Assembly (NCBI GenBank): GCA_000496135.1
Contig: KI542676.1
Location: forward strand, 1 to 64,000
Direction of reading: 5' to 3'
DNA length: 64,000 nucleotides
DNA from: Thermoplasmatales archaeon E-plasma
GTDB lineage: Archaea > Thermoplasmatota > Thermoplasmata > Thermoplasmatales > Thermoplasmataceae
Shown here: piece by piece, positions 1-64,000 of the stretch
How positions within the stretch are numbered: position 1 is the stretch's first letter
How the letters are laid out: the number at the start of each line of letters is the position of its first letter
Notes under the pieces: generated by a model
Database searches by the model: none
Seen by the model: only the letters and a program-made list of their open reading frames with translations
Told to the model about the DNA's origin: nothing
Made by a program: the position numbers and the translations under genes

Positions 1-128
1 CCTATTGAGGATTCCATAACCCTGGCATCCCAGATGTCGGGTAGAGTGTAGTAGAATATGCTCCGGAATCCTTCTACAAAATAGTTAGCCCATATCTCGT
101 TCTTAGGAAGCTCTTTCGGTATCTCCAA
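1..128 (-). CDS. Partial unknown protein of the integrase-linked element (5' end only)
   Basis: An open frame runs off the left edge of the window; only about 42 N-terminal codons are visible. I place the start at a TTG (126-128, complement) because a GGAGG ribosome binding site lies five bases before it. It begins 12 bases after the integrase stop on the same strand, so the two are probably co-transcribed. The visible protein (MEIPKELPKNEIWANYFVEG at its start) is rich in aromatic residues and I do not recognise it. Its position on the side of the integrase away from the tRNA suggests that it is cargo of the integrated element. Confidence 0.5.
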   Translation of the reverse strand, partial: MEIPKELPKNEIWANYFVEGFRSIFYYTLPDIWDARVMESSI

Positions 129-139
129 TTTATCCTCCG

Positions 140-1429
140 CTAAAACGGCATTTTCATTATAGCCTTTCCGTTGGGCAGTACTGCCTGGAACTCGTATCCT
201 TCACCCAGAAGCTTCTCGATCTCGTTCATTGGAACAAGCTTCTGCTTTGAGCCGTTGCTTGTCATTGCACCTGCTACCTTGTCCCTCAGCAGCTTCTGGA
301 AATCCTCTGTGCTTGTCTCTGCAAGATTCATCTTGTCGATTTCATCCTGCCTGTATCCCACGGCAGAAAGCAGTTGCTGCTGCAAATACAGCCTTGCATT
401 CTCCTCTGATACTTCGCTTATCCTCGTTTCAAGAAACTTTGTGGATTTGTTGTAGGATTCCCTCATTTCATCGATGATATCTGGCGGCAATCGCTTGTTT
501 GTTGAATACCGAGCCTCAATGTCGCCCTTGTGACCCATTATGAACTGTCTCCATGGGTGGGATATCAGACCCTTGGATTCTGCAATATCCAATGCTGTGG
601 AGAAGTAAGCCCTGAGAACGTATGGTCGCATCCTCAACCCTGCCTGCTCCATGGCTTCCCTTATGTCCCTCGTTACCAGCGTTGTCCTCAAGAATGCATT
701 CTTCTTGACGCCTCTGACATCGAACTGCAATAATGGGGATTCATAGGTGAGCTCTTCTCCCTGCTTTCTCCGCTCCTCAAGGTATTCCCTGATGTAGGTC
801 GATCCTTCTTCTCCTATGAACGAGAAATACTGGTGTCTTGCCTTGCTCAGCTTGCTCCTAACCATCACCGTTGCCGGTATTTTGTCAAACTGGATTTCAT
901 CTGACAGCTTCAGTTCCTTGAGGTCGCCAAGCCTGAGGCCGTCCGTACCTTCATAGTCACCAAGGGATTCTGGTCTGAGACCGGAGAATGCCATGATTGC
1001 TATGGCAACCCTGCCTCTTGAGGTAGCCTTCCTCAGTATCCTTGCCAGCTCCTCTTTGCTCGGAACTCTCTCGTTAACTATTGTTGGTGTTTCGTTTTCC
1101 CCTGCTATGTTAACGGTTAACTGCAAACGAATATCGTTAAACTTCAGCCATGATAAAATGACCTTCTTGAACCTTGCAATGTATGATCCTGCCTTGCCCT
1201 CTTTCTCAAGTTTCCTGACAAAATCCGTGAATTCGTATCTGAAATCCTTTTCATTGGCTCTGGCTTTATTCAGGATTCCATTTGGTGTTGTTCCTGTAAG
1301 CTCGCAATAGTGGCCAAGATTCCTCAATGCTACCGTTGCCGTTAAAACTGATTTCGCCTTAAGGTTCTCAAACCATCTTCGTACATCATCGTCCAGAAGC
1401 AGTTCTCTATACTTCGGCTGCATGGTCAT
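140..1429 (-). CDS. Tyrosine site-specific integrase, archaeal pNOB8-type
   Basis: This 429-residue recombinase would cut and rejoin DNA at an att site to insert or excise a mobile element. It has an N-terminal SAM-like DNA-binding domain (about residues 10-110) and a C-terminal catalytic domain. Visible catalytic residues are R152 (in SGLRPES), Y270 and R273 (PYVLRAYF, taking the HxxR position), H300 (MGHKGD) and the nucleophile Y308 (ARYST). A YxxR box in place of HxxR is the pattern described for pNOB8-type archaeal integrases. About 110 residues follow the nucleophile, with a helical charged stretch. The gene starts 50 bases from the 3' end of tRNA-Ala and reads away from it, the usual position for an integrase in an element inserted at a tRNA gene. 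A sampled 60-base line has 29 G/C, above neighbouring genes. A TATA-like box 25 bases upstream suggests a leaderless transcript. Confidence 0.92.
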   Translation of the reverse strand: MTMQPKYRELLLDDDVRRWFENLKAKSVLTATVALRNLGHYCELTGTTPNGILNKARANEKDFRYEFTDFVRKLEKEGKAGSYIARFKKVILSWLKFNDIRLQLTVNIAGENETPTIVNERVPSKEELARILRKATSRGRVAIAIMAFSGLRPESLGDYEGTDGLRLGDLKELKLSDEIQFDKIPATVMVRSKLSKARHQYFSFIGEEGSTYIREYLEERRKQGEELTYESPLLQFDVRGVKKNAFLRTTLVTRDIREAMEQAGLRMRPYVLRAYFSTALDIAESKGLISHPWRQFIMGHKGDIEARYSTNKRLPPDIIDEMRESYNKSTKFLETRISEVSEENARLYLQQQLLSAVGYRQDEIDKMNLAETSTEDFQKLLRDKVAGAMTSNGSKQKLVPMNEIEKLLGEGYEFQAVLPNGKAIMKMPF

Positions 1430-1450
1430 GAGAACATAACGACTAGTGGC

Positions 1451-1458
1451 ATAAAAGG
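1451..1458 (-). promoter_or_regulatory. TATA-like box of the integrase
   Basis: On the minus strand this reads CCTTTTAT and is centred about 25 bases upstream of the integrase ATG, the spacing expected for a leaderless archaeal transcript. It lies between the tRNA-Ala 3' end and the integrase. Confidence 0.45.
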
Positions 1459-1478
1459 TATTCGATTAATAGATTAAA

Positions 1479-1550
1479 TGGACCGGTCGGGATTTGAACC
1501 CGAGGCCTCCTGCTTGCAAAGCAGGCGATCTACCGCTGATCTACCGGCCC
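1479..1550 (-). tRNA. tRNA-Ala (TGC anticodon)
   Basis: The complement folds into a full cloverleaf. The acceptor stem GGGCCGG/CCGGTCC includes the G3:U70 wobble pair that marks alanine tRNAs. The anticodon loop TTTGCAA sits on a CCTGC/GCAGG stem, and the T-loop is TTCAAAT. The discriminator base is A (1479), and no CCA or intron is encoded. Its first 21 bases are also the last codons and stop of the upstream transporter gene. The integrase gene flanks its 3' end, so the 3' half is the likely attachment site. Confidence 0.97.
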
Positions 1551-3125
1551 TTCAGGTAAAAGTTCTTCTTCTTTATTTATCTTTTCACTGTTTCCTGTCT
1601 GGTTTGATAGCCATTTTTTTCTGAAACCCATGATTCCAGCATCTGGTGGAAGAGATGTAACCTCAAGGGATAATCCTCTGGTTTCCCTGATGGTGAATGC
1701 GGTTATAACGGCTCCTATAAGTGAAATAAATGAAAGAAGATAGAATTCTCCGGAATTTCCCAGAACCTGACCAAGTATGAGGAATAGGAAAGTGAATATT
1801 CCTGCCCCCAGCTTAGCTATGGAAGAAGCAATACCGTGAGCAGTCGATCTTATATTTGTTGGAAACAACTCAGTAGGCAATATGAATGTAGTTGTGTTTG
1901 GCCCGATATTACCAAACATATACGACAGACCGAAGATCACAATGAATATTGATAGCTGGCCTTCTAGATAAGTGTAAAAATACCCTGTAATAAAATAAGA
2001 TAAAGCCATTACAAGAAACCCTATCCACTGAAGCGTTTTTCTGCCAACACCATCAACAAGTGCAACTGCTATGAAATATCCCGGGACAGCAAATAGACCG
2101 GCCAGTATGGAATCTCCAACTGCTATATTGAATACTGCTGTATGGATTGCTACTTTGGTTGAATAACCTATATTTTCTAGAATGAAACTGTTATTTAATG
2201 TGGTTCCATAGAAAGCCATATCAAATATGAACCAGGTAATGGAAGTTCCAATAACGAATATAATATATTTGTTGAGGGTGCTTGCATATTTAGTGCTATT
2301 CACCTTTTCCTTGTGAGATTCCTTCTTTATTTTTGCCAGTTGTGCACCTGAGGGAGTATCCCTGGCGCCAAGAATTCTCTCAGTAGCAGAAGTAGCCCCA
2401 AATTGATCATGTTCAACCTGAAGTGCATATCTTGGTGTTTCCAGCATCTGTCTTCTGAGTTTAACCACATAAAGTGCTGGAATTATTCCCACAGCAAGCA
2501 TTATTCTCCAGGAATACTGTAAAGGAAATATGGTAATTGACAGCAACCCAACAAGGGCACCTGCAAGGAGTCCCAGACCCTGCATAGAAAATACCAGAGC
2601 AACAAGTTTTCCCCTGTGCTTTGCACTTGAATATTCGCTCATGATTGTGGAACTTATGGGGTAATCTCCTCCAACACCTATTCCCATAAGAAAGCGTGAC
2701 GCAATTAGAATATAGAAATTCATTGAAATTGCTGACAATGCAGTAAAGACGATCATAATTCCCAGTTCAAGTCCATATACGGCCCTTCTGCCAAGACGAT
2801 CTGATATGTTGCCCAGAACTGCGGCGCCAACAAAAGCTCCAAAAAGTGCAGCTGAAGTTATTGCACCCTCAACCAGTTTGTATTCCTTTACCCCATAACC
2901 AAGGAAAGATTCATGATTTGTAAGCGAACCAATATTGAATCCCAGTGGCGATGCAAGTATTGGCATTGCCACCTCCAATATAAATAGAAGATAAGCGTCT
3001 GTGAAAAATCCCATACCGGCAACAAGCATCATTTTCAGATGACGCCGGTTTAAACCTGATTCATCAAGACTTTTTAGAATACTGTCGTCACTACTGGCTT
3101 TCAACACTTGGGAAAATGCCGGCAT
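1530..3125 (-). CDS. MFS transporter, phosphate:H+ symporter/sugar-porter type
   Basis: This 531-residue, 12-helix major facilitator protein sits in the cytoplasmic membrane. A motif-A loop (LGNISDRLGRRAVYG) follows the second helix, and the next conserved stretch is GIGVGGDYPISSTIMSEYSS. The GGDYP...SE pattern is characteristic of the Pho84-like phosphate:proton symporter branch. A long hydrophilic loop separates the two six-helix halves, and the C-terminal tail is charged. The substrate is inferred from the motif only; a sugar or organic acid is possible. The stop codon lies inside tRNA-Ala: the last residues GPVDQR and the TAG are the first 21 bases of the tRNA. The start ATG has a palindromic TATA-like element 28 bases upstream. 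Confidence 0.88.
   Translation of the reverse strand: MPAFSQVLKASSDDSILKSLDESGLNRRHLKMMLVAGMGFFTDAYLLFILEVAMPILASPLGFNIGSLTNHESFLGYGVKEYKLVEGAITSAALFGAFVGAAVLGNISDRLGRRAVYGLELGIMIVFTALSAISMNFYILIASRFLMGIGVGGDYPISSTIMSEYSSAKHRGKLVALVFSMQGLGLLAGALVGLLSITIFPLQYSWRIMLAVGIIPALYVVKLRRQMLETPRYALQVEHDQFGATSATERILGARDTPSGAQLAKIKKESHKEKVNSTKYASTLNKYIIFVIGTSITWFIFDMAFYGTTLNNSFILENIGYSTKVAIHTAVFNIAVGDSILAGLFAVPGYFIAVALVDGVGRKTLQWIGFLVMALSYFITGYFYTYLEGQLSIFIVIFGLSYMFGNIGPNTTTFILPTELFPTNIRSTAHGIASSIAKLGAGIFTFLFLILGQVLGNSGEFYLLSFISLIGAVITAFTIRETRGLSLEVTSLPPDAGIMGFRKKWLSNQTGNSEKINKEEELLPEGPVDQR
1571..1580 (-). promoter_or_regulatory. TATA box of tRNA-Ala inside the transporter coding region
   Basis: The minus strand reads ATAAATAAAG here, centred about 26 bases before the first base of tRNA-Ala, the canonical archaeal distance. 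The same bases encode the KINKE part of the transporter's C-terminal tail, so the tRNA promoter is embedded in that gene. Confidence 0.5.
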
Positions 3126-3146
3126 AAAATAACAACATTTCCTATG

Positions 3147-3160
3147 TAGTATATATACTA
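3147..3160 (-). promoter_or_regulatory. Palindromic TATA element of the MFS transporter
   Basis: TAGTATATATACTA is a perfect 14-base palindrome centred about 28 bases upstream of the transporter ATG, so it coincides with the expected TATA-box position. It could be both a core promoter and an operator. The surrounding 3126-3308 region is AT-rich and also carries the divergent promoter of the isopentenyl phosphate kinase operon. Confidence 0.45.
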
Positions 3161-3308
3161 TATATATGTATTTACCATATATAATTATTCGTATATACCC
3201 AAGTCATTTCTTCCCAACAATATCAAATTTCATGTCAATACAATAATGAAAAATAAAATCAACACTAACAAATATTTGTTTAACCTGCATGTTATACTGG
3301 TATCGTAG

Positions 3309-4037
3309 ATGATCGCAATAAAGCTTGGAGGAAGTTTCATAACAGATAAGTCAAAATATAGAACTTTCAGGAAGTATGAAACGGAACGGGCATTAAAGGG
3401 AATAATAAAATTTGGCGAACCATTTGTTCTGGTACACGGAGCCGGTTCCTTTGGTCACATATTATGCAAGCAGAGTGGTTTCCCCGGTACTTATAAAGGT
3501 AAAGAATCTCAACTTTCCAGAGTTAAGTATGATACATGCTCTCTGAATAGCATGATAACAGAAATCCTTCTTGATCTGGGTATGGCTCCAATGAGCTTTT
3601 CACCTTTTCATCTAAGGAGGAAGGATACCTTTGATTACTCATCTGTTCTCAGGTCTGTGGAAGGAGGTTTCCTTCCTGTAATGTATGGCGATATTTACAT
3701 TGACGGGAATGATGTTAAGATCTATTCCGGTGACAGCATAATGTTTGATATTTGTAACCTGTTGAATCCTACAGATGCAATTTTCATGGGTGACGTTGAC
3801 GGAATATTCGACAGGGATCCAAAGATATATCCTGAAAGCAAACTCCTGAAGACAGTGAAAAAGCAGCAGGATTTTAACACCATATTGAATGATGTAACCG
3901 GCGGCATGGGTGGAAAGTACATAGCCATGAAGAAAATTGCATCACTTGGAATAAGAACCTCCATGATGAACGGTTTATATCCGGAAAGGCTTAGTGATCT
4001 TCATAACGATAACTTTTATGGTTCGGTGATTGAATGA
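3309..4037 (+). CDS. Isopentenyl phosphate kinase
   Basis: This 242-residue amino-acid-kinase-family enzyme phosphorylates isopentenyl phosphate to isopentenyl diphosphate with ATP. It is the last step of the archaeal alternative mevalonate routes, which feed membrane ether lipids. Visible signatures are the N-terminal IKLGGSF (K5, G7, G8), the GAGSFGH loop ending in H50 (the catalytic histidine position in the Thermoplasma enzyme), YSGDSIMFD and FMGDVDGIFDRDP in the nucleotide-binding half, and DVTGGMGGK near the C terminus. Length is normal for the family. The stop overlaps the start of the isomerase gene by four bases (ATGA), so the two are translationally coupled and act consecutively on the same C5 unit. 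Confidence 0.95.
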   Translation: MIAIKLGGSFITDKSKYRTFRKYETERALKGIIKFGEPFVLVHGAGSFGHILCKQSGFPGTYKGKESQLSRVKYDTCSLNSMITEILLDLGMAPMSFSPFHLRRKDTFDYSSVLRSVEGGFLPVMYGDIYIDGNDVKIYSGDSIMFDICNLLNPTDAIFMGDVDGIFDRDPKIYPESKLLKTVKKQQDFNTILNDVTGGMGGKYIAMKKIASLGIRTSMMNGLYPERLSDLHNDNFYGSVIE

Positions 4038-5085
4038 TTGAAAACAGAAAAGAGGAGCACATCAGGATAGCAGAGCAGAAAGAGGTTACGTCTTCACATA
4101 ATTATTGGGATGACATAACCCTTGTACACCGGGCCATCCCCGAGGTAGATTTCGATGAAATCAAAACTTCAGTGGCATTTCTCGGCAGGAAACTGAACTA
4201 TCCACTGATTATTTCTTCAATGACAGGCGGAACTGAACTTGCAAAAAAAATTAACAGAAATCTCGCAGCAGCCGCTGAAAAGTTCGGAATAGGCATGGGG
4301 CTGGGAAGCATGAGGGCGGCCGTGGAGAAGAAAGAATTGGAAGATACATTTTCAGTCATAAATGATTTTAAGGTTCCGATGAAGATTGCAAATATTGGAG
4401 CTCCGCAATTGTTAAAGCAAGGAAAACCAGCTTTCACAAACAAGCAGATAGATGAGGTTTTCAATCTCATCGACGCAGATTTCCTTGCTATACATTTCAA
4501 CTTTCTTCAGGAGATGGTGCAGCCCGAGGGCGATCGGAATTCAAAGGGGATTCTTAAGAGGCTGAGTGAAGTTGCCTCCAGTTATCCGGTAATTGCAAAG
4601 GAGACGGGAAACGGATTTTCGCACAAGGATGCGTTGAATCTCATAGATGCCGGAGTTAAAGCCATAGATGTCGGTGGCCTCGGAGGAACATCATTTGCTG
4701 CAATTGAATATTATAGGGCAGAAAAGGTGAACGACAGAGAAAAAATGAGGTCGGGGCTTACATTCTGGGATTGGGGCATCCCTTCACCTGCTTCAATAAT
4801 AGAATAGAATGCAGGGGAAAAATTCCGGTTATAGGCAGCGGTGGTCTCAGGAACGGGCTTGACCTTGCCAGGGCATTGAGCCTGGGTGCCAAACTTGGAG
4901 GCTTTGCCCGCTCTTTCCTCTCTGGAGCAGATAAGGGAATGGAAGAACTGGAATCAAATATCAACATGACGATTAGAGAATTGAAAGTTGCCATGCTTCT
5001 TACCGGTTCAAAGAAACCTGCGGATCTGAGAAAGGCAAGATCAGTAATAACAGGAAAGTTGAAGGATTGGGTAAATAATGACTGA
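4034..5085 (+). pseudogene. fni: Type 2 isopentenyl-diphosphate delta-isomerase, frameshifted by a 5-base duplication
   Basis: FMN-dependent IDI-2 interconverts isopentenyl and dimethylallyl diphosphate. The first frame (4034-4807, 257 residues) holds the family N terminus and TIM-barrel motifs: SSMTGGT, GLGSMRAAVE, NIGAPQL, KETGNGFS, DVGGLGGTSF, FWDWGIP. It then stops at TAG (4805-4807). The rest of the enzyme (CRGKIPVIGSGGLRNGLDLA to the natural end at 5085) continues in another frame. At the junction TAGAA occurs twice in tandem (4800-4804, 4805-4809). Removing one copy restores one continuous frame of about 348 residues, the usual length. It is either a real inactivating or phase-variable mutation, or a sequence error. 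Isomerase activity is expected to be needed for archaeal lipid synthesis, so error or a second isomerase must be considered. Confidence 0.85.
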
Positions 5086-5641
5086 CGGGGAAAAAAATTC
5101 AGAAAGAAATGTACCGGTGGAAAGGGAAACAAACATCGAATGTCCAGTTTGTTCCAGCAAACTTTTTCTGGTTTATTATACAACAGAAATCTCCTTTGAG
5201 AGGGAAATATATATTCAGAGCTATGTATGCCATAACTGCCTGTATAAGGAAAGTGAAATTTTTCAGCTGAATACAGGTGAACCCATAAGAGTTACAATGT
5301 ATGTAAAATCTCCTGAAGACCTTGGCATACTTCTTTACAGATCACCATCGACCACAGTATTAATCCCAGAAATAGCAGCTGAAATCTATCCCGGTGAGAA
5401 TTCAGAAGGGGGCATAATTTCAATAGAAGGTCTTCTGGACAGTCTCAGGGAAAGGTTTAACACCATGATACAGGACTTTGAAGGGGATCAGGAAGAACTT
5501 AAAAAAATATTGAGTTTCTTTGACGCAATAGAAAAGAAGGAAGATGAATCATTCACACTTATCCTTGAGGACAAGTCGGGAAAATGCAGAATTAACAGCT
5601 CAAAGGCACTTATTGATCGACTTGACACATTGGAATCATGA
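5078..5641 (+). CDS. ZPR1-type zinc-finger protein
   Basis: This 187-residue protein matches the archaeal ZPR1 family. An N-terminal four-cysteine zinc finger (CPVC at about residues 22-25, CHNC at about 51-54) is followed by the beta-rich ZPR1 domain with PEIAAEIYPGE and the ISIEGLLDSLRERF helix. Eukaryotic ZPR1 binds translation factor eEF1A and acts as its folding chaperone; the single-domain archaeal version is presumed related, but its partner is unproven. The start overlaps the isomerase gene end by eight bases, so it is the third gene of the isoprenoid operon. The overlap shows translational coupling, not a role in isoprenoid chemistry. Confidence 0.85.
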   Translation: MTDGEKNSERNVPVERETNIECPVCSSKLFLVYYTTEISFEREIYIQSYVCHNCLYKESEIFQLNTGEPIRVTMYVKSPEDLGILLYRSPSTTVLIPEIAAEIYPGENSEGGIISIEGLLDSLRERFNTMIQDFEGDQEELKKILSFFDAIEKKEDESFTLILEDKSGKCRINSSKALIDRLDTLES

Positions 5642-5649
5642 ATAACTGC

Positions 5650-6576
5650 TCAATCAACCGAGTAGCCAAGGAATTCAGCAAGCGGACCGGCTTTCCTGAC
5701 CTCAACATTTCCCTCACCAAGGCTCTTCAGATCTGCCATAACATTCTTGAGGTAATTGTTGTAAAATGATGTCATTACAATGGAATCGAAATACATGACG
5801 CCATCTTCATTTTTCTGACATTCCATGATTACAGGTTCCAGATAATCTATGGTATTCAGCATTTCATCCCCGTGGGTTTTCAATTGCGCAAGATTGTGTT
5901 TTTCTGATACAACATTCAAACCGTCAATCCCGGGGATTTTATCTTCAAATTTATAAAATGCATCTGTAACACTATGTGGCGTATTATACCTGATCTTTCG
6001 AATCCATCTGTACGCCATAATCCCCCCAATTTTCTCCGGATCGTATTCCAGTTTCATGCTGGAATAGCTCAGACCTGAAACATTCTTCATAATATCAAGT
6101 GTTCTGGAAATCCCGCGATTCTCTCCAAGGTATGCTATGCTGAATCCAGGAAGGAGACCCTTCAGTTCCAGTATAAGTTCAGAAAATCTTTCCAGATCCT
6201 TTCTGGAGAAATTGAAGATAATATGATGCACTGCATCTTGCAGATACTTATAATTCACCACTACCGATGGTATGGCCAGAAGCTTCTCATAGTTCTCAAT
6301 GGATGGCATACCTGACTGTTCATTTACAATATAATATAAATCACCAAAGGTTTTGCACTGGAATTCCCTTTTAAATATCTCGAGATTCCTTGTTGACTTT
6401 ACTTCTTTTTTATCGATAAAATAACTTATGGAGATTCCATTTTTATCAAGATATAGAAATGATGGCACATGGTCTACGAGATCAGATAGACTCCTGAAGA
6501 CCTTTAACTCACTCGCAATTGTCACTTCACATTCCATGTCAGGAATTCCATCCATTTCCTTGATGAGCACAGTCAT
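5650..6576 (-). CDS. Unknown protein, paralogue of the gene at 38425-39342
   Basis: This 308-residue protein has no signal peptide or membrane helix that I can see, and I do not recognise a named family. It looks like a soluble mixed alpha/beta protein. By eye it shares several blocks with the protein at 38425-39342: an N-terminal VLIKE...C-x-V stretch, a central IPSV-x2-N block followed by a hydrophobic strand, FxFS, a helix, then P-x-(F/I)SI and a glycine, and a later WIR-x-I block. The two probably form a lineage-specific family. The gene is convergent with the ZPR1 operon, nine bases apart. It has its own promoter region, shared with the divergent epimerase gene. Confidence 0.7.
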   Translation of the reverse strand: MTVLIKEMDGIPDMECEVTIASELKVFRSLSDLVDHVPSFLYLDKNGISISYFIDKKEVKSTRNLEIFKREFQCKTFGDLYYIVNEQSGMPSIENYEKLLAIPSVVVNYKYLQDAVHHIIFNFSRKDLERFSELILELKGLLPGFSIAYLGENRGISRTLDIMKNVSGLSYSSMKLEYDPEKIGGIMAYRWIRKIRYNTPHSVTDAFYKFEDKIPGIDGLNVVSEKHNLAQLKTHGDEMLNTIDYLEPVIMECQKNEDGVMYFDSIVMTSFYNNYLKNVMADLKSLGEGNVEVRKAGPLAEFLGYSVD

Positions 6577-6741
6577 ACATTTTCTATTAGATTAAAAAAT
6601 TTTGTCCTTCGAACAGTTCTTTATATATCTAATATTATTTATTATGGTTGTTCTTTAAACAAATAACAAATCAACGAGATTTTAGAAAGGTGTCAAAAGA
6701 CTTCATGTTAAAGAAGAAGTCAAATATTTCATTATACAAAA

Positions 6742-6747
6742 TTTAAA
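6742..6747 (+). promoter_or_regulatory. TATA box of the epimerase gene
   Basis: TTTAAA centred about 25 bases before the ATG at 6770, with no ribosome binding site between them, indicates a leaderless transcript. Confidence 0.5.
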
Positions 6748-6769
6748 GTAAGGTATCACATAACACGGT

Positions 6770-7729
6770 ATGGACAAGATCACAGGAAAAAAAATTCTCT
6801 TTACAGGTGGTTGCGGTTTCATAGGATCCAATTTCGTCAGAAGGATATATGATGGAAATGAAATAACAATAATTGACAATCTCTCTGGAGGGAGAGAGGA
6901 ATTTCTTTCCGATCTTATAAAGGCAGGAAAGGTTAAACTTGTAAAGAAAGACCTTAGAAAAGCAGATGCTTTTCATGATCTCGGTGAATTTGACATGGCA
7001 ATTCATCTTGCCGCGGATTCTGATGTAAGGCAGGGTGCCGTCGACCATAAATTCTCTCTCGACACAAATGTCATTGGAACGTTCAATCTCCTTGAATTCA
7101 TGAAAGAGAAAGGCACGAAGGAAATGATTTTTGCATCGACCTCTGCAGTGACCGGTGATACGGAAATCCTTCCAACACCTGAAACATTTGGACCATGCCT
7201 TCCAATTTCATCCTATGGGGCATCCAAACTTGCCTGTGAGGGTTTCATATCTTCATATTCACATTACCACGGAATTAAAGCCTCAATATTCAGGTTTGCC
7301 AACGTGGTTGGCAGAAACTCAACCCATGGCGTGATCTTTGATTTTATCAATAAGCTGAAAAAGAACAGTAAAGAGCTGGAAATCCTTGGTGACGGAACAC
7401 AGAGCAAGTCATACATCCACGTGGATGATTGTGTGGGAGCAATGATCCACATTTTTAACGAAACGAAAAAAACCGACATAGTAAACCTGGGAAATTCGGA
7501 AGTCACTTCTGTAAGGAAGATTGCAGAGACCGTAATTGAACAGATGGGTCTGAAAGGCATACCAATGAAGTTTACCGGCGGGCCTGAAGGGAGGGGATGG
7601 AAGGGAGATATAAAACACGCGTTTCTCTCCATAGACAAAATGACTTCAATGGGCTGGAAAAACCGTTACAGCAGTGATGATGCTGTAAAGAAGGCAGTGC
7701 AGGAATCATTGCAACAGATTATGAAATAA
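6770..7729 (+). CDS. NAD-dependent sugar-nucleotide epimerase/dehydratase (extended SDR)
   Basis: This 319-residue extended short-chain dehydrogenase resembles UDP-glucose 4-epimerase. The N-terminal Rossmann motif is FTGGCGFIGSNFV (GxxGxxG, about residues 12-18), followed by DNLSGG and HLAADSDVR. The catalytic residues are the serine/threonine in ASTSAV and the YGASK tyrosine-lysine pair. RFANVVG, the substrate-contact block SYIHVDDCV and a C-terminal substrate domain complete the family pattern. Length is normal. It probably makes UDP-galactose or a related sugar for glycolipids or glycoproteins; the exact substrate cannot be read from sequence. It is monocistronic, with a leaderless promoter and a hairpin over its stop codon. 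Confidence 0.9.
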   Translation: MDKITGKKILFTGGCGFIGSNFVRRIYDGNEITIIDNLSGGREEFLSDLIKAGKVKLVKKDLRKADAFHDLGEFDMAIHLAADSDVRQGAVDHKFSLDTNVIGTFNLLEFMKEKGTKEMIFASTSAVTGDTEILPTPETFGPCLPISSYGASKLACEGFISSYSHYHGIKASIFRFANVVGRNSTHGVIFDFINKLKKNSKELEILGDGTQSKSYIHVDDCVGAMIHIFNETKKTDIVNLGNSEVTSVRKIAETVIEQMGLKGIPMKFTGGPEGRGWKGDIKHAFLSIDKMTSMGWKNRYSSDDAVKKAVQESLQQIMK

Positions 7730-7753
7730 TTACCCTTACAATTAAGGGTAATT
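7728..7753 (+). repeat. Perfect 11-base-pair inverted repeat over the epimerase stop codon
   Basis: AATTACCCTTA and TAAGGGTAATT are exact reverse complements separated by CAAT. The left arm begins inside the TAA stop of the epimerase gene, and the right arm ends about 38 bases before the cupredoxin ATG. No long T-run follows immediately, so it could be an operator for the cupredoxin gene as easily as a transcript 3' end. Confidence 0.6.
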
Positions 7754-7790
7754 ACATATATATTTTTTTGAGATTATTAATTGTGATAAA

Positions 7791-8435
7791 ATGAAAGTAT
7801 CAGACCAGATGTTTATAACAATCATAATAGCAACATTCATTGTATTTGGTGCAGGAATGTATGTAGTAGGAAACGCAGGGCACGGCACGGCTGCACCCAG
7901 TGCATCAACTTCAAGCTATAACTTAACGCTTGTAATTACGCACAAAAACTATTATAACTCAAGCATAACATCACAGCCAAGATATTATGTCCTTGAGGGA
8001 AACCAGCTTGTAAGTTCCGCCAATATCTATGTACCTTCATATGCCACAATCCATCTTACCATAATAGATTATGATAATGGAAATGCAACAGTACCATCGC
8101 AGTATCTTAACGTGATGGGTACCCAGAACAACATGGAATTAATAGTGAATCAGACAAACGCACACGTTACCAATCAGAGCAGTACAGTTGGATCATATAC
8201 TCATCAGGTATCAGCTGCATCCATTGCACACACATTCACACTCTTCAACAAGAACAATCAGGAAATTCTCAATGTGCCAAGTCCATATGAATCAACAGTT
8301 TACACAACATTTACCACACAGGGAGCGGGATATTTCACATGGCAGTGTGAATCAGACTGCGGTTCAGGTGCAAGCGGATGGGGAGGAGCAATGGTAACTC
8401 CCGGATGGATGACAGGTTCATTCATCGTCCAATAA
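7791..8435 (+). CDS. Membrane-anchored extracytoplasmic cupredoxin (CuA/CoxII-like, incomplete ligand set)
   Basis: This 214-residue protein has one N-terminal membrane anchor or signal (about residues 7-28), a Ser/Thr/Asn-rich segment with several N-x-S/T sites, and a C-terminal cupredoxin fold. H147 (SIAHTFTLF) and the WQCESDCG pair C186/C190 align with the copper-binding loop of cytochrome oxidase subunit II. The histidine and methionine expected four and seven residues after the second cysteine are replaced (A194, W197); M201 and M207 lie further on. It could be a modified CuA site, a mononuclear blue-copper-like centre, or a disulfide-stabilised non-copper fold. Archaeal cupredoxins such as sulfocyanin carry electrons in aerobic or iron-oxidising chains, so a respiratory role outside the membrane is plausible. 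A T-run terminator follows. Confidence 0.75.
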   Translation: MKVSDQMFITIIIATFIVFGAGMYVVGNAGHGTAAPSASTSSYNLTLVITHKNYYNSSITSQPRYYVLEGNQLVSSANIYVPSYATIHLTIIDYDNGNATVPSQYLNVMGTQNNMELIVNQTNAHVTNQSSTVGSYTHQVSAASIAHTFTLFNKNNQEILNVPSPYESTVYTTFTTQGAGYFTWQCESDCGSGASGWGGAMVTPGWMTGSFIVQ

Positions 8436-8446
8436 ACACCAATAAC

Positions 8447-8460
8447 TTTTTTTTCTTATT
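8447..8460 (+). terminator. T-run terminator after the cupredoxin gene
   Basis: Eight consecutive T residues followed by CTTATT, beginning 11 bases after the cupredoxin stop, form a typical archaeal oligo-T transcription terminator. Confidence 0.5.
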
Positions 8461-8473
8461 GTAATATTCTTAA

Positions 8474-9514
8474 ATGACATTTGAATACAAAGAACCTGAT
8501 ATCACTCAAAATATTTTTAACTGGATTATTTCAAATTCAAAAAAATGCAGGATAAATCTGGCACAGAGCGGTATGGGCCCTTATAATCTCATGGATTTTG
8601 GCTTAGAAACAAACTTCGGGAAATTCGCAGAGGCTGCACATTCAATTGAGCCGAACCTCAGGGAAACGATTTCAGATCTTTATGGTGTAAAGAAAAATGA
8701 AATTGTTTTTACTACGGGAGGTTCAGAGGCAATATTTCTTGCAGCTCTTTATTTTAGAGATCCATCAGGAAGGGCACTGATACCAGTTCCTGAATATGAG
8801 CCAATGTTCCGTGCACCGTATTCAATAGGAACAAAGACTCTGCTGGTCAACGAAGAAGAGTTCCAGAAGGAATTCAACAGATCAACAGATCATGTTCTCA
8901 TATCAAATCCAAACAACCCAACCGGTAATTCAGCCATGAGCGACGGAATTAAAATGGTAATGGAGCAAAGGCCTGAAAAACTCTTCGTAGATGAGGCATT
9001 CAGGGATTTTTCATTCAGTAAGGAAGCGTATACCATGTTCAGGGATCATCCGGATATCATAACATCGGTAACCGCAACAAAATTTTATGGGGTAGGCTAC
9101 CTGAGGCTGGGCTGGATCATGGCCAGGAAGGAGGTTGCAAGCAGAATACAGGAGCTCAAAATGGTCACCTCAGGATCACTGCCAATGCATTCGCTATGGT
9201 TGGGTAACGAGATCCTCAAAAAAAGAGAACTTTTCATAGACAGGATAAAGGGACGAATCGAAAGGAATCGTGAACAGATAAGAGCATTCGCAAAGAAGCA
9301 TTGTATAAGAGCCACTGATCCTGGAAATGCCTCTTTTTGCTTTATATATACGGACAAAGATGGTTATAAGCTCTCCTCGGAAATCATGGAGAAGGAAAAG
9401 ATTCTTCTGACCCCCGGAGTATATTTTGGCCTGAAAAACGGTTTCAGGTTGTGCATCACCGGAAGCGAAGAAGAATTAAAGTCAGCACTGGAAGACATTG
9501 CAAAATACCTTTAG
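8474..9514 (+). CDS. PLP-dependent aminotransferase, class I/II
   Basis: This 346-residue fold-type I aminotransferase shows TTGGSEAIFLA (phosphate-binding), SNPNNPTGN (the conserved NPNNPTG), FVDEAFRDF (the aspartate that contacts the PLP ring nitrogen), TATKFYGVGYLRLGW with the Schiff-base lysine, and a C-terminal FRLCITG arginine for the substrate carboxylate. It resembles the HisC/Thr-P-decarboxylase-like branch in size. The amino donor and product cannot be assigned by eye; histidinol-phosphate aminotransferase and cobalamin CobD-like enzymes are alternatives. The next gene starts eight bases downstream, so they form a two-gene unit. Confidence 0.85.
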   Translation: MTFEYKEPDITQNIFNWIISNSKKCRINLAQSGMGPYNLMDFGLETNFGKFAEAAHSIEPNLRETISDLYGVKKNEIVFTTGGSEAIFLAALYFRDPSGRALIPVPEYEPMFRAPYSIGTKTLLVNEEEFQKEFNRSTDHVLISNPNNPTGNSAMSDGIKMVMEQRPEKLFVDEAFRDFSFSKEAYTMFRDHPDIITSVTATKFYGVGYLRLGWIMARKEVASRIQELKMVTSGSLPMHSLWLGNEILKKRELFIDRIKGRIERNREQIRAFAKKHCIRATDPGNASFCFIYTDKDGYKLSSEIMEKEKILLTPGVYFGLKNGFRLCITGSEEELKSALEDIAKYL

Positions 9515-9522
9515 GTGCATAT

Positions 9523-10155
9523 ATGATAGAGAGCTGGAAAAAGCTAACATTCACACAGCATTACCCAAAAACAGATCTTTTCAGATACAGGGCAATGGCA
9601 TACCTCATGATCCCTGAAAAAAATGAAATAAACAGATTTCTTGTAAAGAGCGCAAGGAACAAAATCACATTTTATATCTGCAGCAGCAGTGAAGGATCAT
9701 TGCAAATGCTGGAATCATTCTTCACAAGGTTATATGCATGCAGAACGGATCCAGTTGAAAACCCCCTCAGTCATGGGGAGTCTGTCATGGCAGCATACCG
9801 TGTGAAAATCAGCAAAAGTTCAGGAATCTTCTATTATCCTGCGCTTCTGCAGAATATAGCAATGATTGCCTCTGCCACAGAAAACTCAGAAATAGGGTAT
9901 GAAATAGTCATAATGAATAAGAATAACAGGGGCTATGCAGTTCTGAACAGATTGCATGTAATCAGTGGGAATGCAGATATTAGAAACTTGAAATTTCAGA
10001 TAAAATCAATTTACAGGAGAGCTCACAGGGAATCTAAAATAAAGTTGAAGCCTCTTAAAACAGGGAAGTTTGTCACTGTAAGGAAAAGGTTCAGTGCCGA
10101 TCCATCAATGCTCATGAATTTTATCAGAATTCCTGAAGATGAAAGGCTGGTTTAA
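9523..10155 (+). CDS. Conserved hypothetical protein
   Basis: I place the start at ATG 9523 (MIESWKKL) because an AGGTG ribosome binding site precedes it; an upstream in-frame ATG at 9451 lies well inside the aminotransferase gene and is unlikely. The 210-residue product is basic, with short hydrophobic strands (ITFYICSS, YYPALLQNIAMIASA) and a lysine-rich C terminus. There is no signal, membrane helix or motif that I recognise. It follows the aminotransferase by eight bases and is convergent with the ATPase operon, whose last stop is five bases away. Confidence 0.65.
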   Translation: MIESWKKLTFTQHYPKTDLFRYRAMAYLMIPEKNEINRFLVKSARNKITFYICSSSEGSLQMLESFFTRLYACRTDPVENPLSHGESVMAAYRVKISKSSGIFYYPALLQNIAMIASATENSEIGYEIVIMNKNNRGYAVLNRLHVISGNADIRNLKFQIKSIYRRAHRESKIKLKPLKTGKFVTVRKRFSADPSMLMNFIRIPEDERLV

Positions 10156-10159
10156 AGAA

Positions 10160-12103
10160 TTATTTATAAACTTTTTCAGTGTATTTCCTGCTGGTTCCAA
10201 ATGGTATGAAAGGTCTGCCGTTGCCTCTATAGAACTTTGAGAAGAATTCCACATAAATCAGTCTCGCCCCCTGAATCCCAGGTTCAAATATAGCCAGAAC
10301 AAGGGTGAACAGCTGGCCAATAATGAGCACAACAATACCAACAATAATAAGAGGTATGGAACCTGAAGAATTGGCAATAAAGACACCATTTACCAGTTCG
10401 GAAAGAACAACTGTTGCCAGAAGAACGCCAAGTATCCTGGTGTATGAAAGAACATGACTTATGATTGATGGAATCTCCACGGCTGCCCTTCCACCCTCTC
10501 CATATAGGATCAGAAGTATTCCTGCCACAAGTATTGCAATATCAAGTGCAGCATAGGGATTGGATGTTAGGCTTACATTATATCCGTGCAGGAGCGAGAG
10601 ACCATAAATGGAAACCCCCCATACAAACATGAGCCATCCTATCTTTCCAACTATACCCTTTTTTTCGCCATAATTAGATTCATTGACTATTCCCATAATG
10701 TATCCAAGGGTAACCATGAAGAGACCAAAATACCCTGAAAAGAGGAGCATTTTTCCAGCAGATTTCAGCGGGCTGAAATATGTTATGTGGTATCCGAAGA
10801 TCTGCGAAGGCATGAATGCAAAGCCGAAGAAGGAGTTAAAGACAATTCCGGCGATCATTGCAGCTATGGATCCCGGTATAAGCGCCTTAGCCAGAATTTT
10901 CATCTGCGGAGGCGACAGAATAGTGGATACGAACCTTGTAATGGATCCGGGAAGTTTTACATGTGGACCCGGGGTGCTCAGCCTTCTGATAACCCACAGG
11001 GATCCAAGGAGTATTATGAGACCATAACCGAAATCTCCAACCATTATTCCAAAGAAGATTGGAAATGCCAGAGCAAAAACAATGGTTGGATCAATTTCTG
11101 TTTCCTGAGGCAGAGAATAGAATTTTATGAAAAATTCAAAAACCTTGAACCTGTGAGGGTTTTTCATTAATGTTGGGGGTTTTTCCTGAGTTTCAATGAC
11201 TTTCAGAATATATTTTCCGTCCGTTGATTTTGATATTTCGCTCTCCAGGGAAGGGATATTATCACTGGGGACCCAGCCTTCAGCGGCAAAGATCGAATCT
11301 GATGAGGGGAATTTAGAGAGAAGCTCCAGCTTCTTTGCTTCTATTTCAAGTGCCTCGGTTATGATGGCAATTTTTTCATAATAATTTTGAGAAAGCTCCT
11401 TAAGGTCTTCCTTTACCTCTTCGATCTCAGCGGTTACAGTCTTCTTTCTCTCATCAAGCATTCTGGCGTACTGAACTGGCGAACCCTCCATTGAAGGTAT
11501 ATGGGTCATCTGCAGACCCTGCTCGGATGCCAGCTTTGCAAGGGCAGGCTCATCTTCCTTCAAGACCGATACTGCGAGATAAAGTTCATTGATATTTATG
11601 ATAAACGGCTCCTTTAAAACCGATCTCAGCTCTCCTTCCAGAGTCTGTGAATTCCTTTCCATAATATATGAAGATATGACAGAATTATTGAAAATTTCAA
11701 GATCAAGACCAAGCGGTTCTAGCCTTCTGGCAACGACCAACCTGTTATTGATATCCTTCAGATCAGTGTTTAAATCCTCCAGACGGCGTCTTGCAAAGCC
11801 CATTTCGGTTTCAATATCTATCTCTTTTGCTGCCCTGATAACATCATCCGGATTGCTGAAAAGTTCCTTTTTTTGAACCGGAACCGGAGGAAGAGCAGAC
11901 AGATAATTTCTGAACCTGTTCAGCAGATTGAATATCTCGTCCTTTCTTCCGTCAGTTGAAACTCCGCTGAATTGAACCCTGAATTCCTGTGATATATCTT
12001 CAAACTGTATTGTCCTGAGATCATGGAACAGAGTCAGCACTTCGTCTTTCCTTGACCTTGAGACGATTATCATCACTCTGCTCATTTTCGTAGGCTTAAA
12101 CAT
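10160..12103 (-). CDS. A-type ATP synthase subunit I (a subunit)
   Basis: This 647-residue stator and proton-channel subunit has a cytoplasmic N-terminal half (about residues 1-330), with coiled-coil arms that anchor the peripheral E/H stalks. The C-terminal half has about seven or eight membrane helices that contact the proteolipid ring. The channel helix is visible in LSYTRILGVLLATVVLSELV, which carries the essential arginine. The following FTLVLAIFEPGIQGARLIYVEFF block is also typical. It is the last gene of the operon, four bases after subunit H. Either M1 or M7 (MSRVMIIV) could be the true start. Confidence 0.95.
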   Translation of the reverse strand: MFKPTKMSRVMIIVSRSRKDEVLTLFHDLRTIQFEDISQEFRVQFSGVSTDGRKDEIFNLLNRFRNYLSALPPVPVQKKELFSNPDDVIRAAKEIDIETEMGFARRRLEDLNTDLKDINNRLVVARRLEPLGLDLEIFNNSVISSYIMERNSQTLEGELRSVLKEPFIININELYLAVSVLKEDEPALAKLASEQGLQMTHIPSMEGSPVQYARMLDERKKTVTAEIEEVKEDLKELSQNYYEKIAIITEALEIEAKKLELLSKFPSSDSIFAAEGWVPSDNIPSLESEISKSTDGKYILKVIETQEKPPTLMKNPHRFKVFEFFIKFYSLPQETEIDPTIVFALAFPIFFGIMVGDFGYGLIILLGSLWVIRRLSTPGPHVKLPGSITRFVSTILSPPQMKILAKALIPGSIAAMIAGIVFNSFFGFAFMPSQIFGYHITYFSPLKSAGKMLLFSGYFGLFMVTLGYIMGIVNESNYGEKKGIVGKIGWLMFVWGVSIYGLSLLHGYNVSLTSNPYAALDIAILVAGILLILYGEGGRAAVEIPSIISHVLSYTRILGVLLATVVLSELVNGVFIANSSGSIPLIIVGIVVLIIGQLFTLVLAIFEPGIQGARLIYVEFFSKFYRGNGRPFIPFGTSRKYTEKVYK

Positions 12104-12107
12104 AGAT

Positions 12108-12431
12108 CTATTCCCTTATGATTTCTTTTAACCTTTCAACGGCAAATCTGTAAAGTTCATCATCAGTGCCATTAAATTTCATTGATGAGGTTTCTGCCTT
12201 CGTTTTCTTTATTTCATTTTCCCTTACTTTATCCATTTCGGCCTTCAGGGAGGCAATCTTTTCACTTCTTTCACTGGCCATCTTTGCTGTGAGTGATTTC
12301 ATCTTTTCTTCTCTGTCTTTTTTGGCAGCGTTAATTGAATCCCTGCATTTCAGTTCTTCATCGGCAATCTGTTTCCTGCTGTTCTCCTCAGCCTCTTTTA
12401 TGGCCTTAAGCTCTTCTATCTCATTTCCCAT
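12108..12431 (-). CDS. A-type ATP synthase subunit H (peripheral stalk)
   Basis: This 107-residue, highly charged single coiled coil (long runs of Glu/Lys/Arg from about residue 5 to 90) pairs with subunit E to form the outer stalks linking the catalytic head to subunit I. It has no membrane segment. The assignment rests on composition, length and position directly upstream of subunit I. Its ATG overlaps the stop of the small membrane ORF by 11 bases, so it is translated by coupling. In many archaeal operons H and I come first; here they are last. Confidence 0.8.
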   Translation of the reverse strand: MGNEIEELKAIKEAEENSRKQIADEELKCRDSINAAKKDREEKMKSLTAKMASERSEKIASLKAEMDKVRENEIKKTKAETSSMKFNGTDDELYRFAVERLKEIIRE

Positions 12432-12558
12432 ATAATATCACCACAAGTGCAATGGCAAGTACAACCACTGAAACCCTTACTGCCAGAAGGATAAGCCTGT
12501 ATCTCATGAATCTTATCTGGGATTCATTAAGTTGGCCTGAATTAACTCTCTTTTTCAT
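12421..12558 (-). CDS. Small single-pass membrane protein (45 aa) inside the A-ATPase operon
   Basis: Between subunits D and H is a short frame from ATG 12556-12558 to TGA 12421-12423. It encodes a basic N terminus (MKKRVNSGQLNESQIRFMRY) and one strongly hydrophobic helix (VSVVVLAIALVVIL), ending YGK. By the positive-inside rule the N terminus would be cytoplasmic. The start is 13 bases after the subunit D stop, and the end overlaps the subunit H start by 11 bases, so it fills the gap and is coupled on at least one side. I do not recognise a named ATPase subunit. It could be an accessory membrane subunit of the rotary motor or an assembly factor. Confidence 0.6.
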   Translation of the reverse strand: MKKRVNSGQLNESQIRFMRYRLILLAVRVSVVVLAIALVVILYGK

Positions 12559-12571
12559 GATACCATTAGCA

Positions 12572-13207
12572 TTAATCAATATCACCCGAGGTTATTTTCT
12601 TTTTCACAATCTTCAGTGTTGTGAATGTATCCCGTTCCATTTCATCCAGTCTCATTCTGATGTATTTCGCCTGTGCATTGAGATTCGGAATCAGGATGTT
12701 TTCAATGGCGTTCGATCTTCTTTTTGTCCTGTCAATTTCATGAAGCAGTCTCCTCATTGAGTTTTCCTTCTCTGCAACATTTATGAGCGATTTGAATAAT
12801 TTTTCGAATTTTGAAATTGCCTCATCCACCGGGATTGGAACAGAAAGGGCACGATACTGCTCAGAGAGAACTGCCTTTTCATAATCTATATTAAGAACGG
12901 GTATTCTCACACCCATTACATTTTTAGGTTTGATTCCAACATTTGATTCTCCTGACATGTATGCAATACGTTCAATGGTCATCATTCCAGAGGCAATTTC
13001 TGCATTGACCATGGAGTTCAGGGCCTCTTCCACATCTTTCCTGAGATTTTCCCTTAAACCTCTGATCTCGGCAGCAAGTTTCAGAAATTCCATAACAAGG
13101 GCTGATCTTTTCATTTTCAGAAGATCAAGACCTCTCTTTGAGAGCTTGATCCTTCTCCTGAGCTTGATCAGTTCAATCCTTGTAGGTCTGATTTCCATTG
13201 ATGGCAT
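12572..13207 (-). CDS. A-type ATP synthase subunit D (central stalk)
   Basis: This 211-residue rotor-shaft subunit has the standard beginning IRPTRIELIKLRRRIKLSKR followed by GLDLLKMKRSALVMEF. There are long N- and C-terminal helices that form the antiparallel coiled coil inside the A3B3 head, and the conserved C-terminal block RRLLHEIDRTKRRSNAIENI. Either M1 or M4 may be the start. It begins one base after the subunit B stop. It couples catalysis in A/B to rotation of the proteolipid ring with subunits F and C. Confidence 0.93.
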   Translation of the reverse strand: MPSMEIRPTRIELIKLRRRIKLSKRGLDLLKMKRSALVMEFLKLAAEIRGLRENLRKDVEEALNSMVNAEIASGMMTIERIAYMSGESNVGIKPKNVMGVRIPVLNIDYEKAVLSEQYRALSVPIPVDEAISKFEKLFKSLINVAEKENSMRRLLHEIDRTKRRSNAIENILIPNLNAQAKYIRMRLDEMERDTFTTLKIVKKKITSGDID

Positions 13208-13208
13208 A

Positions 13209-14591
13209 TTAATTACTCTTCCATTTTCCGTATTTAGTAATATGCTCCCTTTTGAGCCTCTTCATATCCTCTTCAGGCAATTCAGAGAGAAGATCATAGC
13301 TTATTCCAAGGGTGGTCTCTATGGTCCTGTCTTCATTGAGACCCTGGGCAACATATTTCTTCTCAAATTCTTCTGCAAATTTCAGGTATAATCGATCATT
13401 GGCACCAAGAGATTCCTCTCCTACAATTGCGCTCAGTGATCTCAGATCTTTACCATTCGCATATGCAGAATATAATTGATCAGCAACTCCTCTGTGATCC
13501 TCACGGGTCCTCCCCTTTCCGATTCCCTGATTCATGAGCCTTGAAAGTGATGGAAGAACATCTACGGGCGGATATATACCTTTTCTCTGGAGATCTCTGC
13601 TCATCACAATCTGTCCTTCCGTGATATAACCGGTTAGATCTGGAATCGGATTCGTAATGTCGTCACCGGGCATGGTTAGGATTGGAATCTGTGTAATTGA
13701 ACCGTTTCTCCCCCTAATTTTTCCTGCTCTCTCGTAAATCATACTGAGATCGGTATACATGTATCCAGGGAAACCTCTCCTGCCTGGAACTTCTTCTCTT
13801 GCAGATGAAATTTCTCTCAGAGCTTCGCAATAGTTGGTCATATCCGTAAGAATTACAAGCACATGGTATTCGCTGTGATATGCAAGATATTCTGCAGCTG
13901 TTAAAGCTACCCTTGGAAGGATTATCCTCTCCATTGATGGATCAGATGAAAGATTCAGGTAAATTGCAGCTCTGGAAAGGGCTCCTGTGTTTCTGAACTC
14001 ATTTATGAAATAATTTGCCTCTTCACTGGTTATACCCATTGCCCCGAATATTACGGCAAACCCCTCATCTTTGCCAATAACCTTTGCCTGCCTTGCAATC
14101 TGTGCAGCCAGCATGTTGTGTGATAGTCCCGACCCTGAGAATATGGGCAGTTTCTGTCCTCTCACAAGTGTGTTCATTCCGTCAATGGTCGAAATACCAG
14201 TCTGAATGAATTCTGAAGGCTCTTCCCTTGAATATGGGTTCATCGAGCTTCCCACAATCTCAAGCTTCTCCTTTGATACTATGGCCGGTCCCTGATCGAT
14301 AGGTTCACCAAGACCATTGAATATTCTTCCAAGTATTGAATCTGAAACAGATATTTTTGAAGCTTCCCCTGTAAAACGCACTACGGTGTTTCTGTTGTCT
14401 AGACCTGTCGTCGCGCCGAATACCTGAACAACGGCCATGCCTTTCCGCGTATCTAGAACCTGACCGGATCTGATCTGACCGTCAGGGGTTTCAATGGAAA
14501 CCATTTCGTTGTAGCCTGCATTGCTGATACCCTCCACAAAAATTAATGGTCCGCTGATCTCCTTAATGCTTTTGTAGCCGACTTTAACCAT
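13209..14591 (-). CDS. A-type ATP synthase subunit B (regulatory nucleotide subunit)
   Basis: This non-catalytic B subunit of the A3B3 head has about 460 residues. It shows the [12 protein letters not shown] terminus and FNGLGEPID; where catalytic subunits have a P-loop, it has [10 protein letters not shown], so it binds nucleotide without a GKT motif. It also has [34 protein letters not shown] and the C-terminal helical domain. I prefer ATG 14591 (MVKVGYKS): it comes two bases after the subunit A stop with a GGAG site ten bases before it. A GTG at 14600 would overlap the A gene. Confidence 0.95.
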
Positions 14592-14592
14592 T

Positions 14593-16347
14593 TTAAACAC
14601 TCTCCAAGATTTTCTTAACTTCCTCAGCGATGCTCTCCTTCATTTCATCATGATACTTCTTGAAATCAGAATCTCTTACCTCTTTCATCCTGGAAATAAG
14701 GCTTCTGCATTTCATCTTCTGCAAAGAAGCCATTTGAGCTCCCCTGGAAACTGCCTGATCCTCCATATCGCCAAGATACAGTATACTCTGGAGCATGAGG
14801 AATTGCTTATTCATTGAACAGTACTGATCTATTTCGTCAAAGGCACTTTGCTGGAGGAAATCCTCCCTTATCATTCTTGCAGTGTCAAGGACAACCTTTT
14901 CCCTGTCTGGAAGAGCGTCGTAACCCACAAGTTGCACAACCTCCTGCAATTCAGCCTCCTTTTGCAGTATGGCCATTGAATTTTTATATATCCGTGGCCA
15001 GTCTTCAGAAACATTCCTGGAAAACCACGGCAAAAGCTCAGTCTGATATAGAGAATAGCTGTTCAGCCAGTTAATTGAAGGGAAATGTCTTCTTGATGCA
15101 AGGGAAGCGTCAAGTGCCCAGAAAACCCTTGTAACCCTCAGAGTATTCTGTGATACCGGTTCAGAGATATCTCCACCCGGGGGTGAAACCGCACCAACAA
15201 TGGTGATCGATCCTATCCTTTCCGGCAACCCAAACACTCTTGAATTTCCGGATCGTTCATAAAACTCTGAAAGCCTTCTACCAAGATATGCAGGATATCC
15301 CTCTTCTCCTGGCATTTCTTCAAGTCTGCCGGAAATTTCTCTCAGAGCCTCGGCCCATCTTGATGTGCTGTCAGCCATCAATGCAATGCCATATCCCATA
15401 TCTCTGTAATATTCTGCAATGGTAATTCCTGTGTAAATACTTGCTTCTCTTGCAGCCACAGGCATATTGGATGTATTAGCAATGAGTATGGTCCTCTCCA
15501 TGAGAGGTTTTCCGCTCTTTGGATCCTGAAGCTCAGGGAAAGTTGTGAGTATCTCGGTCATTTCATTTCCCCTTTCTCCGCATCCCACATAAACCACAAT
15601 ATCACTGTCTGCCCACTTTGAAAGCTGATGCTGGACAACCGTCTTTCCACTGCCAAAAGGACCCGGCACAGCGACAGTTCCCCCCTTTGCAACAGGGAAC
15701 AGGCTGTCTATGACCCTCTGTCCAGTGATCAGGGGTATCTGTGGCGGAAGCTTGCTCTGAACCCTTCTTGAGACCCTTACAGGCCATTCCTGCTTCAGTC
15801 TCAGGTCTACAATACCCGAGTCAGTTTTCAGTTTAGCAACAGTTTCTGTTATGTTAAATGATCCTGATTTAATTTCTGTAATTTCTCCAGATAAGCCTAA
15901 TGGAACCATTATTTTGTGAAGGATAAGTGAGGTTTCCTGCACCTCGCCGATTATATCTCCCTGGCCAACCTTAGTTCCTTTTGATACCGTTGCCTTGAAA
16001 TCCCACTTCTTATTTTGATCAAGAGGGGGAGCGGTATATCCTCTCATTATGAAATCACCAGTCTTCTCTCTTATAACATCGAGAGGCCTCTGGATACCAT
16101 CATAAATGGATTTAAGCAAGCCTGGGCCAAGCTCAACTGACAGGGGCTTTCCCGTTGATTCCACAGGTTCACCAGGTCTGATGCCTGTTGTATCTTCATA
16201 TACCTGAACAGTGGCCTCATTTCCAGAGATTTTGATTATTTCTCCAACAAGACCCATCTGTCCAACTTTAACTACATCGTACATTCTCTGATTTTCTATG
16301 CCTTCCGCAATAACCACTGGTCCTGATACCCTAATAATTACTCCCAT
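14593..16347 (-). CDS. A-type ATP synthase subunit A (catalytic), intein-free
   Basis: This 584-residue catalytic subunit hydrolyses or makes ATP in the cytoplasmic head. It contains the N-terminal beta barrel ([15 protein letters not shown]), the bulge domain unique to A/V-type A subunits (about residues 115-185), the P-loop GPFGSGKT (229-236), the catalytic glutamate block [32 protein letters not shown], and the [11 protein letters not shown] region. The T. acidophilum orthologue carries a protein intein at this P-loop; here the sequence runs through it uninterrupted. It starts four bases after subunit F. Confidence 0.97.
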
Positions 16348-16351
16348 AATT

Positions 16352-16678
16352 TCACCTGTTTAAATCGATTCCCAATACTCTTTTCGCAAGTTCAGACAGA
16401 GATTCCTCATTCCTGATACCCGGTAGAGGAATAAACATGATAAGAGGGTTTGTTGAAGTTTCAACAGTTGAAAGAAGTTTTCTGTCCATGTGTTCCTTGA
16501 GCGATTCGGAGACAAGGATCATTGAATACTCCCTGGAATTCATAAGGTCCAGAAGCATTTCTATTCCAGGTTGCCCCTCCACATCAAAGGAATCTGCGAT
16601 TCCTATGAGTTTAAAGCCCAGAGAAATGTTTCTCTCCCCTATTACCGCAATTTTTCCCTTACCACTTTCCTTTATCAT
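16352..16678 (-). CDS. A-type ATP synthase subunit F
   Basis: This 108-residue central-stalk subunit has the expected alternating alpha/beta (CheY-like) layout. It begins [19 protein letters not shown], and [12 protein letters not shown] and LIMFIPLPG are further strands and loops. The family contacts subunit D and helps regulate rotation. It begins one base before the subunit C stop codon region and ends four bases before subunit A, within the tight operon. Confidence 0.9.
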
Positions 16679-16679
16679 T

Positions 16680-17744
16680 TCACACCATTATCAATAGTTC
16701 TTTTATCTTTGCCGGTTCAAGCCCATAAACTTTTCCATTCACTATTTTCCTGACATTATCTCTTTCGTTTTCAGCCCTGAGCATAACAGAAAATATGGAA
16801 CCCAGAGAATTGCTCTGCGTGGAAAGCAAATCAAGATATTTTTTAAGAATTGATCCCTGTATTTTCTGCTCAAGCAAGGGCATGCTCATCTTTGTATTCT
16901 GCTCCCTCTCAATCATAACTGACAGGAGGTCCTCAATCACTTTGACATGATCCGGATTTCCTGTAAGCTGGTTAAAGAACTCCTCAAGCCTTGAAATTTT
17001 AACGTTTCCGAAGGGAATAAGACCCGGCAGTAGTAAATCGAAGGGCAGTTTAAGGTAATGCCCCTTCATCAGTATCATGACATTTCTTTCATCCACTCTT
17101 GCCTGAAAATAACGCATTATTGCCCCTTCATCCCCTCTGAAAAATTTAATTGAATCCATCAATCTTTCATAATGCATTATGTCGAGTGAATACAGCAATA
17201 TGGAAATATCTCCGGTTTTTCTGAAATTATCCATATATTTGAGCATCTCAATTCCATATCCCATCTTCACAAGGTACTTGGAAATTGATTCAATGTCGCC
17301 TTCCTCTGACATAATATTATAATCCTCCTTTGTGAGGAGAGAAGTTCTCATTCCAATGGGTATCTTCTTGTCATTTACGAGGAATATATCGGATTCTGAT
17401 ATTGACCTGTTAAGAAATTTAGCCGTAAGGAGAGATTTTATGCTTTCAATGTCCCACCTTGATAAATAAGCGGTGATAAAAGATCTGGCTGATGGAGGAG
17501 TTCCTTCCGCAAGTCTAACAATGATTTCAATCATTCTCCTGTTTGATGCAATTTCCACAAGATCCTTTCCTTCATAGGTGTTGAAAAGCTCAACTATATC
17601 CTTTTTGAAAGTTGTTTCGTTGAGAATTCTTGTAATTTCCTCAAAATTAGGAGCTTCGCTAAGCCTGTTTATCTGTTCACTGTTGAGAAGCTCTGTCTTT
17701 ATAAGTCTGCTTCTGCCATAATTGCCGGCAAAGGAAATTTCCAT
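16680..17744 (-). CDS. A-type ATP synthase subunit C
   Basis: This 354-residue, all-helical, funnel-shaped subunit links the central shaft to the proteolipid ring (homologue of V-type subunit d). Visible features are the N-terminal YGRSRLIKTELLNSEQI, TAYLSRWDIESIKSLLTAKF, and YFQARVDERNVMILMKGHYL, the repeated helical pattern that contains WDIEN-like motifs in the family. The ATG overlaps the subunit E stop (TGA at 17744-17746) by one base. Confidence 0.92.
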   Translation of the reverse strand: MEISFAGNYGRSRLIKTELLNSEQINRLSEAPNFEEITRILNETTFKKDIVELFNTYEGKDLVEIASNRRMIEIIVRLAEGTPPSARSFITAYLSRWDIESIKSLLTAKFLNRSISESDIFLVNDKKIPIGMRTSLLTKEDYNIMSEEGDIESISKYLVKMGYGIEMLKYMDNFRKTGDISILLYSLDIMHYERLMDSIKFFRGDEGAIMRYFQARVDERNVMILMKGHYLKLPFDLLLPGLIPFGNVKISRLEEFFNQLTGNPDHVKVIEDLLSVMIEREQNTKMSMPLLEQKIQGSILKKYLDLLSTQSNSLGSIFSVMLRAENERDNVRKIVNGKVYGLEPAKIKELLIMV

Positions 17745-18313
17745 CAGTTTGCACCAATATTTTCAAGTATCCTGGCTTCTAATTCCGGTTTGATTTCTTT
17801 AAACAGCCTGTCTATCCTGAAATCGATAATTTTTTCAGCATTTGCTGAATTGCATATAATACCCATTTTGATGGCAGGGTCTTTTTTCACATTTATTTCC
17901 TTTTTTTTCCCTTTTAAAAACTCAAAGTCTTCAGGAGAGCAGTTGACAATAAAATCTCTACCAAGCTCTTTCTCTGCAATTCTCAACGAATCGGTAAGTA
18001 TCTCTTCATATTCCTTCCCATGCTTTAGAGATTCAAGTTTTGAATTCAGGTGCTCCATGAGAGTATTGACAATTTCAGTTTTTCTATTCAGGATAATGGA
18101 ATTTTTCTCCATGTTAATGGAATCATGCTCCCTTCTTCTGGTCACATCGAGATCTGAAGCCATTCTCGCATTGAAATCATCCTGCAGAACTTTCAATTCT
18201 TCATTTGATGCCTTAGAAATATTCTCCAGTTCTGCAGCACACTGACTTCTAATATATGCAAGGCGTTCTTCCCTGTTTTTCTCTATATCTGCCAGAATCT
18301 CTTTAAGGGCCAT
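17744..18313 (-). CDS. A-type ATP synthase subunit E (peripheral stalk)
   Basis: This 189-residue subunit has a long charged N-terminal helix (about residues 1-95, Glu/Arg/Lys-rich, coiled-coil with subunit H) and a globular C-terminal domain that binds the top of the A3B3 head. The latter is recognisable by KMGIICNSANAEKIIDFRID, near the family's usual block. Length is normal. It starts eight bases after the proteolipid gene stop. Confidence 0.9.
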   Translation of the reverse strand: MALKEILADIEKNREERLAYIRSQCAAELENISKASNEELKVLQDDFNARMASDLDVTRRREHDSINMEKNSIILNRKTEIVNTLMEHLNSKLESLKHGKEYEEILTDSLRIAEKELGRDFIVNCSPEDFEFLKGKKKEINVKKDPAIKMGIICNSANAEKIIDFRIDRLFKEIKPELEARILENIGAN

Positions 18314-18321
18314 CTAAACCT

Positions 18322-18558
18322 TCACAGAATTCCGAGCAGTAATACAATACCCAGAACCAGTCCTATGATCCACAGCGTTTCCGGAATAACGAAGAAGAAT
18401 AGAACCTGTCCAAACTTCTCCGGTTTCTCTGCTATTATTCCCATTCCAGCAGCGCCAATTCCCTGCTGTGCCATTCCCGTACCTATAAGACCACCCATGA
18501 TTGCTATTGCTGCAGCAATGGCAACCAAGGGATATGTTGAACCTGTAATCGCTACCAT
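18322..18558 (-). CDS. A-type ATP synthase proteolipid subunit K (c subunit)
   Basis: This 78-residue protein has two membrane helices forming one hairpin. The first is glycine/alanine-rich (about residues 9-42, containing MAQQGIGAAGMG). The second carries the ion-binding glutamate E60 in the VIPETLW motif, typical of A-type c subunits. Multiple copies form the rotor ring that translocates protons. It is the first gene of the operon. The start is the ATG with GAGGAAAG just upstream; a longer overlapping frame here is a shadow. A single-hairpin subunit with one carboxylate is consistent with use as a synthase. Confidence 0.93.
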   Translation of the reverse strand: MVAITGSTYPLVAIAAAIAIMGGLIGTGMAQQGIGAAGMGIIAEKPEKFGQVLFFFVIPETLWIIGLVLGIVLLLGIL

Positions 18559-18589
18559 GAACTTTCCTCAAGGCTAATTATCCTTACTT

Positions 18590-18597
18590 ATTTAAAA
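18590..18597 (-). promoter_or_regulatory. TATA box of the A-ATPase operon
   Basis: The minus strand reads TTTTAAAT here, about 35 bases upstream of the proteolipid ATG. This leaves a short leader that holds the GAGG ribosome binding site (complement of 18566-18569). Confidence 0.5.
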
Positions 18598-18922
18598 GTG
18601 ATTGCAAAGGTTATTAAAGGTGGTAAGCGACGAAAAAAGATGAGATCATCGCACCAGTTCTGGCAATAAAATCTCCGAGATTCTAAAGATAATGAATTTG
18701 GAATTTTCCAAAGAAAGAATAAAAGTGAGAACTGTCAATTGAACTTATGCATTCCAGTTGGAAATTTAAGCCATGAGAACTCCATGGGAACAAAACCTAT
18801 TATAACTACTTCAGTTCATGACGTATCAAATAACCAGCAAGTGGCCAGCTTTTTGTTAATTCTGACAAAGCAATCAGAATCTGCAAATATTTGACAGGTG
18901 ACGATTTTCATGGAATATTGAT

Positions 18923-19093
18923 TTAGAATGGTAAATCATCATTATTGAGACATGTTTCACAAACACAATCGCTGAAGTTATTCTTCAGCCATTGCAGTTT
19001 CTCTCCTGAAACTTTCTGAAAGGTGCACCAGCAAGGAATTGAACTGCAGCATTCGAATTGCTTTCCGCATTTCCCGCAAATCTTTCTCGTCAT
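18923..19093 (-). CDS. Cysteine-rich CWC-type mini-protein (56 aa)
   Basis: A short frame on the minus strand starts at ATG 19091-19093 and ends at TAA 18923-18925. It encodes CGKCGKQFECC, a CWC tripeptide eight residues further on, then a C-terminal CVCETC; there are ten cysteines in 56 residues. The C-x2-C...CC...CWC...C-x-C-x2-C layout matches the cysteine-rich CWC family of small presumed metal-binding proteins, whose function is unknown. It lies in a gene-poor stretch. An AT-rich TATA-like sequence (TTATAA) occurs about 35 bases upstream, and no strong ribosome binding site is seen. Confidence 0.7.
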   Translation of the reverse strand: MTRKICGKCGKQFECCSSIPCWCTFQKVSGEKLQWLKNNFSDCVCETCLNNDDLPF

Positions 19094-19816
19094 ATTGCAG
19101 AAGAATAGATTTTGCCATTATAATTTTTAGTGAAATATGACTCTTGTACAAAAGCCTTCATTCCCTTACACTATAACATAAACTCTCTTGCCGATACACT
19201 TCCTTGATAGCTACACTCTTCCCGGGTTCCCAAAATACGTTACCGGTTTTTCGTAAACCGTTTCAATGTTTTCTCTTATTATCAGGATCTGATAATTGAT
19301 GCTGATCCAGCAGTTAGAATATGAGAGCTTCATGGATGATATCAATACAATAATGAAGTGTCAACGCCGGTTGAATTTTTCCATAAACAGCGGTTAATTC
19401 TTTTCATTCCATATTATGGATGAGGTTTTTGGCTACTCCATATAGAGATGTGAAATTTATTTAAAGAAACCAGGAACATAGAAACATGCAGTTCAAATGT
19501 AAGGAGAAATTTGAAATCGAAGTGACCAGTAGAATATTATAGGAAGAATAAAACAAACATACCTGAATAATACAAAGCATAAATAAAGGAATGGACAGAC
19601 CGGCACCACTGTTCAGATGTGAGCAGACTGCAAGAGATCACATACGCGGATTTCACAAGTTCATGGAATCAAAACTGGCTAAAATATTATACAAATCCTC
19701 TAGAGACAGTTTCAATAAGCTAATGATTCCCAGAGATATAGTGCATCGGAATGCTCTTAAGGAACACACATGTCAAGTAAATCCCTTCCACTGCACCAGG
19801 ACATACATTAGAAATA
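19094..19816. other. Gene-poor stretch with possible decayed coding remnants
   Basis: No convincing gene fills this 0.7 kb. Short protein-like fragments occur on the minus strand near 19100-19330 in different frames (for example one containing ENIETVYEKPVTYFG). A plus-strand frame at 19591-19860 lacks a promoter, ribosome site or recognisable domain. The picture is of eroded former genes, perhaps insertion-sequence debris, but I could not identify a transposase. Confidence 0.35.
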
Positions 19817-20206
19817 TCAGTCAAGACTGGGAAATACGGATGTTAATTCAAATTTTTTGAAAGAATACCCAATAACAGAAAGATTTATTGCCCAAGGTAT
19901 AAACAACAGTGCTGCTTCTTCGAAAAAAAAGCCAAACCATAAAAAGCCAATACTTTGCAATACAACTATTAAGTAAACCATTTTCTTATTCGGAATGATA
20001 ATGACCGTTAGAGGTATTATCAGCAAAATCAAACTGATTGAAAATAAAAAGAATATAACAAAATCGGTGGAGGGAGTAATATACCCGGATTTATTTAAAC
20101 GATCTAAAGACACCGCCGAAAAAATTATGATAGAAATCAATGAAATTGAAATGGCTATATTCAACCGTTTATCTGTTTTCAAAACTTCCTCTCTGTTGTT
20201 TTTCAT
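19817..20206 (-). CDS. Small four-helix membrane protein, unknown
   Basis: This 129-residue protein has a short charged N terminus and four hydrophobic segments (about residues 15-32, 46-70, 74-96 and 98-113). It is preceded by a strong GGAGG site seven bases before the ATG, unusual in this window, where most first genes appear leaderless. No domain is recognised. It stands alone in the gene-poor region between the ATPase operon and the Lrp regulator, so its role cannot be inferred from context. Confidence 0.6.
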   Translation of the reverse strand: MKNNREEVLKTDKRLNIAISISLISIIIFSAVSLDRLNKSGYITPSTDFVIFFLFSISLILLIIPLTVIIIPNKKMVYLIVVLQSIGFLWFGFFFEEAALLFIPWAINLSVIGYSFKKFELTSVFPSLD

Positions 20207-20359
20207 GCAACTTCCTCCAAATTGATACCTGCAGTTAGGAAAGGGGGTGAACGTATTGATGATTTTATTCTTTTTCCATAACTTAAAGATTTTCCATTCT
20301 CTCCATTCTCATACATTTTTTCCACTCCCCACATAAATAATAGACTTTCCCTATATACG

Positions 20360-20380
20360 CACATCAATGAGATTGATGTG
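20360..20380. repeat. Perfect 9-base-pair inverted repeat
   Basis: CACATCAAT and ATTGATGTG are exact reverse complements around a GAG loop, in the intergenic region upstream of the Lrp gene. The form suits a protein-binding operator or a short RNA hairpin. No T-run follows directly. Confidence 0.5.
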
Positions 20381-20512
20381 ATCCCTTTATTGTATGGACA
20401 GCATTAATGAGATATTATATTTATAATAATAAAGTCATATTGGCCTTTTTCTAACCCGCACCACAAACGTTATGGAGCATGATCAACAAACTTCTTTCAT
20501 TGTAGTAAGTCA

Positions 20513-20644
20513 ATGGGGCACGTGATATTCTATGGAAGAAGACATAGGATTGAGACCTCAGGATTAAGCAAGAGGCTGCTTCACAACATGATGATTGCGA
20601 AGGGAGACTACCTATGTCCCAGAGTAGTAAAATACGACAATTAA
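20513..20644 (+). other. Possible 43-codon ORF or gene remnant
   Basis: An ATG frame ends at TAA within the Lrp promoter and encodes a basic 43-residue peptide (containing GRRHRIETSGLSKRLLHN and ending CPRVVKYDN). It reads like the end of a longer protein, not a complete one, and no family is recognised. It could be a fragment of a lost gene. Confidence 0.2.
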
Positions 20645-20647
20645 ATA
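20639..20647 (+). promoter_or_regulatory. TATA box of the Lrp-type regulator gene
   Basis: AATTAAATA is centred 26 bases upstream of ATG 20670. This supports a leaderless start there and not at the TTG at 20661. Confidence 0.5.
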
Positions 20648-20669
20648 TGAAGCTTGAAGATTGACATTC

Positions 20670-21119
20670 ATGGATGCTAAAGACAGGGAGATTCTAAAAT
20701 ATCTTTTCACAAACGGCCGCGATAAGGTTTCCGATATTTCAAGGGAGCTCAACATTCCCAGAATAACCGTACATGAAAGAATTGAAAGGATGAAGAAGGA
20801 TGATATAATCAGGGGATTTTCGGCGATACCAAACTACCATATCCTTGGGTATGACGTTACAGCATTCATCCTTGCCTCCTTTGATCCAAAGGGTGGCATA
20901 TCCCAGAGGCAGCTTGCGACAGCAATTGCAAAGATTCAGGGAGTGGTTGAGGTCCACATCATTGCAGGTGAATGGGATATGCTGATCAAGGCGCGGGTAA
21001 AGTCAACAAGGGATCTAGGAAAGATAGTACTGGAAAAGCTTAGAGAAATGGACGGCATAGCCAGGACTGCCACGCTGAATGTCTTTGAATCCATTGAAAA
21101 TCAGGAGCTGATATTATGA
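20670..21119 (+). CDS. Lrp/AsnC-family transcriptional regulator
   Basis: The product of about 149 residues begins MDAKDREILKYLFTNGRDKV. An N-terminal winged helix-turn-helix follows (SDISRELNIPRITVHERIERM). The C-terminal RAM/AsnC ligand-binding domain covers about residues 65-145 (TAFILASFDP, GVVEVHIIAGEWDMLIKARV). Such proteins are octameric or dimeric DNA-binding regulators that respond to amino acids. The coding end overlaps the next gene (enoyl-CoA hydratase) by four bases, so regulator and enzyme are made together, which hints at control of acyl-CoA or branched-chain amino-acid catabolism. The TATA box spacing favours ATG 20670 over TTG 20661. Confidence 0.9.
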   Translation: MDAKDREILKYLFTNGRDKVSDISRELNIPRITVHERIERMKKDDIIRGFSAIPNYHILGYDVTAFILASFDPKGGISQRQLATAIAKIQGVVEVHIIAGEWDMLIKARVKSTRDLGKIVLEKLREMDGIARTATLNVFESIENQELIL

Positions 21120-21883
21120 ACAGTGGAGAATCATCGGGAACCATAATAAGAGAACAAAACGGTAGAATCAGAACAATTTTCTTAAACAACCCAAAGAGGT
21201 TAAATTCAATCACAGGAGAGATGGCTGATTTGCTTTCCGGGGAACTGAAGAAAGCGGAAAGAGATCCAAATACAAGAGTGGTTATCCTCAGGGGAAAGGG
21301 AGTGAACTATTCTTCAGGTGCAGACTTGTCAAAATTTGAAACAGGTAACCGGAGTAAGGCAATTGAATTCAGAAAGAGCATGAACAGCGTGGTGCTTACA
21401 ATGAATTCAATGAAGAAACCGGTTCTGGCAGTTCTTCATGGATATTCTCTTGGCGGAGGTCTTGAAATTGCGGAATCTGCAGATATCAGGATTGCAGGAT
21501 CATCAGCAAAAATAGGGCAGCCTGAGATCAAGATCGGCATAAATGCAGGGGCTGGAGGGAACGTCATTCTTCCTAAACTAATGGGGCGGGGAAGAGCACT
21601 TTATCTAATGCTAACCGGTCAAATAATAACGGCAGAACAGGCTGTGAACTGGGGTCTTGTAGATATTGTTTTTGGAGACGGGGAACTCTTTACAAAGGTA
21701 CAGGAAATTGCTGAAAGTATGGCCGGTATGCCAGAGGAAACAGTCTCAGTCTGCAAGAAGCTTGTATATGAAACTCAGAATCTTACAGTGGAGGACGCAC
21801 TTCAAAGAGAATCAGAAGGGTTCGCTGATCTATTCACATCCCCGGAAACCATAAAAAGGATCGAGAAGTTCCTGAAACGTTAA
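21116..21883 (+). CDS. Enoyl-CoA hydratase/isomerase family protein
   Basis: This 255-residue crotonase-fold protein has both oxyanion-hole segments, YSSGADLSKF and HGYSLGGGLEIA. Both catalytic glutamate positions are kept: one in LEIAESADI and one in IGQPEIKIGINAG. GAGGNVILPKLMGRGRA follows as usual. It most likely hydrates trans-2-enoyl-CoA in fatty or branched acyl-CoA oxidation; isomerase activity is possible. It is translationally coupled to the Lrp regulator. The other steps (acyl-CoA dehydrogenases, thiolase) are encoded at 45798-49146 in this window. Confidence 0.9.
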   Translation: MNSGESSGTIIREQNGRIRTIFLNNPKRLNSITGEMADLLSGELKKAERDPNTRVVILRGKGVNYSSGADLSKFETGNRSKAIEFRKSMNSVVLTMNSMKKPVLAVLHGYSLGGGLEIAESADIRIAGSSAKIGQPEIKIGINAGAGGNVILPKLMGRGRALYLMLTGQIITAEQAVNWGLVDIVFGDGELFTKVQEIAESMAGMPEETVSVCKKLVYETQNLTVEDALQRESEGFADLFTSPETIKRIEKFLKR

Positions 21884-21952
21884 GTCTTCGTTCAACGTTT
21901 CACTGGAGGAATAAGCAATATTAACCCTGTTATTATTGACAATTACTAATCA

Positions 21953-21961
21953 TTTTATAAA
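21953..21961 (+). promoter_or_regulatory. TATA box of the PRPP synthetase operon
   Basis: TTTTATAAA is centred 25 bases before ATG 21982, which indicates a leaderless start at that ATG and not at the upstream in-frame GTG (21967). Confidence 0.55.
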
Positions 21962-21981
21962 GTTAAGTGATTGGCTGTGTA

Positions 21982-22839
21982 ATGCTTATAGTTTCAACAA
22001 AGAACTGTCTCAATACAGCCATTGAAATTTGTGACAAATCAGATCATCATCTCATAATGACTGAGGTAAAGAGGTTTCCGGATGGAGAGCTCTATGTCAG
22101 GGTAGTTGAGTCTGTGGAGGGTCAGGAAGTACTTGCAATAGGAAACACAAGAGAAGACGGAGAGGCACTGGAATTCATGCTTTTGCTCAACGCACTGAAA
22201 GAAAATGGTGCATCCAGTGTCACAGCATTCCTTCCATATTTTGGATATGCAAGACAGCATATGATTTATAAACCTGGAGAAGCAATCTCATCAAAGGTAT
22301 TTACCCAGATGCTTTCAGAATATTCTGATGAGATAATCACCATAAACATTCATGATAATTCAACCATGAAATACAGCAAAAAGAAATTTGTTGTAATCAG
22401 CATGGTAAAACACATTGCAAGATACTTTTTAGATATGAACATCGGTCTGGTTGTTGCACCGGACGACGGCGCAATGGAGATAGCCAGTGAGGCAGGGAAA
22501 ATACTCAACGTAGATTCGAGGCATCTGGACAAGAAACGTATTGATTCAATAACTGTAAGTTATTCAGAAGCAAGATTTGATGTAAGGGGGAAAAATATAC
22601 TCCTTATTGATGACATAATATCCACCGGCGGAACAATTAAAAAATCCATAAAACTGCTCAGGGAAATGGGGGCAAACAGAATTTACGTCGGTGCGATCCA
22701 TGGGATATTCATCAATAATTCCGGTGATGATATTGCGGGAATGTGTGACGAACTTGTGGTAACAGATACCATATATTCCAGGTACAGCAAAGTAAAGATA
22801 TCAGATTCCATTGAAGAGATAATAAGTGAGGTGGCATAG
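21982..22839 (+). CDS. prs: Ribose-phosphate pyrophosphokinase (PRPP synthetase)
   Basis: This enzyme of about 285 residues transfers pyrophosphate from ATP to ribose 5-phosphate, giving PRPP for nucleotide and histidine synthesis. It shows FPDGELYVRV near the N terminus, FLPYFGYARQ (ATP-binding flexible region), INIHDNS and VVAPDDGAMEIA (catalytic region), and the PRPP-binding loop LLIDDIISTGGT. It resembles the short, class III-like archaeal enzymes such as that of Thermoplasma. The next gene, kptA, begins immediately after its stop, so they are one operon. Confidence 0.95.
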   Translation: MLIVSTKNCLNTAIEICDKSDHHLIMTEVKRFPDGELYVRVVESVEGQEVLAIGNTREDGEALEFMLLLNALKENGASSVTAFLPYFGYARQHMIYKPGEAISSKVFTQMLSEYSDEIITINIHDNSTMKYSKKKFVVISMVKHIARYFLDMNIGLVVAPDDGAMEIASEAGKILNVDSRHLDKKRIDSITVSYSEARFDVRGKNILLIDDIISTGGTIKKSIKLLREMGANRIYVGAIHGIFINNSGDDIAGMCDELVVTDTIYSRYSKVKISDSIEEIISEVA

Positions 22840-23586
22840 TTGGAAGATCAGGATCTAAGATCATGCAGAGAACATGGGCCATTCAGGGGAGAAATCTGCC
22901 CTGTTTGCGGTGACGAGGGCAAGGGGCTGATGCACCCTGATGAGATAGAAGGGGTTAGCAGAATCCTGGCTGGAATGCTCAGGCACTTTCCGGAAAATTA
23001 CGGAGTGAGAATGGATCCACATGGATGGGTTAAGATTTACACAATTGTTCCTGCCATAAGAACACAGAGAAGAAGATATGGATGGATCACACCTTATCAC
23101 ATTATTGCTCTTGCTAAAACCGACCACCGGCAGAGGTATGAAGTTAATGAAAGAGATGAGATCAGGGCCACATATGGTCACACAATTCCAGTTGACCTGT
23201 CTGATCTACCTGAGGAAAACATTCCGGAAATTGTTTATTACCAGACCACCCCGGAAGAGTATGAGTTCATTATGGAAACCGGAATAAGCCCGTCTGACAA
23301 GACCTATGTTCATCTTTCATCCACATACAGGAAAGCGTATGTTTCAGGGCTGTTTCATGTGGATAATCCTCTGATTCTTGATGTGGATACACAAAAATAC
23401 ATTGAATCAGGTGGAAAGATTTACAGGGCATCACACGAGGTATATCTGTGCAAGGAAATATCTCCGGAATTTCTGAAAAAATCAGAAGTTGAAGAGGTGG
23501 AACTCACAGAGGACGAACAGGAGGATATTAAAAGGGTTAAGATGAAGAGAGAAGCAAGATCCCGGGATCAGCAGGATCTAGCTTAA
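22840..23586 (+). CDS. kptA: RNA 2'-phosphotransferase (Tpt1/KptA)
   Basis: KptA removes an internal 2'-phosphate from RNA by transfer to NAD+, the reaction that finishes tRNA splicing in eukaryotes. The 248-residue product has an N-terminal zinc-binding extension (CREHGPFRGEICPVCGDEG), common in archaeal members. The core follows: SRILAGMLRHFPE, GWVKI, TYGHTIP, HLSSTYRKAYVSG and YRASHEVYLCKEI. The C-terminal tail (about residues 215-248) is highly charged. Translation starts at TTG 22840 directly after the prs TAG, with a GAGGTG ribosome site in the prs end. Its biological substrate in archaea is unclear, because archaeal ligases do not leave a 2'-phosphate in the usual route. Confidence 0.92.
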   Translation: MEDQDLRSCREHGPFRGEICPVCGDEGKGLMHPDEIEGVSRILAGMLRHFPENYGVRMDPHGWVKIYTIVPAIRTQRRRYGWITPYHIIALAKTDHRQRYEVNERDEIRATYGHTIPVDLSDLPEENIPEIVYYQTTPEEYEFIMETGISPSDKTYVHLSSTYRKAYVSGLFHVDNPLILDVDTQKYIESGGKIYRASHEVYLCKEISPEFLKKSEVEEVELTEDEQEDIKRVKMKREARSRDQQDLA

Positions 23587-25236
23587 TTCCGGGAGATTGC
23601 TGATTATATAATATTCCAGTTTTGAGATTCCCTGCTCCATTGCAGATTTAATGTCATGCTGGTTCTTTGTATAGTTTTTAACATTGAATTCCATATCTGG
23701 ATCTCTCACAAATTTTATGCCCTTGCTCTCTGCAATCTTTCTGTAGGCTACCTGCCTGTTTCTATCCATGCTGTCCAGGCTTCTTTCTGACATGATAACA
23801 GTGCATTGATCTGCAAGGGCAAGTGCCTGATCCTGATGTTTATATATATTTGAATCTATTGAAAGCTCCGCAATTTCCGGAAGATCTTTGTAATTTACTG
23901 GCGGAATGGCAAAAATATCTGCCCTCTCTGCTTCAGTGGACAGGCAAACGTCGATTCCCAGCCTCTTAATCTCCTTCTCATAATAGATCAGCAATCTGTC
24001 AAATTCCTTTTTCTTGAAAGGGTCCGTTATCTTTCTAAGATCTCCTCCTATAGCTCCCTCTCTTTCATAGATGGTAACTTTCAATCCACTTTCCCTTGCC
24101 TTCAGGGCTGCTTCCAGTCCTGAAATTCCACCTCCAGCAATAGTAATTTCACCTTTCAATCCAGTGAAACGTCTTCGTGTCAGTTCAAAGCCTGTTAATG
24201 TGTTTACCGTGCATCTGACCTCTCCGTATGAAAGATCTCTGCATGCCTGATTACACCTGATGCATGGCCTGATTTCCCTGTTTCCGGTGAGAACTTTTGA
24301 AGGGAAGAATGGATCTGCAAGCGCTGGTCTTCCCAGGGCTACAAAATCCACGGCCTTCAATGCTTCTTCAATTGATTCAGGTGTTGTCATTGATCCGACT
24401 ATCATCGTCTTAACTTTTGGTTTTCGGGGGAGTTTCTTCAGTATATGCATCTCATTAGAATAGAACGAGGCCGAAGAACCGGGAGGAGCAAATCTTCCAG
24501 CAGAAAAATGCACATAATCAATGTTTCTCAGTGATTCAGCAACCGCCAGGCCATATGAGGCATCATATCCATCTGAATCGTCTTCATACAGGCTGAGTCT
24601 GATTCCCACTGGTATTGCAGAGGATTCCCTTACAAGATCTATAATTTCCTGAGGAAATGTCAGGCGTTTCTGGAAGGATCCACCATATCTGTCCGATCTC
24701 GTATTCAGAGCAGGGGAAAGAAATTCCTGAATCAGATAGCCATGTGCTCCATGAATTTCTATTCCGTCAAAATTGGCTGTTCTGGCAATTCTTGCAGCAG
24801 ATTCAAAGGCTTTTCTGACCTGTTCCATATCTTCTTCTGCCATCTCTGCAGGTTTATGGCCCATGTAATCCACTGCCGATGGCGCAATAATTCTCTCATT
24901 TTTTGGGGATAGAGCCTTCCCGCCTGCATGAACTATCTGGAGAAATATCTTTGACTGATGCCGGTGAATACTCTCCGTGAGTCTCTTGAGTTTCGGTATA
25001 TGGTCGGAAACTCCAATGACCATTTCATTTCTGGAACCTTTAGCTGAGTCCATAAAAACATAGGAATATTCTGTTATAATGAGTCCAAAACCGCCAAGCG
25101 CTCTCTCTTCAAGGTAGGAAATGTGATTGTTGTTGGTTAGTCCACTTGGATCAGCCAGGTTTGAAATCATGGGTGCCATTACAAACCTGTTTTTAATCCA
25201 GGTTTCACCAATATATTCTCCGGTTAAACTCTTCAT
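23578..25236 (-). CDS. Old yellow enzyme/2,4-dienoyl-CoA reductase-like flavoprotein
   Basis: In this 552-residue protein the N-terminal TIM-barrel FMN domain (about residues 1-330) has RFVMAPMISNLA, EIHGAHGYLIQEFLSPALN, RSDRYGGSFQKRL and VALGRPALADP. A cysteine cluster CIRCNQAC then another cysteine about ten residues on (YGEVRC) binds a 4Fe-4S centre. A Rossmann FAD-type motif (TIAGGGISGLEAALKARESG) follows. The C-terminal nucleotide domain is shorter than in E. coli FadH (about 670 residues). It could reduce unsaturated acyl-CoAs or enones; substrate unknown. The gene is convergent with kptA and overlaps it by nine bases. Confidence 0.85.
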   Translation of the reverse strand: MKSLTGEYIGETWIKNRFVMAPMISNLADPSGLTNNNHISYLEERALGGFGLIITEYSYVFMDSAKGSRNEMVIGVSDHIPKLKRLTESIHRHQSKIFLQIVHAGGKALSPKNERIIAPSAVDYMGHKPAEMAEEDMEQVRKAFESAARIARTANFDGIEIHGAHGYLIQEFLSPALNTRSDRYGGSFQKRLTFPQEIIDLVRESSAIPVGIRLSLYEDDSDGYDASYGLAVAESLRNIDYVHFSAGRFAPPGSSASFYSNEMHILKKLPRKPKVKTMIVGSMTTPESIEEALKAVDFVALGRPALADPFFPSKVLTGNREIRPCIRCNQACRDLSYGEVRCTVNTLTGFELTRRRFTGLKGEITIAGGGISGLEAALKARESGLKVTIYEREGAIGGDLRKITDPFKKKEFDRLLIYYEKEIKRLGIDVCLSTEAERADIFAIPPVNYKDLPEIAELSIDSNIYKHQDQALALADQCTVIMSERSLDSMDRNRQVAYRKIAESKGIKFVRDPDMEFNVKNYTKNQHDIKSAMEQGISKLEYYIISNLPELS

Positions 25237-25269
25237 GATGCAATATTGTCCATTAATATTTAAGAAAAC

Positions 25270-26448
25270 TCACTTCTTCCCTCCAAAAAGCTTTAAATAA
25301 AGGAGTCCAGCAGCAAACTGTATGCTTCCGCCGACAACAAGGGGGAGCGGAATATACAGGTCAGTGAGTATACCAGAGCCTCCGGAAGTAAGCTGAGACA
25401 ATCTTCCTGCAGTCGCCTGCAAGCTCGTGCCTGCACCAAGATCGCCCTCCTTCAGTTCTGAAATATTTATTGTGCTGCGTGAGGGGGTACCATAACCTGC
25501 CACAGTCATCCTTCCCACATAGAGAATTGCAGCAATGAAGAAAAAGGGTGAAATGGCAAGAGGAATCATGAGAAGTCCCTGGAGCATTCTTGCATATGCT
25601 CCAACCTTTGCGGGGTTCTTCATCTTATGTGCTGTCTTGACAGAAAGATATGATCCTATTGCAGTGGAAATATATGAACCGGTGAACATGATTCCCAGAA
25701 GAAATGTAGAAACTCCAAAGGCCACATGGAACCATGCTGATATTATAGCCATGGAGAGGCCAATACCTGCCCCATTTATACTGTTTGAGAGAATTACTTT
25801 CCCGAGAAACTTCATGGATCCTCTCTGAATTATCCCGCTTTTTTTCATCTCACGTTTTCTTTCAGAGACAAATATGAGGGATATCAGTGAAACGATCATA
25901 AGGAGTGCACAAATCCCAAAAAGAAGCTTGTAAGAGTAAATGTCCCCAACTGAATGGGCAAGGAATCCCTGACTTATGACAAGATCGCCACCAAATACTG
26001 AGAACAGGCTTCCAATTGTTGTTATAACACTGATCTTCTTTACCCTTTCACTGGTATCAGGCCAGTTATTGCCTATTAGGGCTGTTGTTCCCGGGGAAAA
26101 CGCCCCTCTGATGGCTCCAGGCCCTCCTCCAATTCCGCCAATAACTGTAAGTTCTATAAACAGTGGCTGGGTTGTCAGAAACAGGGTAAGCATGGAAAAA
26201 ATCGGGAACAGTTCGGAAATAAGCAAAGAATATCTGTATCCAAATCTGTCCCCTATGATCCCCATCATGATGGTTTGAAACACTGTAAAAAGAATGAGAA
26301 AGAATGCAAAAAATCCAATGGTTACTATGTTGTAACCTAGAACAAAAAGGTAAAGCGGATAGGATATTGCGGAGAAACTCAGCGCAATGCTTCTTGATGC
26401 CCTTGAAACCACAAGAAACTTGAATGTGAGATCGGTCTTCTCAGGCAT
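25270..26448 (-). CDS. MFS transporter, unknown substrate
   Basis: This major facilitator has about 392 residues and 11-12 membrane helices. It has a motif-A-like loop (GIIGDRFGYRYSLLISE), a central basic loop (FVSERKREMKKSG) and a glycine-rich fourth helix region (VIGGIGGGPGAIRGAFSPG). I choose ATG 26448 (MPEKTDLTF), because a CTTTTAAT TATA-like box lies about 25 bases upstream; an upstream GTG at 26499 would add a hydrophobic leader without a well-placed promoter. It follows the flavoprotein's promoter region and is divergent from tRNA-Pro. The substrate cannot be predicted. Confidence 0.85.
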   Translation of the reverse strand: MPEKTDLTFKFLVVSRASRSIALSFSAISYPLYLFVLGYNIVTIGFFAFFLILFTVFQTIMMGIIGDRFGYRYSLLISELFPIFSMLTLFLTTQPLFIELTVIGGIGGGPGAIRGAFSPGTTALIGNNWPDTSERVKKISVITTIGSLFSVFGGDLVISQGFLAHSVGDIYSYKLLFGICALLMIVSLISLIFVSERKREMKKSGIIQRGSMKFLGKVILSNSINGAGIGLSMAIISAWFHVAFGVSTFLLGIMFTGSYISTAIGSYLSVKTAHKMKNPAKVGAYARMLQGLLMIPLAISPFFFIAAILYVGRMTVAGYGTPSRSTINISELKEGDLGAGTSLQATAGRLSQLTSGGSGILTDLYIPLPLVVGGSIQFAAGLLYLKLFGGKK

Positions 26449-26587
26449 ATTCCCGTATGCAAAACCGATTAAAAGAGTTATAGAAATCTCGAATTTCACA
26501 GATAAGGAAATTAAATTCTATCCTGTGAATCAATTCCCGCAGATAAATGGTTAAATTTTTATTGCTTCTTACTCTATGGCGTTTGAT

Positions 26588-26660
26588 GGGGCTGTGGGGT
26601 AGCTTGGTATCCTACGGGCTTTGGGAGCCTGAGACTCCGGTCCAAATCCGGGCAGCCCCA
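26588..26660 (+). tRNA. tRNA-Pro (TGG anticodon)
   Basis: This is a complete cloverleaf with acceptor stem GGGGCTG/CAGCCCC, an anticodon loop TTTGGGA on a CGGGC/GCCTG stem (one G:U pair), and T-loop TCCAAAT. The discriminator is A (26660); no CCA or intron is encoded. A TATA-like AT-rich stretch lies 26-37 bases upstream. The AT-rich AbiV-like gene lies just downstream. Confidence 0.96.
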
Positions 26661-26843
26661 TTTCATAATTGGGGATATTCATAAGGAGGAAAAAGTACCG
26701 CTTTTTATATTCGATTTCAAAAAATTTAATTGGTCTTACTAAACTTTAAGCAACCTTAAAAGAAATATTCTGGTGTTTATGTTTTCCCAATTTCATTGGT
26801 AAATAGTTTCTAAAAATGGAAAAACCAAGTTCAAGAGAAAATG

Positions 26844-27551
26844 CTACCTTCTTGAAGTGGGTACAATTTTCTTTATTACATTGAAAATTTCATTATCTTT
26901 TTGAACCAATTTGTATAAATCAGTATGATTTGACCCATCGTCCATTATGATTTTGATACTAAATATATTAAAGACACACAACCAAGCCAATAGACTATAA
27001 TCGTATGACAAGGCTGGAGGGACCAATCCATCTTTACTCTTTGCGACATAGAACGCAGTTTCTTTTATTTTTGGAATTTTCTTTGCATCTATCTTTGTGA
27101 TTGATTCCATCCATTTTAACAAGTTATCTAATGTATCTGGATTGTTTGAAGCATTAGTTATTTTTGGGTCCACTCTTCCCTTTACATATCTATATTCTGG
27201 AATATTGGCAAACCCGCACTTTACTGTACTCTCAATAATAGAAGGTGAAGGGACTTTATTCCGCATTTGTGTGATTATAACTTTGGTTAATTCTTGCATT
27301 TCCCCAATCTTTACATCATGGATTTCAAATTCTTTATCTATCTTTTCGTTGTAATCAACCTTCTCTAAACCTGGAAATATTCTTTCTGGATTGATCGCAA
27401 AAAAAACCCACCAGGCTTTTGTCATTTCCTCGGCAGATAATTCGAGAATTCCGTATCTTATAGGTGGTTGTAATCTGTTAAAGGCAACCTTGAAAAGATT
27501 CATAGAATTGTCAACGCAAACTTTGACATCCTTTTGACCATATTTAGTCAT
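26844..27551 (-). CDS. AbiV-like (HEPN) abortive-infection protein
   Basis: This soluble protein of about 235 residues starts MTKYGQKDVKVCVDNSMNLF; a GTG at 27566 is an alternative. The first 60 residues, especially DNSMNLFKVAFNRLQPPIRY then LELSAEEMTKAWWVFF, fit the AbiV/HEPN pattern (helix, small-residue turn, then a conserved EE-x2-KA helix). Lactococcal AbiV blocks phage translation late in infection; a defence role here is inference. The gene is markedly AT-rich (two sampled 60-base lines each have only 16 G/C, against about 24 in core genes) and lies beside tRNA-Pro, both signs of transfer. A GAGG site precedes the chosen ATG. The assignment is by pattern only and needs a profile search. 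Confidence 0.6.
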   Translation of the reverse strand: MTKYGQKDVKVCVDNSMNLFKVAFNRLQPPIRYGILELSAEEMTKAWWVFFAINPERIFPGLEKVDYNEKIDKEFEIHDVKIGEMQELTKVIITQMRNKVPSPSIIESTVKCGFANIPEYRYVKGRVDPKITNASNNPDTLDNLLKWMESITKIDAKKIPKIKETAFYVAKSKDGLVPPALSYDYSLLAWLCVFNIFSIKIIMDDGSNHTDLYKLVQKDNEIFNVIKKIVPTSRR

Positions 27552-28105
27552 TAGATTCCTCTGCACTTTCTAATGATTATATGTATAAATATCTATAGAT
27601 AGTGCATGAACAAGTCATTGTAATATATTGAATATCAAATATATACAATAGGGTAAATAAAGAAGATAAAAAAAGTTGTGATTTTTAAAAATAACTATAT
27701 TGATCGAAGAATATTATTTATTGAGATTTAGGTTAAAGCTGAGATGACATGCCCCAATTAGATCAATTGTAAAAGCTCGTAAATGCTAGAAATTTACAGG
27801 GGTTTGTATGGATATAACGGTAGATGTTTTATATGATTAAATTTTCTAACCTTTGTGCTATTTATTAAAAACAGTTTTAACAGAATTTTAACAACCTTAA
27901 ACTTTGGATTTAAATGATTTTCAGTCTTTATCTTTATTTCGATTTTACAGAATTTATTCTTGATTCTCCTAATTAACAATTTTGCTGGCTTTTTGCAAGG
28001 AACTGATTCATAGTTTTATTTTCGTTCTATAGATCTATATAAAATTTAAGAAAGATAAATTTTCAAACTTAGATATAACCCATTAAAACTACATTGAGAA
28101 GGTCT
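27552..28105. other. Very AT-rich intergenic region, no gene seen
   Basis: About 550 bases with many A/T tracts separate the AbiV-like gene from the Dam-type gene. A 61-codon minus-strand frame here is lysine/isoleucine-rich with no domain, and looks like chance in AT-rich DNA. The right part may hold the 3' end of the methyltransferase transcript. No att-like copy of the tRNA-Pro 3' end was found. Confidence 0.5.
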
Positions 28106-28921
28106 TCAATAATTTGTTATTAAAACCTCATTTATTTTACCCCTTCCCTTACCGTTGGAGTTAATATTTCTAGCTGCCAGTATGTTAGATATTTTAAAAT
28201 CAGAGTATAGTTCCCTTATTAAGGGAGAGTCTGAATTGCTAATCATTAAGAACACACCTGAAGAAGAGGCATCCCTGAATATCTTTGCCAGTCTTCTCTG
28301 CTCTTTCTCTCCAAATCCTCCTGAACTGTATGACGTAAAAGAAGACGTTTCTGAGATTGGCTGATACGGCGGATCAAGATATACAAAATCCCCTTCTCTT
28401 GCCTCTCTGATCGAATTCTCAAAATCGCAGCATTTTAAATCCACATTTTTAAGTGATCCGGATACCTCCATTATTTGTTCTTTGCCTGGAATAACTGGAT
28501 TATTATATCTTCCAAAGGGAACATTGAATTTACCTGAAAAATTTACTCTATAAAGACCATTGAAGCAGTGTCTGTTAAGATAGATCATCAGGGCGGCCTT
28601 CCTGACCGGTAAAGGATCTGAATTAAACTCCTCCCGTGCTCTATTGAAATCTTCTCTGTTGTTTCCGTAATCTATATCCCCAAGGGATTCTATGAGTTGG
28701 CCCGGCTTGTCTCTTATTATGGTATACAATGAAATGAGGTCAGAATTAACATCGGAAAGAACTGCACCGGTAATAAGGTTCCTGCTCCTCAGTTCGAAGA
28801 ACATTGCACCGCCTCCAACGAATGGTTCCACATATCTATTGAAGTTATCCGGAATTCTTTCAATCATGGAAGGAAGCAGTTTTCTCTTGCCTCCAGCCCA
28901 TTTTAACATTGGAGATAACAC
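28106..28921 (-). CDS. DNA adenine N6-methyltransferase, Dam/D12 class
   Basis: This 271-residue methyltransferase has the FxGxG-type SAM motif at the N terminus (LKWAGGKRK, then EPFVGGGAMFF, about residues 33-42) and the catalytic DPPY at 183-186 (YLDPPYQP). NRHCFNGLYRVNFSGKFNVP is the characteristic Dam/DpnM substrate region. Dam-class enzymes usually methylate GATC; specificity here is not proven. The start is GTG 28921, supported by a CTTTTAAATC box about 25 bases upstream. No restriction endonuclease is adjacent, so it may act alone or as protection against incoming systems. Confidence 0.92.
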   Translation of the reverse strand: MLSPMLKWAGGKRKLLPSMIERIPDNFNRYVEPFVGGGAMFFELRSRNLITGAVLSDVNSDLISLYTIIRDKPGQLIESLGDIDYGNNREDFNRAREEFNSDPLPVRKAALMIYLNRHCFNGLYRVNFSGKFNVPFGRYNNPVIPGKEQIMEVSGSLKNVDLKCCDFENSIREAREGDFVYLDPPYQPISETSSFTSYSSGGFGEKEQRRLAKIFRDASSSGVFLMISNSDSPLIRELYSDFKISNILAARNINSNGKGRGKINEVLITNY

Positions 28922-28968
28922 AGGAAGGCATCAGAAAAAGGATTTAAAAGATTTTGAATTGATGCTAG

Positions 28969-29997
28969 TTATTTCTTCCTTATTCTTTTTACTGCGCTGT
29001 TCTGAAAAATAAATATGTATTCATGCTTGAATATGTAGAATCCACCGGCCAATGAACGATATCTCCACAAATTCTCCTGATTTCTCTTACCTCTTGTGGA
29101 GTCATAATTCTTTACCACAATACTTTTCAAGGTCAATCCCTCTTCCATTGCTGCATTCATGGCCAGAAATCCAAGCGGTTCAAGCTTTGAGTCCGAGTAT
29201 TTGTCGCCTATGACAATTGCCAGAATCCCATCAGGACGGAGAACAAGCTTTGAGTTCATGATTACTTTCCTTAAGGAAGCTATAAAGCTGACAGTATCAG
29301 GGGTATTGGAAAGATCCAGGCTGTCCCCGGAAAACTTTATGATATCATGATAGGGCGGATGAAGAATGGCCAGTTGAAACCCTGTAAAATCATTTTTTCC
29401 AGTCAATTGGGAGAAATCAGAGGATGTGCTGTCTGCGCATTCTACAATCATTTGCACATCTTCACTGGACTTTTGGGAATCGATTCTTTCCTTTGCCCTG
29501 GTTACAATATCCATATTGAGATCAATGCCCATCCCATTTCTGCCCTGCATCTTACATTCAATCAGTGTTGTTCCGCTTCCCATAAACGGGTCAAGAACCC
29601 AGTCGCTTTTCCTGGTATATCTCAATATTAGCTGTCGGGGTATCTGTGGCACAAAGTTACCCCAGTACCATCCCAGATGATTTCCGCTTCGATCTCTTTT
29701 ATCAAAATTCCAAAGACTGTCAGTAAGGATATCATTATAATCCATCCACCGGTTCAGATTTATATCATTCACACCATTTGTCTTTACTGAGGTTACACTG
29801 TCCATCAGGCGATCCAGATAGTATTTTGCCCTCTCTATCCCGTTACTCTGGAGGATTTTCTCCACAAAGTATCCATTGTCAGCAAAAAATATGGCATTTC
29901 CGGCAACTTCTTCCTTTATCTCATCAAGGTTCTGAAGGGATAATATCTCTCTAACAATATGTTCTAAGTTCCCTGCTTCAGTTTTTTCTCTATTCAT
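28969..29997 (-). CDS. DNA N4/N6 methyltransferase with HPPY catalytic motif
   Basis: This 342-residue enzyme resembles the N6_N4 MTase family. It has an N-terminal helical region of about 85 residues, then GWYWGNFVPQIPRQLILRYT, the SAM-binding LDPFMGSGTTLIE (about 135-147), GMGIDLN, and a catalytic LHPPYHDIIKFS (HPPY at 213-216) in place of DPPY/SPPY. There is a C-terminal RRNQ-like loop and a final hydrophobic strand, YIFIF. Motif IV with histidine is uncommon. The gene overlaps the end of the zinc-ribbon membrane gene by four bases (ATGA), so they are co-translated. No cognate nuclease is visible. Confidence 0.87.
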   Translation of the reverse strand: MNREKTEAGNLEHIVREILSLQNLDEIKEEVAGNAIFFADNGYFVEKILQSNGIERAKYYLDRLMDSVTSVKTNGVNDINLNRWMDYNDILTDSLWNFDKRDRSGNHLGWYWGNFVPQIPRQLILRYTRKSDWVLDPFMGSGTTLIECKMQGRNGMGIDLNMDIVTRAKERIDSQKSSEDVQMIVECADSTSSDFSQLTGKNDFTGFQLAILHPPYHDIIKFSGDSLDLSNTPDTVSFIASLRKVIMNSKLVLRPDGILAIVIGDKYSDSKLEPLGFLAMNAAMEEGLTLKSIVVKNYDSTRGKRNQENLWRYRSLAGGFYIFKHEYIFIFQNSAVKRIRKK

Positions 29998-30668
29998 TGT
30001 GTCTGTGACCCGGTAGGAGAATCATTTGATGGCGCGGGAGGAATCTTTTCCTTAAACCATGTTTCCAGAGTGATGTTTTTAGAGCGTAATCTGTAGTTTG
30101 GAAAACTCATCCTTCTGCCATCTTTCAACTTTATTATAAGAGCCTGGGTCCCTCTCGTTCCTGTTACGGGATTCACTCCTTCAACATCTGAATAGTCGAA
30201 GGAAAGATCAAGAGCGCCTTTCCTGGTTCTAAAACCATTTTCATAAATATACAGCCTTCCTGCACTGGCTCTTTTTCCCAGTGAGATCCCAATGAGGACG
30301 ATATAAATTAGAAGATATGGAAGATAGCCTGTTAAGTATGAGTCATTCCCGGTTGTTATGGTAATGTAAATTGGATAGCCCATCACCACCAGAAGTATGG
30401 CAACCATTCCTATGAGACTTGGCAACATTCTGGAACCGAATTCTCCAACGGGCACCTCGCCAGTGAAAGCATCACCCTTTACTGGCGCTTCCATGGAAGG
30501 TTTTTGAGCAGTAGCAGGTGCAGGAGACGATACCTGTTCGCTGGTTGAACTTCCCTGCAGAGTACCTCCGGGAGTTGCACCCGTCTCAAAATCATATCCG
30601 CAACTTAAGCACTTCTTTGCCCTTTTTGTATTTGGATAACCACATGAAGGGCAGATCTTATTTGCCAT
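29994..30668 (-). CDS. Zinc-ribbon membrane protein with C-terminal beta-rich (PH-like) domain
   Basis: This 224-residue protein has an N-terminal zinc ribbon (CPSCGY...CLSCGY, about residues 6-25), a Ser/Thr/Pro/Gly-rich linker (30-75), and two membrane helices (about 83-105 and 115-131). A cytoplasmic beta-rich domain follows (LYIYENGFRTRKGALDLSFDYSDV...IIKLKDGRRMSF), similar to bacterial PH-like domains, and the tail is polar. It is the promoter-proximal gene of a two-gene unit with the HPPY methyltransferase. A TTTATAATG box 26 bases upstream of the ATG suggests a leaderless transcript. Function unknown; a membrane sensor is possible. Confidence 0.7.
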   Translation of the reverse strand: MANKICPSCGYPNTKRAKKCLSCGYDFETGATPGGTLQGSSTSEQVSSPAPATAQKPSMEAPVKGDAFTGEVPVGEFGSRMLPSLIGMVAILLVVMGYPIYITITTGNDSYLTGYLPYLLIYIVLIGISLGKRASAGRLYIYENGFRTRKGALDLSFDYSDVEGVNPVTGTRGTQALIIKLKDGRRMSFPNYRLRSKNITLETWFKEKIPPAPSNDSPTGSQTQ

Positions 30669-30755
30669 TGATTAAAATTGCAGTTTACATTATAAAGATG
30701 TTTATTTCTCAAGGGTAGTTTTTTTAAGTCTGATGCATTGATCTATGAGTTGAAA

Positions 30756-31169
30756 ATGACAGACAAAGGAGGGAAAGCTGACAAAGAAACCATAAGAGAC
30801 AAAATTCCGGTGCCTGAGATGAGAATGCTTTCAGGGGAGGTTCTTGGTATACTTGTGCACAATGCATCTAAATCTTCAAACCCCGTGGAATATAAGCTGG
30901 ATGATAAAAAATACTCAGTAACATACGAATATTATGCCAGGAAGATGGGTGATGAAGAGGGAATTTATGATTCAATACCCTCCGAATCAGATTTAAAGGA
31001 GGCATCATCCGTAGTTTTTTCAGTAATGGGATTGCATAAAGGAATAACTGAGGAAAAAAAGACTCAGTTAGAGTTCACAGAGGGAAGAATAATTTCAACT
31101 CCTGACAGGGAAGAGGAAAAACTGCTGGAATTTCAGCAAGCCGTTCTGAAGCTGGGAAGACTCAATTGA
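30756..31169 (+). CDS. Small acidic hypothetical protein
   Basis: This protein of about 137 residues starts at ATG 30756 (MTDKGGKADK); a TTG six codons earlier is less likely. It is rich in Glu/Lys, without membrane segments, and has two blocks: SGEVLGILVHNASK followed by a short beta segment (VEYKLDDKKYSVTYEYYAR), and a C-terminal helix (EEKLLEFQQAVLKLGRL). No family is recognised. It is convergent with the lipoate/2-oxoacid dehydrogenase operon, whose last stop is 29 bases away. A TTTTTTAAG box lies about 30 bases upstream. Confidence 0.65.
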   Translation: MTDKGGKADKETIRDKIPVPEMRMLSGEVLGILVHNASKSSNPVEYKLDDKKYSVTYEYYARKMGDEEGIYDSIPSESDLKEASSVVFSVMGLHKGITEEKKTQLEFTEGRIISTPDREEEKLLEFQQAVLKLGRLN

Positions 31170-31197
31170 TCAAAAACTCAATGGTCAAACTGCTTCC

Positions 31198-31872
31198 TTA
31201 ATTTTTAAGTGTTCCATAAAATTCAAAGAATTGTTCTCTGTTTAAATTCATTTCAAAATTGTAGTATGCAGAGAAATTTTTTAATACAGCATGGATCATC
31301 TTATCCCTGCTAATACCAAGAAACCCCATGACATTCGAATCCATTCCGCATGGATTGATCCTTGAAAAGCCAGGCAGGACCTCCGCGGTTAAATTTATTG
31401 AAATTCCATGAAAGGCAATTCCCCTAACAATGGCCATTCCAAGTGAGGCAACCTTCCTGTCTCCAACAGGAGAATCGTATACCCAAATTCCCGGTTCTTC
31501 CCCAAGATGACAGTGGAATCCAAGCGTTTCCATAGACTTGATAATTATTTCCTGAACCATGTTCACATATTTCCTCACGTCAACCTTTTCAGGCGTGCCT
31601 ATTTTCATGATCGGATATATGACAAGCTGTCCCGGGCCATGATACGTTACGTCACCTCCCCTTTCTGTGCTTATAACTTTCACGGAAGAAAAGTTGTTTG
31701 GATTTGGATGTCTTCCAACGGTATAGACAGATGGATGTTCAAGAAATAAAATCATATCTCCTATGAGATCCTGCTCCCTTAATTCCCTCAGTCTGTGTTG
31801 AATTTCCAGGGCTTCTTCAAACCCGATGATCCCAATATCAGCGGTTAGGTTTGAAGTGGAGCGGCTTATCAT
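31198..31872 (-). CDS. lipB: Octanoyltransferase LipB
   Basis: LipB moves an octanoyl group from acyl carrier protein to the lipoyl-domain lysine of E2, and LipA then adds the sulfurs. The 224-residue protein has EHPSVYTVGRHPN, RGGDVTYHGPGQLVIYPI, and the KVASLGMAIVRGIAFHGISI stretch with the essential lysine. The catalytic cysteine is in INPCGMDS. It is the last gene of the operon, and its ATG lies 35 bases inside the 3' end of the E3 gene. The N-terminal strand ADIGIIGF requires that start. Octanoyl donors in archaea without classic ACP are unresolved. Confidence 0.93.
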   Translation of the reverse strand: MISRSTSNLTADIGIIGFEEALEIQHRLRELREQDLIGDMILFLEHPSVYTVGRHPNPNNFSSVKVISTERGGDVTYHGPGQLVIYPIMKIGTPEKVDVRKYVNMVQEIIIKSMETLGFHCHLGEEPGIWVYDSPVGDRKVASLGMAIVRGIAFHGISINLTAEVLPGFSRINPCGMDSNVMGFLGISRDKMIHAVLKNFSAYYNFEMNLNREQFFEFYGTLKN

Positions 31873-33157
31873 AGGCTATCTCTGCAGATTCCTTTACTGC
31901 TTCAGATATGGTTGGATGCGGATGAATTGTTGATCCAAGATCTTCTACAGTAAGGCCGGATTCTATGGCCAGTGAAATCTCACTTATCAGTTCAGATGCA
32001 TGTGGTGCAGCAAAACCTGCTCCAACAACGGTACCATCCTTATCGTAATAAATGGATGTATGGCCAAGGCTTGAGTTCATCCCCTGAGCTCTTCCATTAG
32101 CTGCTATTGGGAACTTCGTTGCATTTTCCGACTTTCTACCGGTATAAGCAACTTCAGGGTCTGAATATATAACATATGGCATTGCGTAGTAATCTACCTG
32201 GCTGTTGATTCCAGAGATATTATTCGCAACTATCCCGCCTTCATAAAATGCCTTATGAGCAAGCATGGGCATTCCCGCGACGTCTCCTACCGCCCATACA
32301 TTTGTTTCACTGGTCATCATTCTCTTGTCTGTTTTTATGAAGCCGTTTTCCATTTCCAGTTTCAGTGTTTCAAGTCCAAATCCTTCAATATTTGGCTTTC
32401 TTCCAGCTGTTAAAAGCACGAGATCGGCTGTCAGATTGGCACCTGACTCCATCTTTACATAGTAACGGTCCCTCTTGTCAACACCGGCAACCTTTGCAGA
32501 AGTCATTACCCTTATTCCCAGATCCTTTAATTTGCGATCTACCGGTTTTATAAGTTCCGGATCAACGCCATTTAATATATTTGGCAGAACTTCTATTATT
32601 GTTACCATTGAACCCAGTTTAGCAAAGGCCGTTCCCAGTTCTATACCAATATAACCTCCGCCTATGACAATCAGTTCCTTTGGAATCGCTTTTACATCGA
32701 GAATTTCCTTATTGTAAAGGACATCGTTGAATTTATCCAGTTTAACAGGTGAAGAACCTGTTGCTATTACAAGGTGATCGCACTGGTAGGTTTCCACACC
32801 AACCTGCACATGATTTTTGTCAAGTATCATGGCGTTGCCCTTAACTATTCTTATCTTGTATGCAATGCAAAGCGTCTCAATTCCTGAAGTTAGCCTGTTA
32901 ATCATTGACCATTTCCAGTTTTGCCAGGCGGCCATATCAATATTATAATTGAGCCTTACACCCGGCATAGTTTTGAGAAAGTTGACGCTGCTTGCAAGCT
33001 CTATGAGGGATTTGGAGGGAATACAGCCGTAATTGAGGCATTCTCCACCTACCTTGTCTTTCTCTATCATCAGAACAGACTTTCCTTTCTGTCCCAGCCT
33101 TATGGCAGTCGAATATCCTCCTGGTCCCGCGCCTATTACTATTGCATCATATTTCAT
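31838..33157 (-). CDS. Dihydrolipoamide dehydrogenase (E3)
   Basis: This 439-residue flavoprotein reoxidises the dihydrolipoyl groups of E2 and passes electrons to NAD+. It shows the FAD motif IVIGAGPGGYSTAIR, the redox disulfide GGECLNYGCIPSKS (C40, C45), a second Rossmann motif (IVIGGGYIGIELG), NVWAVGDVAGMPMLAH, and the C-terminal HPHPTISEAVKE histidine-glutamate pair that acts as the base. Length is slightly below the bacterial norm (about 460). It starts 20 bases after the E2 stop and overlaps lipB. Confidence 0.95.
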   Translation of the reverse strand: MKYDAIVIGAGPGGYSTAIRLGQKGKSVLMIEKDKVGGECLNYGCIPSKSLIELASSVNFLKTMPGVRLNYNIDMAAWQNWKWSMINRLTSGIETLCIAYKIRIVKGNAMILDKNHVQVGVETYQCDHLVIATGSSPVKLDKFNDVLYNKEILDVKAIPKELIVIGGGYIGIELGTAFAKLGSMVTIIEVLPNILNGVDPELIKPVDRKLKDLGIRVMTSAKVAGVDKRDRYYVKMESGANLTADLVLLTAGRKPNIEGFGLETLKLEMENGFIKTDKRMMTSETNVWAVGDVAGMPMLAHKAFYEGGIVANNISGINSQVDYYAMPYVIYSDPEVAYTGRKSENATKFPIAANGRAQGMNSSLGHTSIYYDKDGTVVGAGFAAPHASELISEISLAIESGLTVEDLGSTIHPHPTISEAVKESAEIAYDKPLHFKPNR

Positions 33158-33177
33158 TTATGCATTTCCTCTCTATT

Positions 33178-34518
33178 TTATGAGGAAAGAAGTCGGATCC
33201 TCAAGGACCCCTTCAACCTCATTATAAATCTCGCTGCGTCTGCTCCATCTATTAATCGGTGATCACATGAGAGCGTGATATACATCATATCTCTCTCTTC
33301 CCCATCGACATTCAATCTTTTCACTACTCTGTGAACACCAAGTATTGCCACTTCCGGGTAATTAATGATTGGAGTTGAGAAGAGTCCGCCAATGCTTCCT
33401 ACATTTGAAACAGTAAATGTTGAATCCTGAACATCAGATAGTGTCATCTTGTTCTCTCTTGCCCTCTTTGCTATTTCTGATATTTCTTTTGCAATCTGTT
33501 CAACCGATTTCCTGTCCGCTGATTTCAGGACACCAACCGTTAATCCATCCGGTGTGTCTATGGCAGTTCCAATGTTGTAGGAGCTTTTCATTACATATCT
33601 CTTATTCGCTTCATCGTAAATGGAATTAAGCTTTGGAAATTCTCTCAAAGCAGCTGTAACTGCCTTTATGAAAAATGGAGTATAGGAGATCTTTATTTCC
33701 TTTTCTTTGAGATTACTTATTATGGAGCTAAGTTCTGTGAGATCCACTTCCTCGCCTACTGTGAAGTGCGGAATGATACTCTTTGATTTCGTCATCTTCT
33801 CAAATATAATCCTGCGCAGTCCCTTAAGTTCCACTATCTGATCTTCTGCAAGAGGTTTGATAGTCTGGATTTCTACTTTGGGAGAAGGGCTCTCTTCAGA
33901 TACCCTGTGTACTGCATGCTCCACGGGCGCTGCAGCCGGTGCTTTTGTCTCTTCAGCAACGGGTGCCGATGGGGCTGGAGCGGCAGCTTGAGGTGCAGGA
34001 GCAGCGGCTGCCTGTGCTTTTTCCTCTTCCCTCTTCTTTTGATCAGCTTCTGCCCTGTCAAGGTCTTCCAGAGTGACCCTGCCATTCGGCCCGGTTGGCA
34101 CAACATTATCAAGATCAATATTTCTCTCTCTTGCTATTCTCCTGATAGTCGGCGAAGCTACAACTTTTCTCTCTCCATCCTGATCCGCTGAATTATTTTC
34201 ATTTTCGACCATATCATCTTCCTCTTTTCTTTCTATTTCCGGGGATGCCGATTCTTCCTTTATTTCCTGTACAAGAGGACCTTCCCCGTCGATTTCAATT
34301 ATCGCTTTCCCTACTTGTACAATCTCTCCGTCCTTATAAATAATTTTCAATACCTTACCTTCGGTTGGTGAAGGTATGTTTACAGTTACTTTATCAGTCA
34401 TTATTTCAACCATTTCCTGGTCTTTCTTAATGACGTCACCCTCCTTTACGTGCCATTTTACGATCTCTCCTTCACTAACTCCTTCTCCTATGTCGGGAAG
34501 CTTGAACTCATAAACCAT
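33178..34518 (-). CDS. 2-oxoacid dehydrogenase acyltransferase (E2)
   Basis: This 446-residue core protein of the complex has an N-terminal lipoyl domain (about residues 1-80, lipoylated lysine K43 in the MTDKVTVN motif) and a peripheral-subunit-binding domain (VASPTIRRIARERNIDL...GPNGRVTLEDLD, about 115-155). Flexible Ala/Pro-rich linkers follow, then the acyltransferase domain ending with CDHRLIDGADAARF (HxxxDG active site). It transfers the acyl group from E1 to CoA. It begins two bases after the expected end of E1beta. Substrate is probably branched-chain 2-oxoacyl, by analogy with Thermoplasma, but pyruvate or 2-oxoglutarate cannot be excluded. Confidence 0.94.
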   Translation of the reverse strand: MVYEFKLPDIGEGVSEGEIVKWHVKEGDVIKKDQEMVEIMTDKVTVNIPSPTEGKVLKIIYKDGEIVQVGKAIIEIDGEGPLVQEIKEESASPEIERKEEDDMVENENNSADQDGERKVVASPTIRRIARERNIDLDNVVPTGPNGRVTLEDLDRAEADQKKREEEKAQAAAAPAPQAAAPAPSAPVAEETKAPAAAPVEHAVHRVSEESPSPKVEIQTIKPLAEDQIVELKGLRRIIFEKMTKSKSIIPHFTVGEEVDLTELSSIISNLKEKEIKISYTPFFIKAVTAALREFPKLNSIYDEANKRYVMKSSYNIGTAIDTPDGLTVGVLKSADRKSVEQIAKEISEIAKRARENKMTLSDVQDSTFTVSNVGSIGGLFSTPIINYPEVAILGVHRVVKRLNVDGEERDMMYITLSCDHRLIDGADAARFIMRLKGSLRIRLLSS

Positions 34519-34520
34519 AA

Positions 34521-35493
34521 TTATCTAAACTCCATTAATTTGCCTACTGCTTTCATTATCTTCCTTTCATGGGGAGATAGTAATCTTCAAGTCTGTACGG
34601 GAATGGCGTATCCGGTCCGGTAACTCTCAGTATTGGTCCCATAAGATAGTCAATAGCCCTCTCTGCCAGAAATGCTGATATTTCAGCGCCCATACCAAGT
34701 GTTCTCGGAGCCTCATGACAATCATTGCCCTTCCTGTTTTCTTTACAGATTGAAGTATAGTTTCACCATCATATGGCATTATTGTTCTCAGGTCTATAAT
34801 TTCTGCATCGACCTTATTTTTCTCAATTGCAGCGGTCACCACAGGAACCATTGACCCATAGGTAACGATCGTCAGATCATTTCCCTCCCTGACAACGGAA
34901 GCCTTTCCAATGGGAACTTTGTACTCTTCATCAGGAACATCTATCTTTGTTGATCTGTATAGTTTTTTTGGCTCAAGAAATATTATTGGATCCTCATATT
35001 CGAGAGCTGACATCAAAAGACCTTTCGCGTCATACGGGTTTGATGGTGATATGACTGTCAGACCTGCTGTATGTGCAAAATAAGCTTCCCCGCTCTGCGA
35101 ATGATAGAGTCCGCCCTTTATTCCACCACCATAGGGTGTTCTCAAAATCATAGGAACGTTAAACTGTCCCCCGGACCTGTATCTTAATTTGGCTGCCTGA
35201 TTAACAAGCTGATCGAAAGCGGTGAATATGAAATCCTGAAACTGAATTTCCGGTATTGGTTTCATTCCGTTTAATGCCATACCAATAGACATTCCAACTA
35301 TGCCAAGTTCAACAAGAGGAGTGTCTATTACTCTGTCAGAACCATACTTAGCCTGCAATCCTTCAGTCACTCTGAATACGCCCCCATCCCTTCCGATATC
35401 TTCACCCAGAAGAACTACCGAATCATTTTTAGACAAAGCATAGTCAAGTGTGGAGTTTATTGCCTGAACCATGTTTAGCTGTTTTGAACTCAC
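34521..35493 (-). pseudogene. 2-oxoacid dehydrogenase E1 beta subunit, with two frameshifts near the 3' end
   Basis: E1beta pairs with E1alpha to form the thiamine-diphosphate decarboxylase. The first about 258 residues are normal (LLGEDIGRDGGVFRVTEGL, VELGIVGMSIGMALNG, FDQLVNQAAKLRYRSGGQ, GLYHSQSGEAYFAHTAGL, IDLRTIMPYD). After GRAMIV the frame is lost. The true tail HEAPRTLGMGAEISAFLAER...PYRLEDYYLP reads in a second frame, and the last part (HERKIMKAVGKLMEFR) in the third. Adding one base near 34717 and one near 34571 restores about 324 residues, the usual length, ending at TAA 34521-34523, two bases before E2. Both breaks fall just before CATGA on the coding strand. Sequencing deletions or recent mutations are both possible. 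Confidence 0.85.
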
Positions 35494-36503
35494 AGTGCTT
35501 CACCCTTTTCTTCTTTGATAATCCAGGTCATTTCCTTATAAACATCATCATACATGGTCTCCGGTTTTGGCGGTGGAATTTTCTCCCTCTCATCGAACTT
35601 CTGGTCAACTATTCTCTTTGCCTCAGATTTCATTTTGTCTATAATCTCATCTGTAATATATCCAAGATCCTTTAGCCTCTTCTCAGCTATAACAATTGGA
35701 TCTTTTTCGCTCCCTTCTGTAATTCCTTCAGATCTATACTTTGAAGGATCATCGGAGGTTGAGTGTGGTCCGATTCTGTAGCTGACAGCTTCGATTAATA
35801 CCGGTCCTTTACCTGAGCGCGCTCTGTCAACTGCCTCTTTTGCCACTTTGAAAGTTTCAAGGAAATCGTTCCCGTCAACTTTGACACCATAAGCTCCATA
35901 AGCCTCGGCTTTTTTCCAGATCTCTACCTTGGTTTGCTTTTCAACAGGCAGGGATATTGCCCATTGATTGTTTTCGCAAAGAAAGATTACGGGAAGATCA
36001 TAAACGGAAGCAAGATTCAAGGCAGCGTGGAAATCAGGGGTGGAAGTTGATCCATCTCCGAAGGTTGTAACCACTACCTTATTCTCCTTTCTATGTTTAA
36101 TTGCATATGCTGCTCCAACAGCGAGTGGCAGATTGGTGGCAACAGGGCTCTGAACGGACATGAAGTTCTGCGCTTTGGCGTTGTAATGTGAAGGCATCTG
36201 CCTTCCCTTAGCTGAATCTTCGCTGTTACCCATGATCTGATCCAACAGGACTTCCACGGGAACCCCTCTGTGGATCATGAAAGGCACATCCCTGTAATAT
36301 TCGTAAACAAGATCATCAGGATTCAGCGCCATAGATACGCCTACCTGTGTAGCCTCCTGGCCAATGGTTGGGGTATAAAATCCAACTCTTCCCTGACGCT
36401 GGGCAGTTACAATCTTTTTATCAAACATTCTTGAAAGGATCATTGAACTGTACGCTCTCAAGAACACATCTTTTTCTTCCTGACCATTAAAAACTTCTGT
36501 CAT
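35490..36503 (-). CDS. 2-oxoacid dehydrogenase E1 alpha subunit
   Basis: This 337-residue subunit binds thiamine diphosphate through the GDGSTSTPDFHAALN...LCENNQWAIS motif (GDG...NN). FYTPTIGQEA, SVQSPVATNLPLAVGAAYA and PHSTSDDPSKYR are also characteristic, and the last is the loop phosphorylated in branched-chain E1alpha of eukaryotes. The family branch therefore favours branched-chain 2-oxoacid dehydrogenase, which fits the divergent ilvE gene upstream of the operon. Its start overlaps the lipA stop and its stop overlaps the E1beta start, four bases each, so the genes are translationally coupled. Confidence 0.93.
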   Translation of the reverse strand: MTEVFNGQEEKDVFLRAYSSMILSRMFDKKIVTAQRQGRVGFYTPTIGQEATQVGVSMALNPDDLVYEYYRDVPFMIHRGVPVEVLLDQIMGNSEDSAKGRQMPSHYNAKAQNFMSVQSPVATNLPLAVGAAYAIKHRKENKVVVTTFGDGSTSTPDFHAALNLASVYDLPVIFLCENNQWAISLPVEKQTKVEIWKKAEAYGAYGVKVDGNDFLETFKVAKEAVDRARSGKGPVLIEAVSYRIGPHSTSDDPSKYRSEGITEGSEKDPIVIAEKRLKDLGYITDEIIDKMKSEAKRIVDQKFDEREKIPPPKPETMYDDVYKEMTWIIKEEKGEAL

Positions 36504-37354
36504 TTAATCAACCTCCTGGAAGCCCAGGCTTCTGCAGCTTTGTATGATGTTCTCACAAGTGGCCCTGAGGCCACAAAGGAGAACCCTTTTTCATACCCTA
36601 TCTTCTCAAACATCTTGAATCTCTCCATTGAACAGTATTCAGTAACTTCTATCTGTCTTTTTGATGGTCTCAGATATTGACCTATGGTCAAAATATCCAC
36701 ACCCACACTCCTTAAATCATCCATCGTTTCCTCAACTTCATGATCCAATTCTCCATGTCCGAGCATGATGGATGATTTTGTTATAAGCGTGTTATTTCTC
36801 TCCTTGAAATATTTCAACACTTTTAAAGATTGCTCATAGTTGGCTCTATGATCCCTGATCATTGGAGTCAGTCTTCTTACCGTTTCAACATTGTGTGCCA
36901 GAACATCCGGATTTGATTGAAGAATATTTTCCAGCAAATCCTCTTTTCCTGTAAAATCTGGTATCAGTGCCTCCACTAAGACTCCTGCCATCCTGACCTC
37001 TTTAATAACTCTGGAATAATGAACTGAACCCTGATCGGGAAGATCGTCCCGATCCACTGATGTAATAACTGCGTATTTTAAATTCATTGCAATGACGGAA
37101 TCCCTTACCTTTGCCGGTTCCTCAGGATCAACAGGGAGCATTCCCCCGTGAGTTACTGAGCAGAATCTGCAACCTCTTGAACAGTTGCTTCCCAAAATCA
37201 TGAATGTAGCCGTACCCGAATCCCAGCACTCCGCTATGTTGGGGCATCTGGCCTCCTGGCAAACCGTATGAAGATTTTTTTCCATAAGATTGTTCTTTAT
37301 GGAAATATAATTTTTCCCTGAGGGAATATTAACCTTAACATAGCCAGGCTTCAC
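36500..37354 (-). CDS. lipA: Lipoyl synthase (radical SAM)
   Basis: LipA inserts two sulfurs into the E2-bound octanoyl group. The 284-residue protein has the auxiliary-cluster cysteines C-x4-C-x5-C (C32, C37, C43 in VCQEARCPNIAECW), the radical-SAM CxxxCxxC (C58, C62, C65 in CSRGCRFC), VRRLTPMIRDHRANYEQSLK, and the C-terminal ASGPLVRTSY arginine-serine motif that ligates the auxiliary cluster. It is the first gene of the operon and starts at GTG. A TATA-like TATATAATTA sequence lies upstream. Presence of lipA and lipB means lipoate is made on the protein here, not only scavenged. Confidence 0.95.
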   Translation of the reverse strand: MKPGYVKVNIPSGKNYISIKNNLMEKNLHTVCQEARCPNIAECWDSGTATFMILGSNCSRGCRFCSVTHGGMLPVDPEEPAKVRDSVIAMNLKYAVITSVDRDDLPDQGSVHYSRVIKEVRMAGVLVEALIPDFTGKEDLLENILQSNPDVLAHNVETVRRLTPMIRDHRANYEQSLKVLKYFKERNNTLITKSSIMLGHGELDHEVEETMDDLRSVGVDILTIGQYLRPSKRQIEVTEYCSMERFKMFEKIGYEKGFSFVASGPLVRTSYKAAEAWASRRLIK

Positions 37355-37495
37355 GAATCATATATAATTAATCTATATACTAAATTATCGATGTGGTGCT
37401 GTTCTTTATATGCAGGTTGAAAAGAAAAATTTGCTGTAACATCATTTATAAACCTTAGTTTTAATGGCAAAGGAATAAATAACTTTCAACAATAA

Positions 37496-38413
37496 ATGTT
37501 TATGGCAGAAAATCAGAAATGCTGGCTTAACGGAAAACTGATCCCATATTCTGAAGCAAACGTTCCAATTATGACACACTCACTTCAATATGGAAGTGGG
37601 ATTTTTGAAGGCATAAGGGCATACGAGACTGCAGAAGGTCCTGCGATATTCAGACTGGACGAGCATGTTAATCGATTCATGAAAACAGCGAAAATATATA
37701 TGATGGACCTTGGTTTTACGCGGGAACAGATAAGAGAGGCAATTATTGAAACCGTTAGGGAAAATCACTTAAAAAGCGCATATATCCGGCCATTTGCATT
37801 TTATGACGATTCCAGAGTTGGAGTTTCGACTTACGGAAAGAAGATAAGTGTGTTTGTAGGAGCATTCGAATTCGGGAAATATTTTTCAAACGCAGATGCA
37901 GGTTTAAAGTGCAAAATATCATCACTTAGAAGGTTTGATTCATCATCATTGCCAACTCAGGCAAAAGGAAGCGGTAATTACCTTAACTCTGTCCTTGCCA
38001 TGAAGGAAGCAAGGAGAAGCGGGTTTGATGAAGCCATACTCCTTGACAGGAATGGAATGGTAGCTGAAGGTCCCGGGGAAAATATATTTCTTGTAAGGGA
38101 TGGCAGGCTTATAACGCCGGGCGAAGACAGTTCCATTCTTCTTGGGATAACAAGGATGTCACTTCTGGAAGTTGTTAAGGATATGGGTATACAGGTAATC
38201 GAAAGATATGTTCACAGGGAGGAAATCTATGTGGCGGACGAACTCTTCTTCTGCGGAACGGCTGCTGAAATAACACCAATTCTCAATGTAGACGGAACGG
38301 ATATTGGAAATGGAAAAGTCGGTTCTCTTACATCACAGATTAGGGAGAAATTTTTTAACATTGTTCAGGGGAAGGATAGTAAATATTCAAAGTGGTTAAC
38401 GCCTGTAAAGTAA
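37496..38413 (+). CDS. ilvE: Branched-chain amino-acid aminotransferase
   Basis: This 305-residue fold-type IV PLP enzyme interconverts Leu/Ile/Val and their 2-oxoacids. It has HSLQYGSGIFEGIRAY, YIRPFAFYDDSRVGV, KGSGNYLNSVLAMKEA (with the Schiff-base lysine), EGPGENIFLVRDG and CGTAAEITPI. ATG 37496 is annotated; ATG 37502 (MAENQK) is equally possible. It is divergent from the lipA-E1-E2-E3-lipB operon. Its 2-oxoacid products would be substrates of a branched-chain dehydrogenase, so the two may work in one pathway. Confidence 0.94.
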   Translation: MFMAENQKCWLNGKLIPYSEANVPIMTHSLQYGSGIFEGIRAYETAEGPAIFRLDEHVNRFMKTAKIYMMDLGFTREQIREAIIETVRENHLKSAYIRPFAFYDDSRVGVSTYGKKISVFVGAFEFGKYFSNADAGLKCKISSLRRFDSSSLPTQAKGSGNYLNSVLAMKEARRSGFDEAILLDRNGMVAEGPGENIFLVRDGRLITPGEDSSILLGITRMSLLEVVKDMGIQVIERYVHREEIYVADELFFCGTAAEITPILNVDGTDIGNGKVGSLTSQIREKFFNIVQGKDSKYSKWLTPVK

Positions 38414-38424
38414 GTCGTCAAAAC

Positions 38425-39342
38425 TCAGGCAACCATCTTTGAAAAAGGAACAAAATCTCTAATGATAAGGTTCCAATCCTCATTTTTCTCTATTATATCT
38501 GATATTATGCTAAGCATGGCTTTCGCATCCTCCTTTAAGATGTAGTATTCGGCAACCCAGAATTCACCGTCAAAGCTGTTAATTCTTAAAAGATAATCCA
38601 GTCCATTTTTTCTTGATTCCTGCTCAATCTCCTTAATTATTTTATTTTCTGTCTCCGCCTGATAGAGCTTTTCCTTTTCATATATTGGTATAAAATTTGA
38701 CTCATTTGGATTGATCTCTCCTTCAAGTATATGTATTATTCCATTGATCTTACCGGAGACAACGGATTTAATCAACCTGATCCATTTGGTTCTCACCGAT
38801 GCATCTCCAATACTTAGTATTGTTTCAGGGGGTCTGCTGATAAGACCCACCACATAAATGTCGTTATGATCGTTAATTTCCTGTACTATATTAAATAATA
38901 AATCTCTCCTCCCAATATCTACGATAGAAATATCAGGGTTTTCAGAAGCAGCCTTTAAAATAAAGTCAGATACATTTTTCAGTTTTGATTCATGAAAGGA
39001 AAATCTAAGCCTTATTTCGTTTCCATCCATCTGAATACTGTTAAAATATACCGATGGTATATTCATAACCTCAATTAACGGCTGGACAAATGATTCCTTA
39101 TTTAATTCCATAATCCAGTAATCATTTGCCTCAACACTTTCTGTTGCAGTGAGGAATATTTGAAATTCTCTTTCCGGATTGATTCTTTTAGGGATTGAGA
39201 ATCTAATGAGGTTCTTGTCCTGATCAAGCTGGCCCATGGCATTTATCTTCGCAGTAACTGCGAAATTAAATGACTGTGAATTTTCTTTCATAACAAGTTT
39301 ACAGGTGATAAAGGAATCATTATTCCATTCTTCAATAAGCAT
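38425..39342 (-). CDS. Unknown protein, paralogue of the gene at 5650-6576
   Basis: This 305-residue soluble protein has no recognised domain. It shares an N-terminal LIEE...C-x-(L/V) block, a central (N)IPSV-x2-N block with FxFS, a helix and P-x-ISI strand, and a WIR-x-I block with the protein at 5650-6576. The C-terminal half contains a charged helix (KLYQAETENKIIKEIEQESR). It is convergent with ilvE (11 bases between stops) and divergent from two small coiled-coil genes. Both paralogues stand beside metabolic operons, and a regulatory or sensor role is only a guess. Confidence 0.65.
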   Translation of the reverse strand: MLIEEWNNDSFITCKLVMKENSQSFNFAVTAKINAMGQLDQDKNLIRFSIPKRINPEREFQIFLTATESVEANDYWIMELNKESFVQPLIEVMNIPSVYFNSIQMDGNEIRLRFSFHESKLKNVSDFILKAASENPDISIVDIGRRDLLFNIVQEINDHNDIYVVGLISRPPETILSIGDASVRTKWIRLIKSVVSGKINGIIHILEGEINPNESNFIPIYEKEKLYQAETENKIIKEIEQESRKNGLDYLLRINSFDGEFWVAEYYILKEDAKAMLSIISDIIEKNEDWNLIIRDFVPFSKMVA

Positions 39343-39403
39343 ACTTTTACATTTTAATTAAGCCTAATAATCTTTTGTAACACAATTATGCATGATTTCA
39401 AAC

Positions 39404-39412
39404 TTAATATAT
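39404..39412 (+). promoter_or_regulatory. TATA box of the small coiled-coil gene pair
   Basis: TTAATATAT is centred 25 bases before ATG 39433. This supports a leaderless start there and not at upstream in-frame ATGs (39388, 39424). Confidence 0.45.
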
Positions 39413-39432
39413 TGCAATTTGGTATGGTTATT

Positions 39433-39651
39433 ATGAACGAAAATCTCCTGAAGAAAATAACAGGAAGAACGGAAACACTCAGAAAGATGAATGAGGAGAT
39501 GGAAGAAAATATTGAAAAGCTGGAACAGACAGTTATCCACAATAGAAACATTTTAAATGGAATCATATCTGATTATGAAACCTCTGAGGCATGGCTAAAG
39601 AAGCTAAAGAATTTGACCGGGGACTCCGTATATAGAGGGGCAGAAAGATGA
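39433..39651 (+). CDS. Small coiled-coil protein, unknown
   Basis: The 72-residue product starts MNENLLKKITGR, chosen from the TATA spacing. Residues about 10-45 form an acidic/basic heptad-like helix (LRKMNEEMEENIEKLEQTVI), followed by a second short helix. It overlaps the next gene by four bases (ATGA), so the two proteins are made in tandem and may bind each other. No family is recognised. Confidence 0.6.
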   Translation: MNENLLKKITGRTETLRKMNEEMEENIEKLEQTVIHNRNILNGIISDYETSEAWLKKLKNLTGDSVYRGAER

Positions 39652-39986
39652 CAAATCTGGAGAAACTTCAGACCATATTATTTATAAGTGAGGAAGAAAA
39701 AAAGGAGCTCCTGGAGAATGAGAGTGAATACAGGGAACCGCTCAGGTTACTGTTGGAAGAACACAAGCAATATCTGGATAACCTGGAAATTGTATCGAAG
39801 ATTCATTCACAGCTTGCTGTGATTAACTATGATGTCCATGAAAAATTTATGAATACCCACAAAAACTCCATAGTCCTTAAATCATACATTGCGGAGCTCA
39901 AGATGCTGGGAATTCCCATAGGATCGGGAATGGAAGAAATAAACAGGATTCTTGATCATTATCTTATAATCCGTGAATACCAGTAG
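39648..39986 (+). CDS. Small helical protein, unknown, coupled to the upstream coiled-coil gene
   Basis: This 112-residue, almost entirely helical, charged protein (MTNLEKLQTILFISEEEKKE at the start) has long amphipathic helices and no cysteines or membrane segment. Its start overlaps the previous stop by four bases. The pair is convergent with the ETF:quinone oxidoreductase gene, whose stop is 86 bases away. A structural or adaptor role is plausible but not shown. Confidence 0.6.
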   Translation: MTNLEKLQTILFISEEEKKELLENESEYREPLRLLLEEHKQYLDNLEIVSKIHSQLAVINYDVHEKFMNTHKNSIVLKSYIAELKMLGIPIGSGMEEINRILDHYLIIREYQ

Positions 39987-40071
39987 AAAATAATTTTTTT
40001 AAAAATATAAAGAAGAGTGTGCTCATGATGGAAATTATTGGGATGAGTATTTCAAGAAATTAAAATGAATA

Positions 40072-42084
40072 CTATTCCAGACGCTTTGCAATTACCTCAC
40101 TCAAATCCTGAATGTTCATCTTATCTTCCCGGTTTGTGGTTTTTCTTGCATCGTCAAGCATAGTCATACAGTAAGGACATGCAGTAACCACGGTTGACGC
40201 ATTAATCTTATCAGCCATCTCTATACGCTTATGTGACACCATGGTACCCTCCGTCTCCTGCATCCACAATCTGCCTCCTCCAGCTCCGCAGCAGAGAGCC
40301 TTGCTCTTGTTTTTCTCCATTTCTTCAAAATTCTCTGTGAATGAGCCAATGATCTCTCTTGGAGCATCATATATCTTGTTATATCTGCCAAGATAACAGG
40401 AATCGTGGTAGGTGTACTTCTCACTGGAATCTGAGGTTAATGCCTTAACGCTGATCTTCTTATCACTGATCAGCCTGTTAATATATTCGGAGTGATGATA
40501 TACCTCAAGTTCGACCCCATATTCTTTGTACTCATTCTTCAGTGAATTAAAGCAGTGAGGACAGGCAGTTATGACTTTGTGAATCTTCTTTTCCTTGAAG
40601 GTTTCCACATTCTGTTTGATCATCATATCTGCTAAATACTCATTCCCGGTTCTCCTTGCTGGATCTCCTGTGCATTTTTCCATGCTGCCAAGTATGGCAA
40701 AATTTACACCTGCCTTTTTCAGTATCTTGGTCACAGATTTTGCTATATCCTGATTTCTGCGATCGTATGATGCTACACATCCTACCCAATACAGAACATC
40801 ATAATTGGCATCAGGGTTCTTTGAGAGATTAACAACGTCAAGATTTTCTGCCCAATCACCCCTTGTTGAAGGGTCAATGGCATAAGGGCTCGCATATGAC
40901 TCTATATTCCTGAAAAGGTCAAGTGATTCCTTTGGGGCTTTACCCTGATTCAGAACAAGGGACCTTCTCATATCGATTATCTTAGGAACGTGGTCAATCA
41001 TCACTGGACATTGTTCCACGCATGCCATACATGTGGTGCATGACCACAGGTCCTTTTCAAGTATTGGGTCTCCTATGACAGTCTTGAAAACTTCGTCAGG
41101 GTTATCCCTGTTTTTCCTGTATTCTTTACCCTGCGCCATAACAGTTTCCCTGATATCCCAGATGATATCTCTCGGTGAGAGCGTTTTCCCGGTCATATTC
41201 GCAGGGCAGTTATCGGTGCATCTGCCGCATTCTGTGCACGAATAGAAATCAAAGTAATCCTTCCATGTAAAATCTCTGATATCAGTGGCTCCAAATCTGG
41301 TTTCTTTCTCAAAATCTATGGGGAGAGGCCTTGCCTGAGTACCGGTTGAAAATAGTACATTGAAGGGAGCAGCAAACAGGTGAAGATGTTTGGATCTTGG
41401 TATGTAAATCAGGAAAACCATAAAATCAAGAGCATGGATCCAGAAAGCTGACCAGAAGATATAATATACATAGGAAGAGGGTGCCTTTGGAATTATGGAA
41501 GCCAGTGCATAGGAAATAGGCTCTAAATAATGTGGTGCCCCCGATCGAACTACGAATGTATATCCTGCAAGCAATCCCTGCATATCAAGCACTGACATTA
41601 CGAAGTATGTGAGCATCAGAAGTCCTATGAGAACCAGTATAAAGGCTGCCTCAAAACCGTTGAATCCCTGATATCTTTTTATCTTGAGTCCCCATCTTCT
41701 CACAGCAGCGTAAATAACATCTGCAATTACGATGCCAGCAAATATATTTACAGTGAAAAAGATAATATCAGAAAGGATGCCGGGAGAAAATAGCTGATGT
41801 GCAAATATTGTAACATAGAAGAAATCAATTGAGTATGCTCCAAAAACTATGAATCCCCAGAACATAAGTGCATGCATTATTCCTGCAAAGGGGTCTTTAA
41901 AGAGTTTCCCCTGAAGAAATACATTTCTTATGAGGATGTAGATTCTTCTCCCCAGATCGAGTTTCATTCGAGGTTTTTTCAAAGGGATTTTAATTGCGTC
42001 CCATAGAATTTCATATAATTTGTAGAAGAAAGCAAACACCGCAATAAGTATACCTGCGAGCACTAGAACCGAAACTAAATTCAT
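40072..42084 (-). CDS. Membrane ETF:quinone oxidoreductase-like Fe-S protein (HdrD-NarI fusion type)
   Basis: In this 670-residue fusion protein, about six N-terminal membrane helices (residues 1-230) resemble the cytochrome-b-type NarI/HdrE domain. Two ferredoxin motifs follow: CTECGRCTDNCP (C283-C293) and CTTCMACVEQCP (C349-C359). Then come two CCG-like domains (WVGCVASYD...KCTGDPARR...CPHCFN and HDSCYLGRYN...CCGAGGGRLWM...CPYC). The architecture matches the membrane enzymes that take electrons from ETF and reduce menaquinone in acyl-CoA oxidation. Adjacent ETF genes, on the same strand 123 bases upstream, support this. In the first CCG domain the expected CC is CT, which is common in this branch. 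Confidence 0.87.
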   Translation of the reverse strand: MNLVSVLVLAGILIAVFAFFYKLYEILWDAIKIPLKKPRMKLDLGRRIYILIRNVFLQGKLFKDPFAGIMHALMFWGFIVFGAYSIDFFYVTIFAHQLFSPGILSDIIFFTVNIFAGIVIADVIYAAVRRWGLKIKRYQGFNGFEAAFILVLIGLLMLTYFVMSVLDMQGLLAGYTFVVRSGAPHYLEPISYALASIIPKAPSSYVYYIFWSAFWIHALDFMVFLIYIPRSKHLHLFAAPFNVLFSTGTQARPLPIDFEKETRFGATDIRDFTWKDYFDFYSCTECGRCTDNCPANMTGKTLSPRDIIWDIRETVMAQGKEYRKNRDNPDEVFKTVIGDPILEKDLWSCTTCMACVEQCPVMIDHVPKIIDMRRSLVLNQGKAPKESLDLFRNIESYASPYAIDPSTRGDWAENLDVVNLSKNPDANYDVLYWVGCVASYDRRNQDIAKSVTKILKKAGVNFAILGSMEKCTGDPARRTGNEYLADMMIKQNVETFKEKKIHKVITACPHCFNSLKNEYKEYGVELEVYHHSEYINRLISDKKISVKALTSDSSEKYTYHDSCYLGRYNKIYDAPREIIGSFTENFEEMEKNKSKALCCGAGGGRLWMQETEGTMVSHKRIEMADKINASTVVTACPYCMTMLDDARKTTNREDKMNIQDLSEVIAKRLE

Positions 42085-42207
42085 ATCAAGGCACCATTTT
42101 TGGATCTTTCCGATCCTATTTTGTAGATAAAGGTAAGGTTAAAAAAGTAATCGATTTCGACATACGCTACATTTGGTCTTTAAAAAAGAAAAATAAAAGT
42201 AGAAAAA

Positions 42208-43098
42208 TCAGGACAATTTTTCCACTATTTTTGGGATTATCTGATAAAGATCTCCAACAAGACCATAATCCGCTTCTTCGAAAATTGGAGCTGTTTTATC
42301 TTTGTTTATGGCAATAACCGTTTTAGATCCCCTCATACCTGCTATGTGCTGTATCTGTCCGGAAACACCAACGCCCACATATATGGCTGGTCTAACTTTT
42401 TTCCCTGACAATCCTATCTGTCTATCTTCACCAAGCCACTGGTAGTCAAGACATACTGGCCTGGATCCTGCAATTTCTCCATGAACGGCCTCGACCAAAG
42501 GCTTAACAGATTCTATCCCCTCTTTCTTTCCGAGACCCCTGCCAATGCAAACTATAATTTTCGCATCTTCAATGTTGCTGCCTTCGGCCTTTTTTGATTG
42601 TCTGCTGAGTATTTTTATTTTAGATTGCGGTGCATCTATGGAAACAACTTCAGAAGTTTTATCTGATTTTATGGCGTCTGAAATACCTGGAGATACAGTG
42701 AATATTTTAGCTTCAGATTCCTCCTCAAGAACTGTTTTACCTCCAAGGTAAAATCTTTTCGTTTTCGCCTTTGAACCATCAAAGGAAATCTCGTTGATTT
42801 CAGGAACAATTCCTACTCCCAATGAAACTGAGAGAATACCTGCAGCCTCTCTTCCCAGAATTGATGAACTCAGGAAAATACTATCTGCGCCTTCTTTTTT
42901 AAACAACTCTTCCAGGAGCTTTGCTGCACTGTCAGAAAGAATATCTCCCTTAATGGAGTACATTCTTGAAGCTCCAAAATTTGCTGCCTCGGAAGATGAT
43001 TTTTCAATACCAACCCCAATAACCTCCCCTTTCTCCCTCAGGTATGTGATCATTTGACTGAGTGAACCAAGGTTCTCAGAGAACACTAAAAATTTCAT
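42208..43098 (-). CDS. etfA: Electron transfer flavoprotein alpha subunit
   Basis: This 296-residue subunit has the C-terminal FAD-binding domain ICIGRG-like strand, SRPVCLDYQWLGEDRQIGLSG, YVGVGVSGQIQHIAGMRGS and INKDKTAPIFEEADYGLVGD, all diagnostic for ETF alpha. The N-terminal domain is slightly short. It accepts electrons from acyl-CoA dehydrogenases with ETF beta. The ATG overlaps the etfB stop by four bases. Confidence 0.94.
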   Translation of the reverse strand: MKFLVFSENLGSLSQMITYLREKGEVIGVGIEKSSSEAANFGASRMYSIKGDILSDSAAKLLEELFKKEGADSIFLSSSILGREAAGILSVSLGVGIVPEINEISFDGSKAKTKRFYLGGKTVLEEESEAKIFTVSPGISDAIKSDKTSEVVSIDAPQSKIKILSRQSKKAEGSNIEDAKIIVCIGRGLGKKEGIESVKPLVEAVHGEIAGSRPVCLDYQWLGEDRQIGLSGKKVRPAIYVGVGVSGQIQHIAGMRGSKTVIAINKDKTAPIFEEADYGLVGDLYQIIPKIVEKLS

Positions 43099-43838
43099 TT
43101 CATCCCCTCCTTGAGTACCTTTACAACCTCTGGAATACCCTTATCCATATCCTCGAAAACGAGCTTCTTCCTCTCACTTCTTGGGGCTCTGTTAGAAACG
43201 AGAGTTACTGCCTTTGAAATAACTGGAGCTATTTTTTCAGTCTTTATGGGCTTTCTTCCAGCCGCCATAATCTGCATAACAGGGGGAAGTCTTGGCTCAT
43301 TTATTTCCTGACTTATGGAAACTATGGATGGCATTGGAGATTCTATTTCTATATTATCCTCTTCAAGAATTCTAGTTACCTTCACTGTGGTTCCTGTTAC
43401 CTCGATCTTACCGGCATTTCCTAAAAGCGGCTCATTGAGAAGGGCCGAAAGCATTCCAGGTATTAAACCGGTGATTGAATCAGCAGACTGGTTTCCCAGG
43501 ATTACAAGATCGTGTTTGATCTCTTTGATTTTTGTTGCAAGTACTCTTGCTGTATTTGCTGGGTTATTCTCCTCATAGCCGTCTATGATGATCCCCTCAT
43601 CCGCTCCTATTGCAAAGGCCTTTTTCATTATGGCTGATGATTGTTCATTGCCAAGGAGAATTGCGGTTACCTTACCTTTGTATTTCTCCTTTAATCTTAC
43701 AGCCTCTTCTACCGCATGTTCGCTAAGAATCTCAACAGTTTTCGGAACATTCTTTATCATTGGTTCCCTTGTGTTGGAGTCTATCTTTACCTGTTCCAGA
43801 TCAGGCATCTGCTTAATCAGAACTATGACATCTACCAT
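43095..43838 (-). CDS. etfB: Electron transfer flavoprotein beta subunit
   Basis: I start this 247-residue subunit at ATG 43838 (MVDVIVLIKQMPD), the family-typical beginning, preceded by AAGGT; an upstream ATG at 43886 would add a lysine-rich leader not seen in the family. Characteristic segments are EHAVEEAVRLKEKY, VTAILLGNEQS, DLVILGNQSADSITGLIPGM and the C-terminal APRSERKKLVFED. Together with etfA it carries electrons from acyl-CoA dehydrogenases to the membrane oxidoreductase next door. Confidence 0.93.
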   Translation of the reverse strand: MVDVIVLIKQMPDLEQVKIDSNTREPMIKNVPKTVEILSEHAVEEAVRLKEKYKGKVTAILLGNEQSSAIMKKAFAIGADEGIIIDGYEENNPANTARVLATKIKEIKHDLVILGNQSADSITGLIPGMLSALLNEPLLGNAGKIEVTGTTVKVTRILEEDNIEIESPMPSIVSISQEINEPRLPPVMQIMAAGRKPIKTEKIAPVISKAVTLVSNRAPRSERKKLVFEDMDKGIPEVVKVLKEGMK

Positions 43839-44244
43839 TTTCTTTACCTTAATGGAGATGTTCTTACGTTCTTTATATTTTTCCAATTAATGTTAAGGCA
43901 TTGTCAGAAAATGAGGATTTACCTGGATTAACTGTAACTTATGAACCTGCATGTATAATAAACAAAGTTTTTCCGGGTGAATAATTTTCCAGTGGAAATA
44001 CAAAATACTTACAACGGACAATTATTCTGAAGTATGAAACGGAAATGCACCATTCATTGATGTCCTTTCTATCATATTAAAATCTCAATGAATACAGCCC
44101 ATTATAGTTAGATGAGGTATTTGTTATTCCAGGAGCGCTTTCAGTTCATTCTGCGCGTCAAGTTAAAATAAATGCCTGCAAATAACTGCGAAGTCCTCAG
44201 ATGGACAACTGAAAAACTAAATAGGAAATAAACATTCCTTTGCT
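43839..44244. other. Divergent intergenic region, no gene seen
   Basis: About 400 bases separate etfB from the MFS gene. It contains a TATA-like TATATAAAG (minus strand) upstream of etfB and a CTAAATAGG box about 26 bases before GTG 44245 on the plus strand. I see no ORF, tRNA or clear hairpin between them. Confidence 0.5.
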
Positions 44245-45696
44245 GTGGAGAAAGGCAGGAGACTATCAAGCCACGCAACTGCAACTATTATCATAATGGC
44301 AATAATGGGTATACTTGTTAATTACGTAGAGACGATGATTACACCTGCCTTGCCAATTTTAGAAGCAGATTTCAATGCATCTTATGATTCTCTATCATGG
44401 ATAATCACCGCTTATGTAATTTCAGGCACCGTTTCAGCAGCAATCTTTGGAAGACTCGCTGACATGTATGGCAAAAAGAGGATATTCATGCTTTTATCCT
44501 TAATCTACGCCATAGCAGTATCTTTCGGAGGGTTCGCAACCACGCTGGAGGAATTCATTGCAATCAGGGCAGTTCAGGGCCTCGGTATGGGAATGTTTCC
44601 TGTGGCATTTGCCCTGCTGAACGATCAGGTTCCGAAGGAGGAACTGCCTCTTGCACAGGGTATATTAAGTTCGACATTTACGGCAGGGGCAGCCCTTGGA
44701 TTAGTCCTTGGAGCCTGGATAACACAAACATATGAATGGGAATATTCCTATCACTCTGCCATCCCGGTGGCATTTGGTCTGTTAATTGCGTCATACCTAT
44801 ATTTGAGGGATAACAGCCAGAGAACAAAGTCCACCATAGATTTTCTTGGAATCAGTCTCATATCCAGTGGTGTTGTCCTATTGATTCTCGGTCTTTCCGA
44901 GGGTCAGTCATGGGGATGGTACAGCCTCTCAATTGAAATAACGTTCATCATGTCAGCGATCCTTCTATTTCTATTTATACTGGTTGAATCGAGGAGGTCT
45001 CAACCATTCATAAGCATGAAACTGATGAGAATCAGAAATGTATTTTTGTCCAATTTTACCGGTCTTTTCGCCATGGCAGCAATGTTTTTCCTCTTTTACA
45101 GCGTTCCTCCACTTCTGGAGGACCCTTCACCTGCCGGTTTTCAGCTAAGCATATTCAACTCCGGGTTAACAATGCTCCCGGCAGCGCTGGCTTCAATGAT
45201 TTTTGCCCCGGTTGCGGCAGTGGTAACAAAGAGGTTAAGCCCTAAATTATCCATTGAAATTGGAAGTGTGGTACTCTTTCTTTCTTACATTGGACTCTAC
45301 TACTTCCGGGCATCCCCCCTGGAAATTACTGAAGACGCTACCATTCTCGGAATAGGACTTTCATTCATTTTCGTAGGGATGATTAATATCCTACTGGTAT
45401 CAACACCGGCTGGAGACGCAGGGGCTTCAACCGGGATGAACGTAGTATTCAGGAATATAGGTTCTGCAGTTGCACCTGCAATAAGCGGTGTTTTCGAAAC
45501 GATGTATGAAGTAAAGATAATTACAGGGGTAAACTCCCTTGGCTTGCCGGAATACTCTTTGTTTCCAGATCATACAGCTTTCAGTTATATCTTCCTTACT
45601 GGAATGGCGTTCCTGCTGGTCTCCATTATTTTCACATTATTCATGAAAGTACCTGGGAAGGAAAATAACCCTAACAATCTGCGGAATACCCGTTGA
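44245..45696 (+). CDS. MFS transporter, DHA2 (EmrB/QacA-like) type
   Basis: This 483-residue membrane protein has about 14 helices and the DHA2 features YVETMITPALPILEADF (first helix), LADMYGKKRIFM (motif A), AVQGLGMGMFPVAFALLND and GAALGLVLGAW (motif C-like). Members export drugs, acids or other small molecules with protons. The GTG start has a TATA-like box 26 bases upstream. It separates the ETF genes from the thiolase block but is transcribed with the latter. The substrate is unknown; export of organic acids, which are toxic at low pH, would make sense for an acidophile. Confidence 0.9.
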   Translation: MEKGRRLSSHATATIIIMAIMGILVNYVETMITPALPILEADFNASYDSLSWIITAYVISGTVSAAIFGRLADMYGKKRIFMLLSLIYAIAVSFGGFATTLEEFIAIRAVQGLGMGMFPVAFALLNDQVPKEELPLAQGILSSTFTAGAALGLVLGAWITQTYEWEYSYHSAIPVAFGLLIASYLYLRDNSQRTKSTIDFLGISLISSGVVLLILGLSEGQSWGWYSLSIEITFIMSAILLFLFILVESRRSQPFISMKLMRIRNVFLSNFTGLFAMAAMFFLFYSVPPLLEDPSPAGFQLSIFNSGLTMLPAALASMIFAPVAAVVTKRLSPKLSIEIGSVVLFLSYIGLYYFRASPLEITEDATILGIGLSFIFVGMINILLVSTPAGDAGASTGMNVVFRNIGSAVAPAISGVFETMYEVKIITGVNSLGLPEYSLFPDHTAFSYIFLTGMAFLLVSIIFTLFMKVPGKENNPNNLRNTR

Positions 45697-45701
45697 TAGG
45701 G

Positions 45702-45728
45702 CTGTGTTTAAGGGTAATATTAACACAG
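45702..45728 (+). repeat. Inverted repeat after the MFS gene (7-base-pair stem)
   Basis: CTGTGTT (45702-45708) and AACACAG (45722-45728) can pair around a 13-base loop that contains AAGGGTAAT. It lies six bases after the MFS stop and about 70 bases before the thiolase ATG. It could end the MFS transcript or be an operator. Confidence 0.35.
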
Positions 45729-45797
45729 TCTATATTAAAATATGTCGAAATCGAAAGATTATTTTAACCGATTCATAATACATGGTACGGTAATCAA

Positions 45798-46991
45798 ATG
45801 GCAAAGGAAAATGAAGTTTATATAGTGGGTTACAAAAGAAGTGCTTTTTCGAGATCGAGGCCGTCTGAACCTGAGCGTGATGCATTCAATAATATAAGAA
45901 TGGATGAGGCTCTGGGAATGTTGATCAGGAATATCATTAAAGATACAGGAATTAGAGAGGGAGAGATCAATGATGTCATAACAGGATGTGCATTACAGGC
46001 CGATGAAAACTGGACATACGGGGGAAGACATCCAGCTTTTCTTGCAGGATTGCCTTTCAATGTGACAAGTATGTCTCTTGACCGCGCTTGTTCCTCATCA
46101 TTAAATGCAATAACCATAGGGGCTATGGAAATCATGACACAAAATGCTGAGATCGTTTTTGCAGGCGGTATGGAACACATGACTCATATGCCATTAAACA
46201 ACAATCCTCATATTAAACCAAACATGAAGCTCTTATTGAGGCCGGAATATGCAAAATATCAGATGAGTACATCATATTCCATGGGTCTAACTGCGGAAAA
46301 ACTGGCTGAGAAGTCTGGAATAACCAGGGAGGAAATGGATAAATTCTCCTATGAAAGCCATGTTCTGGCGAAAAAGGCACAGGATAGTAATTTTCTAAAA
46401 AAAGAAATTCTTCCAATCAAGGTAGAATATCAGGGGTCGGAAAAATCAATAGATGAAGACCAGAGCATAAGGAAAGACGTGACGATTGAAGGGTTTAGCA
46501 GTCTTAAGCCTGCGTTCAAAGAAGGCGGAAAAATAACAGCCGGAAATTCATCACCGCTTAATGCGGGCGCTTCAGCCGTTGCACTTATGAACGGTAAGAA
46601 GGTTGATGAATACGGCTTAAAGCCAATTGCAAGAATCAGATCATTTGCATGGGCAGGGGTAGATCCTTCAATAATGGGTGAAGGTCCGGTTCCAGCTTCC
46701 AAACTTGCTCTTCAGAGAGCGGGACTCTCAAGCGATGATATCGATCTTTGGGAAATAAACGAAGCTTTTGCTGTTGTTGCATTAAATGCAATGAAGGAGT
46801 TCAAAATTCCAAGAGATAAGGTCAACGTGAACGGGGGAGCCATAGCAATAGGTCACCCACTTGGAGCTAGTGGAGCAAGGCTGGCGGGAACACTGGCAAA
46901 CAGTCTCGTTGACAGGGGTAAGAAACTTGGCCTCGCAACACTATGCGTGGGGGGAGGACAGGGATATTCTACCATATTGGAGAGGATGTAA
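45798..46991 (+). CDS. Acetyl-CoA acyltransferase (thiolase)
   Basis: In this 397-residue degradative-type thiolase the acyl-accepting cysteine is C98 in DRACSSSLNAI. The other active-site elements are the NEAFAV segment, GHPLGASGAR (histidine) and LCVGGGQG (second cysteine). It cleaves 3-oxoacyl-CoA with CoA, or condenses acetyl-CoA in reverse. The two acyl-CoA dehydrogenase genes follow directly, the first starting right after its stop codon. Together with ETF and the hydratase gene this gives most of beta-oxidation. A 3-hydroxyacyl-CoA dehydrogenase was not found in the window. Confidence 0.94.
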   Translation: MAKENEVYIVGYKRSAFSRSRPSEPERDAFNNIRMDEALGMLIRNIIKDTGIREGEINDVITGCALQADENWTYGGRHPAFLAGLPFNVTSMSLDRACSSSLNAITIGAMEIMTQNAEIVFAGGMEHMTHMPLNNNPHIKPNMKLLLRPEYAKYQMSTSYSMGLTAEKLAEKSGITREEMDKFSYESHVLAKKAQDSNFLKKEILPIKVEYQGSEKSIDEDQSIRKDVTIEGFSSLKPAFKEGGKITAGNSSPLNAGASAVALMNGKKVDEYGLKPIARIRSFAWAGVDPSIMGEGPVPASKLALQRAGLSSDDIDLWEINEAFAVVALNAMKEFKIPRDKVNVNGGAIAIGHPLGASGARLAGTLANSLVDRGKKLGLATLCVGGGQGYSTILERM

Positions 46992-48116
46992 ATGGATTTC
47001 GAGCTAAGTGACGAACTTAAGGATTTCAGGAAGATGGTAAGGGAATTTGCTTTGGACGAATTCACCAGTGAAGTTGCAAGAAAACGTGATTTCGAAGAAA
47101 GCTACCCGGATGATTTAAGAGTGAAGTCATTGCAAAAGGGGATCATTGACTTTTCCAGTCCATGGAAAACAATGGTAGCCATTGAAGAGCTGTGCAGAGT
47201 CGATGCAGGTCTGGGAATATCAGTAACGGTTCCTTATTTCGGAGCAGAAGTTATAATGCTGTTTGGCAACGATGCCCAGAAAGAAAAATATCTTTCAGAG
47301 GTAAACAAAGGAAAGAAAATGATGGGGTTGGCTGTTACAGAACCAGGAGGAGGGAGTGATGTTGCTGCAAACAAAACGGAGGCTGCCAAATCCGGGAATA
47401 AATATATACTCAACGGATCTAAAATGTTCATAACCAATGGTCAAATCGCAGACTTTTTTGTAATGCTTGCAAGAACCTCCAAAGCTGATTCAGCAAAGAA
47501 ACACAGGGGTATGAGTACCTTCATCGTTGAATCAAAATTTAAAGGATTCTCAGCAAATAAGCTTGAGGGGAAACTTGGAGTTAGGGCCACAAACACTGCT
47601 GAGCTTATTCTCAATAACGTCGAGGTTCCAGAGGAAAACCTCATAGGAGAGGAAGGGAAAGGATTTTACTATATAATGACTTTTTTCAATATTTCCAGGG
47701 TGTTCGTTGCAGCGCAGGCTATAGGAGTTGCGCAGGGTGCCCTTGATCGAACACTTGAATATCTGAAAAATAATGCACCATCAGGAGAATTGCAGAATGA
47801 ATACGTTCAATTTACACTGTCTGACATGGCAACAAGAATCGAAGCAGCCCGACTTCTTATGTATAAGGCGGCTTCCTACCTGTTTCAATTCAAGCCAAAT
47901 CCCACCATAACAAGCATGGCAAAGGGATACGCCTCAGAGACAGCTGTTTTTGCATCTGAAAAGGCCATGGAACTTACAGGATTGTATGGATTGAGTGGAG
48001 ATCTTGAAAGATATTTCAGAGATGCAAAAATCATGGAAATATGGGAAGGAACCAGTGAGGTAGAGAAATTGATTATTGCAAGGATGCTAGAAAAGGAGAG
48101 TGATTCCAGTGAATGA
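46992..48116 (+). CDS. Acyl-CoA dehydrogenase (catalytically complete)
   Basis: This 374-residue FAD enzyme oxidises acyl-CoA to trans-2-enoyl-CoA and passes electrons to ETF. The family blocks are MMGLAVTEPGGGSDVAANKT and YILNGSKMFITNGQIADFF (FAD-binding middle domain), MTFFNISRVFVAAQAIGVAQ, and the C-terminal FRDAKIMEIWEGTSEVEKL; the glutamate in WEGTSE is the catalytic base position. It begins directly after the thiolase stop and overlaps the next acyl-CoA dehydrogenase-like gene. Confidence 0.95.
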   Translation: MDFELSDELKDFRKMVREFALDEFTSEVARKRDFEESYPDDLRVKSLQKGIIDFSSPWKTMVAIEELCRVDAGLGISVTVPYFGAEVIMLFGNDAQKEKYLSEVNKGKKMMGLAVTEPGGGSDVAANKTEAAKSGNKYILNGSKMFITNGQIADFFVMLARTSKADSAKKHRGMSTFIVESKFKGFSANKLEGKLGVRATNTAELILNNVEVPEENLIGEEGKGFYYIMTFFNISRVFVAAQAIGVAQGALDRTLEYLKNNAPSGELQNEYVQFTLSDMATRIEAARLLMYKAASYLFQFKPNPTITSMAKGYASETAVFASEKAMELTGLYGLSGDLERYFRDAKIMEIWEGTSEVEKLIIARMLEKESDSSE

Positions 48117-49146
48117 TGACTTGAAATTAATGAAGGAAACAGTGAGGGATTTTTCAGCAAAAAACATTGAAAACATAGCATTAAAAATAGAAAGGGAAGG
48201 GATCCATAAGGATCTACTGAAAAAACTTGCAGAGCAGGGATTTTTGGGAGCAACGGCGCCGCAGGAATATGGAGGTTCGGAACTGGATGGGGCTTCATAC
48301 AGAGCCATTCTGGAAGAGCTCTCCTCGTTTTCTCCATCAGTTGGAGTTCTTGTTTTCTTATACAATTCCATAGCTTCTAAATTATTGAATAAAGGAAAAG
48401 CAGGGGATTATCTTAAGGAGATACTCTCAGGTGAATCCACCCTTGGCTTTGGTTACGGAGAGATCCTGGAAGGGTATGGCAATTCGTCCGGAAATGAAGG
48501 TTCTGACGGAAAGGGAATTCTGAAGAAGGATGTAATTTTTCCGACAGCCAATAAGTTTATTGCCCTGGACGGGTCAGGTCAAAATCTAATTCTTGCTAAG
48601 GGAAAGATAGAGAAAGCTAAAGACAAGAAATCTCTGGGAATCAGGGGATTAGGCATTTCTGACGTAATTATTGACACATCAGGCACTGAGAATCTGGGTC
48701 TCAGGTCAGATATTGTCAAGGCAATAGAAGATTCAAGTCTTGAGATAGCGGCAATTTATCTGGGAATAATCAAAGGTTCTCTAAACAAAGCCATAGAATA
48801 CGCCAAGGTTAGAACAACCTTTGATCACTATCTGAAAGATTACAGCCCTGTGGCATTTTCGCTTTCTAATTTAAGGGCGGAAGAGGAATTGCTCAGATCC
48901 TACATATACGAAACAGACAATGAGAATGGCAAAGGTTTGAACGCCCTCATTTTCGCTGAATCTTTGTCCAAGAAAGCAACAAAACAGGCCCTTCAAACCC
49001 ATGGGGGATATGGTTACCTTGAGGACTTTGGTGTTGAGAAATTCTATCGTGACGCAATGACAATAAGCACAATTTTATTCAGGGGAAGAACAGACAGAAA
49101 GAGGTTAAGCGAAGAGGTTTTTGGCACAGAAGCTGGAAATCTCTAG
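48109..49146 (+). CDS. Acyl-CoA dehydrogenase-like subunit lacking the catalytic glutamate
   Basis: This acyl-CoA dehydrogenase relative has about 345 residues. The start is GTG 48109, ten bases after AAGGAG; GTG 48100 is too close to that site. The N-terminal helical domain (FLGATAPQEYGGSELDGASY) and the C-terminal domain (QTHGGYGYLEDFGVEKFYRD) are clear. The middle beta domain is shortened and lacks the AVTEPGGGSD block. The catalytic EGTSE is replaced by FRGRTD, so the base is missing. It overlaps the complete dehydrogenase gene by eight bases. The pair recalls the alpha2beta2 heteromeric acyl-CoA dehydrogenases of mycobacterial steroid degradation, in which one partner is non-catalytic. 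Confidence 0.82.
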   Translation: MNDDLKLMKETVRDFSAKNIENIALKIEREGIHKDLLKKLAEQGFLGATAPQEYGGSELDGASYRAILEELSSFSPSVGVLVFLYNSIASKLLNKGKAGDYLKEILSGESTLGFGYGEILEGYGNSSGNEGSDGKGILKKDVIFPTANKFIALDGSGQNLILAKGKIEKAKDKKSLGIRGLGISDVIIDTSGTENLGLRSDIVKAIEDSSLEIAAIYLGIIKGSLNKAIEYAKVRTTFDHYLKDYSPVAFSLSNLRAEEELLRSYIYETDNENGKGLNALIFAESLSKKATKQALQTHGGYGYLEDFGVEKFYRDAMTISTILFRGRTDRKRLSEEVFGTEAGNL

Positions 49147-49301
49147 TTTAACCAAATATTTTTTATTCAATTTTAGACAATATATATTTATTCTACCCAG
49201 TTGTTTAACTCATCTTTTCAAAAAAATGGGTAACATTAAGGAAAATCTAATTTGATAAAACTATAATTAAATTTATTTTTCATATACAATATTAAAATGA
49301 A

Positions 49302-49736
49302 TTAAAACTCATCATCAGATTTCTTCCTACCCAGGATTGCTCCTCCGATAAAACCTCCTATTCCGGGAATAACTAACCCGTCGGCAATAGCTTTGCCCAT
49401 AAAGTTATAGAGATTTGCAGTAAGCATTCCTCTTACATAACCTGATTCGGCAAGGACACCCCTGGTAACAAGAGAATTACCAGTATACGTTGTCAAAAGA
49501 GTTACAAATGAAGCATTTGGAATTATGTACAGAGCAAACTCTATGGCTATGGTGATCACAACACCTGCTCCAATGAGCGCAGATACCAGTCCTCGTAACT
49601 TGCCGCGAGCTATTAACCCTCCAAAAATTCCCGGTATAATCCACCCTATGAGTGGGAAGTACCCCATGACCGCAAGGCTGGCTATTGTGGCAATAATACC
49701 AAAGCCTACACTTCCGGTTGATTCTTCATCTGCCAT
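49302..49736 (-). CDS. Glycine-rich multi-helix membrane protein (DUF5518-like)
   Basis: The protein of about 144 residues starts at ATG 49736 (MADEESTGSVGFG), because a TTTAATATATA box is centred 25 bases upstream; longer in-frame starts (49781, 49742) are disfavoured. It has about four membrane segments with regularly spaced glycines (IIPGIFGGLIARGKL, SALIGAGVVITIAI, IPGIGGFIGGAILG) and a charged C terminus. The composition resembles small archaeal DUF5518-type membrane proteins of unknown function; that assignment is tentative. It is divergent from the kinase gene. Confidence 0.65.
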   Translation of the reverse strand: MADEESTGSVGFGIIATIASLAVMGYFPLIGWIIPGIFGGLIARGKLRGLVSALIGAGVVITIAIEFALYIIPNASFVTLLTTYTGNSLVTRGVLAESGYVRGMLTANLYNFMGKAIADGLVIPGIGGFIGGAILGRKKSDDEF

Positions 49737-49878
49737 TTGCATAATAACGCACTGGTATATATTAAACTTCTTTGCGTCCATCCCTAAGAAAGTGTATTCT
49801 CGTTTTACAGGAAATAGAAATTAAAATCTATGGGAAGTCTTATATTTTTTAAAATATAGCCTTAGTAAACCGGTATCA

Positions 49879-51210
49879 ATGATCAAAGGTAAAAAAAAGT
49901 CAAGCAGAGGAAGAACCCTTTCTAATAAGAAAAAGAAGACCATAGATGATATTATCTTTGAAATACAGAAGGTAGAAAACATATATCTGGGCGAAAAAAA
50001 TCAGATTCACGTTAAGGTTTCCCCGGAGAAATATATCAAGCTGGTGGAAGCTACCATCACAGATCCACTTCTAAGGCAGATGATAATAAAACCAAAGAAA
50101 ATTTCAAAGGGTAATTTCGAACTCAGATTTAAACCAAAAGAGACAGGCAAATATTCAATTTCTTTCTATGCAAGGACAAAGCAAAAGAAGTTTAAAAGAG
50201 AAGAAATAGGTGTCAACTCAATTATAAGAGAAAAAACAGTTGAAACAAGCACTTCAAGTATGGCTGCTGAAACTTACAATATTGACTTTTCCAAGATAAA
50301 GAAGAGAACCTGGCCATCATCCTCTGCCTACTCCATAGCTCTCCAAAATCCTAAACAAAATATTGCAGAGTCCTATGAGATAATCAGAAATGGAACTTTT
50401 GAGAAGAATCCCATGGTGAAATACCCAACCCTGATTTTTGGTTCAGGAAATTTTGGAACGGTGTTCAAGGTAAAAACAGACGGAGGAATCTATGCAATTA
50501 AATGTTTTACCAGGGGCTCCCCTGATCTTGAGATCCGATATATGGCCATTAGCAGCTTTCTCAAGGCTAAGAAATTACCTTTTTTTACTGAATTCAACTA
50601 TATGGATAATGCAGTGAGAGTAATGGGAAAAAAAGAGACTTATTTTCCCATACTTATGATGTCGTGGGTTACCGGGGAAAATATGAATCAGTACATTAAG
50701 AGAAACTTAAACAATCCAAACGCTCTTACTGTCACAGCAAAAAGTCTTTTAAAATCTGTTCAGGAAATGGTAAAGAGCAATATTGCCCATGGAGATCTAT
50801 CAGGGGATAATATACTAGTCAGGGAAAATGGAGAAATCAATCTAATAGATTATGACGGTATGTATGTACCGGCTATATCAAGCCTTGGAGCCAGTGAAGC
50901 AGGCCATGAAGCATTTCAGCACCCTAAGAGGATGACAGAATTCAATGAAAGGCTTGACTATTTTTCATGCCTTCTGATTTATGTTACGCTTCTGGCATTA
51001 TCAAAAAAGCCCGAACTCTGGCAATTTAACGACGGAGACGGGGATAAACTCATAATATCTGGAGATGACCTGAATGATCCATCGCATTCACAGGTTCTCA
51101 AAGAAATGTTGAAAATTGGAGGTAAAGTAAAAACTTTGACAAACCTTCTTATCAAAAGTCTATCAAAGGAAAGCGGATGGGAACAGATTTCTCCACTCTT
51201 AATTTCTTAA
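49879..51210 (+). CDS. Protein kinase of a TerY-P-like triad, with N-terminal beta-rich domain
   Basis: In this 443-residue protein, residues 1-20 are very basic. Residues 25-112 alternate short strands (IHVKVSPEKYIKL, FELRFKPKETGKYSISFYAR) and look like an immunoglobulin-type fold. Residues 185-440 form a Ser/Thr-like kinase: glycine loop GSGNFGTVF (188-196), K208 (YAIK), catalytic HGDLSGDN (304-311, so D306 and N311, with G replacing R of HRD), and DYDG (324-327) in place of DFG. HRD-to-HGD and DYDG patterns occur in TerY-P-type kinases. The stop is five bases from that of the convergent PP2C gene. It probably phosphorylates partners opposed by that phosphatase. Confidence 0.85.
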   Translation: MIKGKKKSSRGRTLSNKKKKTIDDIIFEIQKVENIYLGEKNQIHVKVSPEKYIKLVEATITDPLLRQMIIKPKKISKGNFELRFKPKETGKYSISFYARTKQKKFKREEIGVNSIIREKTVETSTSSMAAETYNIDFSKIKKRTWPSSSAYSIALQNPKQNIAESYEIIRNGTFEKNPMVKYPTLIFGSGNFGTVFKVKTDGGIYAIKCFTRGSPDLEIRYMAISSFLKAKKLPFFTEFNYMDNAVRVMGKKETYFPILMMSWVTGENMNQYIKRNLNNPNALTVTAKSLLKSVQEMVKSNIAHGDLSGDNILVRENGEINLIDYDGMYVPAISSLGASEAGHEAFQHPKRMTEFNERLDYFSCLLIYVTLLALSKKPELWQFNDGDGDKLIISGDDLNDPSHSQVLKEMLKIGGKVKTLTNLLIKSLSKESGWEQISPLLIS

Positions 51211-51215
51211 CAGTA

Positions 51216-51938
51216 TTATACTTCTATTGTTATTATTGAAATGTCATCGTTCTTCATTTCGCCATTGATCCTGAGAGTGTCCCAATAGGATTGTTCCGGG
51301 TTAAGAAAGCTGGAAAGTTCATCAATTCTCCTTGCCCCTCCCTCCATAATCCACTTTGAGGCTGCGTCAGAAGCAAGTAAAATCTTACTCCCCGGTTCAA
51401 CTGTATAATTCTTCATTTCGTAGTCTGGTATTTCGAGGGGCGAATCATCGAAGATTGGTTCACCATGGCCACTCCAGAGCAGATCCGGGTGGAGACCGAA
51501 GCCTGACACATCCTTTATGGGAAAGCTCTCCAGCCGCTTGTTTGTTCTTATGAATGCGCAACTGTCTCCCACGGCTATACAACTCACTCTGTAATTCTTC
51601 TCAGTTTTCTTTATTTCCATGCCAATGAATGTGGCATATGAACCTAATACGGATTTATTTTTTACATTCCATTTAAGGTTGTTCCATTCTATTTTGTCAT
51701 GCCACAGGTTAATGGAGTTTCTATAAATCTTATTGATTATTTCATCCGGATTCCCCGTTAGATTTCCGTACTGTGAAAAAGTATCAACTAGGCACCGTGC
51801 CCACAAACCAGAAAATACAGAGTCGCTGGCACCATCTGAAACCGCAAATCTCATATTCTGCTCATCAGCCATGAGATAATCTTCGCATTCATTTTGTGTA
51901 TTTCCAACTTTTGGAAATATTATGGATTGTCTTTTCAT
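51216..51938 (-). CDS. PP2C-like Ser/Thr phosphatase of a TerY-P-like triad
   Basis: This 240-residue protein has metal-binding motifs of PP2C phosphatases: ECEDYLMADE (E19/D20), FAVSDGASDSVFSGLWA (D35, G36), ILLASDAASKWI, and the C-terminal NDDISIITIEV. FSGLWA in the second motif is typical of the TerY-P-associated branch. It is translationally coupled to the vWA gene (four-base overlap) and convergent with the kinase. It is likely to reverse the kinase's phosphorylation of the vWA protein or another target. Confidence 0.85.
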   Translation of the reverse strand: MKRQSIIFPKVGNTQNECEDYLMADEQNMRFAVSDGASDSVFSGLWARCLVDTFSQYGNLTGNPDEIINKIYRNSINLWHDKIEWNNLKWNVKNKSVLGSYATFIGMEIKKTEKNYRVSCIAVGDSCAFIRTNKRLESFPIKDVSGFGLHPDLLWSGHGEPIFDDSPLEIPDYEMKNYTVEPGSKILLASDAASKWIMEGGARRIDELSSFLNPEQSYWDTLRINGEMKNDDISIITIEV

Positions 51939-52753
51939 TTCACTCTGCTATATGCAACCCTCGTACCAATATCCAGTAACTTGATAAGATCTTCCAGTCT
52001 CGCATTAAAAACATATGCTCTTGCTCCTTCTGATACATCCTGATATTCTTCTCTTGCAATGGCCAGCATTGAATCCGGGAGCATAGTAGATATATTGAAC
52101 ATGGTCGAGGCATATTTTTCCTGTGGAAGTTTGGATTCATTTTCTGGAAAAGAAACTGGCGGGGCTGAAGACTCAGACAGGTGGCAGTTCCAGAGCATGG
52201 TTTTTCCATCCTTTGTTGAAAGTTCTGTAAGCTCCCTTGATATATCGGTGGGCGATCCGTCTGTAGATTCTCCGTCACTGATATTTATTACTACGGGAGG
52301 ATAGGAGTATTGATGCTCCTGAACCCATTTTTCTACCCATTCTTTTGCAAGTTTTAAGGCTGATACCATTGGGGTATCGCTTGCAGCAACGGGTTCAAAC
52401 CACACTGGATATTGAAATTCAACCTCCTGATCATCTACTTTTTCTTTTCTTGTTTCCATTTTCTTGATTACATTTTCCATTTCGGTTATGGGAATTGGAG
52501 CATCCGATATCAGACCGGCTGCGCCAGATCTTTCGAATCCATATCCTATTACACCCAGGTCAAAATAGTGCCTTACTCCTTCAGATTTCGTGCATCTGTT
52601 TATTAGCTCAGCAATTTGTTTGTTAATAGCGTCAGTTGCCTCTACTGCCTTGGATCTTTCGCCACCTGACAGCTTATGGCTCATTGATCTGGACTGATCG
52701 AGCAAAAACAAAAATAAACCGGGGTTCCTTCTACTTATTTCAGCTTCGTACAT
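51935..52753 (-). CDS. TerY-like von Willebrand factor A domain protein
   Basis: In this 272-residue vWA protein the metal-ion-dependent adhesion site is intact: DQSRSMS (D19, S21, S23), a threonine in ASDTPMVSAL, and the aspartate in VINISDGESTDG. It starts directly at the domain with no signal peptide, so it is cytoplasmic. VVINISDGESTDGSP and the strand FLFLLDQSRS are close to the TerY type. It is the first gene of the unit with PP2C. In bacteria TerY, PP2C and kinase form a triad linked to phage, stress and tellurite-resistance modules; no other ter genes are visible here. Confidence 0.85.
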   Translation of the reverse strand: MYEAEISRRNPGLFLFLLDQSRSMSHKLSGGERSKAVEATDAINKQIAELINRCTKSEGVRHYFDLGVIGYGFERSGAAGLISDAPIPITEMENVIKKMETRKEKVDDQEVEFQYPVWFEPVAASDTPMVSALKLAKEWVEKWVQEHQYSYPPVVINISDGESTDGSPTDISRELTELSTKDGKTMLWNCHLSESSAPPVSFPENESKLPQEKYASTMFNISTMLPDSMLAIAREEYQDVSEGARAYVFNARLEDLIKLLDIGTRVAYSRVK

Positions 52754-53070
52754 AATTTCCTAAGACTATAGTGTTTAAAACCTTTTTTATTAATTACATG
52801 CCTGTTTGATCCGTTATTTGTGACAACTTGTTCTTTTGATATCTTTCCATTGTAAATGTGCAATGCGCACTTAAATTCTTAATGCGCCAAAGGTCTTTTC
52901 CGCCAATAAGAACTACCCTTTCTCTGTACATACAGCGAGAGAAAGTAACACTGTGAATAGATATAGCAAAAATTGTGGTTTAAACCAGAAGAAATGGAAA
53001 CATTGTTTCAAAACGTTGAGCCTTTCATTTTGAAGATAGTCACATTTATGCCCTTAAAGTAATCTCAGCC
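52754..53070. other. Divergent intergenic region, no gene seen
   Basis: About 317 AT-rich bases lie between the vWA gene and the permease. A short inverted repeat (GTGC-AATGC-GCAC, near 52857-52869) and a TATA-like ACATTTATG about 26 bases before GTG 53071 are the only elements I notice. The minus-strand promoter of the vWA-PP2C unit must also lie here. Confidence 0.45.
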
Positions 53071-54411
53071 GTGGAAAATGCAAAGATCATAGACTTAAAA
53101 AGGAGTTTTATGCAATCTTTTACATCTATTGGACCTTTCCTTGATATTGCTGCAATCTTCGCCTCAATCACTATCATATCCTTATTTATGATGCCTCTTG
53201 TTGTTCTTTCAGCATTTCTTATTTCATATACCACCATCTATGGAGTATATTACATTTCAAGAAGGCATTCCAGCAACGGGGGTTACTATTCTTTTGCTGG
53301 AAAGGTCTTTGGTGTCAACGCTGGCCTGATAACCGGCTTCTTCTACATCTTTTACAGTTCGCTGGTACTTCCCAATATATCACTGTTTGTCGCAACGTTT
53401 ATTTATTCATCTCTGTCATCTATTGGCTTTAACTTTCTCTATTCGCAGGATTTATATGCAATTCTCTTCTCTTTATCAGCAATAATACTGGTTTCTAGAG
53501 GTCTCAAACTCTCATCATTTTATGTATTAATGTTTGGACTGATTGAAATGGCTGCAATGCTCTTTTACATAGTATTCTTTTTTTCTTATTCTCCAGGTTA
53601 CACAAATCCCCTGCAAAATTTTGATGTGGAATCTTTCTTTACAGGCGTAATGTTCGGTATGGTTATATTTGCAGGGAGCGGGTCATCCATATTCATCTCT
53701 GAAAATACCCGCAGGTCAGGTAAACTAGTACCCATTGCAGTGATGACATCTTTCACTATTTCGGGATTGATACTAACGCTTGCAGCATTTGCAATGGATG
53801 ATTACCTTGGGTCAACAGGTCTTACGCTTTACTCCCATACTGGAGGAGCATATATATTAACCATGCTTATGGATCAAAATTTCTCACTGTATGCCATATT
53901 TCTATCCATTACAGTCCTGAGCGCATTCAACCTTTCCATCTCTTATTTGAGAGCCTTTATCAGTGCGCTTGATAGAATGAGAAAAGACAAAATAATACCT
54001 TCATGGAAAACAAAATTTCAAGACTCATCAATTGATCTGTTCATCTTATTTCTCGTTACCCTGATCATAGTGATAATTTCGAACTTTATTGGATTCTTTA
54101 ACATGTTTCTTACAATTCTGACGTGCGTAGCATTATCATATATCCTGGTACATATTATCACTGCAATTGCTGTAATGAAAGATTCAAATTACATGATACG
54201 GAAACCAAGTTTCATAATTTCTCTAATTTCCATGATATTTCTATCTCTTGTCCTGTACTTTGAAATTACTTATGATCCCAATCTCTACTCAAACATAATC
54301 ACTTTTGCAATGGTTCTACTGAGCACTTTGATTGTTTTTGCGGTCAATATATACAGGCGAAAATATCTCACAAAGGTTACCTTCGGTGGCAAAATATCGC
54401 AATTACAATGA
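53071..54411 (+). CDS. APC-superfamily amino-acid permease
   Basis: This 446-residue membrane protein has about 12 helices and the APC pattern: first-helix break (FTSIGPFLDIAAIFASI), RRHSSNGGYYSFAGKVFG (a G-G-x-Y motif as in amino-acid permeases), FAGSGSSIFISENTRRSGKLV (sixth-helix region), and YLRAFISALDRMRKDKIIP. It probably imports amino acids or amines with protons. GTG start, TATA-like box about 26 bases upstream, so leaderless. The next gene, an aldehyde-dehydrogenase-fold protein, starts 68 bases after its stop. Confidence 0.88.
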   Translation: MENAKIIDLKRSFMQSFTSIGPFLDIAAIFASITIISLFMMPLVVLSAFLISYTTIYGVYYISRRHSSNGGYYSFAGKVFGVNAGLITGFFYIFYSSLVLPNISLFVATFIYSSLSSIGFNFLYSQDLYAILFSLSAIILVSRGLKLSSFYVLMFGLIEMAAMLFYIVFFFSYSPGYTNPLQNFDVESFFTGVMFGMVIFAGSGSSIFISENTRRSGKLVPIAVMTSFTISGLILTLAAFAMDDYLGSTGLTLYSHTGGAYILTMLMDQNFSLYAIFLSITVLSAFNLSISYLRAFISALDRMRKDKIIPSWKTKFQDSSIDLFILFLVTLIIVIISNFIGFFNMFLTILTCVALSYILVHIITAIAVMKDSNYMIRKPSFIISLISMIFLSLVLYFEITYDPNLYSNIITFAMVLLSTLIVFAVNIYRRKYLTKVTFGGKISQLQ

Positions 54412-54479
54412 CCTTGTTCTTTGTTCCGGGTAACTATCATAAACTCTTTTAGAGAATCATCAATGATGTAAAGACATAA

Positions 54480-55721
54480 TTGAAGGTTTTTGATAAATTC
54501 ACAGGAAGGGAAGTTGGTCAGGTAGAAACTATAAAAATTGATGACATTTCCATGAGGAGAAGTTCAGCGGAAAACAACTATTTCAATATTAGAGAACGTC
54601 TGACTATACTGAGGAAAGCTTCTGACCTCATAGGAGAGAACAGGGACTTTCTAGCTCAAACACTTTCCATGGAAACCGGAAAAGCATATAAAAACGCCGA
54701 AAGGGAGATTATGAATGCTGAGGATCATCTCAAGAATCCTATACTTACTCTAAATACCTATAACATTTCTCAGGCAAGCAATTTTGAAAAATCAAAGGAG
54801 GTTCACCTGTTTAACGTTCCAGAAGGCATTCCGGTTCAGATATTTGTCGATGAGGCAATAAGGGGCATTATGTCTGGTCAAAGGACAATCGTCCTGCACA
54901 ATCCTTCCTGCCCGTTGACTACCATGAAGATTTCCGAGATTCTTTCGGAATCTGTAAAAGACTGGCAAAATTTCATAAATGACATCCTTGTGGATAACCA
55001 GATTAATGGAATCAGAAAGATCATCTCATCCGGTGAACTGGACAGTATTACTTTTCACGGTACCCCTGAGCAAAGCATGGCCTTCTCTAAACTAACAGGG
55101 CTCCTGAATGTAAAGATGAATGTGATGACCAATTACCGGGCAATTATATGGGATAAAAAATACATGGAATATGCCCTTGACTGGGCTGTTCAGAATTCGC
55201 TAACTCCAGTTTCAAACCACAGGCTTAGGGTGCAGACAATCATTGTTAAGGCCGAATTTTTTACCTACTTTAAAAATAGATTTACGGATATATCAAAAAA
55301 ATTGAAGTTTGGCATTCCAGTTGAGAAATCACAGGATTGTAACTATTATCCAAATATAACTGAAGAAAAGAGGGCAATTGAGGTGGTAAAAGTGGCCAGA
55401 CAAAATGGCTTTATCATAGAAGGTGAAGAGGATAAAAGATTCCCAATTGTTCTTCATAACGAATATGACGATTTACAAACAAATCTGGAAGAGGCTGATG
55501 GCGCAATAGCCTTTATAGTCCCGGCAAAATCACTTAAGGATGCGGTTAAATTCTCCTTCTCAAATAAACCGTGGGATATTACATACCTGTTCGCAAATGG
55601 AATTGAAGAAGCTGATATGACCAGATCCATGGCTGGGAGATCCACAATAATATTTAATCCAAAAAAAGAGGATATCGTTGGGTTTCAGAAGCATATTGAA
55701 AAAAAGGGATCAGTTAGTTAA
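54480..55721 (+). CDS. Aldehyde dehydrogenase-fold protein without catalytic residues
   Basis: This 413-residue protein follows the ALDH fold order but has lost its key residues. The cofactor lysine in the VVLKPS-type motif is histidine (IVLHNPS, about 137-143). The ELGGK motif with the general-base glutamate is MTNYR (216-220). The nucleophile cysteine of the GQxC loop is serine in NSLTPVSNHR (S245). Other framework parts remain: SMETGKAYKNAEREI near residues 63-77 and FHGTPEQ in place of FTGS. It is shorter than active ALDH (about 480). The ORF is intact, so a binding or structural role is likelier than decay. TTG start; it overlaps the icd end by 12 bases, convergent. Confidence 0.75.
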   Translation: MKVFDKFTGREVGQVETIKIDDISMRRSSAENNYFNIRERLTILRKASDLIGENRDFLAQTLSMETGKAYKNAEREIMNAEDHLKNPILTLNTYNISQASNFEKSKEVHLFNVPEGIPVQIFVDEAIRGIMSGQRTIVLHNPSCPLTTMKISEILSESVKDWQNFINDILVDNQINGIRKIISSGELDSITFHGTPEQSMAFSKLTGLLNVKMNVMTNYRAIIWDKKYMEYALDWAVQNSLTPVSNHRLRVQTIIVKAEFFTYFKNRFTDISKKLKFGIPVEKSQDCNYYPNITEEKRAIEVVKVARQNGFIIEGEEDKRFPIVLHNEYDDLQTNLEEADGAIAFIVPAKSLKDAVKFSFSNKPWDITYLFANGIEEADMTRSMAGRSTIIFNPKKEDIVGFQKHIEKKGSVS

Positions 55722-56939
55722 ATGATCCTTCCCGCCCCTCATTCTTGATATAATCTCCTTTCCGAATTCTGAGCACTTTAATGGTTTTATATTGAGAATC
55801 CTGGCAAGATCCTGTGTTACTTTTTGGTCCGCATAACACTGGGAAACAGCCTCCTCTAATATCTGGGCTGCCTCAAACCAGTTTATCTGCCTCAGCATCA
55901 TGCTTCCGGAAAGTATGATAGATGTTGGATTGGCAATGTCCATACCTGCATATTTGGGAGCAGTTCCATGAACAGCTTCAAAGATTGCATAGGTATCACC
56001 GATATTGGCACCGGGAGCAATGCCTAAGCCGCCAACCTGAGCAGCAAGGGCATCTGAAAGGTAATCGCCGTTGAGGTTCGTAGTTGCAATGATATCATAA
56101 TCCTCTGTTCTTGTGAGAACCTGCTGGAACATATTGTCAGTTATTCTGTCCTTAATCACAATTCTGTCCTGATAGCTTCCGGGCGACTCAAGATAAGCAT
56201 CTTCCCTAACTGTCTTATCTGCAAACTCTTCCGAAGCTACCTCATAGCCCCATTCCTTGAATGCACCTTCAGTGTACTTCATAATGTTTCCTTTGTGGAC
56301 AAGGGTCACGCTTCTTCTCTTATTTTTTATGGCGTATTCGATTGCCTTTCTCACAAGTCTGGTGCTTCTGAATTTGCTTATTGGTTTTATTCCTATTCCA
56401 GTGTCCTCGGTAAGATTAACATTGAATTCCTTTGTAAGTATGGATCTCAGTTTCTTTGCCTCTTCTGAATTATATTTCCACTCGATTCCAGCATATAGAT
56501 CCTCTGTGTTTTCCCTGAATACCACCATGTTCATTTTTTCAGGATGCGTAACAGGCGATGGAACTCCCGGGAAATACTTCACAGGTCGAACATTTGCGTA
56601 AAGATCAAAATGCTGTCTTAGCGTTACGTTAAGAGACCTGAACCCCTGACCTATGGGGGTTGTAAGAGGTCCTTTAATTGCTATTACAGTTTTCTGGAGT
56701 AATTCAAGGGATTCCTGTGGAAGATGCTTTCCTGTCTTTTCAAACGCATCTTCTCCTGCTGCAACCTTTTCCCATATTATGGATCGTTTGCCGGAGTAAG
56801 CTATTTCCAGTGCAGCATTTACAACTGAAATCATAGTGCTGGTTATATCCGGTCCTATACCATCGCCTTCAATATAGCCAATGTTTGGGTTATCCGGAAC
56901 ATTCAATCTGTTATTTTCTTCAATAGATATGTATGCCAT
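55710..56939 (-). CDS. icd: Isocitrate dehydrogenase (probably NADP-dependent)
   Basis: This enzyme has about 409 residues and starts at ATG 56939 (MAYISIEEN), seven bases after AGGAG; an ATG 30 bases upstream is also in frame. It decarboxylates isocitrate to 2-oxoglutarate in the citric acid cycle. GYIEGDGIGPDI, SLNVTLRQHFDLYANVRPV (substrate arginines), VVFRENTEDLYAGIEW and VHKGNIMKYTEGAF (catalytic lysine) are clear. In the cofactor loop HGTAPKYAGMDIANP the lysine-tyrosine pair used for NADP by the E. coli enzyme is present. It is convergent with the ALDH-like gene. Confidence 0.94.
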   Translation of the reverse strand: MAYISIEENNRLNVPDNPNIGYIEGDGIGPDITSTMISVVNAALEIAYSGKRSIIWEKVAAGEDAFEKTGKHLPQESLELLQKTVIAIKGPLTTPIGQGFRSLNVTLRQHFDLYANVRPVKYFPGVPSPVTHPEKMNMVVFRENTEDLYAGIEWKYNSEEAKKLRSILTKEFNVNLTEDTGIGIKPISKFRSTRLVRKAIEYAIKNKRRSVTLVHKGNIMKYTEGAFKEWGYEVASEEFADKTVREDAYLESPGSYQDRIVIKDRITDNMFQQVLTRTEDYDIIATTNLNGDYLSDALAAQVGGLGIAPGANIGDTYAIFEAVHGTAPKYAGMDIANPTSIILSGSMMLRQINWFEAAQILEEAVSQCYADQKVTQDLARILNIKPLKCSEFGKEIISRMRGGKDHLTN

Positions 56940-57122
56940 GGTTCTCTCCTTTGTTATTGATTTCTCCATTATAGTTTTTTCACAGATAGGAAATTATCTG
57001 AAAAATTAGTATTGGATATTAATTTTCAATTGACTTAAGTTTACTTTCCAATTCCCTTTCTCAAAAGTTTTATTGAATTTGGAAAAGTAATTTATTTCAC
57101 AAGTGATACCATACGTTAATTC

Positions 57123-58415
57123 ATGAGAAATATAGTTCTGGGGCTTATGTTTGGTGATGAAGGTAAGGGGAAAGTCGTGGACTTCCTTACGGATGAAAAA
57201 ACGACAGTAATCAGGTTTAATGGCGGTACAAATGCAGGTCACACCGTTGTAACTTCCAGAGGGAAATTTAAATTTCACCTGCTTCCATCAGGAGCCCTAA
57301 GGGCTTCTGATATAGTTCTTGGGAATGGTATGGTTATCGATCCTTTTGCATTGAAGGAAGAACTGGCAATATACAAAGAAGAAAACAGCAATCTCAGAAT
57401 AATGATAAGCAAGGCTGCATCTGTTGTAACACCAATTCACGTCTACATAGACAAAAAGCAGGAAGAACTTAGGGGGAATCTCAAGATAGGGACAACTTCC
57501 AAGGGTATTGGGCCATGCTATGAAGACAAATTTTCCAGAAACGGTATCAGGATCGGAGACCTTCTTGACCAGACCACAATCCTGAACAAGTTAAGATTAA
57601 TGACAACAATGAGAAAACATCTCCTGGAAGAGAGTGAATTTCTCAATGAAGAAACGTTGCAGAAGATTTCCAGGGACCTTAATGGCGTGGGTAAAATCAT
57701 AGAGCCTCTGATGTGCAACACAGAGCTATTTTTGGAAAAAAAGAAATCGGAGGGAAATTTACTTTTTGAAGGAGGTCATGGAGCTCTTCTGGACATTGAT
57801 TTTGGTGTATATCCTTATGTGACTTCTTCAAACACTATGTCAGGTGGAGCCATGACGGGCAGTGGCTTCAGTTTGAGAAAGATTAACAATATAATCGGAG
57901 TTACGAAATCTTATATTTCCAAGGTAGGAGAGGGACCATTTCCAACAGAAATTTCCGGGGAAATCGCTGATTCAATAAGAGAAGCAGGTGGAGAATATGG
58001 AACTACCACAGGCCGCCCAAGAAGAATTGGATGGCTCGATATTCCACTGTTAAAATATTCAATAATGCTCAACGATGTTGACGTTCTTGCAATGACGATG
58101 CTGGATGTAATTGGAAGGCAAAAGAGTATCCTCATATGTGAATCCTACAGGGAAGGTTACGATTCACCCGTTCAAGCTATGATAGAAAAGAAAAATGCCA
58201 CACCAGAGTACATAGAGATGGCAAGCTGGGGTGAAATCAAGGATTCAGAAATAGATGAAATGCTTTTGAAAGGATATTATGGTCTTCCTCAGGAAATGAA
58301 AGATTTTATCTCAAAGGTTGAAGCTCTCAGCGGCAAAGAAATTGGAATAATATCACTGGGTCAGAGAAGAGAGAGGACCATCATCAGAGAAAAATGGAAA
58401 AGTATTCTTAAATGA
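57123..58415 (+). CDS. purA: Adenylosuccinate synthetase
   Basis: This 430-residue GTP-dependent enzyme joins IMP and aspartate in AMP synthesis. GDEGKGKVVD (residues 11-20) is the GTP P-loop-like motif and contains the catalytic aspartate. NGGTNAGHTVV carries the catalytic histidine H40. GTTSKGIGPCYEDKFSRNG, FEGGHGALLDIDFG, TTTGRPRRIGWLD and the C-terminal RRERTI complete the family. An AATTTATTT box 27 bases before the ATG suggests a leaderless transcript. hutU follows after 14 bases, an unusual partner. Confidence 0.95.
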   Translation: MRNIVLGLMFGDEGKGKVVDFLTDEKTTVIRFNGGTNAGHTVVTSRGKFKFHLLPSGALRASDIVLGNGMVIDPFALKEELAIYKEENSNLRIMISKAASVVTPIHVYIDKKQEELRGNLKIGTTSKGIGPCYEDKFSRNGIRIGDLLDQTTILNKLRLMTTMRKHLLEESEFLNEETLQKISRDLNGVGKIIEPLMCNTELFLEKKKSEGNLLFEGGHGALLDIDFGVYPYVTSSNTMSGGAMTGSGFSLRKINNIIGVTKSYISKVGEGPFPTEISGEIADSIREAGGEYGTTTGRPRRIGWLDIPLLKYSIMLNDVDVLAMTMLDVIGRQKSILICESYREGYDSPVQAMIEKKNATPEYIEMASWGEIKDSEIDEMLLKGYYGLPQEMKDFISKVEALSGKEIGIISLGQRRERTIIREKWKSILK

Positions 58416-58429
58416 AGTGATTGCAGAAT

Positions 58430-60091
58430 ATGTCAGAGGCAAGAACAGTAAGAGCTCCAAGAGGAAAGGAACTTAATACCAGAGGTTGGCAGCAGGAGGC
58501 TGCCCTGAGACTTTTAATGAACAATCTGGATCCAGAGGTAGCAAAGGATCCTGATAATCTCATTGTTTATGGTGGTAAGGGAAAGGCAGCAAGAACATGG
58601 GACGATTTCGATGAAATAGTGGGTATGCTCAAGGAATTATATTCTGACGAAACGCTTATAATTCAGTCTGGAAGACCTCAGGGAGCATTTAAAACGACGA
58701 AGGATTCCCCAAGAGTTATAATTGTAAATGCTCAGATTGTTCCAAGATGGGCAACAGATGATATATTCTGGGAACTTGAAAGAAAGGGCCTCACAATGTT
58801 TGGTCAGATGACTGCAGGAAGCTGGATATATATCGGTACGCAGGGAGTACTTCAAGGCACTTATGAAACACTTTGGGCACTTGCAAAGCAGGAGTTCGGT
58901 TCTGAATCACTGAAGGGTAAATGGGTTCTGTCTTCAGGGCTTGGAGAGATGGGTGGAGCACAGCCGCTTGCTACCACAATGAACGATGGAGTGGGTATAT
59001 TCATAGATGTTGATCAAACAAAGATTGACAGAAGGATTAATGGAAAATATCTTGACATGGAGGCAAAATCCATAGAAGAAGCGTTGAAGATTAAGGATGA
59101 ATTTCTTTCTCAGGGGAAACCGGTGTCCATTGGGGTTCTGGGAAATGCAGCAACATTATACAGAAAACTTGCTGATATGAAAATATGTCCTGATATAGTC
59201 ACAGATCAGACAGCAGCACATGATCTGAATCTTGGTTATATACCGGAAGGATACACCGTTCAAACAGCTGAAGAATTCAGAAAATCCAATCCGGAACAGT
59301 ATAAAAAGGCGGTTTATGAATCAATAGTAAAGGAGACCAGGGCAATTCTGGAATTCAAGAATATGGGGTCAAAGGTCTTTGATTATGGAAACAATCTCAG
59401 GACAAGGGCAAAGGAGGGAGGACTCAGCAATGCGTTTGAAATACCCGGGTATGTACCTGCATATATCAGGGACCTCTTCAGTATTGGGTCCGGTCCTTTC
59501 AGATGGGTTGCACTCTCTGGCGATAAGGAAGATATATTTACTATTGATGAAGCGATCAAATACCACTTGGGGTACGATGAACATCTGGTAAAGTGGCTTA
59601 ATCTGGCTAAGGAAAAGGTCAAATTCCAGGGGTTACCTGCACGTATATGTTATGCTTCTTATGGTCAGAGGGAAAAAATTGGTCTTATCATAAACGATCT
59701 GGTTAGGGACAAGAAACTCAAAGCACCTGTGGCAATAGGCAGGGATCATCATGACACAGGTTCAGTAGCCTCTCCATTCAGGGAAACAGAGAACATGAAG
59801 GATGGAAGTGATGCCATTGCAGACTGGCCCATTCTGAACGCATTACTCAACGCAATATCTGGTGCCACATGGGTTTCGGTGCACCATGGCGGTGGTACGG
59901 GCATAGGCAACTCAATACACTCTGGATTCGTCATAGTTGCCGATGGTTCAAAGGATGCAGAGGAGAGGATTAAGAGGGTATTAAACGCCGATCCTGGAAT
60001 GGGAGTGATCAGGCACGCTGATGCAGGATATGAAAAATCAAAGGAACTCATTGCAAAGGGTGTAAAATTCAAGAGGCCTTATTTCAAGTAA
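58430..60091 (+). CDS. hutU: Urocanate hydratase
   Basis: Urocanase converts urocanate to imidazolonepropionate with tightly bound NAD+, the second step of histidine degradation. The product of about 553 residues shows [56 protein letters not shown]-type NAD loop [30 protein letters not shown], the [14 protein letters not shown] loop with the active-site cysteine, and [19 protein letters not shown] choose ATG 58430 with a GTGAT Shine-Dalgarno-like stretch before it; TTG 58421 is an alternative. No hutH, hutI or hutG is nearby. Confidence 0.95.
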
Positions 60092-60174
60092 AGGATTGAC
60101 ACTTGACCCATTTTTATGGTATCCAAATTGTTTGAACATATTATAAATCGTTAAAATTAAACACATCTTTTTCA

Positions 60175-60188
60175 ATTAAGATCTTAAT
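60175..60188 (+). promoter_or_regulatory. Perfect 14-base palindrome upstream of the nucleotidyltransferase promoter
   Basis: ATTAAGATCTTAAT is exactly palindromic and lies just upstream of the TATA-like AATTATAAAA (60195-60204) of the next gene. The position suits an activator or repressor site. It contains GATC, the usual Dam-class target. Confidence 0.4.
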
Positions 60189-60222
60189 GAAAGCTTAATT
60201 ATAAAATTGATAATAAGGGGAT

Positions 60223-61311
60223 ATGGGAGTTAAGGCAATTTTAATGGCTGGAGGGAAAGGTACAAGACTAAGGCCAATTACATATTCAATTCCAAAACCG
60301 CTGGTTCCAATCGCAGGAAGACCATGTATCGGATATTCTCTTGATGCATACAGAAGGGCAGGGATCAATGATGTTATTATAACCACAGGATATAAATTTG
60401 AATCCCTTATCACCGGTGTTCTTGAATACAAGGATCTGCAACAGAATATATTATTCTCGGTGGAAAAAGAACCCGCAGGAACTGCAGGAGGAATAAAACT
60501 TGTTTCCAGGTTTATTGATGATACTTTTATTGTCGGGAGCGGAGATATCCTTGCAGATTTTGACATTAAGGAAATTCTGGAGTTCCATAGAAAAAAGAAG
60601 GCAAAAATCACCATTGTTTTGTCAGAGGTTGAAGACCCTTCACAAATGGGTATCGTAGAATTGAAGGATGGGAAAATAACAAAGTTTCTTGAAAAGCCCT
60701 CCAGAGATGAAATATTTTCAAATCAGGTGAACGCTGGCATATATATAATTGAACCTGAAATATTGGATGAAATACCTGAGGGGGTTCAGTTTGACTTCTC
60801 CAAAGATCTATTCCCAAAACTCATGAGAAAGGGCGTAGAGATATTTGGATACAAGGGAAATGGAACCTGGCTGGATACCGGAAGGCCAAGGGATATGATC
60901 AAAGCCAATCAGATAATGGTTGAGAAGTATGGAAAAAATATAGATTTACCTAATATGAAAGGAACATTTATAATCAAAAATGTAGATGAAATGAAAGGAA
61001 TCAAGCTGGAAGGACCAACGTTTATCTCAGAGAAGGTAAAAATAGGCGAAGGCAGTACAATAAAAGGCACTGCAATTTATAGCAATGTGGAAATTGGTAA
61101 TAACGTTGAAATTGAGGACTCCATTATAATGGACTGTTCCAAGGTAAGATCTGGTTCAAAGGTAATCAAATCGGTTTTGATGAGAAACACCTCAATAGGT
61201 TCAGACTGTATCGTGCAGGAGAGCGTTATATCTCCAGATTTGAGCCTCCAAAATGGTTCAAGGGTCTATAACGTAGCACTATCATCAGATCAGACAGTTA
61301 ATGACAGTTAA
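60223..61311 (+). CDS. Sugar-1-phosphate nucleotidyltransferase with C-terminal left-handed beta-helix
   Basis: In this 362-residue enzyme the N-terminal nucleotidyltransferase domain has AILMAGGKGTRLRPITYSIP (GxGxRL loop), PKPLVPIAGRP, EKEPAGTAGGI, VGSGDILADFD (metal-binding aspartate) and GTWLDTGRPRDM. The C terminus (about 255-350) has hexapeptide-like repeats (IGEGSTIKGTAIYSNVEIGN, SIIMDCSKVRSGSKV). It would make GDP-mannose, UDP-glucose or dTDP-glucose from the sugar phosphate; the GDP-mannose pyrophosphorylase type is likely from architecture, but not certain. It could supply the glycosylation pathway together with the epimerase at 6770. Confidence 0.9.
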   Translation: MGVKAILMAGGKGTRLRPITYSIPKPLVPIAGRPCIGYSLDAYRRAGINDVIITTGYKFESLITGVLEYKDLQQNILFSVEKEPAGTAGGIKLVSRFIDDTFIVGSGDILADFDIKEILEFHRKKKAKITIVLSEVEDPSQMGIVELKDGKITKFLEKPSRDEIFSNQVNAGIYIIEPEILDEIPEGVQFDFSKDLFPKLMRKGVEIFGYKGNGTWLDTGRPRDMIKANQIMVEKYGKNIDLPNMKGTFIIKNVDEMKGIKLEGPTFISEKVKIGEGSTIKGTAIYSNVEIGNNVEIEDSIIMDCSKVRSGSKVIKSVLMRNTSIGSDCIVQESVISPDLSLQNGSRVYNVALSSDQTVNDS

Positions 61312-61351
61312 AAGTTAAGCAATGTATTTTGGAATAAAATATTAATTTAAC

Positions 61352-62239
61352 TTAGAGAAAACCTGCCTTTTGAAGAATGAGAAGGTCTTCTGTTGTTAAT
61401 TGTTCTCCGTTCTTGAATTTATCAAACAGGGTAACAGCTTTCTCCTGCAGTTCCCCTTCTTTTTCTTTCTTTCTTGTAGCTTTGGCTTTTGTCTTTATAG
61501 TTCCCAGAACCTTTTCAAGATCCTTTAATTCGTTCTTAGCCTTTACAAAAGCATCGTGTTCTTTTTCTGATTCCTTGTTGTACTTTATAAACAACTCGTG
61601 AAACTCATCAGCCTTTTTCCTGGTTTCATCAAGTTCCTGAAGTGATGAATTAATTTCATCGCTTATCTGATTGATCTGGTTTGATATTCCTTCTATTTCC
61701 TTCTTGAATTCATCAACAGTTTTTCTTTCTGCTGTTAATTTGTCAGTTACACCCCTGATTGTCTCGTTTTCTTTAAGTTCATCCTCTCTGGCAGCCTTCA
61801 GTTTTTTTAATTCATTGGTCAGTCTTCTAATTTCTCTTACAACTTTCTGCTCTTCCTCTTTCTTCATCTGAGTTGTCTGCTGTCTTAACTCGAGTTTCTG
61901 GAGTTCTCTCTCTTTCATTCTCAAGTCTTTAGGATCTATTCCCTGAGTTTTTATGGAATCCCTTATCTTTCTGTATTCTTTTCTGGTTTCAGAGAGATTT
62001 GTATAATGTTCTTCTTTTTCATCTCTCATTTTCTGGACTTTTTCAATAAGCTGTCCTTTATCGGAAATTTTTTTCTTAACCTCTTCCCGCATCTCTCTTA
62101 CTTTCTGGTTAAGCTTATCCCGCTCTTCAGCGTAATAATGGCTCTCATCAGCAGCATCATCTCTTTTCCGAATATGTTCTTCTACCATATTTCGTAAAAG
62201 TTCTCTCTTTTGTTCTAGCTCAGGAAGAAGATCGCTCAT
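61352..62239 (-). CDS. Long coiled-coil protein (COG1340-like)
   Basis: This protein of about 295 residues starts at ATG 62239 (MSDLLPELEQKRELLR). It is almost entirely charged coiled coil, with Glu/Lys/Arg heptads through residue about 255, and ends with a compact conserved tail (LFDKFKNGEQLTTEDLLILQ). The length and the tail match the archaeal coiled-coil family COG1340, whose function is unknown although the genes are widespread. It is convergent with the nucleotidyltransferase gene and stands near pyrF and ftsZ on the same strand. Confidence 0.8.
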   Translation of the reverse strand: MSDLLPELEQKRELLRNMVEEHIRKRDDAADESHYYAEERDKLNQKVREMREEVKKKISDKGQLIEKVQKMRDEKEEHYTNLSETRKEYRKIRDSIKTQGIDPKDLRMKERELQKLELRQQTTQMKKEEEQKVVREIRRLTNELKKLKAAREDELKENETIRGVTDKLTAERKTVDEFKKEIEGISNQINQISDEINSSLQELDETRKKADEFHELFIKYNKESEKEHDAFVKAKNELKDLEKVLGTIKTKAKATRKKEKEGELQEKAVTLFDKFKNGEQLTTEDLLILQKAGFL

Positions 62240-62786
62240 AAATATCAATCATCGCAAAGGTAATCCCACATTCCTGAACATGATATATATCTTTCGCAGA
62301 ATTTTACTTTTAAAAAAAATGACATGAACCAGAATAATATGGTGCTTTTAAAAAATTTGAATGTGCTAATTCCCCGTCGGTAAAACATTTAATTCTAGCT
62401 TCTTATAGATATTGTTGAGCAGTAAAGGATGTATAGAAACGAAAGTTTTTTCTCAGGCAATGTCCAGATTTTTCACCTCAGGTTAATTTTGCCAATAGGA
62501 ATAATCCTTTATTAATAGGATAAAACTGAACGGTCTTTTTTTCTTTTATTTAGGATATCTGTAGTTTTCTAATATGGTTAAACAGGATAAGGAGCGTATT
62601 ACTTTATTCTGATCTGTTAAAGTTAAAATTTGACTTAAAATTTGGATAAAAACTTCCTTTCGAATGGAATCCAAGCCGTAAGGTTTCAAAAAAACCTGGG
62701 CTATGAAACTCCATAATAAAGCTGGAAATTTTTTTAAAGAATAGCTGTTAATTTTTAAGATCATTTGGTATATTCGAAATGGATAA
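62240..62786. other. AT-rich intergenic region, no gene seen
   Basis: About 550 bases between pyrF and the coiled-coil gene. There is a minus-strand GATATATATC TATA-like stretch near 62281-62290 for the coiled-coil gene, and a T-rich tract (62537-62550). A 108-codon minus-strand frame that overlaps the pyrF 3' end has no recognisable domain. A small RNA is possible but I see no box C/D or other signature. Confidence 0.45.
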
Positions 62787-63440
62787 CTAACTACTGAGCA
62801 AGTTATTTCTCTTGCATAACCCATTAAAATTATTGACAAATTCCACAGGATCCTTCGATTCGTATATCCCACGTCCGATGATAACGTAATCGGCTCCGTT
62901 TTCTAAAGTTAATAGTGGGTCCCCACCCTGAAATATTGACCCTGGTGAAATAATCTTAAGGTTCTCCGCATCCTTTCTAATCTTAATGAGTAAATCCTGG
63001 TTGTTTGCCGGTGCAACTATACCATAAATCCCATTGACTTTGGCCATCTTTATCATAGTTTGCCAGTTGCCATTTAACATCTTTTCTGAGTCAGGGTTGC
63101 TCATGGACACAACTCCAAACACTTTTGCTCCCTTAGCACCTTTTATTACCGCTTTCAGTGAATCCTCTCCAGGGAAAATATGCGATATCATCCCCCATGC
63201 TCCATGTGACGATGCTATTCCTGCTATTTTTTCATTTGTATATGGGATATCAGCTATCTTCAGATCACAAATCACTTTTGCATATTTTGAAAGATGATCA
63301 ATGATTTCCACACCGCATGACATAATTGTCGGCCAGTTTATCTTTATTGCAAATATATCACTGGAAATCTTCTCAGCAAGATCTAAAATCTGCTTTGAAT
63401 CAACAAGATCCAGAGAGGCTATTATTTTGCTATTCTTCAC
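62787..63440 (-). CDS. pyrF: Orotidine 5'-phosphate decarboxylase
   Basis: This 217-residue TIM-barrel enzyme decarboxylates OMP to UMP, the last step of pyrimidine synthesis. The active-site DLKIADIPYTN (DxKxxDI) is present, together with IIASLDLVDS at the first strand, AIKINWP, GVVSMSNPDS, GIVAPANN and the phosphate-binding IISPGSIFQGGDP and YVIIGRGIYESKDP. Length is normal for archaeal class I enzymes. Confidence 0.95.
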   Translation of the reverse strand: MKNSKIIASLDLVDSKQILDLAEKISSDIFAIKINWPTIMSCGVEIIDHLSKYAKVICDLKIADIPYTNEKIAGIASSHGAWGMISHIFPGEDSLKAVIKGAKGAKVFGVVSMSNPDSEKMLNGNWQTMIKMAKVNGIYGIVAPANNQDLLIKIRKDAENLKIISPGSIFQGGDPLLTLENGADYVIIGRGIYESKDPVEFVNNFNGLCKRNNLLSS

Positions 63441-63621
63441 GTTTTCTAAATGTAATAGAATTACTTAACAATGACTGATACAATAATTAATAGAATACAA
63501 GTCTCAATCGCGTTTAGAATTTATGTCTATTGCTTCAATCGGTTTAAAACAAAATTAATTATAAAAGGGAATAAAAATTAGAGAAATTTTTAAAGAAATT
63601 TAGAAAAAGAAGGTTAATGGT

Positions 63622-64000
63622 TTAAGCAATCAGGTCAAGTCCAAGTTCTGGTGCGGTGTAAGAACCCATGACAACCCCAAGATTTCTGGCTGCATCCTTT
63701 CCTGAAATTATGTGAGGTGATTTAACGCCTGTCAACAGCACCATAACTTTAACCTTGTTTCCCATGAAATAATCAACATGTGCTCCCCAGATTATTTCTG
63801 CATGTGGGTCTATTCTCTTTCTAACTTCCTGTGCAGCCTTCATTGCTTCCTTCATAGTCATATCCTTACCGCCCACAATTCTCACAAGACAACCCATGGC
63901 CTGAGAAATATCGGCTTCAATGAGCGGAGATTTGATAGCTTGTTCAACAGCATATGAAACTCTGTCATCGCCACCGCTTCCTTCACCGATCCCAATCATG
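63622..64000 (-). CDS. ftsZ: Cell-division GTPase FtsZ, C-terminal part
   Basis: The gene enters from the right edge; only about 125 C-terminal codons are visible, and the frame is open to the edge. MIGIGEGSGGDDRVSYAVEQ, ADISQAMGCLVRIVGGKDMT, HAEIIWGAHVDYFMGNKVKV and VMVLLTGVKSP belong to the FtsZ C-terminal (tubulin/FtsZ) domain. The apparent ATG at the edge is an internal methionine. The short tail after the domain (GSYTAPELGLDLIA) lacks an obvious long linker. FtsZ polymerises at midcell for division. Confidence 0.92.
   Translation of the reverse strand, partial: MIGIGEGSGGDDRVSYAVEQAIKSPLIEADISQAMGCLVRIVGGKDMTMKEAMKAAQEVRKRIDPHAEIIWGAHVDYFMGNKVKVMVLLTGVKSPHIISGKDAARNLGVVMGSYTAPELGLDLIA

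Follow-up and report, generated by a model that had tools for sequence, protein, structure and literature searches.

An archaeal branch of the TerY-P kinase, phosphatase and vWA triad with an inverted kinase gene, probably kept as a stand-alone signalling switch

Introduction

Three adjoining genes of Thermoplasmatales archaeon E-plasma, encoding a Hanks-type Ser/Thr kinase, a PP2C phosphatase and a TerY-like vWA protein, probably represent an archaeal branch of the TerY-P triad. One Thermoplasmatales-type family would have gained this branch in a single event, at or close to its base, and retained it as a core signalling switch that stands alone, with the kinase acting on the vWA protein or a complex and the PP2C resetting it. 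The genes lie within the window, the 64,000-nucleotide stretch of contig KI542676.1 (assembly GCA_000496135.1) that was analyzed. The protein families and the triad are already known, and all three parts are covered by PADLOC. The inverted, convergent gene layout, the relocated input domain with its three-way exchange, and the inheritance of the triad as a core-like feature of an archaeal family are new as far as the literature searched shows, leaving aside any archaeal members that the 2012 founding paper may list.

In bacteria, TerY-P triads have been described in stress and defence loci. Here the triad has been kept alone, with no conserved effector adjoining it, across the full depth of an archaeal family; it therefore offers a minimal switch that is directly testable. 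More broadly, a module usually filed as defence resembles ordinary core signalling, which calls for caution in the automatic defence annotation of archaeal genomes.

Organization of the triad

ORF calling places three intact genes at positions 49879-52753. The kinase gene (49879..51210, plus strand) encodes 443 aa, with intact active-site motifs and a core at approximately residues 145-443. It converges on the PP2C/PPM phosphatase gene (51216..51938, minus strand; 240 aa, metal ligands all intact) across a tail-to-tail gap of 5 bp (51211..51215); in relatives with intact genes, the two overlap or lie no more than 12 bp apart. The TerY-like vWA gene (51935..52753, minus strand) encodes 272 aa with a complete MIDAS (DxSxS...T...D), and its stop overlaps the PP2C start by 4 bp in an ATGA (51935..51938, minus strand), which likely couples the translation of the two genes. 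The original prediction, made from the DNA letters without database searches, had described the three genes as encoded together, and its ORFs, coordinates, 4-bp overlap and 5-bp convergent gap proved accurate.

Candidate promoter elements were identified by eye. A TATA-like A/T element (tattttttaaaatatag; 49844..49860, plus strand) stands 19-35 bp upstream of the kinase start, at a position that fits leaderless transcription, and another TATA-like element (ggttttaaac; 52773..52782, minus strand) stands 20-29 bp upstream of the vWA start. By the same inspection, a AAATTTATT-like element recurs at about the same distance upstream of the vWA gene in many relatives, and TATA-like elements at approximately -20 to -35 of the vWA or kinase start are found in many relatives as well as in the window. 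Given these elements before both starts, the kinase and vWA-PP2C transcripts are probably separate and leaderless.

Family assignment and active sites

Pfam matches the proteins to the kinase (Pkinase, 1.7e-12), PP2C (PP2C_2, 5e-5, slightly below the cut-off) and vWA (VWA, 0.005) families. The PADLOC TerY-P models match all three (STK_OB, 4.3e-64; PP2C, 2.7e-25; TerY, 9.1e-77), bearing out the proposal of a TerY-P-type triad. The STK_OB match covers positions 2-276 of the 562 in the profile, that is, the kinase half only, and the kinase thus has no OB fold. It also has no zinc ribbon, since it contains two Cys residues and no CxxC; its C-terminal end lies 140 aa past HGD. Because the C-terminal OB fold or zinc ribbon is also missing from some bacterial TerY-P kinases, this absence marks a variant and does not exclude the protein from TerY-P. 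A sequence search of solved structures returned none for the vWA protein and only generic kinases for the kinase.

All three active sites are conserved. Among relatives with the same N-terminal type, kinase residues K208, HGD (304-306; D306), N311 and DYDG (324-327; D324) are invariant. Across the family, the same is true of PP2C residues E19, D20, D35, G36, D125, D191, D231 and D232, and of the vWA MIDAS residues D19-S21-S23, T127 and D160. The window kinase carries HGDLSGDN and DYDG, motifs that had been put forward as a peculiarity, replacing HRDL and DFG. They are present as described, yet they are hallmarks of the whole family rather than an archaeal oddity: among the relatives analyzed, which are the best 80 of 496 database matches, the scored kinases have DYDG in 42/42 cases from archaea and 29/29 from bacteria (71/71), and HGD in 42/42 and 28/29, respectively (70/71).

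Inverted kinase gene and relocated kinase core

Gene order separates the archaeal loci from their bacterial relatives. Among the best 80 of 496 matches, all 31 bacterial loci with a kinase have the vWA, PP2C and kinase genes in one direction (T>P>K>), whereas all 46 archaeal loci with a kinase have it inverted and convergent (T>P><K), a layout seen in 0/31 bacterial loci. Judged by these gene orders, only the archaeal branch shows the inversion and convergence. With one locus taken per genus, the gap between the kinase and PP2C genes ranges from -23 to +11 bp in 13/13 genera. A gap of 12 bp or less is thus found in every genus for the triad but in only 8 of 26 other convergent pairs, drawn from the same loci as background (Fisher p = 2.6e-5). 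In three of the 46 archaeal loci (L058, L093 and L098), the gap is not meaningful because the kinase ORF is broken, fused or fragmentary. The first of these, from Thermogymnomonas acidicola, has its kinase split into two ORFs of 82 and 252 aa, by a frameshift or a sequencing error.

The domain order of the kinase differs as well. In 31/31 bacterial kinases, the core lies at or near the N-terminus; wherever a contig end does not truncate the locus, the core is followed by a C-terminal extension of approximately 80-550 aa, of TM, zinc-ribbon, OB or another type. In the 46 archaeal loci, the core is C-terminal, behind an N-terminal extension of approximately 110-290 aa. The motif WPxxxxYxxAxQ, which opens the bacterial kinases, stands directly after the extension in the archaeal ones, and this placement indicates that the extension was added ahead of the ancestral start.

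The N-terminal input domain

In the window kinase, the N-terminal input domain (49957..50220, plus strand) is predicted to be an Ig/filamin/C2-like beta-sandwich. The AlphaFold2 model places seven strands at residues ~27-114 with pLDDT mostly 77-85 (moderate confidence), and Pfam gives weak Filamin and Ig matches. Across the archaeal kinases, the extensions fall into three classes: a soluble beta-sandwich, a PH-like domain and a multi-TM region. For example, a modelled member of the PH-like class (L065) has seven strands, a C-terminal helix and a Pro-rich linker, and the class gives weak Pfam matches to bPH_3, GRAM and PH_TFIIH. The multi-TM class, found in Thermoplasma and others, has 2-6 hydrophobic segments. 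Fold searches for partners of these domains, run with whole models, returned kinase domains in such numbers that no usable match emerged; the top matches of the window model, to PKC-beta, are no evidence at an rmsd of 17-23 Å.

The three classes track the vWA tree. Within the window's genus, the N-terminal domain diverges fastest, with 46% identity; the vWA protein has 85%, the kinase core 77% and PP2C 70%. The N-terminal domain is exchangeable among the archaeal kinases, and we infer that it is the sensor.

Distribution and descent

Of 117 genomes from the order, 54 encode the vWA protein, and every one of these belongs to the same family as the window. Among 390 genomes drawn from across the phylum, it is found in 22 family members and two others of the class. 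Among the sampled family genomes, it is present in 22/22 outside three genera and in 0/11 inside those, the 11 being the listed members that lack it. These three genera form one clade on the rpoB tree, so that a single loss suffices to explain all absences.

The prediction's check on adjacency, whether homologues co-occur in related genomes, came out in its favour. The trio has the same order and orientation in 21/21 genomes examined, the window included, and in 46/46 archaeal loci among the best 80 of 496 matches. No neighbour around the trio is common to all genera in the 21 genomes; the flanks switch from genus to genus while the trio stays the same, and the linkage is therefore not due to chance. 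The distances of the kinase core, PP2C and vWA protein co-vary (r 0.79-0.85), which partly reflects shared phylogeny.

In a vWA tree of the best 80 of 496 database matches plus the window, the Thermoplasmata fall on one side of a branch with an SH-aLRT of 99. The vWA protein of a contig assigned to Thermoproteota (L100) groups with bacteria. A GC-rich class member (G448; L193:3293-6645) has the bacterial-type co-directional order T>P>K> and an N-terminal kinase core, and its triad adjoins a 1655-aa ORF. The rpoB backbone has weak support, and the distribution of N-terminal classes needs 7 changes against a minimum of 4, which leaves room for some transfer within the family. Overall, inheritance looks vertical, with one loss, as far as these trees and presences can tell.

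The carriers appear to include two complete genomes, which we take to be Thermoplasma acidophilum DSM 1728 and T. volcanium GSS1. In the latter, G101, PP2C-type genes lie at 570.6 and 708.3 kb. Going by its gene number, the T. volcanium PPM phosphatase published by Dahche in 2009 is probably the product of the other locus and not of the triad's, and it was therefore set aside as evidence.

Genomic context and alternative functions

The window neighbours of the triad encode a transporter, a thiolase, acyl-CoA dehydrogenases, a permease, an aldehyde dehydrogenase, an isocitrate dehydrogenase and an adenylosuccinate synthetase. A look for phage or stress genes beside homologues had been suggested; the flanks in 13 genera are mostly metabolic or housekeeping. 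Few of the 121 neighbours in these genera are PADLOC-like, and these are scattered, with 1-2 members each of a methylase, a UvrD-type helicase, QueC and a mad-like protein among the matches listed. A larger defence island is thus ruled out for the window, by its metabolic neighbours, and for the 13 genera. The original prediction had seen no other Ter proteins. TerD and TerB were found nowhere in eight whole genomes, and no TerB, TerC, TerD or ATP-grasp gene is among the window's neighbours; such genes often accompany TerY-P triads, although a stand-alone triad does not need them. Neither an effector gene nor metal-handling genes are conserved beside the triad. No phage or viral contig with the triad was found; relatives on plasmids are limited to two cyanobacterial ones.

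Several further features were observed in these genomes. Between an acyl-CoA dehydrogenase gene and the kinase gene, the window encodes a small hydrophobic protein (49302-49781; 159 aa, no Pfam match), which is confined to the genus in the fetched loci. Elsewhere in the window, a tRNA-Pro precedes a stretch of low GC (0.34 at 26-28 kb), two adjoining DNA methylase genes (D12 class and N6/N4 type) and a zinc-ribbon protein, together a possible integrated island (26587-30668). A 429-aa protein with no Pfam match, recombinase-like by eye (140-1429), adjoins tRNA-Ala (1479-1550) and is a possible tRNA-linked integrase. At L194:1157-5053 of the window's own genome (G000:C3, ~669-673 kb), a Hanks kinase with a C-terminal FHA domain adjoins an AAA-TPR protein (864 aa). 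In G073, a PP2C paralogue approximately 6.5 kb from the triad (L190:8350-9081) has lost its metal ligands; by sequence it is a pseudo-phosphatase, which may possibly regulate the switch.

An anti-virus role such as Gao et al. (2020) tested for TerY-P would have the kinase sense infection, with the vWA protein and PP2C setting a threshold for growth arrest. PADLOC places all three proteins in TerY-P, and bacterial TerY-P modules are reported to act alone against T7-like phages (PMC7699616, PMC11090510) and to partner CoCoNuT restriction systems (PMC11090510). These reports leave some room for a defence role here. The input domain is also the fastest to diverge (46% identity within the window's genus, compared with 70-85% for the other parts), although ordinary sensing would lead to this as well. 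However, the triad is nearly universal with one clade-wide loss rather than patchy, few PADLOC-type matches occur among its neighbours, viral contigs and phages lack it, and its kinase has neither OB fold nor zinc ribbon. Consequently, we consider defence unlikely. The earlier suggestion of a stand-alone archaeal signalling or defence switch thus holds for its stand-alone character, whereas defence is unsupported by the metabolic neighbours, the absence of viral carriage and the vertical inheritance.

These archaea inhabit metal-rich acid waters, which counts in favour of a metal-stress switch of the tellurite type, like that put forward for bacterial Ter systems, in which the vWA MIDAS would sense a divalent metal and the kinase would relay the signal. 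The MIDAS is complete and invariant, and metal sensing is a published hypothesis for TerY-P, attributed to Anantharaman et al. (2012) in PMC11090510. Against this improbable role stand the genome-wide absence of TerD and TerB in the eight genomes and the lack of conserved adjoining metal-handling genes. Lastly, that three unrelated genes are chance neighbours in a compact genome is hardly credible: convergent pairs need no shared promoter and short gaps are not rare (8/26 other pairs at 12 bp or less), but adjacency is conserved, with trio and orientation kept in 46/46 loci (best 80 of 496) of many genera while all other neighbours change, and with the short kinase-PP2C gap in 13/13 genera, which refutes the idea.

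Proposed mechanism

In the core signalling switch that we favour, the N-terminal domain, a soluble beta-sandwich here and a PH-like or multi-TM domain in relatives, would sense a signal. The kinase would then phosphorylate the TerY-like vWA protein, or a complex for which the vWA metal site serves as scaffold. Phosphorylation would alter the binding partners of the vWA protein, and the co-made PP2C would reset it. That the three proteins act on each other is suggested by their linkage and by the Arn precedent: there, ArnC phosphorylates the vWA protein ArnB, PP2A removes the phosphate, and these reactions drive the assembly and dissociation of ArnA/B (PMC7472852, PMC12852372). We also infer that the kinase has the vWA protein as its substrate and that the switch works on a cellular target in trans.

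A more speculative extension, which we consider rather unlikely, concerns the layout. Inverting the kinase gene against the phosphatase gene and placing the sensor at the N-terminus instead of the C-terminus may have turned a once-captured bacterial conflict or stress module into a core switch. The tail-to-tail, often overlapping genes would couple both enzymes through complementary 3' mRNA ends, with the kinase/phosphatase ratio set by antisense pairing or polymerase collision. Antisense coupling in particular is no more than a possibility.

Comparison with known systems

The closest described system is the TerY-P triad (PADLOC PDLC02222-02224; Anantharaman et al., 2012; Gao et al., 2020), with which the archaeal genes share the three families, the HGDL and DYDG motifs, adjacency and a TerY-type vWA protein with a MIDAS. 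In contrast to that triad, the archaeal kinase gene is inverted and convergent, and its product has a C-terminal core, no C-terminal OB fold or zinc ribbon, and an N-terminal beta-sandwich, PH-like or TM domain. The archaeal genes also show chromosomal, core-like inheritance, with no Ter or restriction partners. CoCoNuT systems of types II and III-A frequently bear a TerY-P triad; however, the genes that define them, for an McrB-type GTPase, a helicase and a nuclease, are not seen beside the triad here.

The Sulfolobus ArnA-ArnB-ArnC/ArnD-PP2A switch likewise combines an archaeal vWA protein, a Hanks kinase and a resetting Ser/Thr phosphatase. Its vWA protein is of the ArnB_C type, its phosphatase is a PPP enzyme and it has an FHA partner, whereas the triad has a PP2C, and Pfam finds no ArnB_C domain in the triad's vWA protein. 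The window's own genome contains a separate, co-directional Arn-like cluster (L195:12912-17887; G000:C3, ~700.9-705.9 kb) that encodes an ArnB_C vWA protein, a zinc-ribbon-FHA protein, a PPP metallophosphatase and a large kinase.

The nearest sequence relatives among the best 80 of 496 matches are stand-alone vWA-PP2C-kinase operons of Streptomyces, Chloroflexota, Planctomycetota and Verrucomicrobiota, with vWA proteins 42-48% identical. They differ from the archaeal triad in their T>P>K> order (31/31 in this set) and in an extension, often TM, that follows the kinase core. What they share with it is the WPxxxxYxxAxQ motif, with which their kinases start.
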